64,000 bases of DNA. Source: Rahnella laticis (GTDB taxonomy: Bacteria > Pseudomonadota > Gammaproteobacteria > Enterobacterales > Enterobacteriaceae). A program made the position numbers and the translations under genes. The DNA is taken from NCBI RefSeq assembly GCF_015644585.1, contig NZ_JADOBI010000004.1, positions 62,001-126,000 on the forward strand. Direction: 5' to 3'. The notes beneath the pieces are model-generated. The model worked only from the letters and a program-made list of their open reading frames with translations. It had not been told where the DNA came from and made no database searches. The first letter of the stretch is position 1. Every line of letters starts with the position of its first letter. Positions 1 to 64,000 of this stretch are shown here, piece after piece.

Positions 1-381
1 CAGATGACTGGTTTTCAAATCAGAATGATGAGTAACTGCATGAATTTTCTCAGAACGCACTCAGATTCAATACCTTATTAATAATAATCAGGTTTATTAA
101 AACCCGCCGTAAGGCTATTTGCGTATTTCACCGGGCGTCGCAGTCCGGTTTTTTCATTCTCTTCGCTCGTATAAAAAACACCCAAATTAAAAAGTAATTT
201 TGGTTAAACTCCAGATTATTCTGACTCCCGGATAATCAATACAAATTATTTACAATTAAAACCTCTCAAACCTCTCCATAAATTGCGTTAACTGTTTATA
301 CTGAAATAGCTCACCAGATAATGAGCCGCATTGATCCTCAGATAGTCACTCACGTCAGTCACTACAATATAAGGGGTCTAT
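1..381. other. Left-edge intergenic region
   Basis: No gene is visible in this AT-rich stretch before bssS. It holds one weak terminator-like hairpin (130-156), which probably ends a gene left of the window. The rest should include the bssS promoter: a TATACT hexamer at 297-302 could be a -10 element, but no convincing -35 lies 16-18 bases upstream. Confidence 0.5.
130..156 (+). terminator. Weak intrinsic terminator
   Basis: A five-base stem (ACCGG at 130-134, CCGGT at 145-149) with a ten-base loop runs into six T residues. The stem is short, so this is a modest candidate. It would end a plus-strand gene lying outside the window. Confidence 0.35.
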
Positions 382-636
382 ATGGACAGAAATGATGAAG
401 TTATTCAGACACACCCGCTTGTTGGTTGGGATATCAGTACCGTCGACTCTTATGACGCCATGATGATACGTCTTCATTACCTGTCTTCAAAAGACCAGAC
501 ACCCGAGGATGCTCAGGTAGACAGAACTTTATGGTTAACTACCGACGTTGCCAGGCAGCTGATCAACATTCTCGAAGCCGGTATCGAAAAGATAGAATCT
601 AACGAGTACGAATACAGTGATCACCGAAAACACTAA
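382..636 (+). CDS. bssS: Biofilm formation regulator BssS
   Basis: Encodes 84 residues. The N-terminal half, with the run VIQTHPLVGWDISTVDSYDA, and the block LWLTTDVARQ closely match E. coli BssS as I remember it, and the length is the family's usual one. BssS is a small cytoplasmic protein reported to affect biofilm formation through indole and autoinducer-2 signalling; its molecular activity is unknown. The ATG has an AAGGGG Shine-Dalgarno just upstream. The next gene is solA, as in E. coli, and a strong terminator at 655-690 makes bssS a single-gene unit. Confidence 0.95.
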   Translation: MDRNDEVIQTHPLVGWDISTVDSYDAMMIRLHYLSSKDQTPEDAQVDRTLWLTTDVARQLINILEAGIEKIESNEYEYSDHRKH

Positions 637-654
637 GTTTTACCTGTCAGCCTG

Positions 655-690
655 AGGCACCAGCGATTTCATCCTGGTGCCTTTTTCTTT
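655..690 (+). terminator. bssS intrinsic terminator
   Basis: A perfect nine-base stem (AGGCACCAG 655-663, CTGGTGCCT 674-682) with a ten-base loop is followed by a T-rich tract. It lies 19 bases after the bssS stop. Confidence 0.9.
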
Positions 691-779
691 ACCTCCGCTC
701 CCTTGCCTTCCCTGCCGTAAACTCACTATCATGCCCGTAGTCAATTTGTTAAAAAATTTCGACAGAGGAGCATTTGGTT

Positions 780-1895
780 ATGGATTATGATCTCATCATC
801 GTTGGCAGCGGTTCAGTCGGGTCGGCTGCGGGCTATTACGCCACGCGTGCCGGGCTGAAAGTGTTGATGATAGACAGCGCAATACCTCCTCATCAGGCAG
901 GCAGCCATCACGGCGAAACACGACTCATCCGCCACGCATATGGTGAAGGCGCCCGTTACGTTCCCATGCTGCTAAGAGCACAAACGCTCTGGAACGAACT
1001 GGCAGAGCTAAGCGGCGATAAAGTATTTCACCGCAGCGGCGTGGTGAATATTGGCCCTGAAGATTCCGAATTCATCGGCAATGTGAAAACTAGCGCTGAA
1101 ACCTACAACCTGAACACTCAGTCTCTTAACGCGGCTGAAATTCGCGAAAAATGGCCGCTGTTTACTTTACCAGACGGCTATTGCGGCGTTTTCGAACCTG
1201 ACTCTGGTTATCTGCAAAGCGAAATGGCCATCAGCGCTTACATCCGCCTCGCGCGCGAAGCGGGCTGCGCGCAGCTGTTCAACTGCCCGGTCGACGATAT
1301 CCGTTGGGTTGATGGCGGTGTTGAGGTCTCCACAATCGATGGCGTTTATCATGGCAAAAAACTGGCCGTGACCGCCGGAACCTGGGTGACAAAAATCCTT
1401 CCAGAGTTGCCGGTAAAACCTTTACGCAAAGTTTTTGCCTGGTTTCACGCCGATGGCCGATACAGCGAGGAAAATCACTTCCCGGCCTTCACGCTCGAAA
1501 CCCAGCAAGGTGACCAGTATTACGGCTTTCCTTCCGTAAAAGATTCCTTAAAGCTCGGAAAACATAATGGTGGTCAGTGGATCACAGAGCCGCAAGAGCG
1601 TAAACCTTTCGGCGGATTCAGCCAGGACGGTACGGAATCCTTCAACTTTTTCCGCCACTTTTTGCCGGGTGTTGGGGTGAGTTTACGCGGCGCGTCATGC
1701 ACTTACGACATGACCGCAGATGAAGATTTCATAATCGATACATTGCCGGGCAGAGAAAATACACTGGTCATTTCAGGCTTAAGCGGCCACGGATTTAAAT
1801 TTGCCAGCGTATTAGGTGAAATAGTGACTCATTTCGCTAACAATCATCCTATTCCTTTCGAACTTGAACCTTTCTCCCTTTCCCGCTTCAATTAA
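780..1895 (+). CDS. solA: N-methyl-L-tryptophan oxidase SolA
   Basis: A 371-residue flavoprotein of the monomeric sarcosine oxidase family. It oxidatively demethylates N-methyl-L-tryptophan and sarcosine-like N-methyl amino acids, giving formaldehyde and H2O2. Residues 5-12 carry the Rossmann GxGxxG (VGSGSVG) that binds FAD. Cys307 in the GASCTYD motif matches the cysteine that holds FAD covalently in E. coli (Cys308). The C-terminal [15 protein letters not shown] block is also conserved. Start choice: an in-frame TTG at 774 lies only 3 bases after the AGAGGAG Shine-Dalgarno (764-770), whereas ATG 780 has 9-base spacing and matches the E. coli N-terminus. A terminator at 1909-1947 makes it monocistronic. 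Confidence 0.95.
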
Positions 1896-1908
1896 TGTAA
1901 AGATGTTT

Positions 1909-1947
1909 CAACCGTCGTTAATATTCTTTCGACGGTTGTCATTTTAT
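1909..1947 (+). terminator. solA intrinsic terminator
   Basis: A perfect nine-base stem (CAACCGTCG 1909-1917, CGACGGTTG 1930-1938) with a 12-base loop is followed by a T-rich tail. Confidence 0.8.
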
Positions 1948-2101
1948 TTCCGCGAAGAGTCATTTTTAAGTTTCACTTTGAACGAGATCAATAGACCGGT
2001 ATTTCCGAATTGACAGCATTATAGAAAAAAACCTATGCTAGATGCAGAAATCACAGGAGTGGTTTCCGCGCGTAAATGATACGCCTGAACAAGGACGTCG
2101 A

Positions 2102-2770
2102 ATGAAACTCTCTATTATTGAACCCTGTGGATTCACCCGGTTAGGAATTTTCTCTTATCTTGTTGAGAATAATAATCTCGACATTATTGATACTGTGAAT
2201 ATTTCTCAGGCACTCAATTCACTGACAGAATTTCAGCCTGACGTTATTCTGGTGAATATGACGCAGTATTGTCATAACGCTGAATTATCATTGGAATTGA
2301 AGGCTTTCTTTGAGTTCCGCCATACCGCCAGAATATACTGTTATATCGATGCGAATTATCCTGACAGTGATGCGCCGATTGCTATCACACGCGAAGTTTT
2401 CGTTCTCAATAAACAGTCATTAACGCAATTATTACAAGAGATTGCTGCAGACCCGGAATCCTTTATGCCGGAAAACAACTTCGGCATTCCAAGAACCCTG
2501 TTCAGCGATCAGGAAATTCTGGTAATGGGATACTGGATGTCAGAAATGCCGAACTACCGGATTGCCAGAAAATTAAATATCAGCAGCCGCACCGTGTATG
2601 TTCATAAGCGCCATCTGGCTCAGAAAATTAAAGTCCGGAACCGGCTGGAATTTTGTTTTATTTACAATCTGATCAAGTATTTATTCTGGCCGATTGATGA
2701 CATTTCCGCGACGCCCATTAGCCGCCAGATTAAAGACGATCTGTTAATGATTTACAAAGCGCACAGCTAA
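2102..2770 (+). CDS. LuxR/RcsA-like transcriptional regulator
   Basis: A 222-residue regulator with a response-regulator-like N-terminal half and a LuxR-type helix-turn-helix near residues 145-200 (TLFSDQEILVMGYW, then IARKLNISSRTVYVHKRHLA). The opening IIEPCGFTRLG resembles RcsA. The acidic pair and phospho-acceptor Asp of true receivers are missing (PDVILVNM has Asn where Asp is expected), so phosphorylation-independent action is inferred. Start: ATG 2102 has AAGGA at 2091-2095 with 6-base spacing; the in-frame ATG at 2042 has no Shine-Dalgarno. It sits between solA and a MarR gene, where E. coli has none. Its targets are unknown; capsule, adhesion or motility would be typical of the family. 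Confidence 0.75.
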   Translation: MKLSIIEPCGFTRLGIFSYLVENNNLDIIDTVNISQALNSLTEFQPDVILVNMTQYCHNAELSLELKAFFEFRHTARIYCYIDANYPDSDAPIAITREVFVLNKQSLTQLLQEIAADPESFMPENNFGIPRTLFSDQEILVMGYWMSEMPNYRIARKLNISSRTVYVHKRHLAQKIKVRNRLEFCFIYNLIKYLFWPIDDISATPISRQIKDDLLMIYKAHS

Positions 2771-2781
2771 ATCATTCACAT

Positions 2782-2812
2782 AATGCCCTGAACAATCAGG
2801 GCATTTTTATAT
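2782..2812 (+). terminator. Terminator of the LuxR-type gene
   Basis: A perfect nine-base stem (AATGCCCTG 2782-2790, CAGGGCATT 2797-2805) with a six-base loop runs into a T tract. Confidence 0.9.
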
Positions 2813-2940
2813 TCTCGTCTTCCTGATTTTCCATTCAGTTTCACACATTCAGACATCAGCGGTTTACGCGGTTGCACTCTGCCGGCAGAGGCCTACAATA
2901 AGTTTTAAATTAGCAGCCTTATCTTGAGCAGCCTCATAAC

Positions 2941-3405
2941 ATGAAACACTCCGCTTCTGCAGATGTCACCCCAACAGAAATTACAGAAACGTTGCTTTCC
3001 GTAATCCGTCTGATGCGCAAACAAGTGGATGCAGCAATGTCCGCGCAGGGCCTTTCTCTGGCTCGCGGAAAACTTCTGTCCGCCATCGCGCATGAAGGCA
3101 CCTGCCGCCCCGCAGAACTGGCTCTGGTGCTTCAGCAATCTCCCCGAACCATCACCGATGCGATTGATGCCATGGACCGGGACGGTTTGCTGGTGCGCAA
3201 GCGTCATCCGACCGATCGCCGTTCACAATTGCTGGAATTAACGGAAGCGGGAAAACAGGCGTTAGAACAGACTAAAAAACCGAAGCAGGATGCTATCGAC
3301 CGGTTGTTTGACGGGCTGGATTTACCGGCCCGTCAGCAACTCATGGCCTCTTTGCAAAGCATTGAAACGCACGCAGTGCGCATTGAAGAGTTAAACAAGC
3401 TTTAG
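2941..3405 (+). CDS. MarR-family transcriptional regulator
   Basis: A 154-residue winged-helix regulator. The MarR fold is seen in the recognition-helix region ([20 protein letters not shown]) and the wing with the signature DRR ([16 protein letters not shown]). MarR proteins usually act as dimers that release DNA on binding phenolic or aromatic ligands, often controlling a neighbouring pump. The RND pump operon lies 4 kb away and tqsA is adjacent, so control of either is possible but not shown. The last 4 bases overlap the convergent tqsA end. No strong Shine-Dalgarno precedes the ATG. Confidence 0.8.
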
Positions 3406-4442
3406 CGTTTTTGTGCGGCGCCATCGCCCAGCAGTACGGCAATCTTATGCCCGGCGGCCGTGGGTTCCAGCGCTATTTTCAGCACGATGGTCAGCGGCAC
3501 GGAGAGCAGCATTCCGACCGGCCCCATCAGCCATCCCCAGAAAATCAGGGACATAAAGACCACCAGCGTCGAAAGCCCCAGCCCGCGTCCCAGAATTTTG
3601 GGGTCGATAATGCTGCCAAAAACAAGGTTAATCAGTACATATCCGCCTGCCACGACAATCCCTTCACTGAAGCCGTTGAACAAGAACGCCTGAATAACCG
3701 GTGGAATTGCCGCCAGAAAAGAACCAATATTGGGAATGTAATTCAGCGCAAACGCCAGCATTCCCCACAGAAACGCAAACCGGATCCCCGTCGCTGCCAG
3801 CAGCGCCCAGACCGCCAGCCCGGTGACCACGCTGATTAACGTTTTGATCACCAGATAACGCGTCACGCTGTCGAGCGCCCGCTGAACGTTTGCCATCCCC
3901 TTTCCCGGTTCATCCGACATCTGTTCAATTTTGTATGGCAACTGCGGCACTTCGAGCAGCATAAAAGCCACCGTCATCAGTAACAGAAACAAACCCGCCA
4001 TCGCGTTAGACAGATAGCTGATGAGTTTACTGACCACGTTCAACGTCGCTGCCGGGTCGATATAACTGGCCAGCTGTTCAGGCGATAACGTCAGGTCGCT
4101 TTGCCCGGACAGTTCCTCGAGATAACTGAGTTTTTCGACGATCAGGCCGCGATACTGAGGCAGCGTGCGCGCAAATTCATTGAGCGTCACCAGCAGTTTG
4201 GTGGTCATGAAAGCCATCAGGCAGATCACCAGCGTCGCCACCAGCAAAACGGCGAGTGCGCGCGGCACCCGACATTTCCCCAGCAGCACAATCAGCGGAT
4301 TCAAAACAAAAGCCAGAAACAGCGCCAGAATGAAGGGTACGATGATGTCCGCCGCAGATTTAATTCCCGCGAAAATCACCACCAGCATCGCCATCATTAC
4401 GACGATTTTCAGTCCCTGAGTCGTCACGATCGTTTTACGCAA
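3402..4442 (-). CDS. tqsA: AI-2E family transporter TqsA
   Basis: A 346-residue inner-membrane protein with about seven or eight hydrophobic segments, closely resembling E. coli TqsA. Shared blocks include [30 protein letters not shown] and [12 protein letters not shown]. In E. coli, TqsA exports the quorum signal autoinducer-2 and affects biofilm formation; some family members are Na+/H+ antiporters. The start is TTG at 4442, with AGGAGG five bases upstream; no better ATG exists. It is 27 bases from the end of the RND gene on the same strand, so it could be read through from that operon. It overlaps the MarR gene by 4 bases, tail to tail. Confidence 0.88.
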
Positions 4443-4469
4443 ATCTTCCTCCTGATGCGGCCCGGTTTT

Positions 4470-7400
4470 TTAACGGGATTTCACCCATTCCCGCAGACGC
4501 TGGACATGCACATACAGCGACGGGATAAACAAGATCCCTACCGTCGTGGACAACAACATTCCGCTAAATACCGTGACACCAATGATGTGCCTGCTCATCG
4601 CGCCAGCACCCGATGCCAGTACCAGCGGCAAGACGCCCAGAATGAACGAGATTGCGGTCATCATGACGGCGCGGAAACGTTGCTTCGCGCCGTCCTGCGC
4701 CGCTTCGCGGATAGTGGCGCCCTCTTCCCTTCTGGCTTTCGAAAACTCGACAATCAGTATGGCATTTTTCGCCGCCAGCCCGATGAGCAACACCATACCA
4801 ATCTGAGCATATACGTCGTTGCTCAGACCGGCCAGATGCAGACCACCGACGGCGCCAAATACCGCAAAGATCACCGAAATCATCACCACCAGCGGTATGC
4901 TCCAGCTTTCATACTGAGCGACCAGGAAGAGATAGGCGAAAAGCAGCGCCGCGGCATAAATCACAATAGCCTGACCGCCCGCCTGAATTTCCTGCAACGA
5001 CATCCCGGTCCACTGATAACCATAACCGGCGGGCAGTTTCTGACTCAGGATATGTTCCATTTGCGTCATCGCCTCCCCGGAACTCACGCCAGGTGCCGCG
5101 GAGCCGCTGATCGCCAGCGACGGGAACTGGTTATATTGCGTAATAAACGGTGCGCCGAGAGACGGCGTCAGACTGACCATTTTCCCCAGACTGACGAGAG
5201 AACCGTTATCGCTGCGCACGGTCAGCGTCGAGATTTGGTCTGCACGCTGGCGATCTTCCATCTCATTTTGCATCTGCACGTTGAACAAACGGTTGTTGAT
5301 GATGAAATCGCTGACATTGATCCCGCCGAGCGATGTCTGCAACGAACCGAAGATCCGGCTGACCGGAACCTGCAATTGCGCAGCACGATCGCGATCCACG
5401 CTGAGGGCAATTTCAGGCACGGACGCACTGAATGTCGTGAAGACGCGGCTCAGTTGCGGATCCTGATTTGCCGCCTGAATCAGCGCCTGTCCGGTCGCCG
5501 CCAGTTCCTGCGGTGATTGTCCGCGTAACGCCTGTAAGCGCAAATCCAGCCCGGAAGCCGTACCCAGCCCGGAAATGGCTGGCGGGTTTATCGCCATAAT
5601 CATCGCAGAAGGAATGCCCGCCATCGCCGGTTGCAACCGTCCGATGACCTGATCCACACTGCTGCGCTCACCCCAGGGTTTCAGCAAAACAATACCAAAG
5701 GCAGAATTCGGTGAACTCCCGCCGCTCAGCAGGCTGAATCCGCTGATCGCGATGACATCTTCAACCGCATCATCTTTCCCGAGGATCGCCTTCATCTGCC
5801 CGAGAACCGTATCAGTACGGTTAAGGGACGCGCCGTCCGGTAACTGCACATTCACGAAGAAATAGCCCTGGTCTTCATCTGGCAGGAAAGATTTCGGCAA
5901 ACTGCTGTAACCCCATGCACACAAACCGGCAATTACAATCACGCTCACAATACTGGTCAGCACATTTTTGCTGATCCCGCGCGCGGCTTTGACATAGGTA
6001 TCGCGCACGCTGTCCAGCCCGTTATTAAAAAGCTGGAAGAAGCGCGCAGGTTTCTCCGGACGGGGCTTGAGTAATGTTGCGCACAGCGCCGGAGTCAGCG
6101 TTAATGCGTTAATACTGGAAAGCACCACCGCCGCAGAAAGCGTCACCGCAAACTGACGGTACAGCGCACCGGTAATCCCCGGCAGCACGGCAATCGGCAC
6201 GAATACCGCCAGCAGAACCACTGTAGTGGCAATAACCGGTCCGGCAATTTGTTTCAGCGCCAGACGGGTTGCGGCTACCCGCCCGAGCGACGGGTCTTCG
6301 ACCATCAGCCGTTCGACGTTTTCGACCACAACAATCGCATCATCGACCACGACCGTCAGCGCCAGAATAATAGCGAACAGACTCAGTGTATTGGCCGAAT
6401 AGCCAAAGATGTAAAGCACGGCAAATGTGCCGAGCAAAGAGACGGGAATGGTCAGCGCAACAATGAATGTGGCGCGCAAACTTTGCAGGAACAGGTAAAC
6501 AATGGTCAGAACGACGATGAACGTCAGCACCAAAGAAACAACGATTTCATCCAGCGTCGCGCTGACAAACCGTGTGGAGTCGAATTTAATTTCATAAGTC
6601 AGATCGTCCGGGAAGTAACCCGCCTGACGTTCCATTTCCGCGCGCACCGCATTGGCCACATTCAGCGCATTGGCACCCGGTGCAGGATAAACTGACAGGA
6701 AGGCTGACGGCGTCTGATTCAGCGTGGCGTTGACCTGATAATCCTGTGCGCCCAGTTCAATGCGCGCGACGTCATGCAAACGCACTGTCCCGCCGTTAGC
6801 ATTTTTGCGGACAATAATATTGCCGAACTCTTCCGGCGTACTCAGACGTCCTGCCCCGCTGATGGTCAGCGTTTGTTGCTGCAGGGACGGGCTTGGCGAA
6901 GCGCCAATCTGACCGGCCGCCGCCTGCACGTTCTGGCTCTGGATTGCCGAACTGATTTCCATGCTGCTGACATCCAGTGCTTCCATCTTGCGCGGATCGA
7001 GCCAGATTCGCATGCTGTAGTCACGGGAATCAAACACGCGGACATCGCCGACGCCGTCGATACGCGCTAAAGCATCGCGCAGCTGGATGCTGGCGAAATT
7101 GCTGATAAACAGCATGTCGTGGGTATGTTTCGGGGATAACAGGCTGATCCCGAGCAAAATATTGGATGCCTGCTTACGCACGGAAACGCCAGTATTCAGC
7201 ACTTCCGGCGGGAGCTGAGAGCTGACCTGAGAGATACGGTTTTGCACTTCAACCGCCGCAGTATCAGGATCCGTTCCGCTGGCAAAGGTAATCGTCAGCG
7301 AGTAACTGCCGTTATTGCCGCTGTTCGACGACATATAGAGCATGTTGCTGACGCCGTTGACCTGCGCTTCAATGGGTGCGGCAACAGATTCTGCGACGTC

Positions 7401-7565
7401 ACGCGCACTGGCGCCGGGGTAAATCGCGCTGACAGAAACGACGGGCGGCGTGATGTCCGGATATTGTTCCACCGGGATCACCTTGAGCGCCACGGCACCA
7501 ATCAGCGCCGTGACCAGCGCGATGACCACCGCAAAGCGCGGTCTTTTAATGAATTGCTCGAGCAT
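4470..7565 (-). CDS. RND multidrug efflux permease (HAE1 family)
   Basis: A 1031-residue inner-membrane pump of the AcrB/MexB superfamily, which exports hydrophobic drugs, detergents or dyes using proton influx. The proton-relay pair is present in transmembrane helix 4 ([15 protein letters not shown], near residue 406), as is the helix-10 lysine ([13 protein letters not shown]). Porter-domain motifs such as [19 protein letters not shown] are intact and the length is normal. It lies 9 bases after its adaptor gene (7575-8717), so the two are co-transcribed. No outer-membrane factor is encoded here, so TolC encoded elsewhere is the likely partner. Sequence alone does not separate AcrB-, MexF- or MdtF-like specificity. 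Confidence 0.92.
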
Positions 7566-7574
7566 AGTTATTCC

Positions 7575-8717
7575 TTAACCTTTTTTTGCCGGCGTCGCCG
7601 GAGCACCCAAGGCGTCACGCGTATTCACTTTCATCCCTGGCTGGATCCATTGCAGCCCTTCGGTGACCACTTTTTCTCCTCCCTGCAAACCTTCCAGAAC
7701 GAAATATCCCTGTCCGGTCTGCGCGCCCAGGCGGACAGGCCGTTTCTCAACCTGCTGCTCAGCATTCACCAGCAAAACAAAGTGGCCTGTGGCGTCCTGC
7801 TGTAAAGCCGCGGCTGGCAGAACCGGAAGTTTCTGTCCGGAGCGTGGTGCTGCCAGCACGTTAACGGAGCCACCCGGCAATAAACGGTGATCCGGATTAT
7901 CAACGGTCAGCCTGACGGGCAATGTGCCGGTTTGTGTATCAATGCGGTTTCCCAGGGATTCAAATTTCGGTGTTTTCAGGTACGGCGAACCATTCGATAA
8001 ACGCAGCGAAAGCGTCATGTTATCCGCCGCGAAAGCGTCCTCAAGCGAACCGCTGCTCTGGCTGGCACTGAGCACATCGCGTTCGTTAACGGAAATCACC
8101 ACACGAACCGGATCGAGCTGAACAATTTCAGTCAGCGCGCCGCTCGCGGGGTTCACCAGACTGCCGGTGTGATAATGACTCACGCCAATGCGCCCGGAAA
8201 TAGGTGCCGTAATGCGGGTAAAGCTCAGCTGCAATTCCTGAGTTTTCAGGGCGGCCTGAGCCTGCGCGACGGCGGCCCGGGCGGTATCGCGTGCGGCAAG
8301 TGCGGTATCGACATCAGACTGACTGACCGTGCGTGCATCGCCCAGACGCTGAATACGGTTCAGATGCGTCTGTGCATGTCGGGCCGTGGCGTTCGCACTG
8401 TCGAGCTGCGCTTTCGCCTGCGCCACCGCGGAGTGATGCAGCGCGGGGTCGATTTCGTAAAGGACATCCCCTTCTTTAACCAGCTGACCTTCCTGGAAAG
8501 CCCGCTTAGAAATAAAACCTTCCGTGCGGCTGACAACATTCACCGCCTGAACAGCCTCAAGGCGGCCAAGATAAGTGCGGCTGACGCCATCATTTTGCGT
8601 TGCGATAGTCGATGTCGTCACCGTCGGAACAGATTGCGCATTCGCGACAACCGGAAGGGATAAAAACAGGGCCAGCAGTGGGGATAAAGCTGCATGACGG
8701 CATATTGCAGGAAACAT
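7575..8717 (-). CDS. RND periplasmic adaptor (membrane fusion protein)
   Basis: A 380-residue HlyD/AcrA-type adaptor that bridges the inner-membrane pump and an outer-membrane channel. It has a cleavable signal peptide ending near ANAQS, the first lipoyl half-motif (VVSRTEGFISKRAFQEG), an alpha-helical hairpin at about residues 98-165 and the second lipoyl half (LSFTRITAPISGRIG). AcrA is a lipoprotein, but no lipobox cysteine is present here, so the mature protein is probably soluble or held by partners. The ATG is preceded by GGAGAG. It is the first gene of the pump operon, followed directly by the permease. Confidence 0.9.
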   Translation of the reverse strand: MFPAICRHAALSPLLALFLSLPVVANAQSVPTVTTSTIATQNDGVSRTYLGRLEAVQAVNVVSRTEGFISKRAFQEGQLVKEGDVLYEIDPALHHSAVAQAKAQLDSANATARHAQTHLNRIQRLGDARTVSQSDVDTALAARDTARAAVAQAQAALKTQELQLSFTRITAPISGRIGVSHYHTGSLVNPASGALTEIVQLDPVRVVISVNERDVLSASQSSGSLEDAFAADNMTLSLRLSNGSPYLKTPKFESLGNRIDTQTGTLPVRLTVDNPDHRLLPGGSVNVLAAPRSGQKLPVLPAAALQQDATGHFVLLVNAEQQVEKRPVRLGAQTGQGYFVLEGLQGGEKVVTEGLQWIQPGMKVNTRDALGAPATPAKKG

Positions 8718-9271
8718 AGTGTCACTCTCCGTGTCAGGTCGGATGCCGGTTATGTTGGGTCAGGAAAGTGCACGCACCGGCTCATATCCATTTTAGTAGA
8801 TAAAAAAATTCCTAATCAGAATTTTCGGAGATTATAGAGGTGATGACTTTCCATAAACTGATCCCGATCAGTTTGCATAATATCCCGTGATTTCTTTACG
8901 TTATATTTAAGGAATATTTAGAATTAATATTCCGAAGAGCCTTATCCGCTAAATCAGATAACGTTTTTCATTTTAGTCATCATCCAAAAATAACAATCAC
9001 GGGTGAAATTAATTTTTTTACTCAAATTTTTAGTAATAAAACAAACTTTACCGTCGATGACAAAACCTGACAAACCCGCACCCAGACTGAAGCCCAGCCC
9101 ATCACAGCCGTTCTAATGAATCAATAACGAATAAGCTGAACAAGATAACCTTAATCAGTTCAAAAATAGTGAACAAGTTAAATTAATCATCTATTTTGAA
9201 AATAATAGTTTGCCAGAATGTTTCCAAATGTTTACTTTCCAAAAATAACTCTCACTATGAGCGGCCAAATT
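8718..9271. other. AT-rich divergent regulatory region
   Basis: This 550-base gap separates the minus-strand RND operon from plus-strand yceJ. It holds the candidate RND promoter and palindrome (8831-8874). The remainder is AT-rich and should contain the yceJ promoter, but no clear hexamer pair was found. No ORF with a convincing ribosome-binding site was seen. Confidence 0.5.
8831..8874 (-). promoter_or_regulatory. Candidate RND operon promoter with palindromic operator
   Basis: Read on the minus strand, a perfect TATAAT (-10) lies at 8831-8836, about 114 bases upstream of the adaptor ATG. The -35 position (8854-8859) holds AGTTTA, a poor match. Overlapping it is a perfect inverted repeat: AAACTGATC (8855-8863), two bases, then GATCAGTTT (8866-8874). 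A dimeric repressor or activator bound here would directly gate the pump operon. Promoter assignment is inference from motif spacing; the palindrome itself is plain in the sequence. Confidence 0.55.
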
Positions 9272-9817
9272 ATGTTTTGGAAAAATACGACTGTGCGCTT
9301 CGGGCATATTTCAATTCTGATCCACTGGATTGTTGCGCTGGCCGTTTATGGCCTTTTCGCACTGGGACTATGGATGGTCGGGCTGGGCTATTACGACACC
9401 TGGTATCACCGCGCGCCGGAAATTCATAAAAGCATTGGTGTGCTGGTTTTCGCGGCCATGGTATTCCGGCTGGCCTGGCGCTTTATTTCGCCGCCACCAA
9501 AACCGCTGGACAGCTACAGCGCCAAAACCCGGCTCGGGGCCTGGCTCGCGCATGTTCTGCTCTTTGCCGGTCTGTTCGGGATCCTGCTCAGCGGCTATCT
9601 CATTTCGACCGCCGAAGGCCAGCCGGTCAGCGTTTTCGGCTGGTTTGATATCCCGGCCACCCTGTTCGGGCTGGAGCAACAGGCGGACATCGCCGGCACC
9701 GTACATCTGTGGATGGCGTGGGGAATTGTGATTATCTCTGCGTTCCACGCGCTGGCCGCACTCAAACATCATTTCATCGACCGCGACAGCACGCTGACAC
9801 GCATGCTGGGGCGCTGA
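9272..9817 (+). CDS. yceJ: Cytochrome b561 family protein YceJ
   Basis: A 181-residue four-helix inner-membrane b-type cytochrome of the bacterial CybB/YceJ type. Histidines that could ligate two haems occur in [32 protein letters not shown] and [11 protein letters not shown]. Family members pass electrons from quinol to partners; E. coli CybB is a superoxide:quinone oxidoreductase. Start: ATG 9272 aligns with the E. coli N-terminus, although ATG 9257 in the same frame is possible and neither has a strong Shine-Dalgarno. It is followed 46 bases later by yceI, the same pairing as in E. coli, so a two-gene operon is likely. Confidence 0.85.
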
Positions 9818-9863
9818 ACTGTTTCACCTTGCGATTCACTTAATGGATAAATGGAGAATAACC

Positions 9864-10442
9864 ATGCTGAAAAAAACCACTCTGGGCCTGACACTGGCAT
9901 CCCTGTTGCTGGCCGCAGGCACCGCAAGTGCGGCGAATTACAAAATCGACAAAGAAGGACAGCACGCGTTTATTGAGTTCCGTATCAAGCATCTGGGCTA
10001 CAGCTGGCTTTACGGCAGTTTTAACGATTTTGACGGCGGCTTTACCTTTGACGAGAAAGACCCGGCAGCGGATAAAGTGAACGTGACCATCAACACCACC
10101 AGCGTGTTCACGAACCATGCCGAACGTGATAAACACCTGCGCAGCGCGGAATTCCTCAATGTGAGCAAGCATCCGCAGGCCACGTTTAAATCCACGTCGG
10201 TGAAAAAAGAGGGCGATAACCTGGCCGTTACCGGTGATTTCACCCTGAATGGCGTGACGAAACCATTAACCCTCCAGGCGAAATTGCTGGGTCAGGGTAA
10301 GGATCCGTGGGGCGGTTATCGCGCCGGGTTTGAAGCCGCAGGCACAATTGCGCTGAAGGATTACGGGATCACCACTGATCTCGGCCCTGCATCGCAGGAT
10401 GTCGAGCTGATCATTTCCGTGGAAGGCGTGCAGGAGAAGTAA
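9864..10442 (+). CDS. yceI: YceI-family periplasmic protein
   Basis: 192 residues with a signal peptide ([19 protein letters not shown], cleavage after TASA). The mature part is the YceI lipocalin-like beta-barrel ([55 protein letters not shown]), matching E. coli YceI along its length. Such barrels bind long isoprenoid lipids; E. coli YceI is induced by high pH and osmolarity. Start: ATG 9864 has GGAGA 7 bases upstream and gives a proper signal peptide; the upstream in-frame ATG at 9843 would spoil it. It follows yceJ in the same transcript and ends at the terminator 10461-10497. Confidence 0.92.
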
Positions 10443-10460
10443 TCCGCATCGCCAAAACAA

Positions 10461-10497
10461 AAGGCCCTGACGGTTTTAAATCGTCAGGGCCTTTTTT
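10461..10497. terminator. Bidirectional terminator between yceI and trhO
   Basis: A perfect 12-base stem (AAGGCCCTGACG 10461-10472, CGTCAGGGCCTT 10482-10493) is followed by T residues on the plus strand and by TTTTGTTTT on the minus strand. It can end both convergent genes. Confidence 0.93.
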
Positions 10498-10513
10498 ACG
10501 ACGGATCAAAAGT

Positions 10514-11569
10514 TCAGTCGTTTTCCGGTGCCGGAATATGCATGGTCGTTTGCAACAGCCCTTTGGACTTATTGAAAATCTTGATCCCATTTTCACGGCC
10601 AGCACGCAGCGCACGCTGTTCTTCAACCGGCAGTTTCAGCTCAGTCATACAGATTTCGCTGCAACAACCGTCGAACTTCGCCGCACAGGTCGGGCACTGA
10701 ATAAACAGCAAATGGCAGCCGTCATTTTTACAGTTGGTGTGGTTATCACACGCCGCGCCACACTGATGACAATGCGCGATCACATCGTCAGAAATGCGTT
10801 CGCCCATGCGCTCATCAAAGACAAAGTTTTTACCTTTGAATTTAACCGGCAACCCCTGCTCTTTCGCACGGCGCGCATATTCGATAATACCGCCTTCCAC
10901 GTGATACACGTTTTTAAAACCGTTATGCAGCATGTAGGCGCTGGCTTTTTCACAGCGAATACCGCCGGTGCAATACATGACGATTTTCTTGTCTTTGTCT
11001 TCTTTCAGCATATCAACGGCCATTGGCAGCTGATCGCGGAAAGTGTCAGACGGGACTTCAATCGCTTTATCGAAATGCCCCACTTCATATTCGTAGTGGT
11101 TACGCATATCGACAAACAGCGTATCCGGGTCGTCAATCATGGCGTTGACCTGCTCGGCTTTCAGGTACTCACCGATATTCGACGGATCGAACGACTCATC
11201 ATCGATGCCGTCCGCCACAATACGGTCACGCACTTTCAGACGCAGAACCCAGAAGGATTTGCCGTCGTCTTCCAGCGCTACGTTCAGGCGGATGTTATCC
11301 AGCGCCGGATGGCTTGAAAACAGCTCGATTTTGAACGCGTCAAACTGGCTTTGCGGCACGCTGATCTGCGCGTTAATCCCTTCTTTTGCCACGTAAATAC
11401 GGCCAAACACATTCAGGCGTGTCAGGCTGATATACAAGGCATCACGAAAAGCTTTCGGCTCTTCGAGCTGGAAATACTTATAAAAAGAAACAGTCGTGCG
11501 GGGCTCGGTTTCAGCCAACATGCGCGCTCTGAGTTCCTCGTTAGAAATACGGTTATGTAACACTGGCAT
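10514..11569 (-). CDS. trhO: tRNA uridine(34) hydroxylase TrhO
   Basis: A 351-residue protein formerly called YceA. It introduces the 5-hydroxyl of ho5U34 in tRNA using O2, the first step towards cmo5U. An N-terminal acylphosphatase-like fold is followed by a rhodanese domain with its active-site Cys200 ([13 protein letters not shown]). The C-terminal tail is cysteine-rich ([28 protein letters not shown]) and probably binds metal. Length and motifs are those of the enterobacterial family. The ATG has an AGGAA Shine-Dalgarno. It lies convergent to yceI, as in E. coli. Confidence 0.95.
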
Positions 11570-11801
11570 GGTGTACGTTCCTGTCTTTCAGGGGAATTTA
11601 ACTATTGGAAACCAATTAGCTACTTTTGAAGCGGCAAGATTATACATTAAAGCAACACCGGCGACATCTTCCGTTGCAAATTCATGATAAGAAAAACACC
11701 TGCTGCTTCTTGCCCTTTTTCTAAATGCGGTAACCTATTCTCAGATGTTATCCATACTTGTGATCTATCCACCACACTGATTTTTTTAAGGGGCAGGAAA
11801 C

Positions 11802-12899
11802 ATGAGCAAGCTTTTTGAACCGATTTCTTTGGGCGGCCTGACGCTGCCTAACCGCATTATTATCGCACCAATGTGCCAGTACTCCTCCGACGAGGGGAAA
11901 GCGACTTCGTGGCACCACGCGCATCTCGGACAATTGTCATTTTCCGGCGCTGGTTTGCTGATCCTCGAAGCCACAGCGGTGGAAGCCGTCGGGCGCATTT
12001 CTGCGCAGGATTTAGGGCTGTGGGATGATGAAACTGAAGCCGCGCTGAAAGGACTGATCGACGGCCTGCGCGAAAACAGCAATATTCCTCTCGGTTTGCA
12101 GCTCGGCCACGCAGGACGCAAAGCCTCTCACGCCGCACCGTGGAAAGGTGGCGCGCAAATACCTCAGTCCGCCGGTGGCTGGCAAACCGTCGCACCTTCC
12201 GCTATTCCTTTTGCCGAAGGAACGGAAGCGCCCGCCGCGCTTACTGCTGAACGCATCAGCGAACTGAAAAAAGCGTACGTGGATAGCGTACGACGCGCCG
12301 ATCGCCTCGGGTTTGATCTGCTGGAACTGCACGGCGCGCACGGTTATCTCCTGCACCAGTTCCTGTCTCCGCTTTCCAATCAGCGCACCGATCAGTACGG
12401 CGGTTCTCTGGAAAACCGTATGCGCCTGCTGCTGGAAATCTTCCAGGAAATTCGCGCGGCCTTCCCGGCGAATAAACCTATCGGCGTGCGCATTTCCGCC
12501 ACCGACTGGGCAGAAGGCGGTTGGGATCTGGAGCAATCCATTGAACTCGCCAAAGCATTGGATAAGCTGGGTTGCAGTTATATTCATGTGTCCAGCGGCG
12601 GCCTGAGCCAGCACCAGAAAATCGCCGTAGGACCAAATTATCAGGTGCCATTCGCCGACAGCATCAAACAGCACGTCAAAATGCCGGTGATCGCCGTGGG
12701 CTTAATCACTGAACCGGAACAGGCCGAAGCCATTGTTGGCACCGGACAGGCGGATATGATCGCACTGGCACGCGGTATTTTGTATAACCCACGCTGGCCA
12801 TGGCACGCCGCTGCAAAACTCGGGGCAAAAGTTTATGCACCGAAACAGTACTGGCGCAGCGAACCTCACAGCGTGAAAGGATTATTCCTGCCGGAATAA
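11802..12899 (+). CDS. Old Yellow Enzyme, YqjM/XenA type
   Basis: A 365-residue NADPH:FMN oxidoreductase with a TIM-barrel fold. Members reduce activated C=C bonds of enones, nitro-esters and xenobiotics. Cys25 (APMCQYS) is the redox-tuning cysteine typical of the YqjM/XenA class and absent from classical Old Yellow Enzymes. The substrate-binding HGAHGYLLHQFLSP and the flavin-binding SNQRTDQYGGSLENR are intact. The ATG follows an AGGGGCAGGAAAC Shine-Dalgarno region. It lies between trhO and lpxL, which are neighbours in E. coli, so it was inserted here or lost there. A terminator at 12926-12953 ends it. Confidence 0.9.
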   Translation: MSKLFEPISLGGLTLPNRIIIAPMCQYSSDEGKATSWHHAHLGQLSFSGAGLLILEATAVEAVGRISAQDLGLWDDETEAALKGLIDGLRENSNIPLGLQLGHAGRKASHAAPWKGGAQIPQSAGGWQTVAPSAIPFAEGTEAPAALTAERISELKKAYVDSVRRADRLGFDLLELHGAHGYLLHQFLSPLSNQRTDQYGGSLENRMRLLLEIFQEIRAAFPANKPIGVRISATDWAEGGWDLEQSIELAKALDKLGCSYIHVSSGGLSQHQKIAVGPNYQVPFADSIKQHVKMPVIAVGLITEPEQAEAIVGTGQADMIALARGILYNPRWPWHAAAKLGAKVYAPKQYWRSEPHSVKGLFLPE

Positions 12900-13249
12900 T
12901 ACCGGATAGTTTACTAAACGTGATCACGGACAGCCCCCGGGCTGTCCGTTTCATTGACAAAAAGCCGTTCTCTGCGGATATTTGATTCGAAGACGCATGG
13001 AGAAAACAGCTGAACTGTTCATAAACAAATCACATTGTTTTTCATTCATGCAGTCCATAAGTTAAATGAGGTATTAGTGCCGTGAATTTTCACCTGATAC
13101 CAAAAAAGTGCCACAATATGTCACTTTGCTACAAAAAATAACGGATAACACGCGCTCCATATCGGAATGTGGACGTATTTCTGTAGCGGGCTGCTGCATT
13201 AGACAGAGCTTATAAACTTTCTACTTCGATCCATTGACGCAGAGATTCT
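12900..13249. other. Intergenic region upstream of lpxL
   Basis: After the terminator at 12926-12953 there are about 300 AT-rich bases that should hold the lpxL promoter. I see no convincing hexamer pair and no ORF with a ribosome-binding site. Confidence 0.5.
12926..12953 (+). terminator. Terminator of the Old Yellow Enzyme gene
   Basis: A ten-base stem (ACGGACAGCC 12926-12935, GGCTGTCCGT 12940-12949) with a CCCG loop is followed by a short T tract. Confidence 0.75.
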
Positions 13250-14185
13250 ATGACTCAGGTACCTACCTTTAATCGTTCGTTATTGCATCCACGCTACTGG
13301 ATCACCTGGATAGGTCTGGGGTTGTTGTACGCGCTGGTATTATTGCCTTATCCGGTCATTTACCGCATCGGTACCGGGCTTGGGCGCTTCTCAATGCGCT
13401 TTCTGAAACGCCGCTACAAAATCGCCCAGCGTAATATCGAACTGTGTTTCCCCGATATGCACCCGGAACAGCGGGAAGATATGGTCGTGAAAAATTTCGA
13501 ATCAGTCGGCATGGGTTTATTTGAAACCGGCATGGCCTGGTTCTGGCCTGACTGGCGTATTGAACGCTGGTTTAAAGTCAGTGGTTTGGAACACATTCAG
13601 CGCGCCCGTGATAACAAACAAGGCGTGCTGCTGATTGGCGTTCATTTCCTGACGCTGGAACTGGGTGCGCGTATTTTCGGTATTCATAATCCAGGCGTCG
13701 GCGTTTATCGCCCGCATGACAATAAGCTGATGGACTGGATCCAGACCAAAGGCCGCATGCGTTCAAATAAAGGGATGCTGGATCGCAAAGATCTGAAAGG
13801 AATGATCCGCAGCCTGAAACAGGGCGATATTATCTGGTACGCGCCGGATCACGACTACGGCCCGCGCGCCAGCGTGTTTGTGCCCTTCTTTGCCGTGGAT
13901 AAAGCCGCAACAACCACCGGCACCTATCTGCTGGCACGAATGGGCAAACCGGCCATTATTCCATTTACGCCGCGCCGTCTGGCGGGCGGAAAAGGCTACG
14001 AAATGATTATTCATCCGCAGGTCGCTGATTTCCCGCTGGATGATGAAGTGGTTGCCGCCGCGTACATGAACAAAGTGGTAGAAGACGAAATCCGTCAGGC
14101 GCCGGAGCAATATATGTGGCTGCATCGCCGCTTCAAAACGCGTCCGCAGGGCGAGCCTTCGCTGTACAAGGCCCTCAGCGAGTAA
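13250..14185 (+). CDS. lpxL: Lipid A lauroyl acyltransferase LpxL (HtrB)
   Basis: A 311-residue inner-membrane acyltransferase. It adds the secondary lauroyl chain to Kdo2-lipid IVA on the cytoplasmic face during lipid A synthesis. One N-terminal transmembrane anchor (about residues 18-38) precedes the catalytic domain, with His132 and Glu137 of the HX4(D/E) dyad (HFLTLE). Other family blocks present are [38 protein letters not shown] and [16 protein letters not shown]. It is close to E. coli LpxL. The cold-induced palmitoleoyl enzyme LpxP is similar, but gene order beside mdtG and trhO supports LpxL. It ends at the terminator 14195-14225. Confidence 0.93.
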
Positions 14186-14194
14186 ACTTAAAGG

Positions 14195-14225
14195 CCGGTT
14201 CAGTGCATCCTGAACCGGTTTTTTG
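14195..14225 (+). terminator. lpxL intrinsic terminator
   Basis: A perfect nine-base stem (CCGGTTCAG 14195-14203, CTGAACCGG 14210-14218) with a six-base loop runs into TTTTTT. Confidence 0.93.
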
Positions 14226-14383
14226 ATTTGCTTCGACAGTTTTTTTGACAGACTTCTTCAAAGTTATCAGATTTTATCCCATCCCGTTTAGGCCAATACT
14301 CTCCCCATGATTTCTCCACGTGATTACTCCCACACTTCTTGGGAGCCGCGTGGCCACTTTGTGACCTTCAAAAGGAATACATC

Positions 14384-14818
14384 ATGCTGGCTAAACTGAA
14401 CACTGCTTTTACCCGCGTTACCGATCACCCTGACTTTGGTAAGTTACTGTTACGTCTGACTTTCGGGATTTTGATTTTATTCCACGGCGTGGCGAAAATG
14501 GAAAATGGTGTGGGCTGGATTGCCAAAATGTTGCAGGGCGCTGGCTTACCGGGATTTATCGCTTATGGCGCATACATCGGTGAAGTGATTGCACCGGTTC
14601 TGATTATTCTGGGCATCTTTACCCGCCCTGCCGCGCTGGTGATGGCATTCAACATTTTAGTGGCAGTTCTGCTGGTGGTTGCCGGTAAATTCTTCACCGT
14701 GACCGATGTCGGCGCCTGGGGTCTGGAAGGCGAAGCCTTGTACTTCTTTGGCGGCCTGGTGATTATGTTCCTGGGCAGCGGCCGTTATTCTGTGATGAAA
14801 AACGCAGCCCTGCGTTAA
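14384..14818 (+). CDS. DoxX family membrane protein
   Basis: A 144-residue four-helix inner-membrane protein of the DoxX/YphA family (RLTFGILILFHGVAKMENG, AYGAYIGEVIAPVLIILG, GGLVIMFLGSGRYSV). Members are linked to quinone-related redox or thiosulfate metabolism, but most enterobacterial copies have no assigned function. Start: ATG 14384 has AAGGAA at 14372-14377; an upstream in-frame start at 14339 lacks support. The gene stands alone between two terminators. It is absent between lpxL and mdtG in E. coli. Confidence 0.85.
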   Translation: MLAKLNTAFTRVTDHPDFGKLLLRLTFGILILFHGVAKMENGVGWIAKMLQGAGLPGFIAYGAYIGEVIAPVLIILGIFTRPAALVMAFNILVAVLLVVAGKFFTVTDVGAWGLEGEALYFFGGLVIMFLGSGRYSVMKNAALR

Positions 14819-14875
14819 ACCCTGTTTTATTGCTGTGTCTGTCTTTTGGTTTGTATTTTAATTCTGTGTCTGTCG

Positions 14876-14905
14876 CGGCCAGCCTCATCGCTGGCCGTTT
14901 TTTTT
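14876..14905 (+). terminator. DoxX gene terminator
   Basis: A perfect eight-base stem (CGGCCAGC 14876-14883, GCTGGCCG 14890-14897) is followed by eight T residues. Confidence 0.92.
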
Positions 14906-15109
14906 GCATTTTCGCCGCTTCAGTTGATCTTCTTCACCACGCCTGCCGCGATAAAACGGTATTTTACTTTCGTTGTTACAGTTCATTAACATCATTGAAG
15001 TGGATGATAATTAGGCGCATAATTATCCAGCCAATTGATTGTTACTTGTGCTCTGCCTTGTTCCCATCGGTCATTCCAGAGCGAATCTGACCTCTTTTTT
15101 CGGTAATTT

Positions 15110-16348
15110 ATGACTTCGGCATCTGAATCTGAAACCGCACCAGAACCCATAAACTGGAAACGAAATCTGTATGTTGCCTGGATTGGCTGCTTCCTTACCG
15201 GTGCCGCGTTCAGCCTGATCATGCCTTTCCTGCCGCTTTACGTCGAAACTCTGGGTGTGACCGGCCACGAATCCCTGAACATGTGGTCGGGTCTGGTTTT
15301 CAGCATTACCTTCCTGTTTTCCGCGATTGCTTCTCCCTTCTGGGGCGGCCTGGCTGACCGTAAAGGCCGTAAAATCATGTTGCTACGATCTGCGCTGGGC
15401 ATGGCGATTGTGATGATGCTCATGGGATTTGCGCAAAACATCTGGCAATTCTTAGTCCTTCGCGCGCTGCTGGGTTTGCTCGGCGGCTTTGTGCCGAATG
15501 CCAATGCGCTGATTGCCACACAAATTCCCCGCAATAAAAGCGGCTGGGCGCTGGGGACACTCTCCACAGGCGGCGTCAGCGGCGCACTGCTTGGCCCGCT
15601 GGTCGGCGGTTTGCTGGCCGATAACTACGGTTTGCGTCCGGTATTCTTCATTACCGCAGCCGTACTTTTCCTCTGTTTTGTGATGACGTTGTACTGTATC
15701 CGCGAACAATTTGTTCCTGTGAACAAGAAAGACATGCTCAACCGCAAGCAGGTTTTTGCTTCGCTGAAAAACCCCAAGCTGGTGCTTTGCCTGTTTGTCA
15801 CCACGATGATTATTCAGGTGGCGACCGGTTCGATTGCGCCGATACTCACGCTTTACGTGCGCGAACTGGCGGGCAACACTGCAAATCTGGCGTTTATCAG
15901 CGGGATGATTGCGTCGGTGCCCGGCGTGGCTGCGCTGATGAGTGCACCGAGGCTGGGGAAACTGGGGGACAGAATCGGGCCTGAAAGGATTTTGGTGGCC
16001 ATGATGGGGTTATCCGTCCTCTTGCTGATCCCGATGGCATTCGTGCAAACGCCGCTTCAGTTAGGCATTTTACGTTTTCTGCTGGGGGCAACCGACGGTG
16101 CGCTGCTCCCGGCGGTGCAAACGCTGCTGATTTACAACTGCACTAATCAGGTGGCGGGAAGGGTTTTCAGCTATAACCAGTCTTTCCGTGATGTCGGGAA
16201 TGTCACCGGCCCTCTGCTGGGTGCGGCAGTTTCGGCAAGCTACGGATTCCGCACGGTATTTTGCGTCACGGCGCTGGTGGTTATGTTTAACGCCGTGTAT
16301 TCCTGGTGGTGTCTGCAACGCCGGCCGCGTCAGGCGATGGTCGATTAA
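15110..16348 (+). CDS. mdtG: Multidrug efflux MFS transporter MdtG
   Basis: A 412-residue, 12-helix DHA1 drug/proton antiporter in the inner membrane. The MFS loop 2-3 motif A is present ([16 protein letters not shown]), as is the motif C-like [19 protein letters not shown]. Sequence and position between lpxL and msyB match E. coli MdtG (YceE), whose overexpression gives fosfomycin and deoxycholate resistance. E. coli mdtG belongs to the mar/sox/rob regulon; I looked for a marbox upstream and saw no convincing match. The Shine-Dalgarno is weak. Confidence 0.92.
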
Positions 16349-16372
16349 TTCCGGCCAGCGTGTTGAAACACC

Positions 16373-16723
16373 TTACTTAGCTTTTTCTGCCTGCGGAGGC
16401 ACCGGCAGGTGATCAGGCACTTCGACCACCGCCAGACGGACTTCATAATGTTTGCCCGCCGTTGTCGCCGGAAGCACCGAAGTCAGTTTCTGAATCGTTT
16501 CCGTTGGATTATCGCTGGCCACGCTCGCACAGAATAATGCGCCCGGATGGCAGAGCCCCATCATCACCGGTGGCGGAGGGAGCATGCCTTCGTGGTCGAA
16601 TGGCGGCATACCGTGCGGGTGTTCCATCGGCGGATGCGTGCTGTCAGCCGCCATACCGGCGACGCTGAAAAACAGACCAAGACCACACAGCGGCATAAGC
16701 AAAGTACGGGAAAGCATCTTCAT
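16373..16723 (-). CDS. Secreted Met/His/Pro-rich small protein
   Basis: 116 residues, no family recognised. A clear signal peptide (two possible ATGs, 16723 and 16717; AAGG upstream) ends near AGMAAD. The next 35 residues are rich in Met, His and Pro (PPMEHPHGMPPFDHEGMLPP), followed by two cysteines (GLCHPGALFCASV) and a conserved-looking C-terminus (HYEVRLAVVEVPDHLPVPP). A periplasmic location is inferred. Met/His-rich segments often bind copper, so metal binding is possible but only a guess. It lies convergent to mdtG with a 24-base gap and no obvious terminator. Confidence 0.6.
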   Translation of the reverse strand: MKMLSRTLLMPLCGLGLFFSVAGMAADSTHPPMEHPHGMPPFDHEGMLPPPPVMMGLCHPGALFCASVASDNPTETIQKLTSVLPATTAGKHYEVRLAVVEVPDHLPVPPQAEKAK

Positions 16724-16854
16724 AGCAGTAACCTTATTCTTGAAAGTTCACCGCCACTCTACCCGCCAATTCTGCCTCAGACTGGCGGTTTGCTAAACTT
16801 TTACCCTCTGCCACCGCCCTCTTTGCAAAGCTGAAGCTCTTCTGACATTTCTCT

Positions 16855-17253
16855 CTAAACGGTCCAGTCACGTGAGGCCAGCACTACGCGATAACCGTCT
16901 AAATCTTCGAACGTTTGACCATTTTCATCCCAGTACGGATTGTATGAAGGAACGACAATAAACCCGGCTTGCAGCATTGCGTCGCACTGCGCCTGCCATT
17001 GCGCCGGCTCCGGGATATAAAACACCAGCAGGTTATCCTGCGTCGGCGCGCGCCCGACGATGGTTCCGTGGTGATGCGTAAATTCCAGGTGGTAATGATG
17101 ATGCGGATGGCCGATCAGAACGCCATCAAAATTCTGATGATCGCTGAAACCGCCGATCACCTCAAAGCCCAGCCCCTGACTGTACATCGCCGCAATCCGC
17201 TCCAGATGATCGGTCGGACGGGCAACCCTCAGCACCGCATTTCGTGAAACCAT
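16855..17253 (-). CDS. VOC family (glyoxalase-like) protein
   Basis: A compact single-chain VOC protein, 132 residues from this start, with two beta-alpha-beta-beta-beta modules (NAVLRVARPTDHLERIAAMY; then NLLVFYIPEPAQWQAQ and FEDLDGYRVVLASRDW). Histidines in GHPHHHYHLEFTHHHG and the final Glu/Asp region could bind a divalent metal. It resembles the YycE-type glyoxalase/bleomycin-resistance proteins; the substrate is unknown. Start is ambiguous: ATG 17262 lies only 2 bases after AAGGAG, ATG 17253 lies 11 bases after it. I chose the second, which begins MVSRNAVLRVA. Confidence 0.75.
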   Translation of the reverse strand: MVSRNAVLRVARPTDHLERIAAMYSQGLGFEVIGGFSDHQNFDGVLIGHPHHHYHLEFTHHHGTIVGRAPTQDNLLVFYIPEPAQWQAQCDAMLQAGFIVVPSYNPYWDENGQTFEDLDGYRVVLASRDWTV

Positions 17254-17479
17254 AGCCGCCATAACTCCTTCAGTTTACCGTGCTCCGGCATTAAGACTCA
17301 GAGAATAGCAGAAGAAAGGCGACCTGTTTTTTCATCTCAAAACTTGCATCCTGTCATTTATCGACAACAATCATTTAATCAGAGTTTTCACTGTGAGATG
17401 GCTGTTACTTCTTCATTCCTAACGCTATTTACTATCAAGACTATTGATTATTTCCCCTCATTCAACTCAGGAGACAACA

Positions 17480-17887
17480 ATGAGCATGTACGCAACGCTT
17501 GAAGAAGCTATTGATGCCGCCCGCGAAGAATTTCTCGAAGCCGCACAGGAAAAAGTTCAGAACGATGAAGAGCCCGTTCCGGATCAGTTCAACCTGCAAA
17601 AATACATCATGCAGGATGGCGATGTAATGTGGCAGGCAGAATTTCTCAGCGATGAAGGTGATGCCATCGATGCGCTGACGTTCCGCAGTGGCGCGGCTGC
17701 GCAGGCTATCTTTGACGAAGATTACGATCAGATCGAACTCGAAGAAGAATGGCAGGAAGAAGCGACGCTGTATGAATGGGACGAAGGTGAATTCCAGCAT
17801 GAGCCGCAGCTGGATACCGAAGAAGGCGAAGCCGCCGCCGAAGAGTGGGATGACGAGGACGATTATCCGGGCCGGGATATCGACTAA
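17480..17887 (+). CDS. msyB: Acidic protein MsyB
   Basis: A 135-residue, extremely acidic cytoplasmic protein, homologous to E. coli MsyB (MSMYATLEEAIDAAREEF, KYIMQDGDVMWQAEF, EWDEGEFQHEPQLDTEEGEA). E. coli MsyB was found as a multicopy suppressor of secY and secA defects and belongs to the RpoS-dependent osmotic set; its molecular role is unclear. The tail is slightly longer and more acidic than I recall in E. coli. Start: ATG 17480 has CAGGAGAC upstream; an in-frame start at 17444 has none. It lies between mdtG and yceK as in E. coli. Confidence 0.93.
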   Translation: MSMYATLEEAIDAAREEFLEAAQEKVQNDEEPVPDQFNLQKYIMQDGDVMWQAEFLSDEGDAIDALTFRSGAAAQAIFDEDYDQIELEEEWQEEATLYEWDEGEFQHEPQLDTEEGEAAAEEWDDEDDYPGRDID

Positions 17888-17902
17888 ACGTTTCTAACAG
17901 AT

Positions 17903-18148
17903 TTATTCGTAAGGCCCGTGGCGGGCGTCAATCGGCAGCATGAAGGTATCGACGATCATGGACAGCGGAACATCGATAACAGTGACATACCGCCACGGGC
18001 TGTCACGTAAATCCCACTGCACGCCGGGATAATACTGGTTGCCATGCCCCTGCCCCGGCACGGTGCGGCTGATAATGCTGCCGCAACCTGTCAGCACGGT
18101 AGCCAGTAGTGCCAGTACACATCCACGAATAATTACGCGATTAATCAC
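17903..18148 (-). CDS. yceK: YceK family lipoprotein
   Basis: 81 residues with a lipoprotein signal ending in the lipobox VLTGC. The mature protein carries the family's conserved block (GSIISRTVPGQGHGNQYYPG, then YVTVIDVPLSMIVDTFMLP) and ends HGPYE, as in E. coli YceK (DUF1375). Function unknown; an outer-membrane lipoprotein is expected because no Asp follows the lipid-bearing Cys. The start codon is GTG at 18148. It lies tail-to-tail with msyB (15-base gap) and downstream of opgH on the same strand, as in E. coli. Confidence 0.9.
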   Translation of the reverse strand: MINRVIIRGCVLALLATVLTGCGSIISRTVPGQGHGNQYYPGVQWDLRDSPWRYVTVIDVPLSMIVDTFMLPIDARHGPYE

Positions 18149-18335
18149 TTACCCAACCTGTCGATTCAAACCAAAAGAAGCTCTTTTTAAGCGCTGAACA
18201 GCGCGCTCAGAATATCACACGCGTCATGTACCCTGATGTTAAGGGGACGTAAAACTTTATACGCTGCGGGCCTGGGAGTCACCTGTTGTCTTTGCGGCGT
18301 GATGGCCTGTGCGGGTCTGTGATCGTGAAGCAATA

Positions 18336-18369
18336 AAAAGGGCAGCATGTTTTCACATACTGCCCTTTC
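18336..18369 (-). terminator. opgGH operon terminator
   Basis: On the minus strand, a long near-perfect stem (ACATACTGCCCTTT at 18355-18368 against AAAGGGCAGCATGT at 18337-18350, one mismatch) runs into a T-rich tail. It lies 16 bases after the opgH stop. Confidence 0.85.
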
Positions 18370-18384
18370 AGTCCGCTAGTTAGC

Positions 18385-20967
18385 TCAGGCGGGTTTAACT
18401 TCCAGCGTCTGTGTCACAGGGAAAGCCTGCACGTTACGCGGAAGCTGGTCGTAGTAAGCGCCCCACGCCTGCTGATCGGGTTGCGTCCACACCGCGGAGT
18501 GTAAACGCGCCATCAGCACCGGGTCGCTCAGCAAGACCAGACGGTCAGCTTTGCCCAAATCTTTTGGCCCGGTTTTCAGGGCCTGCTCCAGACGAGCACG
18601 ACGACCGTTTTCTACCGTTTCACGCAACAGGTGACGGGATGTCGCCATCGCCGTAGCCAGTGCGTTGAAGCCCGGATCAAACACCGCATGCATAAAGCCG
18701 TTTTGCAGCTTACGTTCACGATTCAGCGCCAGATATTCTTCAGTCGCAACCAGCTCGCGCGGCGGATCGTACTCTTCCGGGATCAGGAACAGTTTGGCTT
18801 TCTTACTCTTAATCCCAAGCGTTGCACGGCTCGAAAGAACCGAAACAATCGGTGACAGGATCAGAGAGAAGACGATTGGCGCCAGCCACCACAGGAAGCG
18901 CAAGTCCAGCCATGCCATACCGGCAGCCCAGACGGCACCGAGCAGAAGCTGCGAACCATGGCGTTTAAATGCTTCGCCCCACGGCGTGTCATCATCATCA
19001 CGCTGCGGAGAGTTCCAGACCACTTCCCAGCCCAGGAATGCGCTGACCACGAAAACGGTGTGGAACAACATACGCACCGGCGCCAACAGCACCGAGAACA
19101 GCATTTCCAGGAACATGGAAACCAGCAGACGGAATGCACCACCAAATTGCTTCGCTCCCTTCGCCCAGATCAGGACGATACTCAGCAGTTTTGGCAGGAA
19201 CAGCAGAACCATTGTTGTCGAGAACAAGGCAATTGCCAGCTCAGGACGCCATTGTGGCCATACCGGGAATAACTGACGCGGTTGCAGGAAGTACGTCGGT
19301 TCCATCAGCGTATGCACCACCTGCAATGCCGTGGACAACGCAAGGAACGTAAACCACAGAGGCGCAGACAGGTAGGACATAACGCCGGTCAGGAAGACCG
19401 CACGGTGAACCGGGTGCATGCCTTTGACAAGGAACAGGCGGAAGTTCATCAGGTTACCGTGACACCAGCGACGGTCGCGTTTCAGCTCGTCGAGCAGGTT
19501 TGGCGGTAATTCTTCATAACTGCCCGGCAGATCGTAAGCAATCCATACACCCCAGCCCGCACGGCGCATCAGCGCAGCTTCCACAAAGTCGTGAGACATG
19601 ATGGAACCGGCAAATGAACCTTCACCCGGCAACGGCGCAAGTGCACAGTGCTCGATGAACGGTTTCACGCGGATAATGGCGTTGTGCCCCCAGTAGTGGG
19701 ATTCACCCAACTGCCAGAAGTGCAGACCGGCGGTAAACAGCGGGCCGTAAACACGGGTCGCAAACTGCTGGCAACGCGCATACAGCGTATCCATGCCCGA
19801 CGCTTTTGGCGCAGACTGAATAATACCGGCGTTCGGATTCGCATCCATCAGACGTGCCAGACCGGTCAGACATTCGCCGCTCATGACGCTGTCCGCATCG
19901 AGGATAACCATGTAGGCATATTCCCCGCCCCAGCGACGGCACCAGTCATCAATGTTCCCGCTTTTACGCTTCACACGGCGACGGCGACGGCGATAGAAGA
20001 TACGGCCATGACCATCTACATCGCGGCACACTTCCATCCAGGCTTTCTGTTCAGCGACACAAATATCCGGATCGTAGCTGTCACTCAGCACGTAAAGATC
20101 AAACTGATCCAAATCACCGGTAGCTTTAACGGATTCGTAAGTGGCACGCAGGCCCGCGAAAACGCGTTCCACGTCTTCGTTACAAATCGGCATGATCAGC
20201 GCAGTACGGTTATTCGGGTTCAGCGGCTCATCGCCCTTAGTCGACGCGGTGATGCTGTATTTGTCGCGCCCGATAAGCAATTGTAAAAAGCCCATCAGCG
20301 CGGTCCAGAAACCGGCCGAAACCCAACAGAACAGAATGGCAAATAACACCAGGATCCCGGTCTGCAACACGTACGGCAGCAATTGCATAACCGACTGCAA
20401 CCAGTCCTGATTCAGCATATCTGCGGGGTCGATCAGCGCCCAGCCCTGATAAGGCAGGATGGTTTTCATATACCAGGTTGCGATCGCCGTCTGTACCAGC
20501 ATCAGAACCAGCAGGACATAACGACGAACCGAACCGGCATGACGCCAGCGCTTTTCTGACTCCGGCATATCGGCAACGGTATGACGCGAAGCCGCGCTGC
20601 GCCCCATCAGGTTGTCCCAGAAACGCCCTACCGGGTTGGTACGCCAGACATCCGGGAACATACTTGAACGCTTCACCGGCGGCATTGCGCTGGCGATGGT
20701 GCGCCCTTCGTTGTCCACTTCGTCCAGAGAACCGTTGGCCAGCGCATCCGGCCAGCTTGCGCCGACGCGCGCTTTCACCGAGAGCAGAGGTGCATCCGGT
20801 TCAGGGGCATTAGCAGAGGCTGTCACATCACCGCCTAAGCGGTGATGTACGGTAGCAAAAGCCTGCTCATCTTCAGCAGGAAGCTGCTGAGTGAGCGCCG
20901 CTTTCTGGTCATCAGTAAGCGGCAAAGCTTCTACATAATCATGAGTAGAGTGCGTTGACTTATTCAT
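18385..20967 (-). CDS. opgH: Glucans biosynthesis glucosyltransferase OpgH (MdoH)
   Basis: An 860-residue inner-membrane family 2 glycosyltransferase. It polymerises the beta-1,2 glucose backbone of osmoregulated periplasmic glucans from UDP-glucose; in E. coli it also slows division in rich medium by binding FtsZ. N-terminal cytoplasmic segment, two transmembrane helices (about residues 135-240), catalytic domain with [26 protein letters not shown] and RRWCHGN, then further helices. It is close to E. coli OpgH. The start ATG 20967 overlaps the end of opgG by 8 bases and matches the E. coli N-terminus, showing translational coupling; ten extra upstream residues in frame are not needed. Confidence 0.96.
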
Positions 20968-22495
20968 TTGCAGGCAGCTGATAGCTCCAGGTTTCACTCA
21001 GTGTTTTATCGCCATTAGCCAGAGAAGCGCGCATTTCGATCGCCTTCTTCGGATCTTTCACTTTCAGGCGCAGCGTCAGACGCCAGCCTTTGGTTACCGG
21101 ATTATAGCGGACAGTGTTTTCAACCAGTTCACCGTTGTCACCCACGCTGACCTGAGACGCCACCGGAGTGTCGCTTTTCAGGGCTTTCAGATTTGGACCG
21201 ACAAAATCAACCAGGAAAGCCACGCTGCCGTCAGGTTCACGGATCAGATTCGACTGTTTCACATCGCCGGTAGAACGCATGGTACGTTCAACCCACGCCA
21301 GATCCGGAGAATGTAATTTTTCTTCTTCACGGGTGAAATGCAGACGATAGTTCAGGCTCAGCGGTTTACCGGCATCCGGCAATTGTTCCGGTGTCCAGAA
21401 CGCGACGATGTTGTCGTTGGTTTCATCAGCGGTTGGAATTTCCACCAGCTCAACTTTACCTTTACCCCAGTCGCCTTTGGTCTCAACCCAGCCGCTCGGA
21501 CGCAGGTCGTAACGATCGTCGAGATCTTCAAAGTTAGAGAAGCTGCGACCACGTTGCAGCAGACCGAAGCCTTTCGGGTTCTCCATAGAGAACTGGCTGA
21601 CAGCAAGGTGTTTAGGATTGTTCAGCGGACGCCAGATCCATTCACCGTTACCGGCATGGATAGACAGACCATTGGAATCATGCAGCGCCGGACGATAGTT
21701 CATCACCGGAGAAGGCTGATTCGCGCCAAACAGGAACATGCTGGTCAGCGGAGCAATGCCCAGCTTGCCGACTTTGTCACGCAGATAAACTTGTGACTGC
21801 ACGTCAACGGTCGCTTCTTTGCCCGGATACACATCCAGACGATAAGCACCGGTCGCACGCGGCGAATCGAGCAAGGCATAAATGACTAAATGTTTTTCGT
21901 CTGGATTTGGACGTTCAATCCAGAACTCGCGGAAACGCGGGAATTCTTCGCCGGAAGCCAGCGCGGTGTCGATCGCCAGACCACGGGCAGACAAGCCATA
22001 AACCTGGCCTTTACCGATGACGCGGAAGTAGCTGGCACCCAGCACACTCATAATTTCATCATCTTTGTCTGCTTTATTGATCGGATAAAGCACTTTGAAG
22101 CCAGCAAAACCGAGGTTTTTGACTGAGTCAGCGTCATGTTTGACGTTGCCAAAGTTAAAGTAGTCCGGGCTGTATTTGATTTCTTTGACGGAGTCTGCCG
22201 TCACTTCGTTGATTTTTACCGGAGTGTCGAAGTACATCCCCTGATGGTAGAACTCAAGCTTGAAAGGCGTATTCAGGTTTTTCCAGTACGCTTTGTCATG
22301 ATTGAATTGAATTTGTTGGTAATCTGCGAATTTAAGATCGCGGAATTGAGACGGAAGATTGCTTTTCGGCGCTTCGTAACCTTTATCGGCTAATGCCTTC
22401 GCTTGTTTGGCAACATCATCTATAGAAAAAGCCCAGGCAGATGAGGTGAACATGGTCATCAACACTGCGGCACTTAGCAAACGGACTTTGATCAT
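20960..22495 (-). CDS. opgG: Glucans biosynthesis protein OpgG (MdoG)
   Basis: A 511-residue periplasmic protein required with OpgH to make osmoregulated periplasmic glucans; recent work on the family indicates beta-1,2-glucanase-type activity shaping the chains. The signal peptide ([19 protein letters not shown], cleavage after AWA) is followed by the conserved [39 protein letters not shown] and [20 protein letters not shown]. The true start is ATG 22495 (AGGGT upstream); a longer in-frame reading from 22555 would disrupt the signal peptide. The promoter lies in the opgG-opgC divergent gap. Confidence 0.96.
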
Positions 22496-22824
22496 ACGTG
22501 ACCCTATGGAAAAATTTTTATCCGACACTTTGTCTCCTATGCGCGCTTCAATCATTCACTGTAACTATTTTATGGGAAGTGTCAGGTTTCCGACAACTTG
22601 AGCAGTCGATGGTTCAGCCATTGATGAACCGTTTAAGCGCAACAGGGTACAAGGATATCAATTCGTTGAAACTCCGGCTATGGAAACTTGTCCTATAACA
22701 ATGCATGTTTTAAGGTGAGAAACTAAACTAATGTCAACGACAGTCATTTTTGGTTACCTGAGAAATTAACCCGAATACAAACTACGCTCTAAAATTAGGA
22801 TGAGCCACATACAACGGATACGTA
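22496..22824. other. opgG-opgC divergent regulatory region
   Basis: About 330 bases separate the divergent opgGH operon and opgC. In E. coli this gap carries osmotically regulated promoters. I see AT-rich sequence but no hexamer pair strong enough to name. Confidence 0.5.
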
Positions 22825-24009
22825 ATGAAACCACAAAAACCACAACGTGAGTTTTTCCTGGACTCTATCCGCGCATATTTGATGCTGCTGGGTATTCCTT
22901 TCCATATATCATTGATTTACTCCAGTCATATCTGGGCGGTAAACAGTGCGGTGCCTTCGCACGGCCTGACAATTTTCAATGATATTATCCACGCCTTCCG
23001 GATGCAGGTTTTCTTTGTCATCTCCGGGTATTTTTCTTATATGCTGTATGAGCGCTACGACTCACACCAGTGGCTCAAGGTGCGGCTGGAGCGGGTTGCC
23101 ATCCCGCTGGTGGCGGCCTTCCCGCTGATCACTATTCCACAGCTCTATTTCCTGATGAAATTCACCAGTAAATTCTCAGACTGGGGAAATATGGATTTCT
23201 ATCAAAAGATTAACATTACCGTCTGGGAATTAGTGTCCCATTTATGGTTCCTGTTAACGCTAGTTATTCTGACCAGTATTTGTTTTTACCTCTTCAAATT
23301 TATTAAAGAAATTAAGACTAGTCGCATTCAATTAATAAAAAGCCGGACAAACACGTTAGGAAAACTCTCAATTGTATTTTTATTTATCGGCTTAATTTAT
23401 GCCGCGTTTAACCGTGGACTGTATCTTTTTGCACCTAATTTACTTTCTAACGGTGCGTTTAATTTCATCGTGATGCAGACACTGTTTTATCTGCCATTTT
23501 TCATCATCGGCGCGTTTGCTTATAAATTCTCCTGGTTGAAAGAGCTGTTCCTGAAGCCTTCAGCAACCGCCGGCGTGGTGAGTATCTTCCTGTTCGCCGC
23601 TTACATGTTTAATCAGCACGTGAATACTCCGCAGCTATACTCGATGGAAATCGACGCCATCATCACCACCCTGCTGGGGATCCTGATGGTCAACGTGGTG
23701 TTCTCATTCAGCCACTATCTCCTCAATTTCCAGGCGCCGTGGATCACTTATCTGGTGAACTCGTCGCTGTTTATCTATCTGATTCACCACCCGTTAACGC
23801 TGATTTACGGGGCATTTATCACGCCGAAGATCCACAGCGACTGGCTGGGCTTTTGGCTGGGTCTGGTATTCGTATTCGGCATTGCGTTTATCCTGTACGA
23901 AGTACACAAACGCATTCCGATTCTGCGATTCCTGTTCTCGGGTAAACCGCAGCATCCGGCGAAGAAGGATTCATCGGACGCCACGCCACCGCAGAATCAG
24001 GCGTCCTGA
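22825..24009 (+). CDS. opgC: Glucans biosynthesis protein OpgC (MdoC), succinyltransferase
   Basis: A 394-residue inner-membrane acyltransferase-3 protein with about ten transmembrane helices. It transfers succinyl groups to osmoregulated periplasmic glucans, giving them negative charge. The acyltransferase-3 opening is clear: FFLDSIRAYLMLLGIPFHIS, then VFFVISGYFSYMLYERY and RLERVAIPLVAAFP. It lies divergent from opgGH as in E. coli. The tail (GKPQHPAKKDSSDATPPQN) is hydrophilic and variable. The Shine-Dalgarno is weak. It ends at the terminator 24033-24066. Confidence 0.93.
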   Translation: MKPQKPQREFFLDSIRAYLMLLGIPFHISLIYSSHIWAVNSAVPSHGLTIFNDIIHAFRMQVFFVISGYFSYMLYERYDSHQWLKVRLERVAIPLVAAFPLITIPQLYFLMKFTSKFSDWGNMDFYQKINITVWELVSHLWFLLTLVILTSICFYLFKFIKEIKTSRIQLIKSRTNTLGKLSIVFLFIGLIYAAFNRGLYLFAPNLLSNGAFNFIVMQTLFYLPFFIIGAFAYKFSWLKELFLKPSATAGVVSIFLFAAYMFNQHVNTPQLYSMEIDAIITTLLGILMVNVVFSFSHYLLNFQAPWITYLVNSSLFIYLIHHPLTLIYGAFITPKIHSDWLGFWLGLVFVFGIAFILYEVHKRIPILRFLFSGKPQHPAKKDSSDATPPQNQAS

Positions 24010-24032
24010 CGCTTCAGGTGGCGCGAAAACAG

Positions 24033-24066
24033 AAAGGGCCGTGCGGTTAAGCATGGCCCTTTTGCT
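24033..24066 (+). terminator. opgC intrinsic terminator
   Basis: A twelve-base stem with one G-T wobble (AAAGGGCCGTGC 24033-24044, GCATGGCCCTTT) is followed by a short T-rich stretch. Confidence 0.8.
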
Positions 24067-24108
24067 TTCAGGGAGCTGATTTTTGATGCAAAGAAAGACG
24101 AACGAAAA

Positions 24109-25143
24109 TCAGCGTGACGCGGTATTTATCGTCGGGATCACTGACATTCCGACTTTCAGCCGCTTCGCATCGGCCTGATCTTTATCCAGCACAATCTTCA
24201 CCGCCAGACGCTGCACCACTTTGGTGTAGTTACCGGTCGCGTTATCCGGTGAAATTGGCGAAAACGTGACACCTGTGGCCGGAGAAATACTGTCCACTTT
24301 CCCTTTCAGCGTCACGCCCGGCAATGCATCGATTTTGATATCAACCTGCTGATTTTGCTGCACATCGCCCAGCTGCGTTTCCAGATAATTCGCCACAATA
24401 TAGGCATCGTGAAGCGGCACGACTGCCAGCACGCGGGTTCCTGCGCTGACATAGCCACCGATGCGCAGTGAACGCTGGCCGACCACGCCGTCAACCGGCG
24501 CCGTGATTTCTGTATAGGAAAGATTCAGTTTCGCCTGCGCCAGCGCAGTGGCAGCAGAATCAATCGCCGCTTTGGCCTGCGCCTGCTCCGCTTTCAGCAC
24601 ATCAACCTGCTTTTCAGCGGCCTGCGCGGCGGCCATATCACTTTGCTGGGAAGCCAGTTTTGAACGCAAATTAGCATCTGATTCATCGCGCGCATCCGCG
24701 GTTCCCGAGCCATTTTGCAGCAAACGTTTGTAACGGTCGGCGCTCTGGCGGGCATACGCAATACTGGCAGAATCTGCATTCACCATGGCCTGCGCCTGTA
24801 AAATAGTCTGCTGCTGTTTCGCCAGTTGGGCAGTCAGGCTGAGCATTTGCGCATTCGCCGTTTCGAGGCTGGCCTGCGCGGTGAGCACAGCGTTGCGGTA
24901 ATCGCGATCGTCAATTTTTGCCAGCACATCGCCCGCTTTAACACTCTGATTATCCTGAACATACACATCAGCAATCGTGCCGGAAATCCGCGGTGCAACC
25001 AGTGTAGAGTCTGCCGATACAAAAGCGTCATCGGTTTCCGGTGCGCTCCCTGTAGACAACATCCAGAAGGCAATCACAATCAGTAATACCACCACCACGG
25101 CGGCAACCAGCCAGCTCAGGCGGACAGGCGATGTTTTTATCAT
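24109..25143 (-). CDS. EmrA-like efflux adaptor (HlyD family)
   Basis: A 344-residue membrane-fusion protein with a single N-terminal transmembrane anchor (about residues 9-30), a lipoyl half (STLVAPRISGTIADVYVQDN), a long alanine/glutamine-rich coiled-coil hairpin (about 85-200) and the second lipoyl half (LSYTEITAPVDGVVGQ). This is the EmrA/VceA layout that links an MFS pump to TolC. It is the second gene of a minus-strand pair, 58 bases after its pump gene. The substrate is unknown. The exact E. coli orthologue is unclear, so no gene symbol is given. Confidence 0.88.
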   Translation of the reverse strand: MIKTSPVRLSWLVAAVVVVLLIVIAFWMLSTGSAPETDDAFVSADSTLVAPRISGTIADVYVQDNQSVKAGDVLAKIDDRDYRNAVLTAQASLETANAQMLSLTAQLAKQQQTILQAQAMVNADSASIAYARQSADRYKRLLQNGSGTADARDESDANLRSKLASQQSDMAAAQAAEKQVDVLKAEQAQAKAAIDSAATALAQAKLNLSYTEITAPVDGVVGQRSLRIGGYVSAGTRVLAVVPLHDAYIVANYLETQLGDVQQNQQVDIKIDALPGVTLKGKVDSISPATGVTFSPISPDNATGNYTKVVQRLAVKIVLDKDQADAKRLKVGMSVIPTINTASR

Positions 25144-25201
25144 GATGATTTTCTCTCGTACTTTCTTATAGTGAAATTCATTCGTTCAGGTGATGCTTCA
25201 T

Positions 25202-26824
25202 TCAGGGGCGTTTAACCAGAGACTGAGGCGGAAAAGAGCGTTTGGGCAGGATGGCGGCCAGCACAATCAGCGCAAGCGCCAGGCCGATAATCAGCATGTA
25301 GATATCAGCCAGGCTCATAACCAGTGCCTGCTTCCTGACCAGCGTGGAAAACTGCGTAATGACTTCTGTTGAAATCGCAGAACCGTCAGTGTTAAGCGGT
25401 GCCAGAAAACTGCTGCCGCCGCCATAGGGCTGGGAAAGCAGATAATTCACACCGCCAATGTGATTGAGTAAAACGTTAGAATGGAACTGCTCACGTTCGC
25501 TGACCATCACGCCCAGAATGGCACTTCCCGCGATACTCCCCATTCCGCGCGTTGTATTAAACATCGCCGCGGCAAACGGGCCTTCCTGCGGCTGAACGAC
25601 GCTGGTTGCGCCCAGCAGAATGGGCAACACCGCCATCGGCTGGCCGAACGCCTGCATAATCTGAATCACATAAAAGTTGTCACGTACCCAGACGCTGGTG
25701 ATATACGTTCCCCAGTAACAGGAAAGCCCCACCAGAGCCAGCCCGCAGGCCAGAACCCAGCGGCTGTCGACCCAGCGGATAGTCAGGAAAAACGCCACCA
25801 GCGGAGCCAGAAGCAGCTGCGGCAAACCGATCGTCAGCGCCAGCGGCCCGACCTGCACCGCACGAAATCCCCCCACCTGCTGCATGAAATTCGCCGGTAA
25901 TGCCGAGCCGGATAAAAACAGGAACATCAGCGCAAACAGCGTGATTAAACCGTGCGCCAGATTGTGGCGTTTCAGCATTTGCAATTTGAACAGCGGCAAC
26001 GGGTGATGCCATTCGTTAACCAGAAAAATCGTCAGCAGTGCCAGCGAGGCGAAAAACATGACGGTTATCAGCGGCGAGTTGAACCAGTCCAGCCGTTCGC
26101 CCTGTTGAAGAACCAGCACCAGCAAGGAAATGCCGCTGCATCCCGTCACCATGCCGACAATATCCATCTGTTTAAAACGCTCAAAACGCTGCGGATCTTG
26201 TGGCAATCCGTAACCAATCAGCAAATATCCCAGCATACACGTAGGAATGACCTGCCAGAATACCCACTTCCAGCCGACATAGTCGGTCCAGATGGCCGCC
26301 ATGGAGGTCGCGATGTTAGGCCCAAAAGTAGCGGTCAGCGCATAAGCACTCAGCCCGTAAAGTTTGTACTGCGGCGGCATAAAGCGCAGCGCCGCCGTCA
26401 TCAGCAAAGGCGGCATCGCCCCGCCAAACAGTCCCTGAACCGCACGCAGCGTAATAAACACCGGCAGGTTGGGTGAATACGGTAAAACGGCGGCGACCAG
26501 CAAAAAGCCCATCGTCACGAACAGCGTGAAGCGGCGCAGCGAAAACGTCACCGCCAGCCACGGAGCAATCATCATGGCCGCCACTTCAGCAGCCTGGTAG
26601 GAGCCGATCAGCCATGAGCCGGGATCATTACTGATACTTAAAGCGCCACGAACATCAGCCAAAGCAATATCCGTGACACGGTCGTTCAGGCCGGAGCAAA
26701 GTGCGACGATTAATACGCCCGCTAATCCGGTGACCAGTCTCGCGGTAAACGGCGGTGGTCCGGACATTCCGGCGCTGCTGGCGGCCGGTGCCTGTGAAAC
26801 TGGCTGATTCATAGTTGTGCTCAT
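25202..26824 (-). CDS. EmrB/QacA-type MFS drug transporter (DHA2, 14 TM)
   Basis: A 540-residue major-facilitator pump with about 14 hydrophobic helices, of the DHA2 drug:proton antiporter group that works with EmrA-like adaptors. Conserved pieces include SWLIGSYQAAEVAAMMIAPW, LFVTMGFLLVAAVLP, RAVQGLFGGAMPPLLM and FNTTRGMGSIAGSAILG (motif C region). The N-terminus is a hydrophilic Ala/Pro-rich tail; a second ATG at 26812 is an alternative start. It is divergent from an IclR regulator (27068), whose likely operator lies in the shared promoter region. Confidence 0.88.
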   Translation of the reverse strand: MSTTMNQPVSQAPAASSAGMSGPPPFTARLVTGLAGVLIVALCSGLNDRVTDIALADVRGALSISNDPGSWLIGSYQAAEVAAMMIAPWLAVTFSLRRFTLFVTMGFLLVAAVLPYSPNLPVFITLRAVQGLFGGAMPPLLMTAALRFMPPQYKLYGLSAYALTATFGPNIATSMAAIWTDYVGWKWVFWQVIPTCMLGYLLIGYGLPQDPQRFERFKQMDIVGMVTGCSGISLLVLVLQQGERLDWFNSPLITVMFFASLALLTIFLVNEWHHPLPLFKLQMLKRHNLAHGLITLFALMFLFLSGSALPANFMQQVGGFRAVQVGPLALTIGLPQLLLAPLVAFFLTIRWVDSRWVLACGLALVGLSCYWGTYITSVWVRDNFYVIQIMQAFGQPMAVLPILLGATSVVQPQEGPFAAAMFNTTRGMGSIAGSAILGVMVSEREQFHSNVLLNHIGGVNYLLSQPYGGGSSFLAPLNTDGSAISTEVITQFSTLVRKQALVMSLADIYMLIIGLALALIVLAAILPKRSFPPQSLVKRP

Positions 26825-26912
26825 TAACTTCGCCGCTTTATGTTGCGCCGATAGTGAGAAGGCAGGTCTGCGCCGGGAACGCGCGGTTCAGTGAGCAATG
26901 TCACTTATATTT

Positions 26913-26971
26913 CGATGCAATGCACCGCATCGTGATACACACCAAAATACTATAATACGGTACAGTGTATT
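26913..26971. promoter_or_regulatory. Candidate IclR operator between pump operon and iclR-type gene
   Basis: Two inverted repeats lie in the 243-base divergent gap. The first is CGATGC (26913-26918) with GCATCG (26927-26932), perfect arms spaced by 8. The second is AATAC (26954-26958) with GTATT (26967-26971), spaced by 8. Dimeric or tetrameric IclR proteins bind such sites. The link to the adjacent regulator is inference from position. Confidence 0.45.
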
Positions 26972-27067
26972 GCAATGTGATTAGGAATTGTTTTTCACCA
27001 GTTTAGCCATTACATTGGCAAGACAAGGTGTTGGCGGATGACACCGGATAATGAATAAGGAAAACGA

Positions 27068-27832
27068 ATGGCGCAGGATATTCCGGCAGATGAAGAGCGC
27101 AGCGGTGGGATCCAGGTGATCTCGCGGGCAGCATCAGTGCTTAATGCACTGGGCAAACATCCTCAGGGCATGAGCCTGGGAGCCATCGCAAATGATGTCG
27201 ATCTTCCGCGCTCCACGGTTCAGCGCATCGTTGCCGCACTGGCAGAAGAAGGGCTGGTGCGTTCGGAAGGCAATGGCGGTGTCCGGCTCGGACCGACGTT
27301 GCTGAAACTGGCGTCCACGGTACACACCGACATGATCGCCATTGCCACACCGTTTCTCCGTCATCTGAACGAAATTACCGGGGAGACAGTCGCCATTGGC
27401 CGCGCCAGCGGTCGTCAGATTGCCAATATTCACTGCATTGTGGCGGAAAAAGAGTTACGCATTGTTCCCCGCGTAGGCCTGAATTTGCCGATTTACAGCA
27501 CTTCCTCAGGCCGTGCCTTGCTGGCGTTGAAAACCGATGAAGAGATTCGAATTATTGTCGGTGAAGTGCTGGAGCCGGCGACGAAAAATACCGTCAGCAC
27601 GCTCGGCGCACTGCTCGATATCGTTGCCGACGTTCGCCGCAACGGTTACTCGATTGAAACAGGCGAAACGGTGGAAGGTGTATCCACTATTGCGATTGCC
27701 ATCGACACGATTTTGGGGCGCTATTCGGTTTCCGTTCTGGTTCCCACTCCGCGTCTTGAGGCCAGACAGGATGTGATCCGCACCGCTCTGCTTGAGTGCA
27801 AAGAAGCGCTGACCAGCGAAATTGGCAAGTAA
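27068..27832 (+). CDS. IclR-family transcriptional regulator
   Basis: A 254-residue regulator. Residues about 18-80 form the IclR winged helix (ISRAASVLNALGKHPQGMS, then LPRSTVQRIVAALAEEGLV); the rest is the GAF-like effector domain (TVAIGRASGRQIANIHCIV, LPIYSTSSGRALLA, NGYSIETGETVEGVSTIAI). The effector is unknown. A good Shine-Dalgarno (AAGGAAAA) precedes ATG. It is divergent from the EmrAB-like pump, which it probably represses, and 38 bases upstream of a universal stress gene with no terminator between, so the two may be co-transcribed. Confidence 0.9.
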   Translation: MAQDIPADEERSGGIQVISRAASVLNALGKHPQGMSLGAIANDVDLPRSTVQRIVAALAEEGLVRSEGNGGVRLGPTLLKLASTVHTDMIAIATPFLRHLNEITGETVAIGRASGRQIANIHCIVAEKELRIVPRVGLNLPIYSTSSGRALLALKTDEEIRIIVGEVLEPATKNTVSTLGALLDIVADVRRNGYSIETGETVEGVSTIAIAIDTILGRYSVSVLVPTPRLEARQDVIRTALLECKEALTSEIGK

Positions 27833-27870
27833 CTCCGAACCTTAAAAATCAGGTTGTATAAGGAATACAA

Positions 27871-28317
27871 ATGTTTGACGTCATTTTGTTAGCCGTAGAT
27901 GGCTCCAGACAAACGGGATTCGTAGTGGATTTAAGTCGCCAGCTAGCCACCGGCCACAACTCAACGGTCTATGTCACCTGCTGTATCGATGAGTCTTATG
28001 CGCTGGAAGAAAACGGCGATATGCCCGGCGAAGTTATCGATTATCCGCCCGCCGAAGAAGAGCAAAACACCGCCCGCGCCGTGGTCGGCCAGGCATTAAA
28101 AACGCTGGCGGAAGCGGGAGTTCAGGCCAAAGGCAATATCATTGTCGGCAACGCCGGAGAAGCGCTGGTAACGGAAGCCGTGAAAAGACAGGCATCGGTC
28201 ATCGTGATGGGCCACCGGCAGCTTTCAGCTTTTGGCCGCATCATAAAAGGTTCGGTCAGCGCAGAAGTTATTGCGCGATCGCCCTGCCCGGTGATGGTAG
28301 AAGTGCGGGGAAACTGA
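27871..28317 (+). CDS. Universal stress protein, UspA family
   Basis: A 148-residue UspA-fold protein. It opens MFDVILLAVDGSRQTGFVVD and ends with a nucleotide-binding-type segment (VIVMGHRQLSAFGRIIKGSV, then SAEVIARSPCPVMVEV). The motif is close to the G-2X-G-9X-G(S/T) ATP site, but the first loop is changed (GHRQ rather than GSHG), so ATP binding is uncertain. It has a good Shine-Dalgarno (AAGGAAT). Directly after the IclR gene, it may share its transcript. It ends at the terminator 28348-28374. Confidence 0.87.
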   Translation: MFDVILLAVDGSRQTGFVVDLSRQLATGHNSTVYVTCCIDESYALEENGDMPGEVIDYPPAEEEQNTARAVVGQALKTLAEAGVQAKGNIIVGNAGEALVTEAVKRQASVIVMGHRQLSAFGRIIKGSVSAEVIARSPCPVMVEVRGN

Positions 28318-28347
28318 TCCTTCTGCAATTCCTGCAAGTAAAAATGC

Positions 28348-28374
28348 AAAAAGCGCCCTAAGGCGCTTTTTAAA
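28348..28374. terminator. Bidirectional terminator
   Basis: A perfect ten-base stem (AAAAAGCGCC 28348-28357, GGCGCTTTTT 28362-28371) with a CTAA loop has T runs on both strands. It serves the universal stress gene and the convergent 86-residue gene. Confidence 0.93.
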
Positions 28375-28389
28375 TGTCGGGAAACAACA

Positions 28390-28650
28390 CTATTTCGTGT
28401 TCATTAATCCCATCGATTTTGCCCATTCCGTAATGTGTTCACGATAAAAAAAGGCAATATCAAATTCCAGTGAACATTCTTTGGATGGCGTGACCGTTCC
28501 TAAACACGGATATTCCTGCGGACGGCATTCAAATAAAAACTCATCCATCTCTTCGTCGGTCAGCAATGTATCGCCTTCTATCTTATCCTGATAAAAATAG
28601 GCATCTAACATCCAGAGACGGAACTCAAAATCGTTTTTAATCAGGCGCAT
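28390..28650 (-). CDS. 86-residue conserved hypothetical (paralogue A)
   Basis: Family not recognised. It encodes 86 acidic residues starting MRLIKNDFEFRLWMLDAYF, with DEEMDEFLFECRPQEYPCLG in the middle and FFYREHITEWAKSMGL at the end. The gene at 30299-30559 encodes a protein of exactly the same length with the same three blocks, so the two are paralogues. No signal peptide or membrane helix is seen; a cytoplasmic location is expected. Start: ATG 28650 lines up with the paralogue; an upstream start at 28725 would add 25 unmatched residues. Confidence 0.75.
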   Translation of the reverse strand: MRLIKNDFEFRLWMLDAYFYQDKIEGDTLLTDEEMDEFLFECRPQEYPCLGTVTPSKECSLEFDIAFFYREHITEWAKSMGLMNTK

Positions 28651-29077
28651 AGCGGTAATCTCAGTAAATGACAAATAGCGCACCTGAGTAAAAAATCCAT
28701 AACACGTCAATATGATATCAGGCACGCATTGCGTTCAGGCCTTCCATTGCTGATTTCATATAACAAGAAATTAACACAATAGCGACACTTAGCAAACAGC
28801 ACTTTCTCTGAAAAGTTTATGGGATAAGCGTTTATTGCCATTCCTCACAATAATCGGCTTTAAATATAATTTTCGTGAATGATTTATATTTTAAATATTC
28901 AGCATGCGATTAATTTTGCAGGAAATTATCAGCGGCGAAGGTTTTAAAACCGATTAAAAACGAAAGGAACAGAACTGACATTGGGGATGCCTCGCATCGC
29001 CACTGCCAACCCTGTTCCCAAAATCTGTCGTTACTGTTATTTCGTGTTCTGACGCTTAGCTGTTCTGTAAATCGTGA
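28651..29077. other. AT-rich intergenic region
   Basis: About 430 bases between two minus-strand genes. It contains the promoter region of the 86-residue gene but no recognisable hexamer pair, RNA gene or supported ORF. A 21-codon plus-strand reading at 28987 lacks a proper Shine-Dalgarno and is not called. Confidence 0.4.
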
Positions 29078-29419
29078 TTACCAGCGGCCAGGAGGCGGGC
29101 CTTCACGCCAGTGCCCCGGAGGGCCATCGCGCCAGTAGCCCGGAGGCGGACCTTCGTGCCAGTGCTCGTGATGCCAGTAGCGCGGCGGTGGCGGCGGAGC
29201 CGGTTCGTAATAAACCCAATGTCCGCGGCCTTCATCACGATAATGGTTATCCCACCAGCCTGGCGGACGCCAGTCACCACCGTCCCAGTAATACCCACGA
29301 TTATCGCGGTCACCGACATGCAGTGACAGCCCCGGCATATTAAGCCCTACCTCGACGTCTGCCTGTGCGATAGCGGGCAAAGTGAGCAAAACGGCGAGAA
29401 CAAAAATTAGTTTTTTCAT
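29078..29419 (-). CDS. DUF2502-type secreted protein (YpeC-like) with Trp/Pro-rich repeats
   Basis: 113 residues. A signal peptide (MKKLIFVLAVLLTLPAIAQA) is followed by LSLHVGDRDNRGYYWDGGDW, which resembles the YpeC/DUF2502 motif (LQIGDRDHYGNYWDGGHW in E. coli as remembered). The C-terminal 40 residues are low-complexity and repetitive: units like YWRDGPPG, HWREGPPPG and HWHEGPPPG. A periplasmic location is expected; the function of the family is unknown. Start: ATG 29419; a longer in-frame reading from 29455 would place 12 residues before the signal peptide. Confidence 0.72.
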   Translation of the reverse strand: MKKLIFVLAVLLTLPAIAQADVEVGLNMPGLSLHVGDRDNRGYYWDGGDWRPPGWWDNHYRDEGRGHWVYYEPAPPPPPRYWHHEHWHEGPPPGYWRDGPPGHWREGPPPGRW

Positions 29420-29622
29420 TGTGAACCTCACGACCTGCTTATCAGGTGGTGACAAAGTACCGCCAGCTATCTTCCTGTTCTATAGGAATTTATCCCAAAA
29501 AAAATGTCCTGACGCTATCCTTACAGTTGCGTCAGAAGCGATGTCAGGAGACTGCGATGCAACACTATGTCGGGAAAGGAGATTCAGCCAGAAATGGCAG
29601 GATAAGAATAAATGACAGATAC

Positions 29623-29645
29623 AAAAAAACCGCCGAAGCGGTTTT
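29623..29645 (-). terminator. Intrinsic terminator of the 43-residue gene
   Basis: Minus strand: perfect stem AAAACCGC (29638-29645) and GCGGTTTT (29626-29633) closed by a TTCG tetraloop and followed by T residues. It lies 26 bases after the stop of the small gene, which supports that gene being real. Confidence 0.92.
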
Positions 29646-29670
29646 CTGTTTGCTGCTTAGTTGTGCAAAA

Positions 29671-29802
29671 TCAGATTTTGCAGCCTTCGCAGTCGCTTTC
29701 GTCCTGAACGGCTTCAGGCACTTCTGCTGCTTTTTCAGCCGCTTTTACTTCAGCTGTTTCAAGTGCAGCATCAATGTCAAAATCAAAAATATCGTCGCTC
29801 AT
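29671..29802 (-). CDS. 43-residue acidic protein ending in a CxxC motif
   Basis: A small ORF I could not assign to a family. It begins MSDDIFDFDIDAALETAE, continues with a Lys/Ala/Glu helix (VKAAEKAAEVPEAVQ) and ends DESDCEGCKI. Support for translation: AAGGTG lies 6 bases before the ATG, and a textbook terminator follows at once. The only two cysteines sit as C38-x2-C41, two residues from the C-terminus, suitable for metal or cofactor binding, or as the core of a modified peptide. No export signal and no modifying enzyme nearby were seen. A regulator or metal-handling peptide is possible; no function is claimed. Confidence 0.6.
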   Translation of the reverse strand: MSDDIFDFDIDAALETAEVKAAEKAAEVPEAVQDESDCEGCKI

Positions 29803-30015
29803 TCTCATCACCTTAATTATTCAAAATCGCGTTCAGTATAAACGACAGTCCCCGCCCGGTGCCGGTTTTTTTGTGCCCTGCACCGGCAATAATCACGGCT
29901 TTTCTGCCCTATCCTGCCCCGTGGATTTGCATTAACCCCGCGCAGAAACCATAGTTAACCTGAATATGATGGTGTCATGGAGACACCGTTGCGCAGAAAA
30001 TACGAGGAGAACCGG

Positions 30016-30228
30016 ATGACGACGTCAAACATCAAAGCCTGGGCCAACACACGTGAAACCTCTCATGAAATCGCTGAAGCCATTTTCGAACTGGCTAAAA
30101 ATGATGAGAAACTGGCGCAGAAAATTTGGGAAGAAGGCAGCGATGAAGTCTTGCCCATTGCGTTCGCAAAAACCAAGGACGACTATTTGTTCTGGGGTGA
30201 AGAGAAAATCGACAGGAAAAATGTCTGA
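30016..30228 (+). CDS. yccJ: YccJ family protein
   Basis: 70 residues matching E. coli YccJ ([51 protein letters not shown]). It is a small cytoplasmic protein of unknown function, next to wrbA in E. coli; wrbA is not here, so the context differs. Start: ATG 30016 has GAGGAGA at optimal spacing; an upstream in-frame ATG at 29977 lacks one. It ends at the terminator 30253-30279. Confidence 0.88.
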
Positions 30229-30252
30229 ACAGTAGCCCGGCCATTCGCCACG

Positions 30253-30279
30253 AAACCCTGGGATCTTCCCGGGGTTTTT
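30253..30279 (+). terminator. yccJ intrinsic terminator
   Basis: An eleven-base stem with one T-G wobble (AAACCCTGGGA at 30253-30263 against TCCCGGGGTTT) and a short loop is followed by T residues. Confidence 0.8.
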
Positions 30280-30298
30280 GCGTTAACCGGATACGCCG

Positions 30299-30559
30299 TT
30301 AGCTGTCAAAACCAAAGCCCATTTTGTGTGCCCACTCAAACACCTGTTCTTTATAGAAGAACCGGGGTTCGCACACGCCAGGCTCACCGGGCGTCTGAAT
30401 CATCACTGCGACGCAGGGATAAGCTACCGGACGCGCGTCAAAGATAAAATCTTCCACTTCCTGATCGGCAAACTCAGAGGTTTCGCCTACCGCACTTGCC
30501 TGGAATATTTCGTCCATGATCCACTGACGGTATTCAAATTCGTTGCTGATAAATTTCAT
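30299..30559 (-). CDS. 86-residue conserved hypothetical (paralogue B)
   Basis: A paralogue of the gene at 28390-28650, also 86 residues: MKFISNEFEYRQWIMDEIF, QEVEDFIFDARPVAYPCVAV, FFYKEQVFEWAHKMGF. The shared pattern is an aromatic/acidic N-terminus, an (E/D)F-F-(E/D)-RP-YPC centre and an FFY-E---EWA--MG C-terminus. No membrane segment or export signal is seen. Two adjacent ATGs exist (30562, 30559); the second is better spaced from AGGGGTG and gives the same length as paralogue A. Function unknown. Confidence 0.75.
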   Translation of the reverse strand: MKFISNEFEYRQWIMDEIFQASAVGETSEFADQEVEDFIFDARPVAYPCVAVMIQTPGEPGVCEPRFFYKEQVFEWAHKMGFGFDS

Positions 30560-30610
30560 CATTCACCCCTGTTCGGCTTTTACTTAACATGCGGTCAGGA
30601 CCGGATTTAT

Positions 30611-30886
30611 TCAATGGTTCAGGGCATCGCCACCGCAGCAAGGGCACACTTCGGCACGGGAAACCGACATCGCGGCGCTGCCGTCGCTGTCCCATTCCAC
30701 ACGTAAAGGTTTGCCATTGTCGTTTTCGGCTTTGATAAAGCGATCAAAATGCATCGCCTGCCCGGTCATTGTTTCAGTCAGCAACAGCTCATCGCCAGCA
30801 TAAATGCGCGCGGTCGCCTGTGCATCCTGTTTTTCACCAGAAATGATTTTGTGCAGATGATGAATAGTGAGTTTGATTCGTTCCAC
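30611..30886 (-). CDS. Small protein with C-terminal CPCCGGD motif
   Basis: 91 residues, family not recognised. It starts MERIKLTIHHLHKIISGEKQ, has a beta-rich middle (ATARIYAGDELLLTETMTGQ) and ends VCPCCGGDALNH, a compact cysteine cluster that may bind zinc. Start: GTG 30886 has AGGAG exactly 5 bases upstream. A longer in-frame reading from ATG 30937 has no ribosome site and adds a poorly structured lead, so GTG is preferred. It is followed 52 bases later by paralogue B on the same strand, with no terminator between, so they may be one transcript. Confidence 0.68.
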   Translation of the reverse strand: MERIKLTIHHLHKIISGEKQDAQATARIYAGDELLLTETMTGQAMHFDRFIKAENDNGKPLRVEWDSDGSAAMSVSRAEVCPCCGGDALNH

Positions 30887-31014
30887 TGTCGCTCCTGTAA
30901 CGGCAGGCATCATTTTTCGCATGTACGATTCATTCACGAAAATGATACCCAGCCGCTATTTTATCAGAGCATGCAGGGTAACGTCATGGGCAGAAGCCAT
31001 GTTTAAGGGCGCGA

Positions 31015-31521
31015 TCAGTGAGCTAACTGTGCTGTTCTGGTGGGATCTTGCTGCTGATTTTCCAGACGAGCCAGATCGTATACATCATAAAAGTCGATCG
31101 AGCCTTTGTTGCGTACGATCGATTCAATGCGATTTTTGATGCGCGAACTTACGCTGCCTGCGCTCAAAATTTGCTTAACCGCATCACCGGATAATTCACG
31201 GCTGAAATACCATTCGCCGTTATAACAAACGCGAAGATCTAGCACGCCGATGTCTTCGTAACGGTAAACCGGTTTGATTTCGAGCAGCAGCATCGCCGAC
31301 ATAAACACCAGAAATGCGGTGAAGCCGACAAACCAGCCGATGCCCATGTACGGTGAAACATACATCACCACGCCGACGGCGATATAGCCGACCAGCATCG
31401 CCAGGCATAACCACGGATGATTCACGAAGAACTCTCCATTGATGCGCGCCTTTCCGTCACGGCCTTCCTGACGATTGATCCGATCAATTTCACTGTTTAA
31501 TACGTTTTTGATTACGTCCAT
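31015..31521 (-). CDS. ylaC: YlaC family inner-membrane protein
   Basis: 168 residues matching the layout of E. coli YlaC: a charged N-terminus (LNSEIDRINRQEGRDGKARI), two transmembrane helices (about residues 34-56 and 60-82) and the conserved KPVYRYEDIGVLDLRVCYNG followed by KGSIDFYDVYDLAR. Function unknown. A GAGG sequence lies 9 bases before the ATG. It is divergent from the GyrI-like gene at 31704. Confidence 0.85.
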   Translation of the reverse strand: MDVIKNVLNSEIDRINRQEGRDGKARINGEFFVNHPWLCLAMLVGYIAVGVVMYVSPYMGIGWFVGFTAFLVFMSAMLLLEIKPVYRYEDIGVLDLRVCYNGEWYFSRELSGDAVKQILSAGSVSSRIKNRIESIVRNKGSIDFYDVYDLARLENQQQDPTRTAQLAH

Positions 31522-31703
31522 CTCATAACCTCACTGCGTCACGACTATAATGCAATCTGATTACATAATTTTATCATGACAACTGTTATAGCGCGTAGAG
31601 CAGTTACCGTGAGTAAAACGGTGAACTGTTATAGATAAGCTTGGCATTGACGTTTTACCCACATGGAAACCACCCAATCTATGTCAGATAAAAGGAGATC
31701 ATC

Positions 31704-32180
31704 GTGGCATTATCAATCGTAGAAAGACCGGCCAAAAAGCTGGTGAGCTACCGGGTTGTCGGCCCTTATCAGCAGTCAATCCACAGCGGCTTTCAGCAAC
31801 TGACCAAATGGGTTGCGCGGCATCATCAGCCGCGTACCGAATGGCTGACCTGGTTTCATGATAACCCTGATACCACGCCGGCAGAGGCTTTGCGGGCCGA
31901 TCCTTCGGTTTGCGTCGCCGATAATTTTATTCTGGATGAAGCAGAAGGTCTGTCGCTGCAAACGTTGCCAGGAGGCACTTATGCGGCCTATCACACCACT
32001 ATTGCCGACGGTAATTTTGAGAAAGCCTGGCGCGATTTTTATGCCCAGCTGCTGACCAGTGCGCACTACCGGCCGGACGGAAAAGCTTGTTTCGAACACT
32101 ATCTCAGTGATGGTTCGAAAAATGGTATCTGGGAAGTTGTACTTTATCAGTCTGTGGAGAAAATTCCCGCCATCCGCTAA
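31704..32180 (+). CDS. sbmC: GyrI/SbmC-like protein (DNA gyrase inhibitor family)
   Basis: 158 residues of the GyrI-like small-molecule-binding fold (LVSYRVVGPYQQSIHSGFQQ, FHDNPDTTPAEALRADPSVC, CFEHYLSDGSKNGIWEV). E. coli SbmC (GyrI) binds gyrase and protects against microcin B17 and other gyrase poisons, and is SOS-induced. I looked for a LexA box (CTGT-N8-ACAG) upstream and did not find one, so SOS control is not supported. The start is GTG 31704 with AAAGGAGAT upstream. Orthology to sbmC is likely; some GyrI-like proteins are instead hydrolases. Confidence 0.75.
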   Translation: MALSIVERPAKKLVSYRVVGPYQQSIHSGFQQLTKWVARHHQPRTEWLTWFHDNPDTTPAEALRADPSVCVADNFILDEAEGLSLQTLPGGTYAAYHTTIADGNFEKAWRDFYAQLLTSAHYRPDGKACFEHYLSDGSKNGIWEVVLYQSVEKIPAIR

Positions 32181-32185
32181 AAGGC

Positions 32186-32950
32186 TCAGACCAGAAGCGG
32201 AATGTCAGACTGACTGCAAAAATCGAGATAAGCCCGCGGTGGCTCAGCGTCGCTGACCAGTACATTGAATCGGGCAAGAGGTGCGATTGCCGCCGGTCGC
32301 ACCTGATCAAACTTCGTGCTGTCTGCCACCAGAATGCTTTGCGCAGAACGCTCCATCGCCTGATGTTTCATCAGCAACTCATCAAAATTGTAGCAAGTGA
32401 CGCCGTGTTCAATACTGACACCGGCCGCCGAAATAAAAGCTTTGGACGGACGGATATAATCCAGCTCACTGCTGCGCCCTAACGGGGTAAAAATACTGTT
32501 GCTGGATTTGAACGCGCCGCCACACAAAATCACGTCACAATGAGGCTTTTCCTGCAATGCGAGAAAGGTATTAAGCGAATAGCAGATTGCCGTAAAAACG
32601 AGGGTTTCGGGAATGCTTTCAATGACGTAAGGCATTGTGGTGCCGCAATCAAAAAACACCGTGTCGTTCGTCTGAATCAGCCCCGCAGCGCGTGAGGCCA
32701 GGCGTTTTTTCTCCGCAACCTGACGCATTTTCTGTTCGCTGACAAAATAATGCGTCGCCGGGTTATTCTTGGGATCCATGACAATGTAGCCGCCCAGCAA
32801 AATAACCGGCGCAGGCGCCACGTTAAGGTCACGGCGTATCGTCATTTCGGAAACATTAAGCAGTAAAGACGCTTCTTTCAGATGAATTTTGTCGGTCTTT
32901 TTTAATGCCAGCAACAGACGCTGGATCCTGTCTTCACGCTTATTTTCCAT
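32186..32950 (-). CDS. deoR: DeoR, deoxyribonucleoside operon repressor
   Basis: A 254-residue DeoR-family repressor. The N-terminal helix-turn-helix is KEASLLLNVSEMTIRRDL (about residues 25-42); the DeoR sugar-binding domain has LLGGYIVMDPKNN, FFDCGTTMPYVIESIP and CYSLNTFLALQEKPHCDVIL. These match E. coli DeoR, which represses deoCABD and nupG and releases DNA on binding deoxyribose-5-phosphate. It lies tail-to-tail with the GyrI-like gene (5 bases apart) and downstream of the phosphatase gene on the same strand. The Shine-Dalgarno is weak. Confidence 0.9.
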   Translation of the reverse strand: MENKREDRIQRLLLALKKTDKIHLKEASLLLNVSEMTIRRDLNVAPAPVILLGGYIVMDPKNNPATHYFVSEQKMRQVAEKKRLASRAAGLIQTNDTVFFDCGTTMPYVIESIPETLVFTAICYSLNTFLALQEKPHCDVILCGGAFKSSNSIFTPLGRSSELDYIRPSKAFISAAGVSIEHGVTCYNFDELLMKHQAMERSAQSILVADSTKFDQVRPAAIAPLARFNVLVSDAEPPRAYLDFCSQSDIPLLV

Positions 32951-33034
32951 GGTGTTATCTCACGCCTTTCCCGTTCGCAGCCGCTCACTATACCTTTGCC
33001 GCGCAACCACCGCAAACCCGCCCGCAGCCTGATA

Positions 33035-33694
33035 TTATTGCAATTGACGTATCGTCAGATAACCACCAAAGACCGCGCCGGTATCGATATAAAACAGGTT
33101 GGCAAATTGCAGTGCAGGTTCAACCGGCGTATGCCCGAAATAGAAAGCATCAGCGCCGGATATCGGCCCGTAACGTCCGGCAAGTGCGTAGTTAATACGG
33201 TCACGGTTCCAGATAGTTTCATAACTGTCGAGCGGCTTTCCGAAAACATATTCGTCCGAAACGTAGTCCGCATGCGCAATGACGATGCGTTTCCCTTCGC
33301 GCGTGTTGAGTTCGAGAACGTGCGGCAATTTGTCTGCCTGCAAAATCAGCCCTTTTGCCTGCGCCTGAACCTCATCTTCCAGTGCATAAAACCAGTCGCC
33401 GCCGTTACGCAGCCATCTTGAAACATTCTCTTCATGTATCGCATCAATCGCCATCTGCTCGTGATTGCCGCGTACACAGCAAAAACAAGGCTCATTGATC
33501 AGGCGCAGACATCCGACGCTGTCGGGACCGCGATCGGCGAGATCGCCGACGGACAACAGCAAATCGCGTTGCGGATCGAACGCTATCTTCGCCAGTTCAT
33601 GCCCGAGCATGCTGAGACATCCATGCAGATCCCCCACGACAAAAATGCGGTGGTAAAGCGAGCCATCGATACGCTGATACAAAGCAGACGTCAT
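33035..33694 (-). CDS. pphA: PphA-type serine/threonine protein phosphatase
   Basis: A 219-residue metallophosphatase of the bacterial PPP group. The metal and catalytic motifs are GDLHGC (about residue 22), GDLADRGPDS (about 50) and RGNHEQM (about 76), with later histidines in IAHADY and FGHTPVE. The match extends to the end (FYIDTGAVFGGYLTIRQLQ). E. coli PphA and PphB hydrolyse phosphoprotein and signal misfolding to the Cpx pathway. PphA is the closer match as remembered; PphB is possible. A weak ribosome site precedes the ATG. Confidence 0.88.
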   Translation of the reverse strand: MTSALYQRIDGSLYHRIFVVGDLHGCLSMLGHELAKIAFDPQRDLLLSVGDLADRGPDSVGCLRLINEPCFCCVRGNHEQMAIDAIHEENVSRWLRNGGDWFYALEDEVQAQAKGLILQADKLPHVLELNTREGKRIVIAHADYVSDEYVFGKPLDSYETIWNRDRINYALAGRYGPISGADAFYFGHTPVEPALQFANLFYIDTGAVFGGYLTIRQLQ

Positions 33695-33760
33695 ACGAAA
33701 CAGAAATCCATAAAGGCAGTGAATTCTTTAAGTGTAACGTATGAAAAGAAGGAGGAAAGA

Positions 33761-33844
33761 ATGCGTGCGGCTGAGAAGAAAATTTTCGCTGCCCGTCAGC
33801 GGTTTGAGCGCTCTCTACACGTAGTTGGCGCTGAAATCCACTGA
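33761..33844 (+). CDS. Possible 27-residue basic small protein
   Basis: A short ORF, MRAAEKKIFAARQRFERSLH then VVGAEIH, preceded by AAGGAGG at ideal spacing (about 6 bases). A second 27-codon frame starts at ATG 33741 and overlaps it (rich in Lys/Arg). Either could be a leader peptide or small protein upstream of the zinc-ribbon gene at 33921, or chance. No terminator separates it from that gene. The call rests only on the Shine-Dalgarno. Confidence 0.3.
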   Translation: MRAAEKKIFAARQRFERSLHVVGAEIH

Positions 33845-33920
33845 TAATTAAATTATCGTTAAGTAACTGCCGCCTTTTTGTGCTAGACTACTGCCCGCTC
33901 TAAGTAAAACCGGAGGTTTT

Positions 33921-34187
33921 ATGAGTTCCACCGTTGTAAGCGCTCAAGACGAGTGTCCGTTGTGCCAAAGCACGAATAAGACGTCGGTGAATATGTCGGC
34001 GAAAATTGTCACCGTGACCTGCACTTCTTGCGGCCGTTACAGTATCTTCCGCAAAACTATGGAAGAAATTTCTATAGACCGGAAGAAACGCGTTGCCCTG
34101 CAGGCGTTTTTCACCAGCCAGCCCAACTACCATCTGCCTTTATCTATCAGGGCACTGAGCAACACTGATTCACCGGGTGAGTTCTGA
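33921..34187 (+). CDS. Small zinc-ribbon-like hypothetical protein
   Basis: 88 residues, family not recognised. Two CxxC pairs (ECPLCQSTNKT and VTCTSCGRYSIF) 22 residues apart form a likely zinc ribbon, followed by a basic segment (SIDRKKRVALQAFF). AACCGGAGG precedes the ATG. An extended -10 (TGCTAGACT) about 35 bases upstream could be its promoter. A hairpin at 34193-34216 may end the transcript. It is convergent to the tRNA operon. Nucleic-acid binding is possible but unproven. Confidence 0.7.
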   Translation: MSSTVVSAQDECPLCQSTNKTSVNMSAKIVTVTCTSCGRYSIFRKTMEEISIDRKKRVALQAFFTSQPNYHLPLSIRALSNTDSPGEF

Positions 34188-34298
34188 CCCTAAAAACGCC
34201 CCTCGGGGCTGTTTTAATTCCCTTCTTACACCTGCTCCCCTGCACGCCACATGAAAAAGCATCATTGCGTATTCTTGTGGCTTGCCGAATTTCAGACA

Positions 34299-34322
34299 TA
34301 AAAAAACCACCCGAAGGTGGCT
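34299..34322 (-). terminator. Terminator of the gly-cys-leu tRNA operon
   Basis: On the minus strand the hairpin CCACC-TTCG-GGTGG (34307-34320) with a UUCG-type tetraloop is followed by seven T residues. It lies about 50 bases after tRNA-Leu. Confidence 0.88.
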
Positions 34323-34371
34323 ATAACGACATTACTACTTTATTGCTTTTGATTATTCAGCTAATTTTCCA

Positions 34372-34457
34372 TGGTACCCGGGACGAGACTTGAACTCGTA
34401 CAGCCATAAGCCGAGGGATTTTAAATCCCTTGTGTCTACCGATTCCACCACCCGGGC
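34372..34457 (-). tRNA. leuZ: tRNA-Leu (anticodon TAA)
   Basis: 86 bases including an encoded CCA. The anticodon arm GGGATTTAAAATCCC gives anticodon TAA (codon UUA). It has a long variable arm typical of class II tRNA, a seven-base acceptor stem (GCCCGGG/CCCGGGT) and GTTCAAGTC in the T arm. It is the last of three tRNAs in the conserved glyW-cysT-leuZ order. Confidence 0.96.
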
Positions 34458-34468
34458 TCCGGGAAAAT

Positions 34469-34542
34469 TGGAGGCGCGTTCCGGAGTCGAACCGGACTAG
34501 GCGGATTTGCAATCCGCTACATAACCGCTTTGTTAACGCGCC
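34469..34542 (-). tRNA. cysT: tRNA-Cys (anticodon GCA)
   Basis: 74 bases including CCA. The anticodon arm GCGGATTGCAAATCCGC gives GCA. The acceptor stem GGCGCGT pairs with ACGCGCC; the T arm has GGTTCGACTCC. It is the middle member of the three-tRNA operon. Confidence 0.96.
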
Positions 34543-34600
34543 TTAAATCTTACTACTTGTCTTGCACTTAAACCAATTCACGAACCAGTTTAAGAAAATT

Positions 34601-34676
<76 letters not shown>

Positions 34677-34745
34677 TTTAATCAGAACGTACTGATTTTT
34701 TTAACTATCTTCTGGCGTATAACTGGCTGCCTTCCGATGCGTTGC

Positions 34746-34773
34746 ATTCTACTGACCTGACGGATTGAGTCAA
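34746..34773 (-). promoter_or_regulatory. Promoter of the tRNA operon
   Basis: Minus strand: -35 TTGACT (34768-34773), 16-base spacer, -10 TAGAAT (34746-34751), then a GC-rich discriminator-like stretch (GCAACGC). This layout is typical of stringently controlled stable-RNA promoters. Transcription would begin about 60 bases before tRNA-Gly. Confidence 0.75.
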
Positions 34774-34823
34774 TAAAATTATCAGGTTCATGCGATCGTT
34801 TGACGTTTTTTACGTCAGTTTGA

Positions 34824-35372
34824 TCAGGGTTCCAGCAAATCGTGGCGCGCAGCGTTCAAATACTGGAACATTGACCAGAAAGTCAGCACCGCAGCAATGT
34901 AAAGCGCAACCACACCGACACCCACCACGATGTTATCCGGACGCCACAATAACGCGACCAGGGACAACATTTGCGCCGTTGTCTTCACTTTACCGATCCA
35001 GGACACCGCAACACTGCTCCGTTTACCAATTTCCGCCATCCACTCGCGCAGCGCCGAAATGATAATTTCACGTGCAATCATCGTCGCGGCCGGCAACGTA
35101 ATCCACCATGAATGGAAGTATTCTGCGACCAGCACCAGCGCGATGGCGACCATCACTTTGTCTGCAACCGGATCCAGAAATGCACCAAAACGCGTTGTTT
35201 GCTTCAGGCGACGGGCAAGATATCCATCAAACCAGTCAGTCACCGCTGCAAAAACAAAAATCAGCGCGCAGGCCAGTGATGCCCATGGATAAGGCAGATA
35301 GAAAGCCAGCACAAAGAACGGTATCAGTACAACGCGGAACAGGGTAAGGCACGTAGGTATATTAAATTGCAT
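34824..35372 (-). CDS. pgsA: CDP-diacylglycerol-glycerol-3-phosphate phosphatidyltransferase PgsA
   Basis: A 182-residue inner-membrane enzyme. It makes phosphatidylglycerophosphate from CDP-diacylglycerol and glycerol-3-phosphate, the committed step to phosphatidylglycerol and cardiolipin. The CDP-alcohol phosphotransferase signature DG-x2-AR-x8-G-x3-D-x3-D is complete ([14 protein letters not shown], then GAFLDPVAD). About four to five transmembrane helices. The N-terminus [20 protein letters not shown] matches E. coli. Downstream of uvrC and upstream of the tRNAs, the conserved enterobacterial order. Confidence 0.96.
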
Positions 35373-35428
35373 AGCGAAGGTAACTGTTTGTCCGGTGTGG
35401 ATATTATGAGTATGTTGCTACATTGCCT

Positions 35429-37264
35429 TTAGTGTTTCAACGCATTATGAATCTTTTCTGCCAATGCGTTAGAAATACCCGGCACCTGTGCAATTTCCTC
35501 TACGCTGGCATTCAGTAATGGCTGAATGCCTCCCATGTATTTCAGTAAAACCTGACGCCGTTTTGGCCCGACGCCTTCAATTTCTTCCAGTGCACTGGTC
35601 GTACGCACTTTAGCGCGACGCTGACGGTGGCCGGTGATCGCATGATTGTGTGAGTCATCGCGGATATGCTGAATCACATGCAACGCAGGAGAATCCGCCG
35701 GTAACGCAATCCCCTCACCTTCTGGCACGAAAAACAACGTTTCCAGCCCGGCTTTGCGGTCAGCACCTTTGGCGATACCAATCAGCAGCGGTTTAGATTT
35801 ATCCCACTCAACATTCAGCGAGTCGAAAACATCGCGTGCCATGCCGAGCTGACCTTTCCCGCCGTCAATAAAGATGACATCAGGGATTTTCTTTTCATCA
35901 AGCGCTTTGCCATAACGGCGGTTCAGCACCTGAGCCATCGCCGCATAATCATCGCCCGGCGTAATACCCGTGATGTTATAGCGGCGGTATTCAGAGCGCA
36001 CCGGGCCGTTGCCGTCAAAAACAACGCAGGAAGCGACCGTTTGCTCGCCCATAGTATGGCTGATGTCGAAGCATTCCATGCGGTTAATTTCGGCAAGATG
36101 GAGTGTTTTTGCCAATTCTGCCAGCCGCTGATGGATGGTGGATTGCTGCGCAAGCTTTGTTGTAAGCGCGGTGGACGCGTTGGTACGCGCCAGTTTCAAA
36201 TAACGCGCGCGGTCACCGCGGGGTTTACTTTGAATCTGAACTTTACGTCCGGCCATTTCACTGAGGGATTCCGCCAGCAAATCTTTTTCTGGCAGGCTGA
36301 AATCCAGCAGAATTTCACCGGGAAGCGTACGCATCTGGCTCCCCTGCAAATAAAACTGCCCGACAAATGTCTGCACGACTTCGCCCAGGTCGGTGCCGCC
36401 CGGCACTTTCGGATAATAGCTGCGGCTGCCAAGCACTTTACCCTGACGGATAAACAGCACATGCAGACAGGCCATTCCCGACTCAAAGGCCACGCCGATG
36501 ACGTCCAGATCTTCGCTGTTGCCCGATACAAACTGACGTTCTGTGACGCGACGGACGGCCTGAATCTGATCACGGATCCGCCCGGCATCTTCAAATCGCA
36601 AATCTTTGCTGGCTTCTTCCATACGGTTGACCAACTGCGTAACAACCTGCTGATCTTTACCGGACAGGAACAGGCGAACGTAATCTACCTGATCGTTGTA
36701 TTCCTGATCGCTGACCAGCCCTTTAACACACGGGCCCAGGCAACGGCCAATCTGATATTGCAGACACGGACGTGAGCGGTTGCTGTAAACACTGTTTTCG
36801 CACTGGCGGATGGGGAAAAGTTTCTGCAACAGCGCCAGCGTTTCGCGAACAGCGTAAGAGTTGGGGAAAGGCCCGAAATATTCGCCTTTCGCATGCTTCG
36901 CGCCACGGTGAACGGTAATTCTCGGATGGTTGTCCGCGCTGAGGAAAATCAGCGGATACGACTTATCATCGCGCAACAAAACGTTGTAGCGCGGCTGATA
37001 CAGTTTGATGTAGTTGTGTTCGAGCAGCAGCGCTTCGGTTTCCGTATGCGTTACGGTGACATCGATTTGCGCGATATTCTTGACCAGCGTTTCCGTTTTA
37101 CGGCTGGAAACCTGGACGCGAAAATAGCTTGAAAGACGTTTTTTAAGGTCTTTGGCTTTACCTACATAGATTACGGTGCCACTGGCGTCATACATCCTGT
37201 AGACGCCCGGCTGGCTGGTGACCGTTTTCAGAAAGGCTTTAGGGTCGAAACGCTCATCACTCAC
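35429..37264 (-). CDS. uvrC: Excinuclease ABC subunit C (UvrC)
   Basis: A 611-residue endonuclease of nucleotide excision repair, making both incisions around lesions marked by UvrAB. An N-terminal GIY-YIG nuclease ([20 protein letters not shown], about residues 20-40) is followed by a Cys cluster ([13 protein letters not shown]), a UVR motif that binds UvrB (about 204-239), an RNase H-like nuclease ([27 protein letters not shown]) and C-terminal helix-hairpin-helix repeats ([18 protein letters not shown]). The start is GTG 37264, overlapping the end of uvrY by 8 bases, as in the classic uvrY-uvrC operon. Confidence 0.97.
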
Positions 37265-37913
37265 TGCCTGATAAAGTCTCCGCGTTGAACAAGCCGTGCC
37301 GGATAGCCAAATGGGTTAACTCAACATCGCCGCTGATATTTAATTTACTAAACATCCTGTAACGATAACTGTTAACTGTCTTCGGGCTCAAGTTCAGCTG
37401 TTCTGAAATTTCATTCACCTTTTGCCCTTTAGTAATCATAAGCATGATCTGTAATTCACGCTCGGATAAGGAATCAAAAGGCGTTTCAGATTGGGGTTCA
37501 ATCTGGCTGAGTGCCATTTGTTGTGCGATGTCAGACGCAATATAGCGCTGACCCGAATCAACCAGGCGGATAGCATTTACCACTTCCTGTGGCGCAGCCC
37601 CTTTACTCAGATAGCCCGAAGCCCCGGCCTGCATCACTTTGGCGGGTAACGGATTTTCGGTATAAATCGTCAGGATGATTATCTTGATGTCGGGCGAAAA
37701 ACGAATGATTTTCTTCGTCGCTTCTAACCCGCCGATACCCGGCATGTTCATATCCATCAGGACAATATCAACATCGTTGGCGCGACACCATTTGACGGCA
37801 TCTTCACCGCACTGCGCTTCACCAACGACTTTGATGCCTTTGATATCTTCAAGAATGCGTCGGATCCCTGCGCGCACCAGTTCATGGTCATCAACAAGAA
37901 GAACGCTAATCAA
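37257..37913 (-). CDS. uvrY: Response regulator UvrY (GacA/SirA)
   Basis: A 218-residue response regulator of the BarA-UvrY system. When phosphorylated at Asp54 (VLMDMNMPG) it activates csrB/csrC, relieving CsrA repression. The receiver has the acidic pair DD at 8-9 and a LuxR-type helix-turn-helix near residues 150-200 ([36 protein letters not shown]). Start: TTG 37913 with GGAGA 7 bases upstream gives a protein collinear with E. coli UvrY; the longer reading from ATG 37943 adds ten unmatched residues. Confidence 0.96.
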
Positions 37914-38689
37914 AGAGAATTCTCCAAAAAATAAGGGCGACACACCGTCAGGTTCTTCAAGCCCGTCTTAACGTAATCATGCACGCTGAACATTAATAGT
38001 GTTCTCAGACCGCTTATAAACGAAGAGGAGGTGGCAATTAGAGGCCAGCATTAACAAACTCGCCCCACTACCGCTCATCGGCAGTGTTTTAAATCAGGAA
38101 GACGAAAGCATTATTATAGCCCGCGTATTTTACTCTATCATGCCGTCCTGACCAAGGAATGTCTGAAAAAAACTACTTTGCTGAATGTAAATGAGAAGTG
38201 CCATCACCTGTATTAATAATTCATTAAAAAAACCTGTCTAATCAACGAAAAGGCTGCTCAGAGGTCCGATGTTTTCAGCAGTAAAAAAATAATAACACCG
38301 GAATTTTCAGGTCTAAAACAGGCATTTTCTTAGACTGCTTATTTATCCGTCAACGTCGTTCTTTCATATATCTATGATATATCCGATTATTATTTTGGAT
38401 AGCACGAATTGCTGATGGCTTATATGAATAAGTCTGCACATCCGCATGAAAGGTTCTCAGCTTGCTATTACGTTTAGTATTCTTTACGGCGCCCATAATA
38501 TTCCGTATGAATAATCCTATTTGGCTGTTTTAACCGCAACAGGTCCGCGCTGCACTAAACCGTGCCAACTATGCTAAAATGCTGCCACTTTTCACCCTTC
38601 ATAGCGGGTGAGTTCATTTTTCGCCCTGTTCTTTTTACCGTTCAGAATTCGGCGTGCTGCCTGTCAGCCTGTCTGAGGAGATTTAAATA
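37914..38689. other. Long non-coding gap upstream of uvrY and yecF
   Basis: About 775 mostly AT-rich bases between divergent uvrY and yecF. I see no supported ORF or recognisable RNA. A possible extended -10 for yecF (TGCTAAAAT near 38572) and an SD-like GAGGAGG near 38025 without a usable ORF are present. A short hairpin (CACCC/GGGTG at about 38594-38609) precedes yecF. Confidence 0.45.
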
Positions 38690-38914
38690 ATGAGTAATTG
38701 CGATTTTACGACTGAAGCAAACGTTGAAACACTGGCGACCGAAGTTGCCTGCCTGAAAGCCACGCTGACCCTGATTTTGAAAGCCATTGGTCAGGCTGAT
38801 GCAGGTAAAGTCATGCTGAATATGGAACGTTTTGTGGCGCAGATGGAAGACGAGCAACAGGCTGAAGTCTTCAAAAACTCCCTGCAACAAATCAAATTTG
38901 CTTACCGCCAGTAA
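38690..38914 (+). CDS. yecF: YecF (DUF2594) small protein
   Basis: 74 residues matching the enterobacterial YecF family: [20 protein letters not shown] and [20 protein letters not shown]. It is mostly helical and cytoplasmic, with no assigned function. A strong Shine-Dalgarno (GAGGAG, 9 bases) precedes ATG. yecF neighbours uvrY-uvrC in E. coli, where sdiA also lies; sdiA is absent here. A GC hairpin (38924-38947) follows but lacks a T tail. Confidence 0.88.
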
Positions 38915-39031
38915 GAACATTTCGGAGCCTGCCGCCTGGCGGGCTCCGCGCTTTCCCCGCACGACCTCCCGGCTTCCGCCCTATATTCTGCTATAATAGA
39001 GCCCTGTATTCACATCATCAGGACAACCGTT

Positions 39032-39202
39032 ATGAGCGAAAATAATAAAGAAAACAAAAGCAAGGCAGACGAAGTCCATGTCAGCGACGGACTGGCAGAA
39101 CTGATTGAAGCTGCCGAACAACTGACAGAAGAAGAGATTGAGAAAGCGGCTGAAGAAGCCAAAAAGGCCGTCGAAGACGCCAAGAATCAGAAACACCACT
39201 GA
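39032..39202 (+). CDS. 56-residue acidic helical small protein
   Basis: Family not recognised. Residues 21-50 form an Ala/Glu-rich heptad-like helix (LAELIEAAEQLTEEEIEKAA, then EEAKKAVEDA), with polar ends (MSENNKENKSK and KNQKHH). AGGAC lies 8 bases before ATG. The stop is only 3 bases before the ATG of the AraC gene, so the two are probably one transcript and translationally coupled. It could be a regulatory partner, but that is inference. Confidence 0.6.
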   Translation: MSENNKENKSKADEVHVSDGLAELIEAAEQLTEEEIEKAAEEAKKAVEDAKNQKHH

Positions 39203-39205
39203 TCA

Positions 39206-39982
39206 ATGCACCGCAACTTCCTTGCACCTCATCAGGCCATCGCGCCGCTGGCCATTGATTATCAGCATGGTGACAGCGAAGCGGCACACAGCCACACCTG
39301 TTCGCAGCTGATCCATACATTATCTGGCGTTGTTGAAGTCAACACCGCGCTCGGCACCTGGATGGTTCCGCCGGGTCGCGGCGTCTGGCTGCCCGCAAAC
39401 GTCGAACACAGCCTGCGTTTTATCGGTGGCGTAAAAGCCCGCACCTTATTTGTCGATCCCCTCGCCCGCGCCGATTTACCCGCGCAGTGTCAGGTGGTTC
39501 AGATTTCCCCCCTGCTCCGCGAACTGATTCTGACGTCTCTGACGATCCCGCACGATTATCTGCCGGGCGGCCGTGATGAACGGATAATGGAATTGCTGCT
39601 CGACGAACTTCGGTTGCTGCCAACGTTGCCGCTTCATTTGCCCGAGCCCAAAGAACCGGAGTTACTTGTGCTCAGCCAGCAAATACGCGCCGATTTGTGT
39701 GCGTCATGGGAGCTTGAGGAAGTGGCTCAGCGTCTGGATATCAGCAGCCGGACGCTCTCGCGCCGCTTTCAGCGCGAAACCGGGTTGCGGTTCAGTGACT
39801 GGGTCAGACAGGCAAAATTACTCGAAGCGATTAACCAGCTGGCCGCGGGTCTCTCGGTGATTGATGTCGCGCTGGCACTCGGCTATGACAGCCCGAGTGC
39901 ATTCAGCGCGATGTTCCGCCGTTCCCTTGGCGTTTCGCCCAGCGAATATTTTAGTCAGACAGAATCCCGCCAGCCGCATTAA
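39206..39982 (+). CDS. AraC-family transcriptional regulator with cupin domain
   Basis: A 258-residue regulator. The N-terminal cupin (residues about 10-85: HSHTCSQLIHTLSGVVEV, WMVPPGRGVWLPANVEHSL) probably senses a small ligand. The C-terminal AraC domain has both helix-turn-helices (LEEVAQRLDISSRTLSRRFQ, then IDVALALGYDSPSAFSAMF with RRSLGVSPSEYF). It resembles the NimR/YeaM group that controls adjacent efflux or metabolic genes. No Shine-Dalgarno is visible; coupling to the preceding small ORF would explain its translation. Its 3' end overlaps the convergent 2-isopropylmalate synthase gene by 32 bases. Confidence 0.85.
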   Translation: MHRNFLAPHQAIAPLAIDYQHGDSEAAHSHTCSQLIHTLSGVVEVNTALGTWMVPPGRGVWLPANVEHSLRFIGGVKARTLFVDPLARADLPAQCQVVQISPLLRELILTSLTIPHDYLPGGRDERIMELLLDELRLLPTLPLHLPEPKEPELLVLSQQIRADLCASWELEEVAQRLDISSRTLSRRFQRETGLRFSDWVRQAKLLEAINQLAAGLSVIDVALALGYDSPSAFSAMFRRSLGVSPSEYFSQTESRQPH

Positions 39983-41621
39983 ACAGCGCCTGCACGGAAG
40001 CGCTTGAGACATCGCTGTCGATACCCACGCCATAGCGGGTTTCACCATGACGTCCCTGGCAACTCAGGTACGCAACGGCGCGGCTGTGGCTCTGATGCCC
40101 TAACGTATGCTCGTGGTAATCGCCAATTTCCAGCTCCACGTCTAAACTGCGGCGCAAGGCATCGACCGCGCCGGACAACAGCCCGTTGCCGCTGCCAGTA
40201 ATTTGCTGCTCTTCATTGCGGTAGCGTATACGCGCACTGAAATGACAGACATTTTGCTCATCACTGCGGATATCGTAGCTCAGCAGTTTCACCACCGGTT
40301 GCTCGGTCAGGCCGTAACGCGCACGGAACAGCCGCCAGATGTCACTGGTGCTCATTTCCTTACCGTGCGTATCGGTTTCGCGCTGCACGGCTTTACTGAA
40401 ATCTATTTGCAGGCCACGCGGCAGTTTCAGCCCGTGATTCTGTTCCAGCAACCAGGCCGCCCCGCTTTTGCCCGACTGGCTGTTTACGCGGATCACCGCC
40501 TCGTAACTGCACCCGACATCAGCAGGATCGAGCGGCAGATAAGGCACCCGCCAGACGTCACTGTCTGAGGTTTTCTGCGCCGCGAAGCCCTTTTTGATGG
40601 CATCCTGATGTGAACCTGAGAATGCGGTGAACACCAGTTCACCGGCATAAGGATGGCGCGGATGCACCGGCAGCTGATTACATTCCTCAACCGCTTCGAC
40701 AATCGCCTGCAAATTACTGAAATCCAGTTCAGGGTTTACGCCCTGCGTATAGAGATTCAGCGCCAGCGTCACGATATCCACGTTCCCGGTACGTTCGCCG
40801 TTTCCGAACAAACAACCTTCCACGCGGTCGGCGCCCGCCAGCATCGCCAGCTCGGCACACGCCACGCCGGTTCCGCGGTCATTATGCGGATGCACGCTGA
40901 TGGAAACCTGCTGACGGCGGCTGAAATGCCGGCAAAACCATTCAATCTGATCGGCGTAAATATTCGGCGTACTGACTTCCACGGTGGCCGGTAAGTTGAT
41001 AATCATCGGACGCTCAGCGCCGGGCTCCCAGACATTCGCTACCGCTTCACAGACTTCCAGTGAAAATTCCAGCTCGGTAAAACAGAACGTTTCCGGGGAA
41101 TATTCGAACGTCCATTGCGTCTGAGAATATTGTTCGCACAGCTGGCGGATCTGCTGCGCGCCGCGCACGGCCAGCTCGCGGGTGGCGGCCTTATCCTGAC
41201 TGAAGACCACTTCGCGGAAAACCGGCGCCGTGGCGTTATATAAATGCACGATGGCGCGCGGTACATCTTTCAGGGCTTCAAATGTGCGGGCAATCAGATC
41301 GGGGCGCGACGGCGTCAGCACCTGGATCACCACATCGTCAGGGATCAGATTGTCTTCAATCAGCCCGCGTACGAAATCAAAATCGGTTTGTGATGCAGAG
41401 GGAAACGCAACTTCAATTTGCTTAAACCCACAGCGCACCAGCAGGTCAAAAAACTGGCGTTTACGTGCATTATCCATCGGTTCCGCAAGAGCCTGATTTC
41501 CGTCACGCAGATCGCTTGAGCACCATTGCGGCGCTTTATCGAGCGTATTCCCCGGCCACTGGCGGTCCGGTAAGTTCACCGGGGGGAACGGGCGATATTT
41601 CTGTGACGGGTCGTTTAACAT
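39951..41621 (-). CDS. leuA: 2-isopropylmalate synthase (long, class 2 LeuA)
   Basis: A 556-residue acetyl-CoA-dependent enzyme that condenses with 2-oxoisovalerate, the first step of leucine synthesis. Catalytic TIM barrel: WCSSDLRDGNQALAEPMD (metal Asp), HPHNDRGTG (metal His-x-His), GCLFGNGERTGN; C-terminal LeuA regulatory domain ends VGIDSDVSSASVQALFNAAG. This is the longer, fungal/actinobacterial-like type, not the about 520-residue LeuA of the E. coli leuABCD operon, and no leuBCD is nearby. Start: ATG 41621 has AAGGAG; a longer in-frame reading to 41732 is unsupported. Related homocitrate-type activity is less likely. Confidence 0.85.
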   Translation of the reverse strand: MLNDPSQKYRPFPPVNLPDRQWPGNTLDKAPQWCSSDLRDGNQALAEPMDNARKRQFFDLLVRCGFKQIEVAFPSASQTDFDFVRGLIEDNLIPDDVVIQVLTPSRPDLIARTFEALKDVPRAIVHLYNATAPVFREVVFSQDKAATRELAVRGAQQIRQLCEQYSQTQWTFEYSPETFCFTELEFSLEVCEAVANVWEPGAERPMIINLPATVEVSTPNIYADQIEWFCRHFSRRQQVSISVHPHNDRGTGVACAELAMLAGADRVEGCLFGNGERTGNVDIVTLALNLYTQGVNPELDFSNLQAIVEAVEECNQLPVHPRHPYAGELVFTAFSGSHQDAIKKGFAAQKTSDSDVWRVPYLPLDPADVGCSYEAVIRVNSQSGKSGAAWLLEQNHGLKLPRGLQIDFSKAVQRETDTHGKEMSTSDIWRLFRARYGLTEQPVVKLLSYDIRSDEQNVCHFSARIRYRNEEQQITGSGNGLLSGAVDALRRSLDVELEIGDYHEHTLGHQSHSRAVAYLSCQGRHGETRYGVGIDSDVSSASVQALFNAAGGILSD

Positions 41622-41813
41622 ACGAATCTCCTTATGAATAAAGTGAGCGGCAATGCTCTGCGGATTCCATAGTACGCAAACGATATCTTTCTGCGCCTTG
41701 CTAACTGACAGCAACCCTCGCAAAACGGACAAAAAGAAAATGATAAATGAATCAGAGTCACGCTATAGTGCATAACTAAACGCGTCCAGATCGGCGATCA
41801 GAGGTCGTACAGA

Positions 41814-43580
41814 ATGAAAAGGGTTCTGAATCCAAACGAAAATAAACGGCTTGCGGCGCTGCAAAAACTCAAGATTGCGGACAGCAATCCGGATGAAGTG
41901 CTTGATCTGATTACCCGTCTGACTCAGCAAATTTTCGATATTCCTATTTGCATCATTACTCTGGTTGACCAGCACCGTCAGTGGTTTAAATCCAAAACCA
42001 ATACGGCAACACAGTACACCGCACGTGATATTGCGTTTTGTGATCACACCATCCGCTCTTCATCGGTGATGGTCGTCAACGATGCCACAAAGGATCCACG
42101 TTTCAGCGAGAATCCGCTGGTCACCGCCGATGAGGGAATGCGCTTCTACGCGGGTGCCCCGCTTATCACGCGCGATGGTTTTGCCGTCGGCAGCCTGTGT
42201 CTGGCCGACAAACAACCGAGAGATTTTTCCGTGCAGGAAGTGGAAATGCTCTCGGATCTCGCCGCTATCGTCATTGATATTATTGAATCGCGCAGCTCGA
42301 TGAGCTTTGTCGATATCGTTACGCGCCTGCCTAACCGCCAGCGGCTGATGGAAGATATCGCGCAACTGATCAAAACGCCGGACAATACGTCCTATCTGCT
42401 GATCCTGATTGATACGCTCGACACGCTTTATGCCTACGACATCGGGCGCTCGATTGGCATTCCGAAAGTCGAAAACATTCTGAAAGACGTCGGGGCTTTC
42501 CTGCGCAGCGAACTGAATGAAAACGACAAAGTTTACAGCCTGATGCTCGGCCGTTTTGCGCTGATCAAGCGGCTCGATGAACAGCAGGAGATTTTTAATC
42601 AGCTGGAAATCGCCGCCGCTAAAATCCAGCGCAGCATTACCAGCGATATCCCGATTAATGTCCGCTTGCACGCGGGTTACACCGTCTTTTCGTCAACCTC
42701 TTCCTGCGCGGAAACCACCATGCGACAGGGTATGTCGTCCCTGCATGAAGCCATCAGCAATAATCAGTTGGTGATGCCGTATCAGCGGGAATCCGATGTT
42801 ATCCAGCTGCGTGCCTTCAATTTGCTAAATGACCTGATGGCGACCGTCGCCTCCTGCGAAGATTTTCATCTGGTTTATCAGCCAAAAATTCGTCTGGCTG
42901 ATAAAAAATTCCAGGGCGTGGAAGCGCTGATCCGCTGGCAGCACCCGACACTCGGGATCATCTCCCCTTCAGAGTTCATTCCTCTGGCAGAAAAAACCCC
43001 GCTGATTACGCCGCTGACTAACTGGGTGATTACTCAGGCCGTGATGCAGATTGCCGAATGGCAAAAACGCGGCGCGCAGATTCAGGTTTCCATTAATCTG
43101 ACGGCCAATAATCTGGTGGAACAGGATTTGGTTCAGCGTATTCATACCGCGCTGATCCTGCATCAGGTTTCCCCGTCGATGCTGGAAATCGAGTGTCTGG
43201 AAACCCAGACGCTGGCGAATAATCCGCACGCCGTCGCATCGCTGGATGCCCTGAGACAAATGGGTATCAGCATTGCGCTGGACGATTTCGGTTCCGGCTA
43301 CAGCAACCTGAACTACCTTCAAAAAATTCCGGCGGATACGTTAAAGCTGGATCAGTCCCTGATTCAGGGCATCAGCAATGACAGCAAAAGCAAAGTGATC
43401 GTCAAATCGATGATTGAAATGGCGCACGCGCTGAGTTACCAGGTCGTTGCCGAAGGCGTGGAAGACAACGACACGCTGATGTGCCTGGAAGAACTCCGTT
43501 GTGATTCCGTGCAGGGCTTCTATTTTTCCCGCCCGCTGCATCACGATCAGATACTGGAATGGTCGAAACCGTACACCTGA
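41814..43580 (+). CDS. GAF-GGDEF(degenerate)-EAL cyclic-di-GMP phosphodiesterase
   Basis: 588 residues. The GAF sensor is at about 25-160 (IFDIPICIITLVDQHRQWFK, ARDIAFCDHTIRSS). A GGDEF-like domain at about 165-300 has LMLGRFAL where GGDEF belongs, so it cannot make c-di-GMP. The EAL domain at about 335-585 has E370 of EALIR, the EIECLE helix, D490-D491 (DDFGSGYSN), K of LKLDQSL and E547 (EGVED), the full metal set, so it is probably an active phosphodiesterase. Soluble; the ligand of GAF is unknown. Terminator 43612-43640 follows. Confidence 0.88.
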   Translation: MKRVLNPNENKRLAALQKLKIADSNPDEVLDLITRLTQQIFDIPICIITLVDQHRQWFKSKTNTATQYTARDIAFCDHTIRSSSVMVVNDATKDPRFSENPLVTADEGMRFYAGAPLITRDGFAVGSLCLADKQPRDFSVQEVEMLSDLAAIVIDIIESRSSMSFVDIVTRLPNRQRLMEDIAQLIKTPDNTSYLLILIDTLDTLYAYDIGRSIGIPKVENILKDVGAFLRSELNENDKVYSLMLGRFALIKRLDEQQEIFNQLEIAAAKIQRSITSDIPINVRLHAGYTVFSSTSSCAETTMRQGMSSLHEAISNNQLVMPYQRESDVIQLRAFNLLNDLMATVASCEDFHLVYQPKIRLADKKFQGVEALIRWQHPTLGIISPSEFIPLAEKTPLITPLTNWVITQAVMQIAEWQKRGAQIQVSINLTANNLVEQDLVQRIHTALILHQVSPSMLEIECLETQTLANNPHAVASLDALRQMGISIALDDFGSGYSNLNYLQKIPADTLKLDQSLIQGISNDSKSKVIVKSMIEMAHALSYQVVAEGVEDNDTLMCLEELRCDSVQGFYFSRPLHHDQILEWSKPYT

Positions 43581-43611
43581 TATTCCCCGCGTAATCATTG
43601 CGAAAATAGCC

Positions 43612-43640
43612 AAAAAAAACCCGCCGGAGCGGGTTTTTCA
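43612..43640. terminator. Bidirectional terminator
   Basis: A perfect eight-base stem (AAACCCGC 43617-43624, GCGGGTTT 43629-43636) with a CGGA loop has T runs on both strands. It serves the EAL gene and the convergent lipoprotein gene. Confidence 0.93.
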
Positions 43641-43646
43641 TTTCGG

Positions 43647-44060
43647 TCATTCAGCGGTTTTCTGCCGGATATTGTAGGTTCCGAAGAAACTGCGGTCTGT
43701 TTCCAGACTGACAGGTTTCCCGTTCGCATCCACAGTAATCGAACCGGTCGTTTTGGTCAGTGCGCAGGCAAGACGCACGTCGATGGTTCGCATGCCGTTT
43801 GGCACATTTAAATCCACATACTGATTAAAGTGCAGCGATGCTACGGTCTGACCATCCAAAATCACGATCAGCGGACAGGTTTTTTCAAAAGGTATCACCG
43901 ACCACTGCTCGATGCGGTGCAATCTGACATGCGTCTGCCCCGCCGGCGGTGTGGTGCTGGCATTGGCAAACGACGATTTGACCTGAAGTGTCGGCTCGTA
44001 AGGATTAGCTGCGCACCCGGCTAAAAGTAGAGCAGCCAAGGCCACCAGTGTTTTTTTCAT
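43647..44060 (-). CDS. Putative lipoprotein, DUF2846-like
   Basis: A 137-residue lipoprotein: MKKTLVALAALLLAGC with lipobox LAGC. The mature part is beta-rich (VRLHRIEQWSVIPFEKTC, IVILDGQTVASLHFNQYVDL, NGMRTIDVRLACALT) and has two further cysteines that could pair. The layout recalls DUF2846 lipoproteins, but this is not certain. An envelope location is expected (AAN after the Cys suggests the outer membrane). Start: ATG 44060 with GGAGATAACG; an upstream in-frame start at 44084 would add eight residues. Confidence 0.75.
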   Translation of the reverse strand: MKKTLVALAALLLAGCAANPYEPTLQVKSSFANASTTPPAGQTHVRLHRIEQWSVIPFEKTCPLIVILDGQTVASLHFNQYVDLNVPNGMRTIDVRLACALTKTTGSITVDANGKPVSLETDRSFFGTYNIRQKTAE

Positions 44061-44476
44061 CGTTATCTCCCTGAGTTTATGCACGAATAATAGCAGCGTG
44101 CGCGCATTTGTCCGACTCTTTTTAGGAGAGAGTGTTGCACCGCAAGCAGACAGGGCAAAACAAAATCACATCCATGATTGCAACGTTAAAGCATCGGGAA
44201 ATTAATGCCATGCCAAAGAAAACCTTAATATTCCCTGTCACAAAAATGAAGATAATGAACCCGTAAAGTTAAACAGCCGCTACATAAAACTTATATCCCG
44301 CATTTCACCCTGTTCAACCACAGTAAAACTAATCCGAACTCACCGATTAAATTTAAGGCTACACACGACTTTTTATTTCCGGAATTAGAATGAAATAAGG
44401 GTATTGAAGAATCATAAAGATAATACAGAAGGGAATGAGGAAAAGGGGAATCACAACTCGTTGATAATTAGAATGT
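44061..44476. other. AT-rich intergenic region
   Basis: About 415 bases between the lipoprotein gene and tRNA-Lys. It carries no supported ORF; the last part lies downstream of the minus-strand tRNA and contains a weak inverted repeat (near 44452-44468) followed by a pyrimidine-rich stretch that might end the tRNA transcript. Confidence 0.4.
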
Positions 44477-44552
44477 TGGTGGGTCGTGGCGGGTTCGAAC
44501 CGCCGACCAATTGATTAAGAGTCAACTGCTCTACCGACTGAGCTAACGACCC
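44477..44552 (-). tRNA. tRNA-Lys (anticodon CTT)
   Basis: 76 bases with encoded CCA. The acceptor stem GGGTCGT pairs with ACGACCC; D arm GCTCAGTCGGTAGAGC; anticodon arm GTTGACTCTTAATCAAT places C34 T35 T36, so it reads AAG; T arm GGCGGTTCGAACCCGCC. Outside the anticodon it is close to the usual enterobacterial tRNA-Lys(TTT). E. coli K-12 has only the TTT form. A consensus promoter lies upstream. Confidence 0.95.
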
Positions 44553-44923
44553 AACGGGACGGATTATTCTCTTCTCAACGGATGATGTCAAACGCTTATC
44601 CATACTTTTTTTGCAGTTATTCTCAGTGATAATTGTGAAGCCCATCACAGTTAAAAACGGTATTATTCGCGTTGCAGTCACTGATATTTGATTAATTAAC
44701 ACTCAGTTATCCACGTTGTAAAAAATACGATACATTTTTTTCGGCGGCATTTTTCATGCCAGTTATAATAAATGCGCATATAACATTACTATTACACCGG
44801 TCATCCCCGCTGTCGTTCCAGATGGGCTGACAAAAGAGCCATTGAGAGCTCAATTTACTGACATAAATAAATGCGATATGGCGGAGTTCATACGCAAAAG
44901 CAAAAAACAGGAATCAATACAAC
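44553..44923. other. tRNA-Lys / cycA divergent regulatory region
   Basis: Contains the tRNA-Lys promoter on the minus strand and, on the plus strand, a TATAAT at 44764-44769 that may be the cycA -10 (no good -35). No supported ORF. Confidence 0.5.
44563..44591 (-). promoter_or_regulatory. Promoter of tRNA-Lys
   Basis: Minus strand: perfect -35 TTGACA (44586-44591), 17-base spacer, -10 AATAAT (44563-44568), followed by a GC-rich discriminator. The tRNA 5' end is 11 bases downstream of the -10. Confidence 0.85.
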
Positions 44924-46324
44924 ATGCAAGAAGAGTCGAAAATCCTCACTCAGTCAGAGGAAGAGAACGCAGAAGGTTTGCGGCGAAACCTCTCTAACCG
45001 CCATATTCAGCTTATTGCCATCGGCGGTGCCATCGGTACCGGCCTGTTTATGGGCTCCGGAAAAACCATCAGTCTTGCCGGTCCTTCCATCATCTTCGTG
45101 TATATGATCATCGGCTTTATGCTGTTTTTCGTCATGCGTGCGATGGGCGAACTGCTCCTTTCCAATCTTGAATACAAATCCTTCAGCGATTTTGCCGCCG
45201 ACCTTCTCGGTCCGTGGGCCGGCTATTTCACCGGCTGGACATACTGGTTCTGCTGGGTCGTTACCGGCATCGCCGACGTCGTCGCCATCACCGCCTACGC
45301 GCAATTCTGGTTCCCCGGTCTTTCACAATGGATCGCCTCGCTGCTCTGCGTTCTGGTTCTCCTCAGCCTGAACCTGGCCACCGTCAAAATGTTTGGTGAG
45401 ATGGAATTCTGGTTCGCGATGATCAAAATCGTCGCCATTGTCGGGCTGATTATTGCCGGGCTGGTAATGGTTCTGACGCATTTTCAGACGCCAACCGGCA
45501 CCGTCGCTGCTTTCAGTAACCTGTGGAATGATGGCGGATTCTTCCCGAAAGGCGTCAGCGGATTCTTCGCCGGTTTCCAGATTGCGGTGTTTGCTTTTGT
45601 CGGGATTGAACTGGTGGGCACAACGGCTGCCGAGACGAAAGATCCGCAGAAATCGCTGCCACGCGCCATCAATGCAATCCCGCTGCGCATCATCATGTTC
45701 TACGTTTTCTCGCTGATCATGATTATGTCAGTCACACCGTGGAGCCACGTTGTTGCGGATAAAAGTCCGTTTGTTGAGCTGTTTGTTCTGGCCGGTCTGC
45801 CGGCTGCGGCGAGCATCATCAACTTTGTCGTGCTGACCTCTGCTGCTTCTTCCGCCAACAGCGGCGTATTCTCCACCAGCCGCATGCTGTTTGGTCTGGC
45901 TCAGGAAGGCAATGCGCCGAAAGCGTTCGGCAAACTCTCTTCCCGCGCCGTGCCGTCTAACGGGCTGACCTTCTCCTGCATCTGCCTGCTTGGCGGTGTG
46001 GTGCTGATTTACCTGATCCCGAACGTGGTGACGGTCTTCACGCTGGTCACCACCGTTTCTGCGATTCTGTTTATGTTCGTCTGGACCATCATCCTCTGCT
46101 CGTATCTGGTCTACCGTCGTAAATGTCCGCAACTTCACGAAGCGTCCATCTACAAAATGCCGCTCGGCAAAATCATGTGCTGGGTATGCATGGCGTTCTT
46201 CGCCTTCGTGCTTGTGCTGCTGACTTTGCAGGATGACACCCGCCAGGCACTGATGGTTACGCCGCTCTGGTTCGTGATCCTCGGCATTGGCTACTGGCTG
46301 CGAAGCAGAAGCCGCCGCGCTTAA
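44924..46324 (+). CDS. cycA: D-serine/D-alanine/glycine transporter CycA
   Basis: A 466-residue, 12-helix amino-acid/proton symporter of the APC family. The N-terminus NLSNRHIQLIAIGGAIGTGL and the blocks GEMEFWFAMIKIVAI and GFQIAVFAFVGIELVGTTAA closely match E. coli CycA (470 residues), which takes up glycine, D-Ser, D-Ala and D-cycloserine. A CA-rich stretch (CAATACAACATG) covers the start codon, similar to targets of the GcvB small RNA that represses cycA in E. coli; this link is inference. Ends at the terminator 46341-46370. Confidence 0.93.
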   Translation: MQEESKILTQSEEENAEGLRRNLSNRHIQLIAIGGAIGTGLFMGSGKTISLAGPSIIFVYMIIGFMLFFVMRAMGELLLSNLEYKSFSDFAADLLGPWAGYFTGWTYWFCWVVTGIADVVAITAYAQFWFPGLSQWIASLLCVLVLLSLNLATVKMFGEMEFWFAMIKIVAIVGLIIAGLVMVLTHFQTPTGTVAAFSNLWNDGGFFPKGVSGFFAGFQIAVFAFVGIELVGTTAAETKDPQKSLPRAINAIPLRIIMFYVFSLIMIMSVTPWSHVVADKSPFVELFVLAGLPAAASIINFVVLTSAASSANSGVFSTSRMLFGLAQEGNAPKAFGKLSSRAVPSNGLTFSCICLLGGVVLIYLIPNVVTVFTLVTTVSAILFMFVWTIILCSYLVYRRKCPQLHEASIYKMPLGKIMCWVCMAFFAFVLVLLTLQDDTRQALMVTPLWFVILGIGYWLRSRSRRA

Positions 46325-46340
46325 CTGAACCGGTAATAGC

Positions 46341-46370
46341 AGAAAGGAGCCTCTACGGCTCCTTTCTCTT
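46341..46370 (+). terminator. cycA intrinsic terminator
   Basis: A perfect 11-base stem (AGAAAGGAGCC 46341-46351, GGCTCCTTTCT 46357-46367) with a five-base loop is followed by a short T-rich tail. Confidence 0.82.
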
Positions 46371-46377
46371 AGGTGAC

Positions 46378-47367
46378 TTACTCCACATCCAGCGCCTGTC
46401 TGAACTGCCGCCACATTTTAAGCGCTGACGGTCTGACCGAGGCCACTTTGACCGGTAATTCAGGCGGTTCTCCGGCTTTCATCTCACCAAGATCAAACAC
46501 AAAGGTGTAATCCGGTTCCTGGCCCATGCGTAAATCGCTCACCAGGATGTGCCCGCCCTGCTCTTTCACACTGAAAAATCCGTGGCTGAACCACGCGACG
46601 CGGGCAAGAAACGCATTGTCTTTATGCGCTTCGTAGAGTGCTTCTCCGCGCGGATAAAAGCGGAAACGGATCGGGGAATCCGGGTGCAGCAGCGATGTAA
46701 AACCTTCACCATAGCTGTCTTTATTCATCACCACCACGCGCCACACCAGTGAGTTGAGTGGCGTCGGCGTCACCAGAACCTGCGTGCTTTCGATGTTCTG
46801 CCGCTGCAATTCTTCGCTGACGTGCACCGTCACCTGATGCTGCTCGATAACCGTGCAGACCAGATACAAACAGCTCACGCCCAGCAGCACGTTATTCCAC
46901 ATAATCCCGCGCTGTTGCTCACGGTACAGCGCCAGCCCGACGCCGATGATCAGCGGCAACGTATACAGCGGATCGACGATGAAAATGCTGCCGACCGCAA
47001 ACGGATAATGCGTAAAAGGGATGCCCAGCTGCGTGCCATAAACCGTCATTAAATCGAGCAGCGGATGCGTGATCAGCGCCAGCCAGACCGTGCCGCACCA
47101 GCGTCTGAAGTGCTGCCCGGCGCTGAAAATTTTCGCCATCATCCAGGCGAGCAGCGGCGAAACCAGCGTGAGATACAACAGCGCATGCGTGTCCGTGCGG
47201 TGCTGCGTCATATTGCTGATGGCGTCGCCGTGATCGTAGAAAACATCCAGATCCGGCAACGTTCCGCAGACCGCGCCCGCCAGCGCGGATTTCCACACCG
47301 GCGTCCGCTTGCCCATCACCGCGATACCCACGGCGGCGCCCAAGACTAATTGTGAAACCGAATCCAT
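46378..47367 (-). CDS. YdjM-like inner-membrane metal-dependent hydrolase (DUF457)
   Basis: 329 residues. The N-terminal half is a YdjM/DUF457 membrane domain with conserved polar residues GTLPDLDVFYDHGD, HRTDTHALLY and ITHPLLDLMTVYGT, thought to bind metal. About five helices occur up to residue 175, then a soluble, beta-rich C-terminal half with no clear match. Function unknown; related proteins have been called LexA-regulated hydrolases. It begins 11 bases after rutR on the same strand with no terminator, so it is probably in the rutR transcript. Confidence 0.8.
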   Translation of the reverse strand: MDSVSQLVLGAAVGIAVMGKRTPVWKSALAGAVCGTLPDLDVFYDHGDAISNMTQHRTDTHALLYLTLVSPLLAWMMAKIFSAGQHFRRWCGTVWLALITHPLLDLMTVYGTQLGIPFTHYPFAVGSIFIVDPLYTLPLIIGVGLALYREQQRGIMWNNVLLGVSCLYLVCTVIEQHQVTVHVSEELQRQNIESTQVLVTPTPLNSLVWRVVVMNKDSYGEGFTSLLHPDSPIRFRFYPRGEALYEAHKDNAFLARVAWFSHGFFSVKEQGGHILVSDLRMGQEPDYTFVFDLGEMKAGEPPELPVKVASVRPSALKMWRQFRQALDVE

Positions 47368-47377
47368 CCTGACCTCT

Positions 47378-48067
47378 TCAAGCCCGAAGCTGTATGCCTT
47401 CGGTAATAATGCGCTGCACGTTGCTCACGGTCAGTTCGAAAAATTCAGGATCGTTGAGCGTTTTGCCGGTGATGGCTTCCACCTGCACACCGAAATCGGC
47501 GTAATGCTGCGTGGTTGCCCACAGCATAAAAATCAGCTGCATCGGGTCAACCGGCGCAATTAATTCATCTTTGATCCAGCCGCGGATCACATCCGATTTG
47601 TCTTCCACCAGCGTTTTCAGGCTGCCGCCAAGTTCCTGTTTCAGCAGCGGCGCGCCCTGCACCATCTCCAGACAAAACAGCCGGGACGCCTGCGGATGAT
47701 CGCGGGAAACACAGAGTTTCAGGCGGATATATTCGCGTATCGCTTCCAGCGGATGCTGATCCCGTTGCAGCGCTTTCAGCGGTGCCAGCCAGATATCCAG
47801 CAGGCCTTTCAGCACGGCGATATACAGATCTTCCTTCGACGGGAAGTAATACAGCAGATTGGTTTTTGAGACATCGGCACGCTCAGCGACCTGATCCAGG
47901 CTGGTGCCGTGAATGCCGTACAGCGAGAAAAACTCCAGCGCGGCAGCCATGATATTGCCACGTTTGGCGGCGACCGCCCGCGAGCGGCGCGTCGGTGCTT
48001 TCACCCCGGTTTTGCGGAATTTGCTTTCCCCGGCGGCGGGCTGAGGAGGTTCGACCAATGGCTTCAC
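47378..48067 (-). CDS. rutR: RutR, TetR-family regulator of pyrimidine use
   Basis: A 229-residue regulator. The TetR helix-turn-helix is in the N-terminal third (MAAALEFFSLYGIHGTSLDQ, VAERADVSKTNLLYYFPSKE); the ligand domain matches RutR (LDIWLAPLKALQRDQHPLEA, HPQASRLFCLEMVQGAPLLK). RutR represses rutABCDEFG until uracil or thymine binds, and activates pyrimidine synthesis genes. Start is uncertain: GTG 48067 has AGGAA upstream; the frame extends six residues to a TTG at 48085 without a ribosome site. It carries a longer N-terminal arm than E. coli RutR. Divergent from rutA, with a RutR box between. Confidence 0.93.
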   Translation of the reverse strand: MKPLVEPPQPAAGESKFRKTGVKAPTRRSRAVAAKRGNIMAAALEFFSLYGIHGTSLDQVAERADVSKTNLLYYFPSKEDLYIAVLKGLLDIWLAPLKALQRDQHPLEAIREYIRLKLCVSRDHPQASRLFCLEMVQGAPLLKQELGGSLKTLVEDKSDVIRGWIKDELIAPVDPMQLIFMLWATTQHYADFGVQVEAITGKTLNDPEFFELTVSNVQRIITEGIQLRA

Positions 48068-48239
48068 AAGAATTTCCTGAGACAAACAGCGAGGGGGAAA
48101 TCATAACAAATAGGGATAAACGCGACTATCGCTATAAGCCCGGCCAATTAGACAACAAATAAATAACCACACCAATTGCGTTATTTAACAAAAATGCACC
48201 ATTTACGGACATTCCTGCCTGATTTATGTGCAGTTTGTT

Positions 48240-48255
48240 TTGACCAGATGGTCTG
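48240..48255. promoter_or_regulatory. RutR-binding box
   Basis: TTGACCAGATGGTCTG matches the published RutR palindrome TTGACCAnnTGGTCAA at 14 of 14 fixed positions except the last two. It lies in the rutR-rutA gap, 73 bases upstream of the sigma-54 -24 element, and could control both divergent genes. Confidence 0.85.
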
Positions 48256-48327
48256 AAACAGACCGTTTGCTCCACCCCGGGTCAAAACATATTTTTAACT
48301 TATTGATAACCATCACGTTTAAAAAAG

Positions 48328-48343
48328 TGGCACTGCCCTTGCA
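48328..48343 (+). promoter_or_regulatory. Sigma-54 promoter of the rut operon
   Basis: TGGCAC, five bases, TTGCA: the -24/-12 elements of an RpoN promoter at correct spacing, 123 bases before the rutA ATG. E. coli rutA is likewise nitrogen-regulated by NtrC. A half-match to an NtrC site (TGCACC at 48195-48200) lies upstream. Nitrogen-limitation control is therefore expected. Confidence 0.85.
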
Positions 48344-48465
48344 ATACTCACCTCGTTAGGAAATTTCAGCACGGTGCAATTCGGAACCCGCAGGACGCAC
48401 TCAAGCCGCGCAGAGATTTTCGCAAGCCCTTGTATTGAAAAATGAATCTTCAACTGAGGTGAGCT

Positions 48466-49557
48466 ATGAAAATCGGTGTCTTCATTCCTATCGGCAACAA
48501 CGGCTGGTTAATTTCTGAAACCGCGCCACAGTACAAACCGACCTTTGAGCTGAACAAAACCATCGTGCAGAAGGCGGAACACTATCATTTCGACTTCGCG
48601 CTCTCGATGATCAAACTGCGCGGCTTCGGCGGTAAAACCGAATTCTGGGAACACAACATGGAGTCGTTCACGCTGATGGCGGGCCTTGCCGCCGTGACCT
48701 CCCGCATCCAGCTTTACGCCACCGCCGCCACGCTGGTGATGCCACCGGCGATTGTGGCGCGCATGGCCGCCACGATTGATTCCATCTCCAACGGCCGTTT
48801 CGGCGTGAACGTCGTCACCGGCTGGCAGAAACCGGAATATGAACAAATGGGCATGTGGCCGGGCGACGACTATTTCAGCCGCCGTTATGACTATCTGACC
48901 GAATATGTCAGCGTCCTGCGCGACCTGTGGGGCACCGGCCACTGCACGCTCGACGGCGAATTCTTCAAGATGGACGACTGCCGCGTGAGCCCGCGCCCGC
49001 AGTCTGAAATGAAAGTGATCTGCGCCGGACAAAGCGACGCAGGCATGGCGTTCTCTGCTAAACACGCCGATTTCAACTTCTGCTTTGGCAAAGGCGTTAA
49101 CACGCCAACCGCGTTTGCGCCGACCGCCGCGCGCATGAAAACGGCGGCGGAAGCCGAAGGCCGCGACGTCTCCTCTTACGTGCTCTTTATGGTCATCGCG
49201 GATGAAACCGACGCCGCCGCCCGTGCCAAATGGGAACTGTATAAAGAAGGCGCCGATGCTGATGCACTGGCGTGGCTCACCGATCAGAGCAGCAAAGACA
49301 CCAAATCCGGTGCCGACACCAATGTCCGCCAGATGGCCGACCCCACGTCAGCGGTCAATATCAACATGGGCACGCTGGTCGGCTCCTACGCCAGCGTCGC
49401 CAGAATGCTTGATGAAATCGACAGCGTACCCGGCGCAGGTGGCGTCCTGCTGACCTTCGACGATTTCGTAGAAGGCATCGAAAACTTTGGCCGTTTCATC
49501 CAGCCATTAATGAAAACCCGCCAGCACATCGCAACGCAGCAGAAAGAGGTGGCGTAA
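48466..49557 (+). CDS. rutA: Pyrimidine oxygenase RutA
   Basis: A 363-residue FMN-dependent, luciferase-like oxygenase. It opens the uracil ring between N3 and C4 to give ureidoacrylate (peracid) with FMNH2 supplied by RutF. It starts [20 protein letters not shown], with [20 protein letters not shown] and [20 protein letters not shown], as in E. coli RutA. First gene of rutABCDFG; the stop overlaps the rutB ATG by one base. The sigma-54 promoter above implies nitrogen control. Confidence 0.97.
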
Positions 49558-50306
49558 TGAACATTGTTGAAAATCAGACCGTTGTCCGCCGCGAACCGAA
49601 AAACAGCGGCGAGGAAACCATTCTCACCGCGCGTCCGGAAGCCATTGCGTTTACGCCACAGCAAACGGCGCTGATTGTGGTGGATATGCAGAATGCGTAC
49701 GCCTCACAGGGTGGTTATCTGGATTTGGCCGGTTTTGACGTCTCCGCCACTGCGCCGGTGATCGCCAACATCAAAGTGGCCATTGCCGCCGCGCGCGCCG
49801 CCGGCATCAAAGTGATCTTCTTCCAGAACGGCTGGGACAACCAGTACGTTGAGGCCGGTGGTGCCGGCTCACCAAACTTCCACAAATCCAACGCGCTGAA
49901 AACCATGCGTAAGCGCCCGGAACTGATGGGTAAATTGCTGGCAAAAGGCGACTGGGATTACGACCTGGTGGATGAACTCCGGCCACAGCCGGGCGACATC
50001 GTGCTGCCAAAACCGCGCTACAGCGGATTCTTCAACACCCAGCTCGACAGCCTGCTGCGCAGTTACGGCATTCACCATCTGGTGTTTACCGGCATCGCCA
50101 CCAACGTGTGCGTGGAATCCACGCTGCGTGACGGTTTCTTCCTCGAATATTTCGGCGTGGTGCTAGAAGACGCCACCCATCAGGCTGGCCCGGAATTCGC
50201 GCAAAATGCGGCGATTTATAACATCGAAACGTTCTTCGGCTGGGTCTCCAGCGTCCGCAATTTCTGCGACGCCGTGGGTTATGACGCTAAACAAAACGCC
50301 GCATAA
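49557..50306 (+). CDS. rutB: Ureidoacrylate amidohydrolase RutB
   Basis: A 249-residue isochorismatase-fold hydrolase that cleaves ureidoacrylate to carbamate and aminoacrylate, releasing ammonium. Catalytic triad: Asp43 (VVDMQNAY), a Lys in [11 protein letters not shown] and Cys185 ([18 protein letters not shown]). The N-terminus is about 19 residues longer than in E. coli, shifting these numbers accordingly. Coupled to rutA by a one-base overlap (TAATG). Confidence 0.96.
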
Positions 50307-50332
50307 CGGCTTTATGAAGAGGAAACAGCAAT

Positions 50333-50719
50333 ATGCCTAAAAGTGCCATTATTCCGGCTGGCAGCGGCGTTCCGCTGGCACCGTTTGTTCCGGGAACGCT
50401 GGCCGACGGCGTGGTCTACGTCTCCGGCACACTGCCTTTTGATAAAGACAATAACGTCGTGCATCCGGGCGATGCCGCCGCGCAAACCCGCCATGTGCTG
50501 GAAACCATCAAAAGCGTGATTGAAACCGCGGGCGGCACAATGGATGACGTCACCATGAACTCGATTTTCATTACCGACTGGGTGAATTACGCCGCCGTGA
50601 ATCAGGTTTACGCCGAGTATTTTCCGGGCGAAAAACCGGCGCGGTTCTGCATTCAGTGCGGGCTGGTCAAACCGGGTGCGCTGATTGAAATCGCCACCAT
50701 CGCGCACATCGGCAAGTAA
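50333..50719 (+). CDS. rutC: 3-aminoacrylate deaminase RutC (RidA family)
   Basis: A 128-residue YjgF/RidA-family trimer-forming protein that speeds conversion of the reactive aminoacrylate in the rut pathway. Family motifs: [12 protein letters not shown] near the N-terminus and [20 protein letters not shown] with the conserved Arg and Cys at the C-terminal end. GAGGAAA precedes the ATG; 26 bases after rutB. Confidence 0.96.
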
Positions 50720-50760
50720 AACACCGGGATCCGTTCTCCTGAAGACCTTGAGGAAACATC

Positions 50761-51600
50761 ATGTATTACAAGGTATTGGGTAAGAATAATGCAGACGCCG
50801 AAACCGTAGTGCTTTCCTCCGGCCTCGGCGGTTCAGGCAGTTTCTGGCAACCCCAGCTGGCGATGCTGAGCGGGTATTTCCGCGTCATCATTTATGACCA
50901 GCACGGAACTGGCGTCAGCAAAGGCACAGCGCCCGCCGGTTACAGGATGGAAGATATGGCGGATGAACTCGCCGGGCTGCTCAACGAACTGGATATCACC
51001 CGCTGCCATCTGGTGGGGCACGCGCTCGGCGGCATTATTGGCCTGCATCTGGCACTGCGTTACCCCGCGCTGCTACAAAGCCTGGTGGTGATCAACGGCT
51101 GGGCAAAGCTCGACAACCAGACGCGCCGCTGCTTTGAAGTCCGCCAGAATTTACTGCTCAACAGCGGCGTCGATGCCTACGTACAGGCACAACCGCTGTT
51201 TCTGTATCCGGGCGACTGGCTGTCGGCCAACGACGTATTACTTCAGGAAGAGCGCCAGCATCAGGTGACGCATTTTCAGGGAATGGAAAATTTGCTTCAC
51301 CGATTACAGGCGCTGATGAATTCCGACCTGACCCAAACGCTCGGGCAGGTGATCGCGCCCACGCTGGCGTTCAGCTGCAAAGATGATTTGCTGGTGCCGT
51401 GGATGCGTTCTGCCGATCTCGCCGAACGCCTGCCGAACGGCGAACACACACAAATGCTGTACGGCGGTCATGCCATGAGCGTGACCGACCCGGAAACGTT
51501 TAACCCGATTTTACTGGAATGGCTGCAACGGCATTCATCGCAAAAACCTGCCGCGCCTTCCCATCGCCTGCCCACGGAGACAACATGGCCGAAACATTAA
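50761..51600 (+). CDS. rutD: Putative aminoacrylate hydrolase RutD
   Basis: A 279-residue alpha/beta-hydrolase protein that speeds release of ammonia from aminoacrylate. The nucleophile elbow reads GHALGG: the usual catalytic Ser is Ala, as I recall in E. coli RutD, so a standard serine-hydrolase mechanism is unlikely. Acid and His remain ([19 protein letters not shown]). The C-terminus overlaps rutF by 16 bases. In E. coli rutE comes next; here rutF follows directly. Confidence 0.95.
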
Positions 51601-52103
51601 CCGCTACGCCAGCCGTTGAAAAACAGGCGTTCCGCGATGCAATGGCGCATCTCGGTTCTGCCGTTAACATCATCACCACCGACGGCCCCGGCGGTCGCGC
51701 GGGCTTTACCGCATCCGCCGTGTGCAGCGTCACCGACTCACCGCCAACCCTGCTCGTTTGCCTGAACCGCTCGGCGTCGGTGTATCCGGCCTTTACCGAA
51801 AATCAGGTGCTGTGCGTCAACACGCTGGCTGACTGCCATGAATCGCTGTCCAATTTATTTGGTGGAAAAACGCCAATGGAACAACGCTTTGAAGCCGCCG
51901 AATGGTCATCCCTTTCCACCGGCTCACCCATTCTCACCGATGCGCTGGTCTCGTTTGATTGCAAAATCACGCAAGTCACCCGCGTCGGCACCCACGATAT
52001 TTTGTTTTGCGAAGCCGTTGCGATCACCCGCAATGACGAACGCCACGGACTGGTGTATTTCGACCGCCGCTATCACCCGCTGATGCGGCAGTCAGCCTGT
52101 TAA
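51585..52103 (+). CDS. rutF: FMN reductase RutF
   Basis: A 172-residue flavin reductase (NADH:FMN) that feeds reduced FMN to RutA. The HpaC-like fold is shown by [40 protein letters not shown] and VFYFDRRYH-type end ([13 protein letters not shown]). Start: ATG 51585 with ACGGAGA upstream; it lies inside the rutD 3' end (16-base overlap), showing coupling. The rutE gene normally found before rutF is missing. Confidence 0.95.
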
Positions 52104-52126
52104 CTCATCTGAAGGTCAAATTAAGA

Positions 52127-53476
52127 ATGGCTAATACTTCCTGGTTTCCAAAGTGGCGTAAAAGAGAAGGCAATCTGGATGGCGCCGTTATTGCGCCGGA
52201 CGAACGGCTGCCGTTAGGGCCGACGGTGATTATGGGTCTGCAACATACCGTCGCCATGTTCGGCGCGACGGTATTAATGCCGCTGCTGATGGGGTTTGAC
52301 GCCAACATGGCGATCCTGATGTCCGGCATCGGCACCCTGCTGTTTTTCCTGGTGGTCGGCGGACGCGTGCCGAGTTACCTCGGGTCGAGCGCGGCGTTTG
52401 TCGGGCTGGTGATTGCGGTGACCGGCTACAGCGGCCACGGCGCGAACCCGAATATCGGCGTCGCACTCGGCGGGATTATTGCCTGTGGCGTCATTTATAC
52501 GCTGATTGGTTTTGTGGTGATGGCCGTCGGTACGCGCTGGATTGAACGCCTGATGCCGCCGGTCGTGACCGGTGCGGTGGTGATGGCAATTGGTCTGAAC
52601 CTCGCGCCGATTGCCATTAACAGCGTCTCGGCGTCGTCGTTTGACAGCTGGATGGCGGTGGTCACCGTGCTGTGTATTGGCTCGGTGGCCGTTTTCACCC
52701 GCGGACTGGTGCAGCGTTTACTTCTGCTGCTCGGGCTGGTGGCGGCGTATCTGATTTATATGCTGGTCACAAACGTCATGGGGCTGGGCGCACCGGTGGA
52801 TTTCACCGCCGTCGCGCAGGCGCCGTGGTTTGGCCTGCCGACTATCACCACGCCGGTGTTCAGCACCCACGCGATGCTGATGATTGCGCCGGTGGCCGTG
52901 ATTCTGGTGGCGGAAAACCTCGGGCATATTAAAGCGGTCGCGGGTATGACCGGTAAAAATCTCGATCCGTACATGGGCCGCGCGTTTGTCGGCGACGGGC
53001 TGGCAACATTACTGTCGGCCTCTGCGGGCGGAACCGGCGTGACGACCTACGCGGAAAACATCGGCGTCATGGCGGTGACAAAAATTTATTCCACGCTGAT
53101 TTTCGTCGCTGCTGCCATTGTTGCCATTGTGTTGGGCTTTTCGCCCAAATTTGGTGCACTGATCCACACCATTCCCGGTCCGGTATTGGGCGGCGCGTCG
53201 ATTGTGGTGTTCGGATTGATTGCCGTTGCCGGTGCGCGCATCTGGGTACAAAACCAGGTGGATCTGGGTCTTAACGGCAATCTCATCATGGTTGCGGTCA
53301 CGCTGGTACTGGGCGCAGGCAACTTTACCCTGAGTCTGGGCGGCTTCAGCATGGGCGGTATCGGCACGGCAACGTTTGGCGCAATTTTGCTGAACGCCTT
53401 CCTCAGCCGCAGCAAACAGGTAAAAACGCAGCCGGAAATAAAAACTGGCACAGAAGCTGCATTAAAAGATCACTAA
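52127..53476 (+). CDS. rutG: Pyrimidine permease RutG (NCS2 family)
   Basis: A 449-residue, 14-segment nucleobase transporter for uracil and thymine uptake. NCS2 features: LGPTVIMGLQHTVAMFGATV near the start, then ILVAENLGHIKAVAGMTG and FVGDGLATLLSASAGGTGVT, GPVLGGASIVVFGLIAVAGA. Last gene of the rut operon, ended by a strong terminator at 53517-53564. Confidence 0.96.
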   Translation: MANTSWFPKWRKREGNLDGAVIAPDERLPLGPTVIMGLQHTVAMFGATVLMPLLMGFDANMAILMSGIGTLLFFLVVGGRVPSYLGSSAAFVGLVIAVTGYSGHGANPNIGVALGGIIACGVIYTLIGFVVMAVGTRWIERLMPPVVTGAVVMAIGLNLAPIAINSVSASSFDSWMAVVTVLCIGSVAVFTRGLVQRLLLLLGLVAAYLIYMLVTNVMGLGAPVDFTAVAQAPWFGLPTITTPVFSTHAMLMIAPVAVILVAENLGHIKAVAGMTGKNLDPYMGRAFVGDGLATLLSASAGGTGVTTYAENIGVMAVTKIYSTLIFVAAAIVAIVLGFSPKFGALIHTIPGPVLGGASIVVFGLIAVAGARIWVQNQVDLGLNGNLIMVAVTLVLGAGNFTLSLGGFSMGGIGTATFGAILLNAFLSRSKQVKTQPEIKTGTEAALKDH

Positions 53477-53516
53477 CGACCTCAGTTTCTCCTTAGCTCA
53501 TCATTTTTGATGATCG

Positions 53517-53564
53517 CCAGCGGTTATCCGGTCCACCCGTCCGGATTAGCCGCTGGTTTTTTTC
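53517..53564 (+). terminator. rut operon terminator
   Basis: A long interrupted hairpin (CCAGCGG...CCGG 53517-53531 with CCGG...CCGCTGG 53541-53556) is followed by seven T residues. It separates the rut and ABC-monooxygenase operons. Confidence 0.93.
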
Positions 53565-53725
53565 TTTCTGCACCTCACACATTCCCACATTGCAGCTAAG
53601 TAATGCGAAATTCCTTCGTTCACCTCCCCTTTAAATTGGTTTGTTATGGAACCAGCACTTTCGTTCTATATGAATAAAAAGTGATTCATCTGCCAGACAT
53701 CGCCAAAAATAAAAAGGGTCTCACT

Positions 53726-55366
53726 ATGCACATTCTTCGCCGGAAAAACGCGGTCACACGCGCACTGGCTTTAGGGGTATTGATCACCAGTTCTTCCGCC
53801 GTTTTTGCCGCCGATCCAACACCGGTTCAGGGCGGAACGCTGGTTTATCTCGAACAACAGGCGCACACCAATTTATATCCTCCGGCCGGTGGCTTTTATC
53901 CGAACGGCGGCATCCTCAATCAGATCACCGACAAACTGACCTATCAGAACCCTAAGACGCTGGAAGTCGAACCGTGGATTGCCGAGTCCTGGAGCTTCAA
54001 CGCCGATAAAACCGAATACACTTTCAAACTGCGTCCGGGCGTGACCTTCTCCGACGGCACGCCGCTTGATGCCAACGCCGTGGCGAAAAACTTCGACACC
54101 TACGGGCTGGGCAATAAAGAACGCCATCTGCCGGTTTCCGAAGTGATTAACAACTACGACCACAGCGAAGTGATTGACCCGCTGACCGTGAAGTTCTACT
54201 TCAAAAAATCCTCGCCGGGCTTCCTGCAAGGCACGGCGACCATCGGCTCCGGCCTGGTGTCACTGAGCACGCTGGACAGAAATTTTGATGCGCTGGGCGA
54301 TGCGACGCACATCATCGGTTCCGGCCCGTTCGTGGTCAGCAAAGAAACGCTCGGTCGTGAAGTCGATCTGACGGCGCGCAAAGATTACAACTGGGGGCCG
54401 AAAAACCTCAAACAGCAGGGCCGCGCCAATCTCGACGGCATCAAAGTGATCGTTACCGGCGAAGACAGCGTGCGTATCGGCGCGCTGCTGGCCGGTCAGG
54501 CTGATTTCATCCGTCAGGTTCAGGCGTATGACGAGAAACAGGCCAAAGACCAGAACTTCCCGATTTATGCCGCGCCAACTAAAGGCGTGAACGACAGCAT
54601 TTCGTTCCGCCCGGACAACGCTCTGGTGTCTGATCTCAAAGTCCGTCAGGCGCTGCTGCACGCCACCAACAGCAAACAGGTGGTCGATACGCTGTTCTCG
54701 CCAAACTATCCGCAGGCCACCTCCGTCATCGCCAAAACCGCCGCCGGTTACGTGGATCTGAGCAACAAACTGACGTATGACCCGACGCTGTCGAAAAAGC
54801 TGCTGGATGAAGCAGGCTGGAAACCGGGCCCGAACGGCCTGCGCCAGAAAGATGGCAAAACGCTGTCGCTGACCATTTATGAATCCCTGCCGCAGCCGCA
54901 GAACAAAGAAGTCTTGCAGCTGGTTTCGCAGCAGTGGAATCAGGTCGGCGCGAAGCTGAACATTCTGGCCGGTGATGCGGGCAGCCGCGTGGCGGACAAC
55001 CTGGATCCGGAAAAAACGCCGGCGAACGTGGTGGAAGTCGGCCGCGCCGATCCGGACGTCATCAAAAGCTCCTTCTACCCGACCAACCGCGATGCGTTAC
55101 TGCAAAAAGGTGGCCTGAGCAGCAAGGTGAAAAGCTTCCGTGACGACAAGCTGAATGATCTGCTGGTGGCGATTTCAGCCGAAGTGGATCCGAAAAAACG
55201 TCTGGCGCTGGCCGGTGACGTGCAGAACTACCTGCTCGATCAGGCTTACGTGATCCCAATTTTCGAAGAGCCGCAGGTCTTTGCCGGTGCGCCTTATTTC
55301 AAAGGCGTGAGCTTCGAAGCCGTTGGCCGTCCGAGCTTCTACGGCGCATGGCTTGAAAAGCACTAA
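53726..55366 (+). CDS. ABC transporter substrate-binding protein (family 5, KPN_01854-like)
   Basis: A 546-residue periplasmic solute-binding protein of the peptide/nickel family. Signal peptide (RALALGVLITSSSAVFAA, cut near FAAD); then GGTLVYLEQQAHTNLYPPAG, WIAESWSFNADKTEYTFKLR and VRQALLHATNSKQVV. It most resembles the set named after Klebsiella KPN_01854, found with luciferase-like monooxygenases (recalled, not searched). Substrate unknown. Start: ATG 53726 has AAGGG upstream; a GTG at 53681 would add 15 residues ahead of the signal. First gene of a seven-gene operon. Confidence 0.88.
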   Translation: MHILRRKNAVTRALALGVLITSSSAVFAADPTPVQGGTLVYLEQQAHTNLYPPAGGFYPNGGILNQITDKLTYQNPKTLEVEPWIAESWSFNADKTEYTFKLRPGVTFSDGTPLDANAVAKNFDTYGLGNKERHLPVSEVINNYDHSEVIDPLTVKFYFKKSSPGFLQGTATIGSGLVSLSTLDRNFDALGDATHIIGSGPFVVSKETLGREVDLTARKDYNWGPKNLKQQGRANLDGIKVIVTGEDSVRIGALLAGQADFIRQVQAYDEKQAKDQNFPIYAAPTKGVNDSISFRPDNALVSDLKVRQALLHATNSKQVVDTLFSPNYPQATSVIAKTAAGYVDLSNKLTYDPTLSKKLLDEAGWKPGPNGLRQKDGKTLSLTIYESLPQPQNKEVLQLVSQQWNQVGAKLNILAGDAGSRVADNLDPEKTPANVVEVGRADPDVIKSSFYPTNRDALLQKGGLSSKVKSFRDDKLNDLLVAISAEVDPKKRLALAGDVQNYLLDQAYVIPIFEEPQVFAGAPYFKGVSFEAVGRPSFYGAWLEKH

Positions 55367-55382
55367 CAGGCAGGAGTGAATC

Positions 55383-56342
55383 ATGAACCGATACGTTAGC
55401 GGTCGTTTTGGGCAGGCTTTGCTGGTGTTGTGGGCGGCGTTTACCGTCTCCTTCATTCTCCTGCAAGTGCTGCCGGGCGATGCCATTCTGATTAAATTCC
55501 AGAACCCGGACATGGGGCTGAGCCCGGCGCAAATCGCCGATATGCGCGCGGCCTACGGCGCGGATGTGCCGCTGGTGCAGCAATATCTGCATACACTGGG
55601 GAATTTCCTGCGCGGGGATCTGGGCTATTCGATTCAGGCTGGCGTACCGGTCACTGAATTACTCAGCAGCAACTTTCCGCCGACGCTGCGGCTGGCGCTG
55701 ATGGGCTTCGCACTCGCCGCCGTGGTGGCTTTTGCGCTGGCGTTTATCTCCAGCCTGCTGCATTTCGGCTGGCTGAAAAACCTGTTGCAGTCGGTGCCGT
55801 CGCTGTTTATTTCCATTCCGACCTTCTGGCTCGGCATCGCACTGATTCAGTTTTTCTCTTTCCATCTGCGCTGGATCCCGGTGATCAATCCGGGGGAATG
55901 GGTCGGGCTGATTTTACCAGTGGTAACGCTGGCCGTGCCGATTTCCGCACCGCTGGCGCTGATCCTGATCCGCAGCATTGATCAGGTGCAGACCCAGCCG
56001 TTCGTCGCCGTCGCCCGCGCCAAAGGCGCCAGCCGCAGCGGCGTGCTGTGGCGGCATGTGGCGCGCAATGCCCTGCTTCCGGTGCTGACGATCGCCGGCT
56101 TGCTGTTTGGCGAACTGATCGCCGGGGCGCTGATCACCGAAACGGTATTTGGCCTGAACGGACTCGGGCAACTGACGCAGCAGGCGGTGAACAATCAGGA
56201 CGTCGCGGTTTTACAGGCGATTGTGGTGATTTCCGCCGCCGCGTTTGTCGGCATCAATTTACTGGTCGATTTGCTTTATCCGCTGCTTGATCCGCGCCTT
56301 AAAGCTAACGCCTCGAAAAACACAAAGGGAGCCACCGCATGA
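55383..56342 (+). CDS. ABC transporter permease 1 (DppB/OppB type)
   Basis: A 319-residue inner-membrane permease with about six helices. The N-terminal signature (FGQALLVLWAAFTVSFILLQ, LPGDAI) and the EAA loop region (FVAVARAKGASRSGVLWRHV, AGALITETVFGLNGLGQL) are those of OppB/DppB/GsiC. It lies 16 bases after the binding-protein gene and overlaps the second permease by 4 bases (ATGA). Confidence 0.9.
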   Translation: MNRYVSGRFGQALLVLWAAFTVSFILLQVLPGDAILIKFQNPDMGLSPAQIADMRAAYGADVPLVQQYLHTLGNFLRGDLGYSIQAGVPVTELLSSNFPPTLRLALMGFALAAVVAFALAFISSLLHFGWLKNLLQSVPSLFISIPTFWLGIALIQFFSFHLRWIPVINPGEWVGLILPVVTLAVPISAPLALILIRSIDQVQTQPFVAVARAKGASRSGVLWRHVARNALLPVLTIAGLLFGELIAGALITETVFGLNGLGQLTQQAVNNQDVAVLQAIVVISAAAFVGINLLVDLLYPLLDPRLKANASKNTKGATA

Positions 56343-57202
56343 GCAGCTTACCGCTGGGTAAAAGCACGCTTTCCCTGCCCGCCACACAGCGCCGCCGCTG
56401 GAAACCGGCCCGTTTACAGCCGGGGCTGATCATCGCCTGGCTGGTGATCGCGACCGTGATTTTATGGGCGATCGCGCCCGGCTGGTTTACCGGTTACAGC
56501 GGCACCGAAGGCATCGCGGGCGCGCAGCGTCTGGCACCGCAGGCCGGTCACTGGCTGGGCACCGATCAGCTCGGCCGTGACGTGTACGCCCGCATCGTTT
56601 ACGGCGCGTCGCATTCACTCTCCGGCGCACTGGTCGCCGTGGCGCTCGGGCTGGTGTTCGGCACCGCATTAGGGCTGGCAGCCGGTGCAAGCGGCGGCAT
56701 TGTTGACGCCATTGTCATGCGCATCAACGACGTGTTGCTGTCGATTCCCGGCCTGTTGTTGTCGCTGAGCGTCATCATTTTGCTCGGCTTCGGCACGGTT
56801 CACGCGGCGATTGCCGTCGGGGTCACCTCCGTCGCCAACTTCGCCCGCCTCGCCCGCGCCGAAGTGGTTTTGGTACGCCACAGCGATTACGTCGAAGCGG
56901 CCTATGGCAGCGGCGGCACCTTCTTCTCGATCCTCTGGCGGCACATTCTGCCGAACTCGCTGACCTCGGTCATCGCCTTCTCGGCATTGCAATTTGGCAG
57001 TGCGATCCTGGCGATTTCCACCCTGAGTTTCCTCGGTTACGGCACACCGCCGCCGACGCCGGAATGGGGGTTGCTGATTGCCGAAGGCCGTAACTACATT
57101 TCAACCGCCTGGTGGCTGACCACCTTCCCCGGCGTCGTTGTGGTGCTGGTGGTGCTTTCCGCTAACCGCATCAGCCAGTCATTGCGCAGGAGAACACGAT
57201 GA
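56339..57202 (+). CDS. ABC transporter permease 2 (DppC/OppC type)
   Basis: A 287-residue permease with about six helices. After a basic N-terminus come the OppC/DppC blocks GHWLGTDQLGRDVYARIVYG, ARLARAEVVLVRHSDYVEAA and STLSFLGYGTPPPTPEWGLL. Pairs with permease 1 to form the importer channel. Overlaps neighbours by 4 bases on each side, so translation is coupled. Confidence 0.9.
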   Translation: MSSLPLGKSTLSLPATQRRRWKPARLQPGLIIAWLVIATVILWAIAPGWFTGYSGTEGIAGAQRLAPQAGHWLGTDQLGRDVYARIVYGASHSLSGALVAVALGLVFGTALGLAAGASGGIVDAIVMRINDVLLSIPGLLLSLSVIILLGFGTVHAAIAVGVTSVANFARLARAEVVLVRHSDYVEAAYGSGGTFFSILWRHILPNSLTSVIAFSALQFGSAILAISTLSFLGYGTPPPTPEWGLLIAEGRNYISTAWWLTTFPGVVVVLVVLSANRISQSLRRRTR

Positions 57203-58818
57203 GCACACAGGCGATTTTGAATAACCACGCCGCACCCGTTCTTGAGCTGGATAATCTGACGATTGCCTATGACGGCAAAGCTGTCGTCCACAACGTCTCA
57301 TTTTCCATTAACGCCGGAGAAGTGCTGGCGCTGGTGGGTGAATCCGGTTCAGGTAAAACCACGACCGCGCAGTCGATTATCGGCCTGCTGGCGGAGAACG
57401 GTCATATCGAACAGGGCGAAATCCGCCTGAACGGCACCGACATCAGCCAGTGGTCGCAGCGCCGCCTGGATGCCCTGCGCGGCGCACGCATCAGCCTGAT
57501 CCCGCAGGACCCGACCAGTTCTCTGGATCCGGTGAAAACCATCGGTTCACAGGTTGCCGAAATTCTGGATATCCACCAGCGTCTGCCACGTGTTCAGCGC
57601 GATGCCCGCGTGGTGGAACTGCTGACCCGCGTCGGCCTCACGCACCCGGAACAGCGCGCGAAACAGTATCCGCACGAGCTTTCCGGTGGCATGAAACAGC
57701 GCGTGCTGATTGCCATTGCCATTGCGCTGCAACCGGCGCTGATCATTGCCGACGAGCCGACCAGCGCGCTCGACGTCACGGTGCAAAAACGCATTCTGGA
57801 TTTGATTGACGATTTGCGCCGCGAATCCGGCACTGCCGTTTTGCTGGTCACGCACGATCTGGCGATTGCCGCCGAACGCGCCGACCGTTTGCTGGTGTTT
57901 CGCAACGGCAAAGTGCAGGAACAGGGTGTAACGGCGGAAGTGCTGAACGCACCGAAAAGCGAATACACCCGCCAGCTGTTTGCCGACGTCCCTGCCCTTT
58001 CAGGCCGCCATCGCGCGCATATTGCCGCCGTCGCAGAACCGGTGCTGGTAGTCGAAAATGTCACCCATGATTTCTCACTGGGCGGGAAACATCAGGCGGC
58101 ATTCCGCGCTGTTGATAACGTCTCGTTCAGCATTCCTCGCGGCACCACACATTCTCTGGTCGGCGAATCCGGCTCGGGTAAAACCACGCTGGCGCGCATT
58201 CTGCTCGGTTTCCAGAAACCGGACAGCGGCCGCGTACTGATCGACGGCGAAGACATCACGCGCCTCAAAGGCGAAGCGCTGCGTCAGGTGCGCCGTAAAA
58301 TCCAGCTGGTGTATCAGAATCCGTTCGCCTCGCTCGATCCGTCGCAGACCTTGTTCAGCGTAATTGAAGAACCGCTGCTGAACTTCGAAAAAATCCCGTC
58401 AGCAGTGCGCCGTGATCGCGTTCTGGATATCGCCCGCCGCGTGGCGCTGCCGGAAGAACTGCTGGGCCGCAAACCGCGTGAGCTTTCCGGCGGCCAGCGT
58501 CAGCGCGTGGCGATTGCCCGCGCGCTGATCCTTGAACCGAAAGTGCTGGTGCTCGACGAAGCGACTTCGGCGCTCGACGTCACCGTACAGGCGCAAATTC
58601 TGACCCTGCTTCAACAGCTTCAGGATTCACTCGGCCTCACCTATTTGTTTATCTCGCACGATCTGGCGACCGTCCGGCAAATCTCCCACAGCGTCTCGGT
58701 ACTCAACCGCGGGCAACAGGTGGATTCCGGCAACGTGGAAGACGTGTTTGCGCTGCCTTCCAGCGATTACACACGGCAGCTGATTGATGCGATCCCCGGC
58801 CGCCACCGCGCCGCCTGA
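57199..58818 (+). CDS. ABC transporter fused dual ATPase (DppDF/GsiA type)
   Basis: 539 residues with two complete ABC ATPase domains. Domain 1 (about 8-265): Walker A GESGSGKTTTAQ, signature ELSGGMKQRV, Walker B ALIIADEPTSALD. Domain 2 (about 280-535): Walker A GESGSGKTTLAR, signature ELSGGQRQRV, Walker B VLVLDEATSALD. Both look active. It powers the two permeases as an importer, like GsiA or YejF. It begins with CAGGAGA just upstream and overlaps the permease gene by 4 bases. Confidence 0.93.
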   Translation: MSTQAILNNHAAPVLELDNLTIAYDGKAVVHNVSFSINAGEVLALVGESGSGKTTTAQSIIGLLAENGHIEQGEIRLNGTDISQWSQRRLDALRGARISLIPQDPTSSLDPVKTIGSQVAEILDIHQRLPRVQRDARVVELLTRVGLTHPEQRAKQYPHELSGGMKQRVLIAIAIALQPALIIADEPTSALDVTVQKRILDLIDDLRRESGTAVLLVTHDLAIAAERADRLLVFRNGKVQEQGVTAEVLNAPKSEYTRQLFADVPALSGRHRAHIAAVAEPVLVVENVTHDFSLGGKHQAAFRAVDNVSFSIPRGTTHSLVGESGSGKTTLARILLGFQKPDSGRVLIDGEDITRLKGEALRQVRRKIQLVYQNPFASLDPSQTLFSVIEEPLLNFEKIPSAVRRDRVLDIARRVALPEELLGRKPRELSGGQRQRVAIARALILEPKVLVLDEATSALDVTVQAQILTLLQQLQDSLGLTYLFISHDLATVRQISHSVSVLNRGQQVDSGNVEDVFALPSSDYTRQLIDAIPGRHRAA

Positions 58819-58849
58819 GTCAGCACATGAAAAAGAAAAGAGGGACATT

Positions 58850-59926
58850 ATGAGCAGCAAACGTCTTGGGTTTTTCACCCGACTTCTGGATAACACCAGC
58901 GCGCAGGAACGTTACCGGCTGGCGACCGAGCAAATTATTCACGCCGAGCAGCTGGGTTTTGACTCCGCATGGGTCGCGCAGCACCATTTTCACGAAGCGG
59001 AAGGCGGTCTGCCCGCACCGCTGGTTTTCCTTGCACAGGTCGCGGCGCATACCCGCTTTATCCGTCTCGGCACTGGCGTGATTACGCTGCCGATGGAAAA
59101 TGCGCTGCGCGTGGCAGAAGACACCGCCGTGCTGGATTTACTTTCCGGCGGGCGGCTTGAAATCGGGCTGGGTTCCGGCGGCACGCCGTCGTCATTTCTG
59201 CCGTTCGGCTTTGAAAGCAGCGAGCGCGGCGCGGTGTTTAGCCATAATCTGCAAACCCTGCTGACCGCCTGGCGCGGCGAACCGCTGGCAGGCACCGATA
59301 ACCGGTTGTATCCGGCGGCACCGCATCTGGAAAAGCGCGTCTGGCAGGCCACATTCTCGGTTGACGGCGGCGCACGTGCCGGTAAATCCGGCGACGGGCT
59401 GATGCTTTCGCGCACCCAGCCACGCCCGGCGAATGCGCCAGACCTGCGCCTCGACGAACTGCAAAACCCGATTATCGATGCCTATCTCGACGCACTGCCG
59501 GAAGGCGTTGCACCGCGAATCATGGGCTCACGCACGGCGTTTGTGACAGAAAACGGTGACGAAGCCCGCGAACTGGCGCAAAAAGGTTTACGCCGTCAGG
59601 CCGAAAATCACCGGGCCAGCGGACAACTAGTTCAGGGCGATACGCTGGACGATTACATCCGCGCCTTTGACGTGCATCTCGGCAGCGCGGAGCAGGTCAC
59701 CGCCACGCTACAGGCCGACACCGCGCTGGCCCGCGTCACCGATCTGGCGTTTCAGGTGCATTCTATCGATCCGCCGCATCCTTACATTTTACGTTCTATT
59801 GAACTCATCGCGCGTCACGTTGCGCCCGCCCTCGGCTGGGTTCGCCGCACGCCGCAGCGCCGTGTTTCCACTTCTTCCGCCGACCCTACGTTCTCAAAGG
59901 CTGCATCTGCACAGGACAACTTATGA
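58850..59926 (+). CDS. Luciferase-like FMN-dependent monooxygenase (KPN_01858-type)
   Basis: A 358-residue LLM-class TIM-barrel flavoprotein. It opens RLGFFTRLLDNTSAQERYRL and carries GFDSAWVAQHHFHEAEGGLP and LGTGVITLPMENALRVAEDT, then LEIGLGSGGTPSSF. Related enzymes oxidise small organic substrates with FMNH2 and O2; no flavin reductase is in this operon, so RutF or another must supply FMNH2. It resembles the family named after Klebsiella KPN_01858 (recalled). Start: ATG 58850 with GAGGGA; an in-frame start at 58784 lies inside the ATPase gene. Confidence 0.87.
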   Translation: MSSKRLGFFTRLLDNTSAQERYRLATEQIIHAEQLGFDSAWVAQHHFHEAEGGLPAPLVFLAQVAAHTRFIRLGTGVITLPMENALRVAEDTAVLDLLSGGRLEIGLGSGGTPSSFLPFGFESSERGAVFSHNLQTLLTAWRGEPLAGTDNRLYPAAPHLEKRVWQATFSVDGGARAGKSGDGLMLSRTQPRPANAPDLRLDELQNPIIDAYLDALPEGVAPRIMGSRTAFVTENGDEARELAQKGLRRQAENHRASGQLVQGDTLDDYIRAFDVHLGSAEQVTATLQADTALARVTDLAFQVHSIDPPHPYILRSIELIARHVAPALGWVRRTPQRRVSTSSADPTFSKAASAQDNL

Positions 59927-61032
59927 CCACTTATTCGACTGACCTGCTGGAAAAACTGGCTGAAATCGCGCCGTCCTCTGAACTGAAACAGGCACGCGAC
60001 ACCCGCGACGCCGCGACCCGCCACGCGCAAGGCAGCTATGATGCGCTGTTTACCGAACAGGACGGCGTGGATTTCACGCTGGCCGAGCGTCTGCGTTTAG
60101 CGCAAAACGTCGCGCGCTGGCACGGCGATTCACAGCTCACCAATCACTATTCCGAGCGTTTGCAGGATTTGCCGGACATCGACGAAACCGCCCGTCTCGA
60201 CGCCGCGCTGACTCACGGCGAACGCCTGAGTTACAAGCCCGCCAGCGCCACCCCTGCGCATTTGCAGGCACTGAAAAAAGCCGGCTGGTCGGTGGATGCC
60301 ATCGTCACGATTTCGCAGCTGATTGCTTTCGTCAGTTTCCAGAGCCGCGCGCTGCGCAGCTACCGTCTGATTGGCGGTAAACCGGTGGAAAACGCCAGCA
60401 ATAAACCGGTCGGCGCCGCGTTCTGGCGCACTGAACCGAACACCCACAGCGGCCGCGACGCGCCGCAGGCATTCACGCAAGAAGAGCTTGGCTGGGAACC
60501 GTGGATCCCGTCCAAAAGGCTGGAAGAATTTGATGAAGCCCAGCAGGCGATTCTGGCGAAATTCGGCCATACGGATTCCGACTATTTCCGCCTGTTAGGC
60601 CGTAACCTGCCGGTGCTTGAGCAACGCACGCTAACCGACAAAGGCATTTTCTACACCTCCGGCGGCCTGCCGCGCAAAGAGCGCGAACTGGCGGCCACCG
60701 TGGCGAGCAAAATCAACGGCTGTATTTACTGCGCGTCGGTGCATTCGCGTAAAGCCAGCCAGCTTTCCAAACAAACCGAAGACGTTCAGCGGCTGATCGA
60801 CATCCCGCCGGGCGGCATTCTCAGCAAGGAACAATCCCCGCGCTGGCAGGCTGAAATTGATTTCGCCGCCGCGCTCTCCGCCACGCCGCCGGTCGCCTCG
60901 CCGGAACACATTAAGGCACTGCGCGATCAGGGTCTGAACGAACTGGAAATCGTCGATCTGGCGCAGTCTGCGGCGTTCTTCGCCTGGGCAAACCGCCTGA
61001 TGTTAACGCTGGGAGAACCGTTTAATGACTGA
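59923..61032 (+). CDS. Fused CMD-domain / AhpD-type alkylhydroperoxidase protein
   Basis: 369 residues in two halves. Residues about 1-185 resemble the CMD-domain family of Agrobacterium Avi_7170 and hold no cysteine (KPASATPAHLQALKKAGWSV, ISQLIAFVSFQSRALRSYRL). Residues about 190-369 resemble the peroxidase family of Avi_7169 and have the AhpD redox centre C267-x2-C270-x3-H274 (NGCIYCASVHSRKAS). In the related loci I recall these as separate genes, so this is probably a fusion. It may remove peroxide or handle the product of the monooxygenase. Overlaps neighbours by 4 and 8 bases. Confidence 0.82.
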   Translation: MTTYSTDLLEKLAEIAPSSELKQARDTRDAATRHAQGSYDALFTEQDGVDFTLAERLRLAQNVARWHGDSQLTNHYSERLQDLPDIDETARLDAALTHGERLSYKPASATPAHLQALKKAGWSVDAIVTISQLIAFVSFQSRALRSYRLIGGKPVENASNKPVGAAFWRTEPNTHSGRDAPQAFTQEELGWEPWIPSKRLEEFDEAQQAILAKFGHTDSDYFRLLGRNLPVLEQRTLTDKGIFYTSGGLPRKERELAATVASKINGCIYCASVHSRKASQLSKQTEDVQRLIDIPPGGILSKEQSPRWQAEIDFAAALSATPPVASPEHIKALRDQGLNELEIVDLAQSAAFFAWANRLMLTLGEPFND

Positions 61033-61885
61033 TTCACAGACTTCTCAACGCCCGGTTCCGCAGCTCGATCACGTGGTGATTAACGTCGCCGAACAGCTTA
61101 ACGGTGCCGAGCAGCAGTTCCGTCGTCTCGGTTTCCAGCTCACACCGCGCGGTCATCACTCGCTTGGATCCAGCAATCATCTGGCGATTTTCGGCGAAAA
61201 TTATCTGGAACTGCTCGGCTTCGAACCGGGCAATGCGCATACGCGTAAAGATCTCTGGCAGGCTCCGCTCGGCCTCACCGGTCTGGTGTGGAAAACGCAG
61301 AATTCGAACGCCGTGTTTGATCATCTGCAACAGCAAAACATTGCGGGTTCGGCACCGGCAGAATTCTTCCGCCCCGTGGCGCTTAACGACGGCACCTCGC
61401 CCAATGCCCGGTTCCGCACGGTCCCGCTGGCCGCCGACCGCGTGCCCAATGGCCGCAGTTTCTTTTGCCAGCACCTGACCCCGGAACTGGTGTGGCGCAC
61501 CGAGTGGCAAAACCACCCGAACGGCGTCGCGGATATCACCGGTTTTGTGATTTCCGCCGCCTCCCCGCAGGCCGCCGCGAAAGTGTACGGCGAACTGTTC
61601 GGCGCAGAAGCCTTACAGACGAATGCTGAAGGCGTGACTTTGCGCGCCGGTCGCGCAACCGTCCGGTTTGTGACGCCACAACAGGCGCAGGCCGAGTTTG
61701 GGATCGTGCCCGAGGGGGAAAACGGGAGTGCGCGGATGGTCGGATTAGAGTTTGCGACCCGGTCGCTGGATGCGGTGCGCAATAGCCTGCGCGTGGGGGA
61801 AATTTCGTTTAGTGACTTAACCCATCGGGTTTTGGTTCGCGCAGCTGATTCGCTGGGAGTGGCGGTGAGATTTAGCGAAGAATAA
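61025..61885 (+). CDS. VOC (glyoxalase-like) protein, last gene of the ABC-monooxygenase operon
   Basis: 286 residues with two VOC-type modules, of the Glyoxalase_3-like kind: PQLDHVVINVAEQLNGAEQQ, GSSNHLAIFGENYLELLGFE, and VADITGFVISAASPQAAAKV with VGLEFATRSLDAVRNSL. His of LDHVV and NHL and Glu of YLELLG could hold a metal. It may act as a lyase, isomerase or hydrolase on the product of the monooxygenase. Its start overlaps the CMD gene by 8 bases. Confidence 0.83.
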   Translation: MTDSQTSQRPVPQLDHVVINVAEQLNGAEQQFRRLGFQLTPRGHHSLGSSNHLAIFGENYLELLGFEPGNAHTRKDLWQAPLGLTGLVWKTQNSNAVFDHLQQQNIAGSAPAEFFRPVALNDGTSPNARFRTVPLAADRVPNGRSFFCQHLTPELVWRTEWQNHPNGVADITGFVISAASPQAAAKVYGELFGAEALQTNAEGVTLRAGRATVRFVTPQQAQAEFGIVPEGENGSARMVGLEFATRSLDAVRNSLRVGEISFSDLTHRVLVRAADSLGVAVRFSEE

Positions 61886-61899
61886 ATTCAACATCAAGA

Positions 61900-61948
61900 C
61901 CTTGGGCTCGCCGCCCAAACACTGCAAGACCTTGGGTTGCCACCCAAA
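61900..61948. repeat. Left pair of palindromic units (L1, L2)
   Basis: L1 (61900-61919) and L2 (61930-61948) are each short hairpins with TTGGG arms. L1 is an exact inverted copy of 62520-62539; L2 is an exact inverted copy of both 62549-62567 and 62584-62602. Confidence 0.85.
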
Positions 61949-61953
61949 CCGGC

Positions 61954-61985
61954 CTCAAGGGTGGTCTATCGCCACCACCCTTGAG
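61954..61985. repeat. Perfect 12-base hairpin
   Basis: CTCAAGGGTGGT (61954-61965) and ACCACCCTTGAG (61974-61985), eight-base loop. It may act as a strong transcript end for the upstream operon, but no T run follows. Confidence 0.8.
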
Positions 61986-62000
61986 AATCCCGGGCTCTTA

Positions 62001-62034
62001 AACTGCGCGCTGCCGCTCGCTGGCTATGTTTCAG
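62001..62034. repeat. 34-base inverted repeat, left copy
   Basis: Begins AACTGCGCGCTGCCGC and ends GGCTATGTTTCAG. It is the reverse complement of 62434-62467 with a single mismatch, 400 bases apart. Confidence 0.85.
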
Positions 62035-62433
62035 GTGCCACAGCTATTGCCGCGAAAACTTGCCGCTACGCGGTTCCCTTACTCGGTTTTACTCGGCCTG
62101 CGGCCTTGCCCTTCGGGTCGTCACTTCGTGACGCTGTCTCGCTTCGCTCGGCTCGAGCCATAGGTCTCGAAACACTTCGCTCGGCAAGCTTTCTGAAAGC
62201 GGCCACTGGCTATGTAATTCAGCATGCTTTTGAAAGCGGCCGGAGGCTTATCTAAATTCAACGGCATTTTTAAGTAGCAATCAGCGGCGAGGTTGCGAAT
62301 TAGAAAGTTTGTGGCCGCTTTCAAAACGACGTTGAGTGAGAGGTGAGAAACGGCGAGAGTCTTTTCTGAGCAGGTTCGAACCCGAAGCGAAAGTACCGCG
62401 CAGCGGCGGCGTTTGCGGCACTAGCCGGAGTTG

Positions 62434-62467
62434 CTGAAACATAGCCAGCAAGCGGCAGCGCGCAGTT
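62434..62467. repeat. 34-base inverted repeat, right copy
   Basis: Partner of 62001-62034 (33 of 34 bases match after reverse complement). A 13-base inverted pair (62194-62206 with 62311-62323) lies nested inside the two copies. Confidence 0.85.
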
Positions 62468-62519
62468 GAAAAGCGCGGGTGTCCAGAGGGCGCGCGCGTT
62501 AACGCGCCCTTTGGGCCAG

Positions 62520-62602
62520 TTTGGGCGGCGAGCCCAAGGTTTTGCGGGTTTGGGTGGCAACCCAAGGTTTTAGGTTTTGCCGGTTTGGGTGGCAACCCAA
62601 GG
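62520..62602. repeat. Right array of palindromic units (R1-R3)
   Basis: Three units: 62520-62539, 62549-62567 and 62584-62602. The last two are identical for 19 bases. All are exact inverted copies of the left units at 61900-61948. Confidence 0.85.
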
Positions 62603-62646
62603 TCTTAGGTCTTGCCCTTTTGGACCGCCTCCCAAAACCCTCCCCT

Positions 62647-63582
62647 TCAGGTGAAGTAAAACCTGATCAGGTGGAAAAACACCGGTGCTGCAAAGCACAA
62701 CGAATCAATGCGATCCATCATCCCACCGTGCCCTTCGATCATCGCGCCGAAATCCTTCACGCCGCGGTCGCGCTTAATCGCCGACATACACAAACCCCCG
62801 GCGAAACCGAGTAAGGTGATGACCAGCGAAATCAGTGCGGCCTGCCACGGGGCGAACGGGGTGATCCACCACAGCAACGTCCCGACCAGCGTGGCGCTGA
62901 GGATGCCGCCTACAAAGCCTTCGAGGGTTTTGTTGGGGCTGAGACGCGGCGCAATCGGGCGTTTGCCGAACAACTTGCCGAATACGTACTGCAACACGTC
63001 GGAAATCTGCACCACAATCATCAGGAACAGCAGCAGTTTGATGTTCTGGTTTTCATAACCGGGAATGTTCAGCATCAGCAAGGCAGGCGCGTGGCTGATG
63101 CAGTACACCGCCAGCATCATGCTCCACTGAATTTTCGCGCTGCGTTCGAGGAAGTTGACCGTGTCTCCGGCCAGCGCCATGCGGGTGGGGATAAACAGAA
63201 ACGCGTAGACCGGAATGAAGATCGCAAACGTGCCGTACCAGCGTTCGCCGACCAGCAAATATTGCAGCGGCAGCATAATGAAGAAACACCAGAACAACGC
63301 TTCGTGGTCACCGCGCCGGGTAGGCGTCAGCGTGATGCATTCGCGCAAGGCCAGGAATGACATCACGGCAAAGAGCAGCGTCGAGCCGATCGGGCCGAAC
63401 CACATTGCCATCACCGATAAAATACACATCATCCACCAGGCGCGGATGCGGGCATTGAGGTTGGCGACGACCGGCGTATTACCTTTCACCAGCGCGATCA
63501 GATAGCCCAGAATGCTGGCAATCAGCAGCAGACCGAACAATCCGCACAGTAAATAAACTAACGATTTATCCTGAAAATTCAT
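62647..63582 (-). CDS. CdsA-family phosphatidate cytidylyltransferase (YnbB-like)
   Basis: A 311-residue membrane protein with about eight helices. The CdsA signature is near the C-terminus (SAIKRDRGVKDFGAMIEGHG, GMMDRIDSLCFAAP), with PRLSPNKTLEGFVGG before it. It makes CDP-diacylglycerol from phosphatidate and CTP. Paired with an acyltransferase, it resembles YnbB rather than the housekeeping CdsA, which is usually near uppS and rseP. The start overlaps the acyltransferase stop by 4 bases. Confidence 0.88.
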   Translation of the reverse strand: MNFQDKSLVYLLCGLFGLLLIASILGYLIALVKGNTPVVANLNARIRAWWMMCILSVMAMWFGPIGSTLLFAVMSFLALRECITLTPTRRGDHEALFWCFFIMLPLQYLLVGERWYGTFAIFIPVYAFLFIPTRMALAGDTVNFLERSAKIQWSMMLAVYCISHAPALLMLNIPGYENQNIKLLLFLMIVVQISDVLQYVFGKLFGKRPIAPRLSPNKTLEGFVGGILSATLVGTLLWWITPFAPWQAALISLVITLLGFAGGLCMSAIKRDRGVKDFGAMIEGHGGMMDRIDSLCFAAPVFFHLIRFYFT

Positions 63583-64000
63583 GGTGCCAGTGTCTCCAGA
63601 GCAGCACGCGCACGAAGCAGAAATTCCGCTTTCTCTTCCCCTTCCCGGATACTTTCAACCGGTTCGCCAAACGTTGCCGAACACAGAATGGGCACCACCA
63701 GACGGGAGCCTTTCGGCAGCACGCGGTTGAGGTTTTCAAGATAAACCGGCACCAGTTCGACGTCCGGGTTCATTTTCGCCAGATGCCAGATCCCGCTTTT
63801 AAACGCCGAGATCTCCTCGCCGTTGCCACGGGTGCCTTCCGGGAAAATAATCAGCGACTGGCCTTTTCTCAGCGGGTCGTTCATCAGTTCCAGCGCATTG
63901 TTCGGCTGTTCCGACTGTTTTTCAGCAGGACGCCGTTTAATCAGCACCGCATTAAACACACGACGCGCAATGTAACGGCGCAATTTCGAGGAGAGCCAGT
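63579..64000 (-). CDS. PlsC-type lysophospholipid acyltransferase (truncated by window end)
   Basis: The C-terminal 140 residues of a 1-acylglycerol-3-phosphate acyltransferase-like protein; the reading frame stays open to the window edge, so the N-terminus is outside. Motif III is present (FPEGTRGNG), followed by KSGIWHLAKMNPDVELVPVY. The HX4D motif must lie beyond the edge. Overlaps the CdsA-like gene by 4 bases (ATGA), so the two form a phosphatidate-to-CDP-diacylglycerol unit. Confidence 0.85.
   Translation of the reverse strand, partial: WLSSKLRRYIARRVFNAVLIKRRPAEKQSEQPNNALELMNDPLRKGQSLIIFPEGTRGNGEEISAFKSGIWHLAKMNPDVELVPVYLENLNRVLPKGSRLVVPILCSATFGEPVESIREGEEKAEFLLRARAALETLAP

Follow-up and report, generated by a model that had tools for sequence, protein, structure and literature searches.

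A conserved import and monooxygenase operon in Rahnella laticis, tentatively linked to sulfur scavenging

The main finding of this study is that a gene set of the plant-associated bacterium Rahnella laticis, which combines an ABC importer with a luciferase-like monooxygenase and is conserved in order among its relatives, would most likely serve to take up a small, anionic, amino acid-like sulfur compound and break it down by oxygenation, a proposal read from sequence that we put forward tentatively, its probability falling somewhat short of even. The proposal builds on gene order, conservation, catalytic residues, a transporter swap and the co-localisation of sulfur-related families in a minority of loci; from these we infer the substrate class, the reaction, the order of steps, the reductase and the regulation. 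Sulfur is favoured as the element concerned because of the transporter swap, the co-localisation of MetQ and PSE genes, a sulfur-gene cluster in Serratia bockelmannii, a promoter element resembling that of cysJIH, invariant arginines in the pocket of the enzyme, and the rise of Klebsiella KPN_01858 alongside TauC under iron limitation (accessible part of PMC7194016).

The operon comprises seven open reading frames on the forward strand, each with an ATG start, at positions 53726-61885 of the window (the whole stretch of 64,000 nucleotides that was analysed). They encode a family 5 solute-binding protein (53726..55366; TIGR04028, 869.4 bits against a cut-off of 468.5); two ABC permeases (55383..56342 and 56339..57202), each matching BPD_transp_1; a fused dual ABC ATPase (57199..58818) with two ABC_tran stretches; a luciferase-like monooxygenase (58850..59926), assigned by residue conservation and its match to TIGR04027 (566.8 bits, cut-off 412.9); a fusion protein (59923..61032) with a CMD part (TIGR04029, 194.3 bits, cut-off 100.75) and an AhpD-type part (TIGR04030, 306.3 bits, cut-off 233.15), in which the Glu-Cys-Cys-His set is intact; and a two-module VOC protein (61025..61885), an optional member that matched no NCBIfam model and only Glyoxalase_3 in Pfam (105.1 bits). 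From gene 1 to gene 7 the junction spacings are +16, -4, -4, +31, -4 and -8 bases, so that neighbouring genes overlap by 4-8 bases at four of the six junctions, much as the initial annotation had described for seven genes on one strand. It had also stated correctly that a flavin reductase and a regulator are missing among the seven genes. The family search that it suggested gave hits above cut-off to all four models TIGR04027-TIGR04030, under which NCBI already lists this known gene set as hypothetical equivalogs, and the Klebsiella and Agrobacterium loci that it mentioned are indeed those after which the models are named (KPN_01854/KPN_01858 and Avi_7169/Avi_7170).

Comparison of 80 loci, out of 462 relatives reported, showed that the first six genes, through the CMD/AhpD gene, keep their order in 78, the remaining two (L018 and L037) being interrupted by contig ends; such an arrangement is not due to chance. 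The VOC gene was detected by tblastn in 14 of the 80 loci, a count in which at least one locus (L010) stops short of where the gene could appear; it adjoins the CMD/AhpD gene in 13 and sits elsewhere in L034. What had been described as a self-contained operon of seven genes thus proves, on neighbourhood comparison, to be six genes conserved together with an optional seventh. The CMD and AhpD parts are fused in Rahnella and the Enterobacterales loci, whereas they are separate in the alphaproteobacterial loci where displayed.

Catalytic residues are conserved as well. Across an alignment of 91 homologues, the His-His motif at residues 45-46 of the monooxygenase, which we take to be luciferase-like, is invariant, and so are (91/91) the three arginines that the paper on the 8K74 structure assigns to the pocket, which would suit an anionic substrate; these arginines may instead bind the flavin phosphate. 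All four residues of the Glu-x11-Cys-x2-Cys-x3-His set of the AhpD-type domain, a spacing that we presume to be that of AhpD, are likewise present in 91/91. Import followed by FMN-dependent oxygenation, as originally suggested, remains the natural reading, suiting the six-gene order, the invariant histidines and the arginines, but the VOC step that was to complete it is not fixed.

In the pathway that we propose, the binding protein and ABC transporter would import a small, anionic, amino acid- or peptide-like organosulfur compound. FMNH2 for the luciferase-group monooxygenase would be supplied by a general reductase, e.g., SsuE, RutF or Fre, and the enzyme would oxygenate the substrate beside the sulfur, freeing sulfite, sulfenate or a thiol. 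The CMD/AhpD partner might then reduce or isomerise a reactive peroxy, sulfenyl or aldehyde product, with the VOC enzyme perhaps performing one further step in some lineages. The freed sulfur would pass to cysteine via a CysB-controlled route or, where a PSE-type exporter exists, might alternatively be exported as sulfite or sulfate.

The genomic surroundings of the core enzymes are among the grounds for sulfur. In one other bacterial family, which we guess to be Bradyrhizobium-like, 9 of 198 genomes exceed the TIGR04027 cut-off, and in all nine the monooxygenase-CMD-AhpD genes are flanked, on one strand, by a MetQ/NlpA-family binding protein (268.6 bits against TIGR00363, cut-off 228.85) and a LIV-type ABC transporter. 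Eight of these nine genomes come from a single genus, and the swap therefore counts as one arrangement. MetQ is in pieces in L203, and L207, whose identities equal those of L112 throughout, may be the same sequence. Of the 80 loci, 10 have a gene for MetQ, a sulfate/sulfite-exporter-type protein, NtaA/DmoA or SsuD close to the operon, while the other 70 have none of the MetQ, NtaA, SsuD and PSE families within reach. In post hoc tests on 50 hand-chosen genomes with analyst-assigned clades, the MetQ family occurred within ~10 kb in 7/50 genomes and 3/21 clades (0.29 expected, P 0.003), with 11 MetQ genes spread over the seven genomes, and a member of the PSE exporter family (PF03601) lay no more than 10 kb away in 3/50 genomes and 2/21 clades (0.09 expected, P 0.004). 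Both neighbours, tested after the fact, therefore exceed chance. Three of four long, divergent PSE members (open frames of 470-488 aa) adjoin the operon; the PSE proteins score under the YeiH model cut-off (66.9 and 68.4 vs 232.6). The accessible part of one study links PSE to sulfite from 3-sulfolactate (PMC11582611). In S. bockelmannii (L024), a sulfur-gene cluster begins 2.3 kb past the CMD gene and holds SsuD (619.4 bits, cut-off 518.2) and an NtaA/DmoA enzyme (568.1, cut-off 279.7), accompanied by MetN-like (below its cut-off), MetI-like and MetQ-like genes. NtaA/DmoA neighbours are weak evidence by themselves, since the family is above cut-off in 39/50 genomes.

Upstream of the operon, a putative regulator site of the TAGC/TTGC...ATTCCTTCGTTCA type (53592..53622, forward strand) belongs to a footprint common to other Enterobacterales; its sites, first chosen by eye or pattern and then scored, reached 15.9-27.6 on leave-one-out, whereas the highest score among 232 control promoters was 12.4. 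A second conserved block, TTTAAATTGGTTTGTTATGG (53630..53649, forward strand), may be a core promoter; a consensus scan of the promoter region gave no sigma-70-like match, and the footprint is wholly absent from 5 of 16 groups. The element resembles the site upstream of cysJIH (Fisher P 5e-4 and 1e-5 over 16 groups), a comparison picked after the sequences had been seen; such a site is present in some genera, with no significance in Rahnella (p 0.40 and 0.27). It is not shared by ssuE, sbp, cysP or tauA-like promoters (CysB-type comparison set of 10 of 24 SsuA-family loci and 14/14 loci of a second set), and a CysB link through these promoters was rejected for lack of a match. The consensus sequence of CysB sites is described as very weak in the accessible part of PMC11329422. 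The E. coli cysD promoter gave a match of 15.6, higher than all 232 controls, which was discarded as not conserved, since none of 14 other genomes has it ahead of cysD. In most of those 14 genomes a coding frame ends right upstream of cysD. As for the preceding rut operon, the frame ending at 53476, which we take to be rutG, lies 249 bases upstream, and a hairpin followed by seven T (53515..53563, forward strand) forms a likely intrinsic terminator in between: the region 53470-53575, which takes in a second, smaller hairpin as well, has a folding energy of -34.6 kcal/mol (z -6.15, equalled by 0/200 shuffles), and a simple terminator scan reported none. Since rutG precedes the operon in the eight Rahnella loci alone (8/80, some non-Rahnella loci having little or no upstream sequence) and the hairpin and T-run intervene, coupling to rut was rejected; the adjacency noted initially is real in Rahnella but probably incidental, and rutF is not specifically linked.

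Could the same machinery handle something else? On the unlikely side, yet to be weighed seriously, is a sulfur-free amino acid, opine or peptide derivative used as nitrogen or carbon source and oxidised at C-N or C-H beside a carboxylate. Peptides and opines are among the ligands of family 5 binding proteins (our matches include DppA, AgaA and MoaA), sulfur-free amino acids are also taken up by LIV and MetQ transporters, and 70/80 loci have no sulfur neighbour; against this stand the MetQ and exporter neighbours above chance in the tested clades. Nor does promoter control lend support: a sigma-54-like match at 10/11 positions in seven Rahnella loci lies inside the 3' end of rutG, upstream of the terminator-like hairpin, no other group reaches that level (at ≥9 there is only L034), and sigma-54 control was rejected. 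It is improbable that the operon serves, when iron is limiting, to import and oxidatively degrade an aminopolycarboxylate or other metal chelator resembling EDTA/NTA or a metallophore. The solved binding proteins closest in sequence are NikA and CntA, NikA tops the fold search, and the pocket is positive, but the binding protein scores far below the NikA importer model TIGR02294 (163.5 bits, cut-off 393), and no arginine aligns with NikA Arg137, presumably the holder of ligand carboxylates. The increase of KPN_01858 under iron limitation fits a chelator (PMC7194016, accessible part), whereas a Fur scan of one or two promoters per group in 16 groups gave no match at the 99% control level (14), the best being 13 in Rouxiella (95% level, 13), and Fur control was rejected.

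It is highly improbable that the enzyme cleaves poly(acrylic acid) (PAA), the substrate published for the Klebsiella homologue PCX02514. That work reported NADPH-dependent product formation, polymer mass loss, ITC binding and mutants (PMC11354265), and 8K74 matches our monooxygenase with 464.9 bits over 324 residues. However, kcat was 0.00214 per second and FMNH2 failed to support the reaction (PMC11354265), a long polymer would probably not reach an enzyme that sits in the cytoplasm and is encoded next to a transporter for small solutes, and the proposed active residue His253 (His254 in Rahnella) is His in only 24/91 homologues, although the remaining four that were proposed do not vary among the 91. 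The initial statement that no defined substrate was known missed one published for a close homologue, which we doubt to be the native one.

Returning to sulfur scavenging, it is possible, if speculative, that we are dealing with an undescribed route in which a monooxygenase of the luciferase group, distinct from the SsuD and NtaA types, and a CMD/AhpD reductase form a portable core served by various transporters in plant- and soil-associated bacteria. If true, the core would be plugged into either a family 5 binding protein or a MetQ and LIV system, and common plant-associated bacteria would possess a new carbon-sulfur breakdown route. With the transporter swap and the sulfur neighbours, the choice of substrate shrinks to a range that experiment can address, and the only published function found for this family of enzymes is called into question. 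Our literature search found no sulfur phenotype for the gene set and no mention of the TIGR accessions, Avi_7169 or KPN_01854, whereas KPN_01858 is named in one paper; of four papers matching by product name, the PAA paper was the only one recognised as being on the monooxygenase family. The accessible main text of a Klebsiella chromate RNA-seq study names no monooxygenase (PMC8195247), and a Bradyrhizobium genome paper, in its accessible part, is on SsuD and TauD (PMC10708946).

How does the operon compare with known systems? With SsuEADCB it shares import by a binding-protein ABC transporter and a monooxygenase of the luciferase superfamily, but it has another binding-protein class, another monooxygenase subfamily, a CMD/AhpD partner and no reductase of its own; TIGR03565 is absent among 25 of 26 models listed, and the SsuA family is absent among the nine matched, the binding protein being SBP_bac_5. 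TIGR03860 (NtaA/DmoA), which we take to be the YxeK type, is also absent for the monooxygenase among 25 of 26 models listed, and the seven genes include no acetyltransferase, deacetylase or NtaA-type YxeK, which sets the operon apart from the 2SC (yxe/scm) pathway. The likeness to that YxeK pathway of Bacillus subtilis lies in ABC import coupled to an FMN monooxygenase whose substrate is an amino-acid thioether (accessible part of PMC9706529). PCX02514 of Klebsiella sp. PCX (PDB 8K74) belongs to the same monooxygenase family, its published substrate being PAA and its working cofactor NADPH (PMC11354265). Finally, the Rahnella operon resembles the TIGR04027-TIGR04030 set in that the cut-offs of all four models are exceeded within one operon, and differs from it in having an additional VOC gene.

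The genes at 53726-61885 belong to a known, functionally unassigned set that is well conserved, and its constant part is a group of six genes. In the source genome (5.73 Mb, 23 contigs), seven ORFs lie on one strand with junctions of +16, -4, -4, +31, -4 and -8 bases (minus denoting overlap), and NCBIfam and Pfam assign their products to a family 5 binding protein (TIGR04028), two permeases, a fused dual ATPase, a luciferase-like monooxygenase (TIGR04027), a CMD/AhpD fusion (TIGR04029 plus TIGR04030) and a VOC protein (Glyoxalase_3). ORF positions, junctions and families all agree with the anatomy in the initial annotation, which had also treated the seven genes as one unit; that boundary has to be redrawn to leave out the VOC gene. 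Among the best 80 of 462 monooxygenase relatives from one genome-collection scan, the nearest of which are from Rahnella, the six non-VOC genes stand in identical order on one strand in 78 loci, and in the two exceptions (L018 and L037) the contig stops before the binding protein. The set occurs in Enterobacterales, in Rhizobiales and further Alphaproteobacteria, and in the actinobacterium Klugiella, with CMD and AhpD fused in the Enterobacterales loci and, where assignable, encoded by two genes in the alphaproteobacterial ones. The VOC gene is present in only 14 of the 80 loci (locus L010 stops too early to be judged). It adjoins CMD/AhpD in 13 of them (seven Rahnella, two Ewingella, Pantoea coffeiphila, Erwinia JUb26 and two Inquilinus, the last matching at 28-30% identity), sits elsewhere in locus L034, and is absent from one Rahnella locus, L001.

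Within the phylum, TIGR04027 exceeds its cut-off in eight of 299 evenly drawn genomes and TIGR04028 in four, all four among those eight, so that TIGR04028 is not above its cut-off in the other four. Among 14 control genomes, one exceeds the TIGR04028 cut-off and none that of TIGR04027. In family f41, where 9 of 198 genomes exceed the TIGR04027 cut-off, all nine have the same one-strand order: MetQ (TIGR00363, 268.6 bits against a cut-off of 228.85), monooxygenase, CMD, AhpD, LivK-like, fused LivHM-like, LivG-like and LivF-like; the two Liv proteins tested, LivK-like and LivG-like, fall under equivalog cut-offs. The MetQ match is split into two pieces at locus L203, and loci L207 and L112 may be one sequence in two assemblies, since their identities are exactly equal. 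Eight of the nine genomes belong to one genus, and we therefore count the swap as one event. In genome G139, a distinct ABC transporter of similar general type lies next to the cassette, on the opposite strand. Because the cassettes in f41 and G139 stand beside other transporters, gene order indicates that monooxygenase, CMD and AhpD are the fixed core and the transporter an exchangeable part.

Upstream lies what we take, from the ORF sequences, to be the rut operon (48466-53476; rutA, B, C, D, F and G, with rutE absent between D and F). With genes sorted by their resemblance to the presumed rutG ORF of the window, this gene preceded the operon in eight Rahnella loci and in none of the others among the 80, a few of the non-Rahnella loci carrying little or no upstream sequence. 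A sigma-54-like sequence, TGGCACAGAAGCTGCA (53446-53461), within the rutG 3' end is seen again in seven Rahnella loci, probably because of its coding position. Between rutG and the operon, a hairpin at 53515-53563 is followed by seven T; with a smaller second hairpin, the region 53470-53575 folds at -34.6 kcal/mol (z -6.15; 0 of 200 shuffles equally stable), and a simple terminator scan did not return the hairpin at 53515-53563. Since this element intervenes, and since the upstream footprint at 53592-53649 recurs in further genera in which no rut genes appear at that place, we read the operon as a putative transcription unit of its own, apart from rut.

A matrix built from ten operon promoters, with sites chosen by eye or pattern, gave leave-one-out scores of 15.9-27.6 for its members, with 232 control promoters reaching at most 12.4; the footprint was not shown in five of 16 groups (Sodalis-like, Pectobacterium, Brenneria, Dickeya and BIGb0383). 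On 34 sulfur-gene promoters, this matrix scored E. coli cysD at 15.6, above every control, and E. coli cysJ at p 0.047, with no match in the ssuE, sbp, cysP and tauA-like promoters; the cysD match was sought in 14 other genomes and not found. All 14 genomes used for cysJ carry a site upstream of it; two additional cysJ-like loci, which were weaker, were left aside. In a post hoc comparison, set up once the sequences had been seen, the cysJ matrix on operon promoters gave Fisher values against dinucleotide shuffles of 5e-4 (width 18) and 1e-5 (width 24) over 16 groups, with 12 and 13% of 60 control promoters below p 0.1. Locus L034 scored best, and the Rahnella promoter was not significant (p 0.40 and 0.27). 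The resemblance of the operon promoter to the cysJ upstream site is thus suggestive only; the consensus of CysB sites is very weak, according to PMC11329422.

Our best guess, tentative and slightly short of even confidence, is that the operon imports a small anionic organosulfur compound and breaks it down by oxygenation; we infer its substrate identity, reaction and regulation alike. For 50 of the 80 loci, chosen by us without Rahnella and several near-duplicates, the genome was searched for neighbours. In at least 7 of the 50, MetQ-family genes and the monooxygenase are no more than about 10 kb apart; those listed are four Sodalis-like, two Rouxiella and one Telmatospirillum. Over 21 clades, assigned by name and taken as independent, post hoc tests with approximate P values gave 3 observed versus 0.29 expected for MetQ (P 0.003) and 2 versus 0.09 for PSE, the sulfate/sulfite-exporter-type family PF03601 (P 0.004). 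Four long divergent PF03601 members were found, three adjoining the operon and the fourth (genome G309) on another contig, and the two tested fall under the YeiH model cut-off. NtaA/DmoA nearness in the Rouxiella group weighs little by itself because such enzymes exceed the cut-off in 39 of the 50 genomes. Across the 80 loci, a MetQ, NtaA/DmoA, SsuD or PF03601 exporter-type protein is within reach in ten, in L041 as a partial SsuD-like match at the locus edge, and none is within reach in 70. In Serratia bockelmannii (L024, outside the 50-genome sample), a run of genes for SsuD, an NtaA/DmoA enzyme and MetN-, MetI- and MetQ-like proteins begins 2.3 kb past the CMD gene, and the opposite strand carries a regulator-like ORF in between. 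In the proteome study PMC7194016, KPN_01858 and TauC are both among the proteins raised in Klebsiella pneumoniae under iron limitation, which is compatible with a link to sulfur or to iron. In the one or two promoters scored in each of 16 groups, Fur-like matches all stayed below the 99% control level.

In loci L019, L031 and L032, the operon has behind it another ABC transporter, whose binding protein resembles TIGR04028 but has diverged (at L019 it scores 251.8 bits, less than the cut-off), and an NtaA/DmoA-type monooxygenase lies on the other side. L116 and L117 (genomes G146 and G058) carry two neighbouring TIGR04027-related monooxygenase genes below cut-off, close to a large receptor-like ORF and to ORFs resembling the L024 enzymes SsuD and NtaA; this may be a further organosulfur cluster. 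In L148, L141 and L137, ORFs of about 630-660 aa match an SsuA-family model and, near their start, resemble by eye the regulator-like ORF of L024 (12238-14229), making a regulator fused to a binding domain possible.

Among 91 sequences (the 80 loci, the window and ten further loci, leaving out L203), His45-His46, Arg11, Arg126, Ser187 and Arg188 of the monooxygenase and the Glu, both Cys and His of the AhpD domain are kept in all 91, and position 254 is His in 24. Arg11, Arg126, Ser187, Arg188 and His254 are the counterparts, at an offset of one, of five residues proposed for PCX02514 (PDB 8K74), the Klebsiella homologue published as a poly(acrylic acid) monooxygenase. For PCX02514, PMC11354265 gives a kcat of 0.00214 per second and a reaction that works with NADPH only and not with FMNH2. 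This is unlike the superfamily; in our opinion, poly(acrylic acid) is a promiscuous or mistaken substrate.
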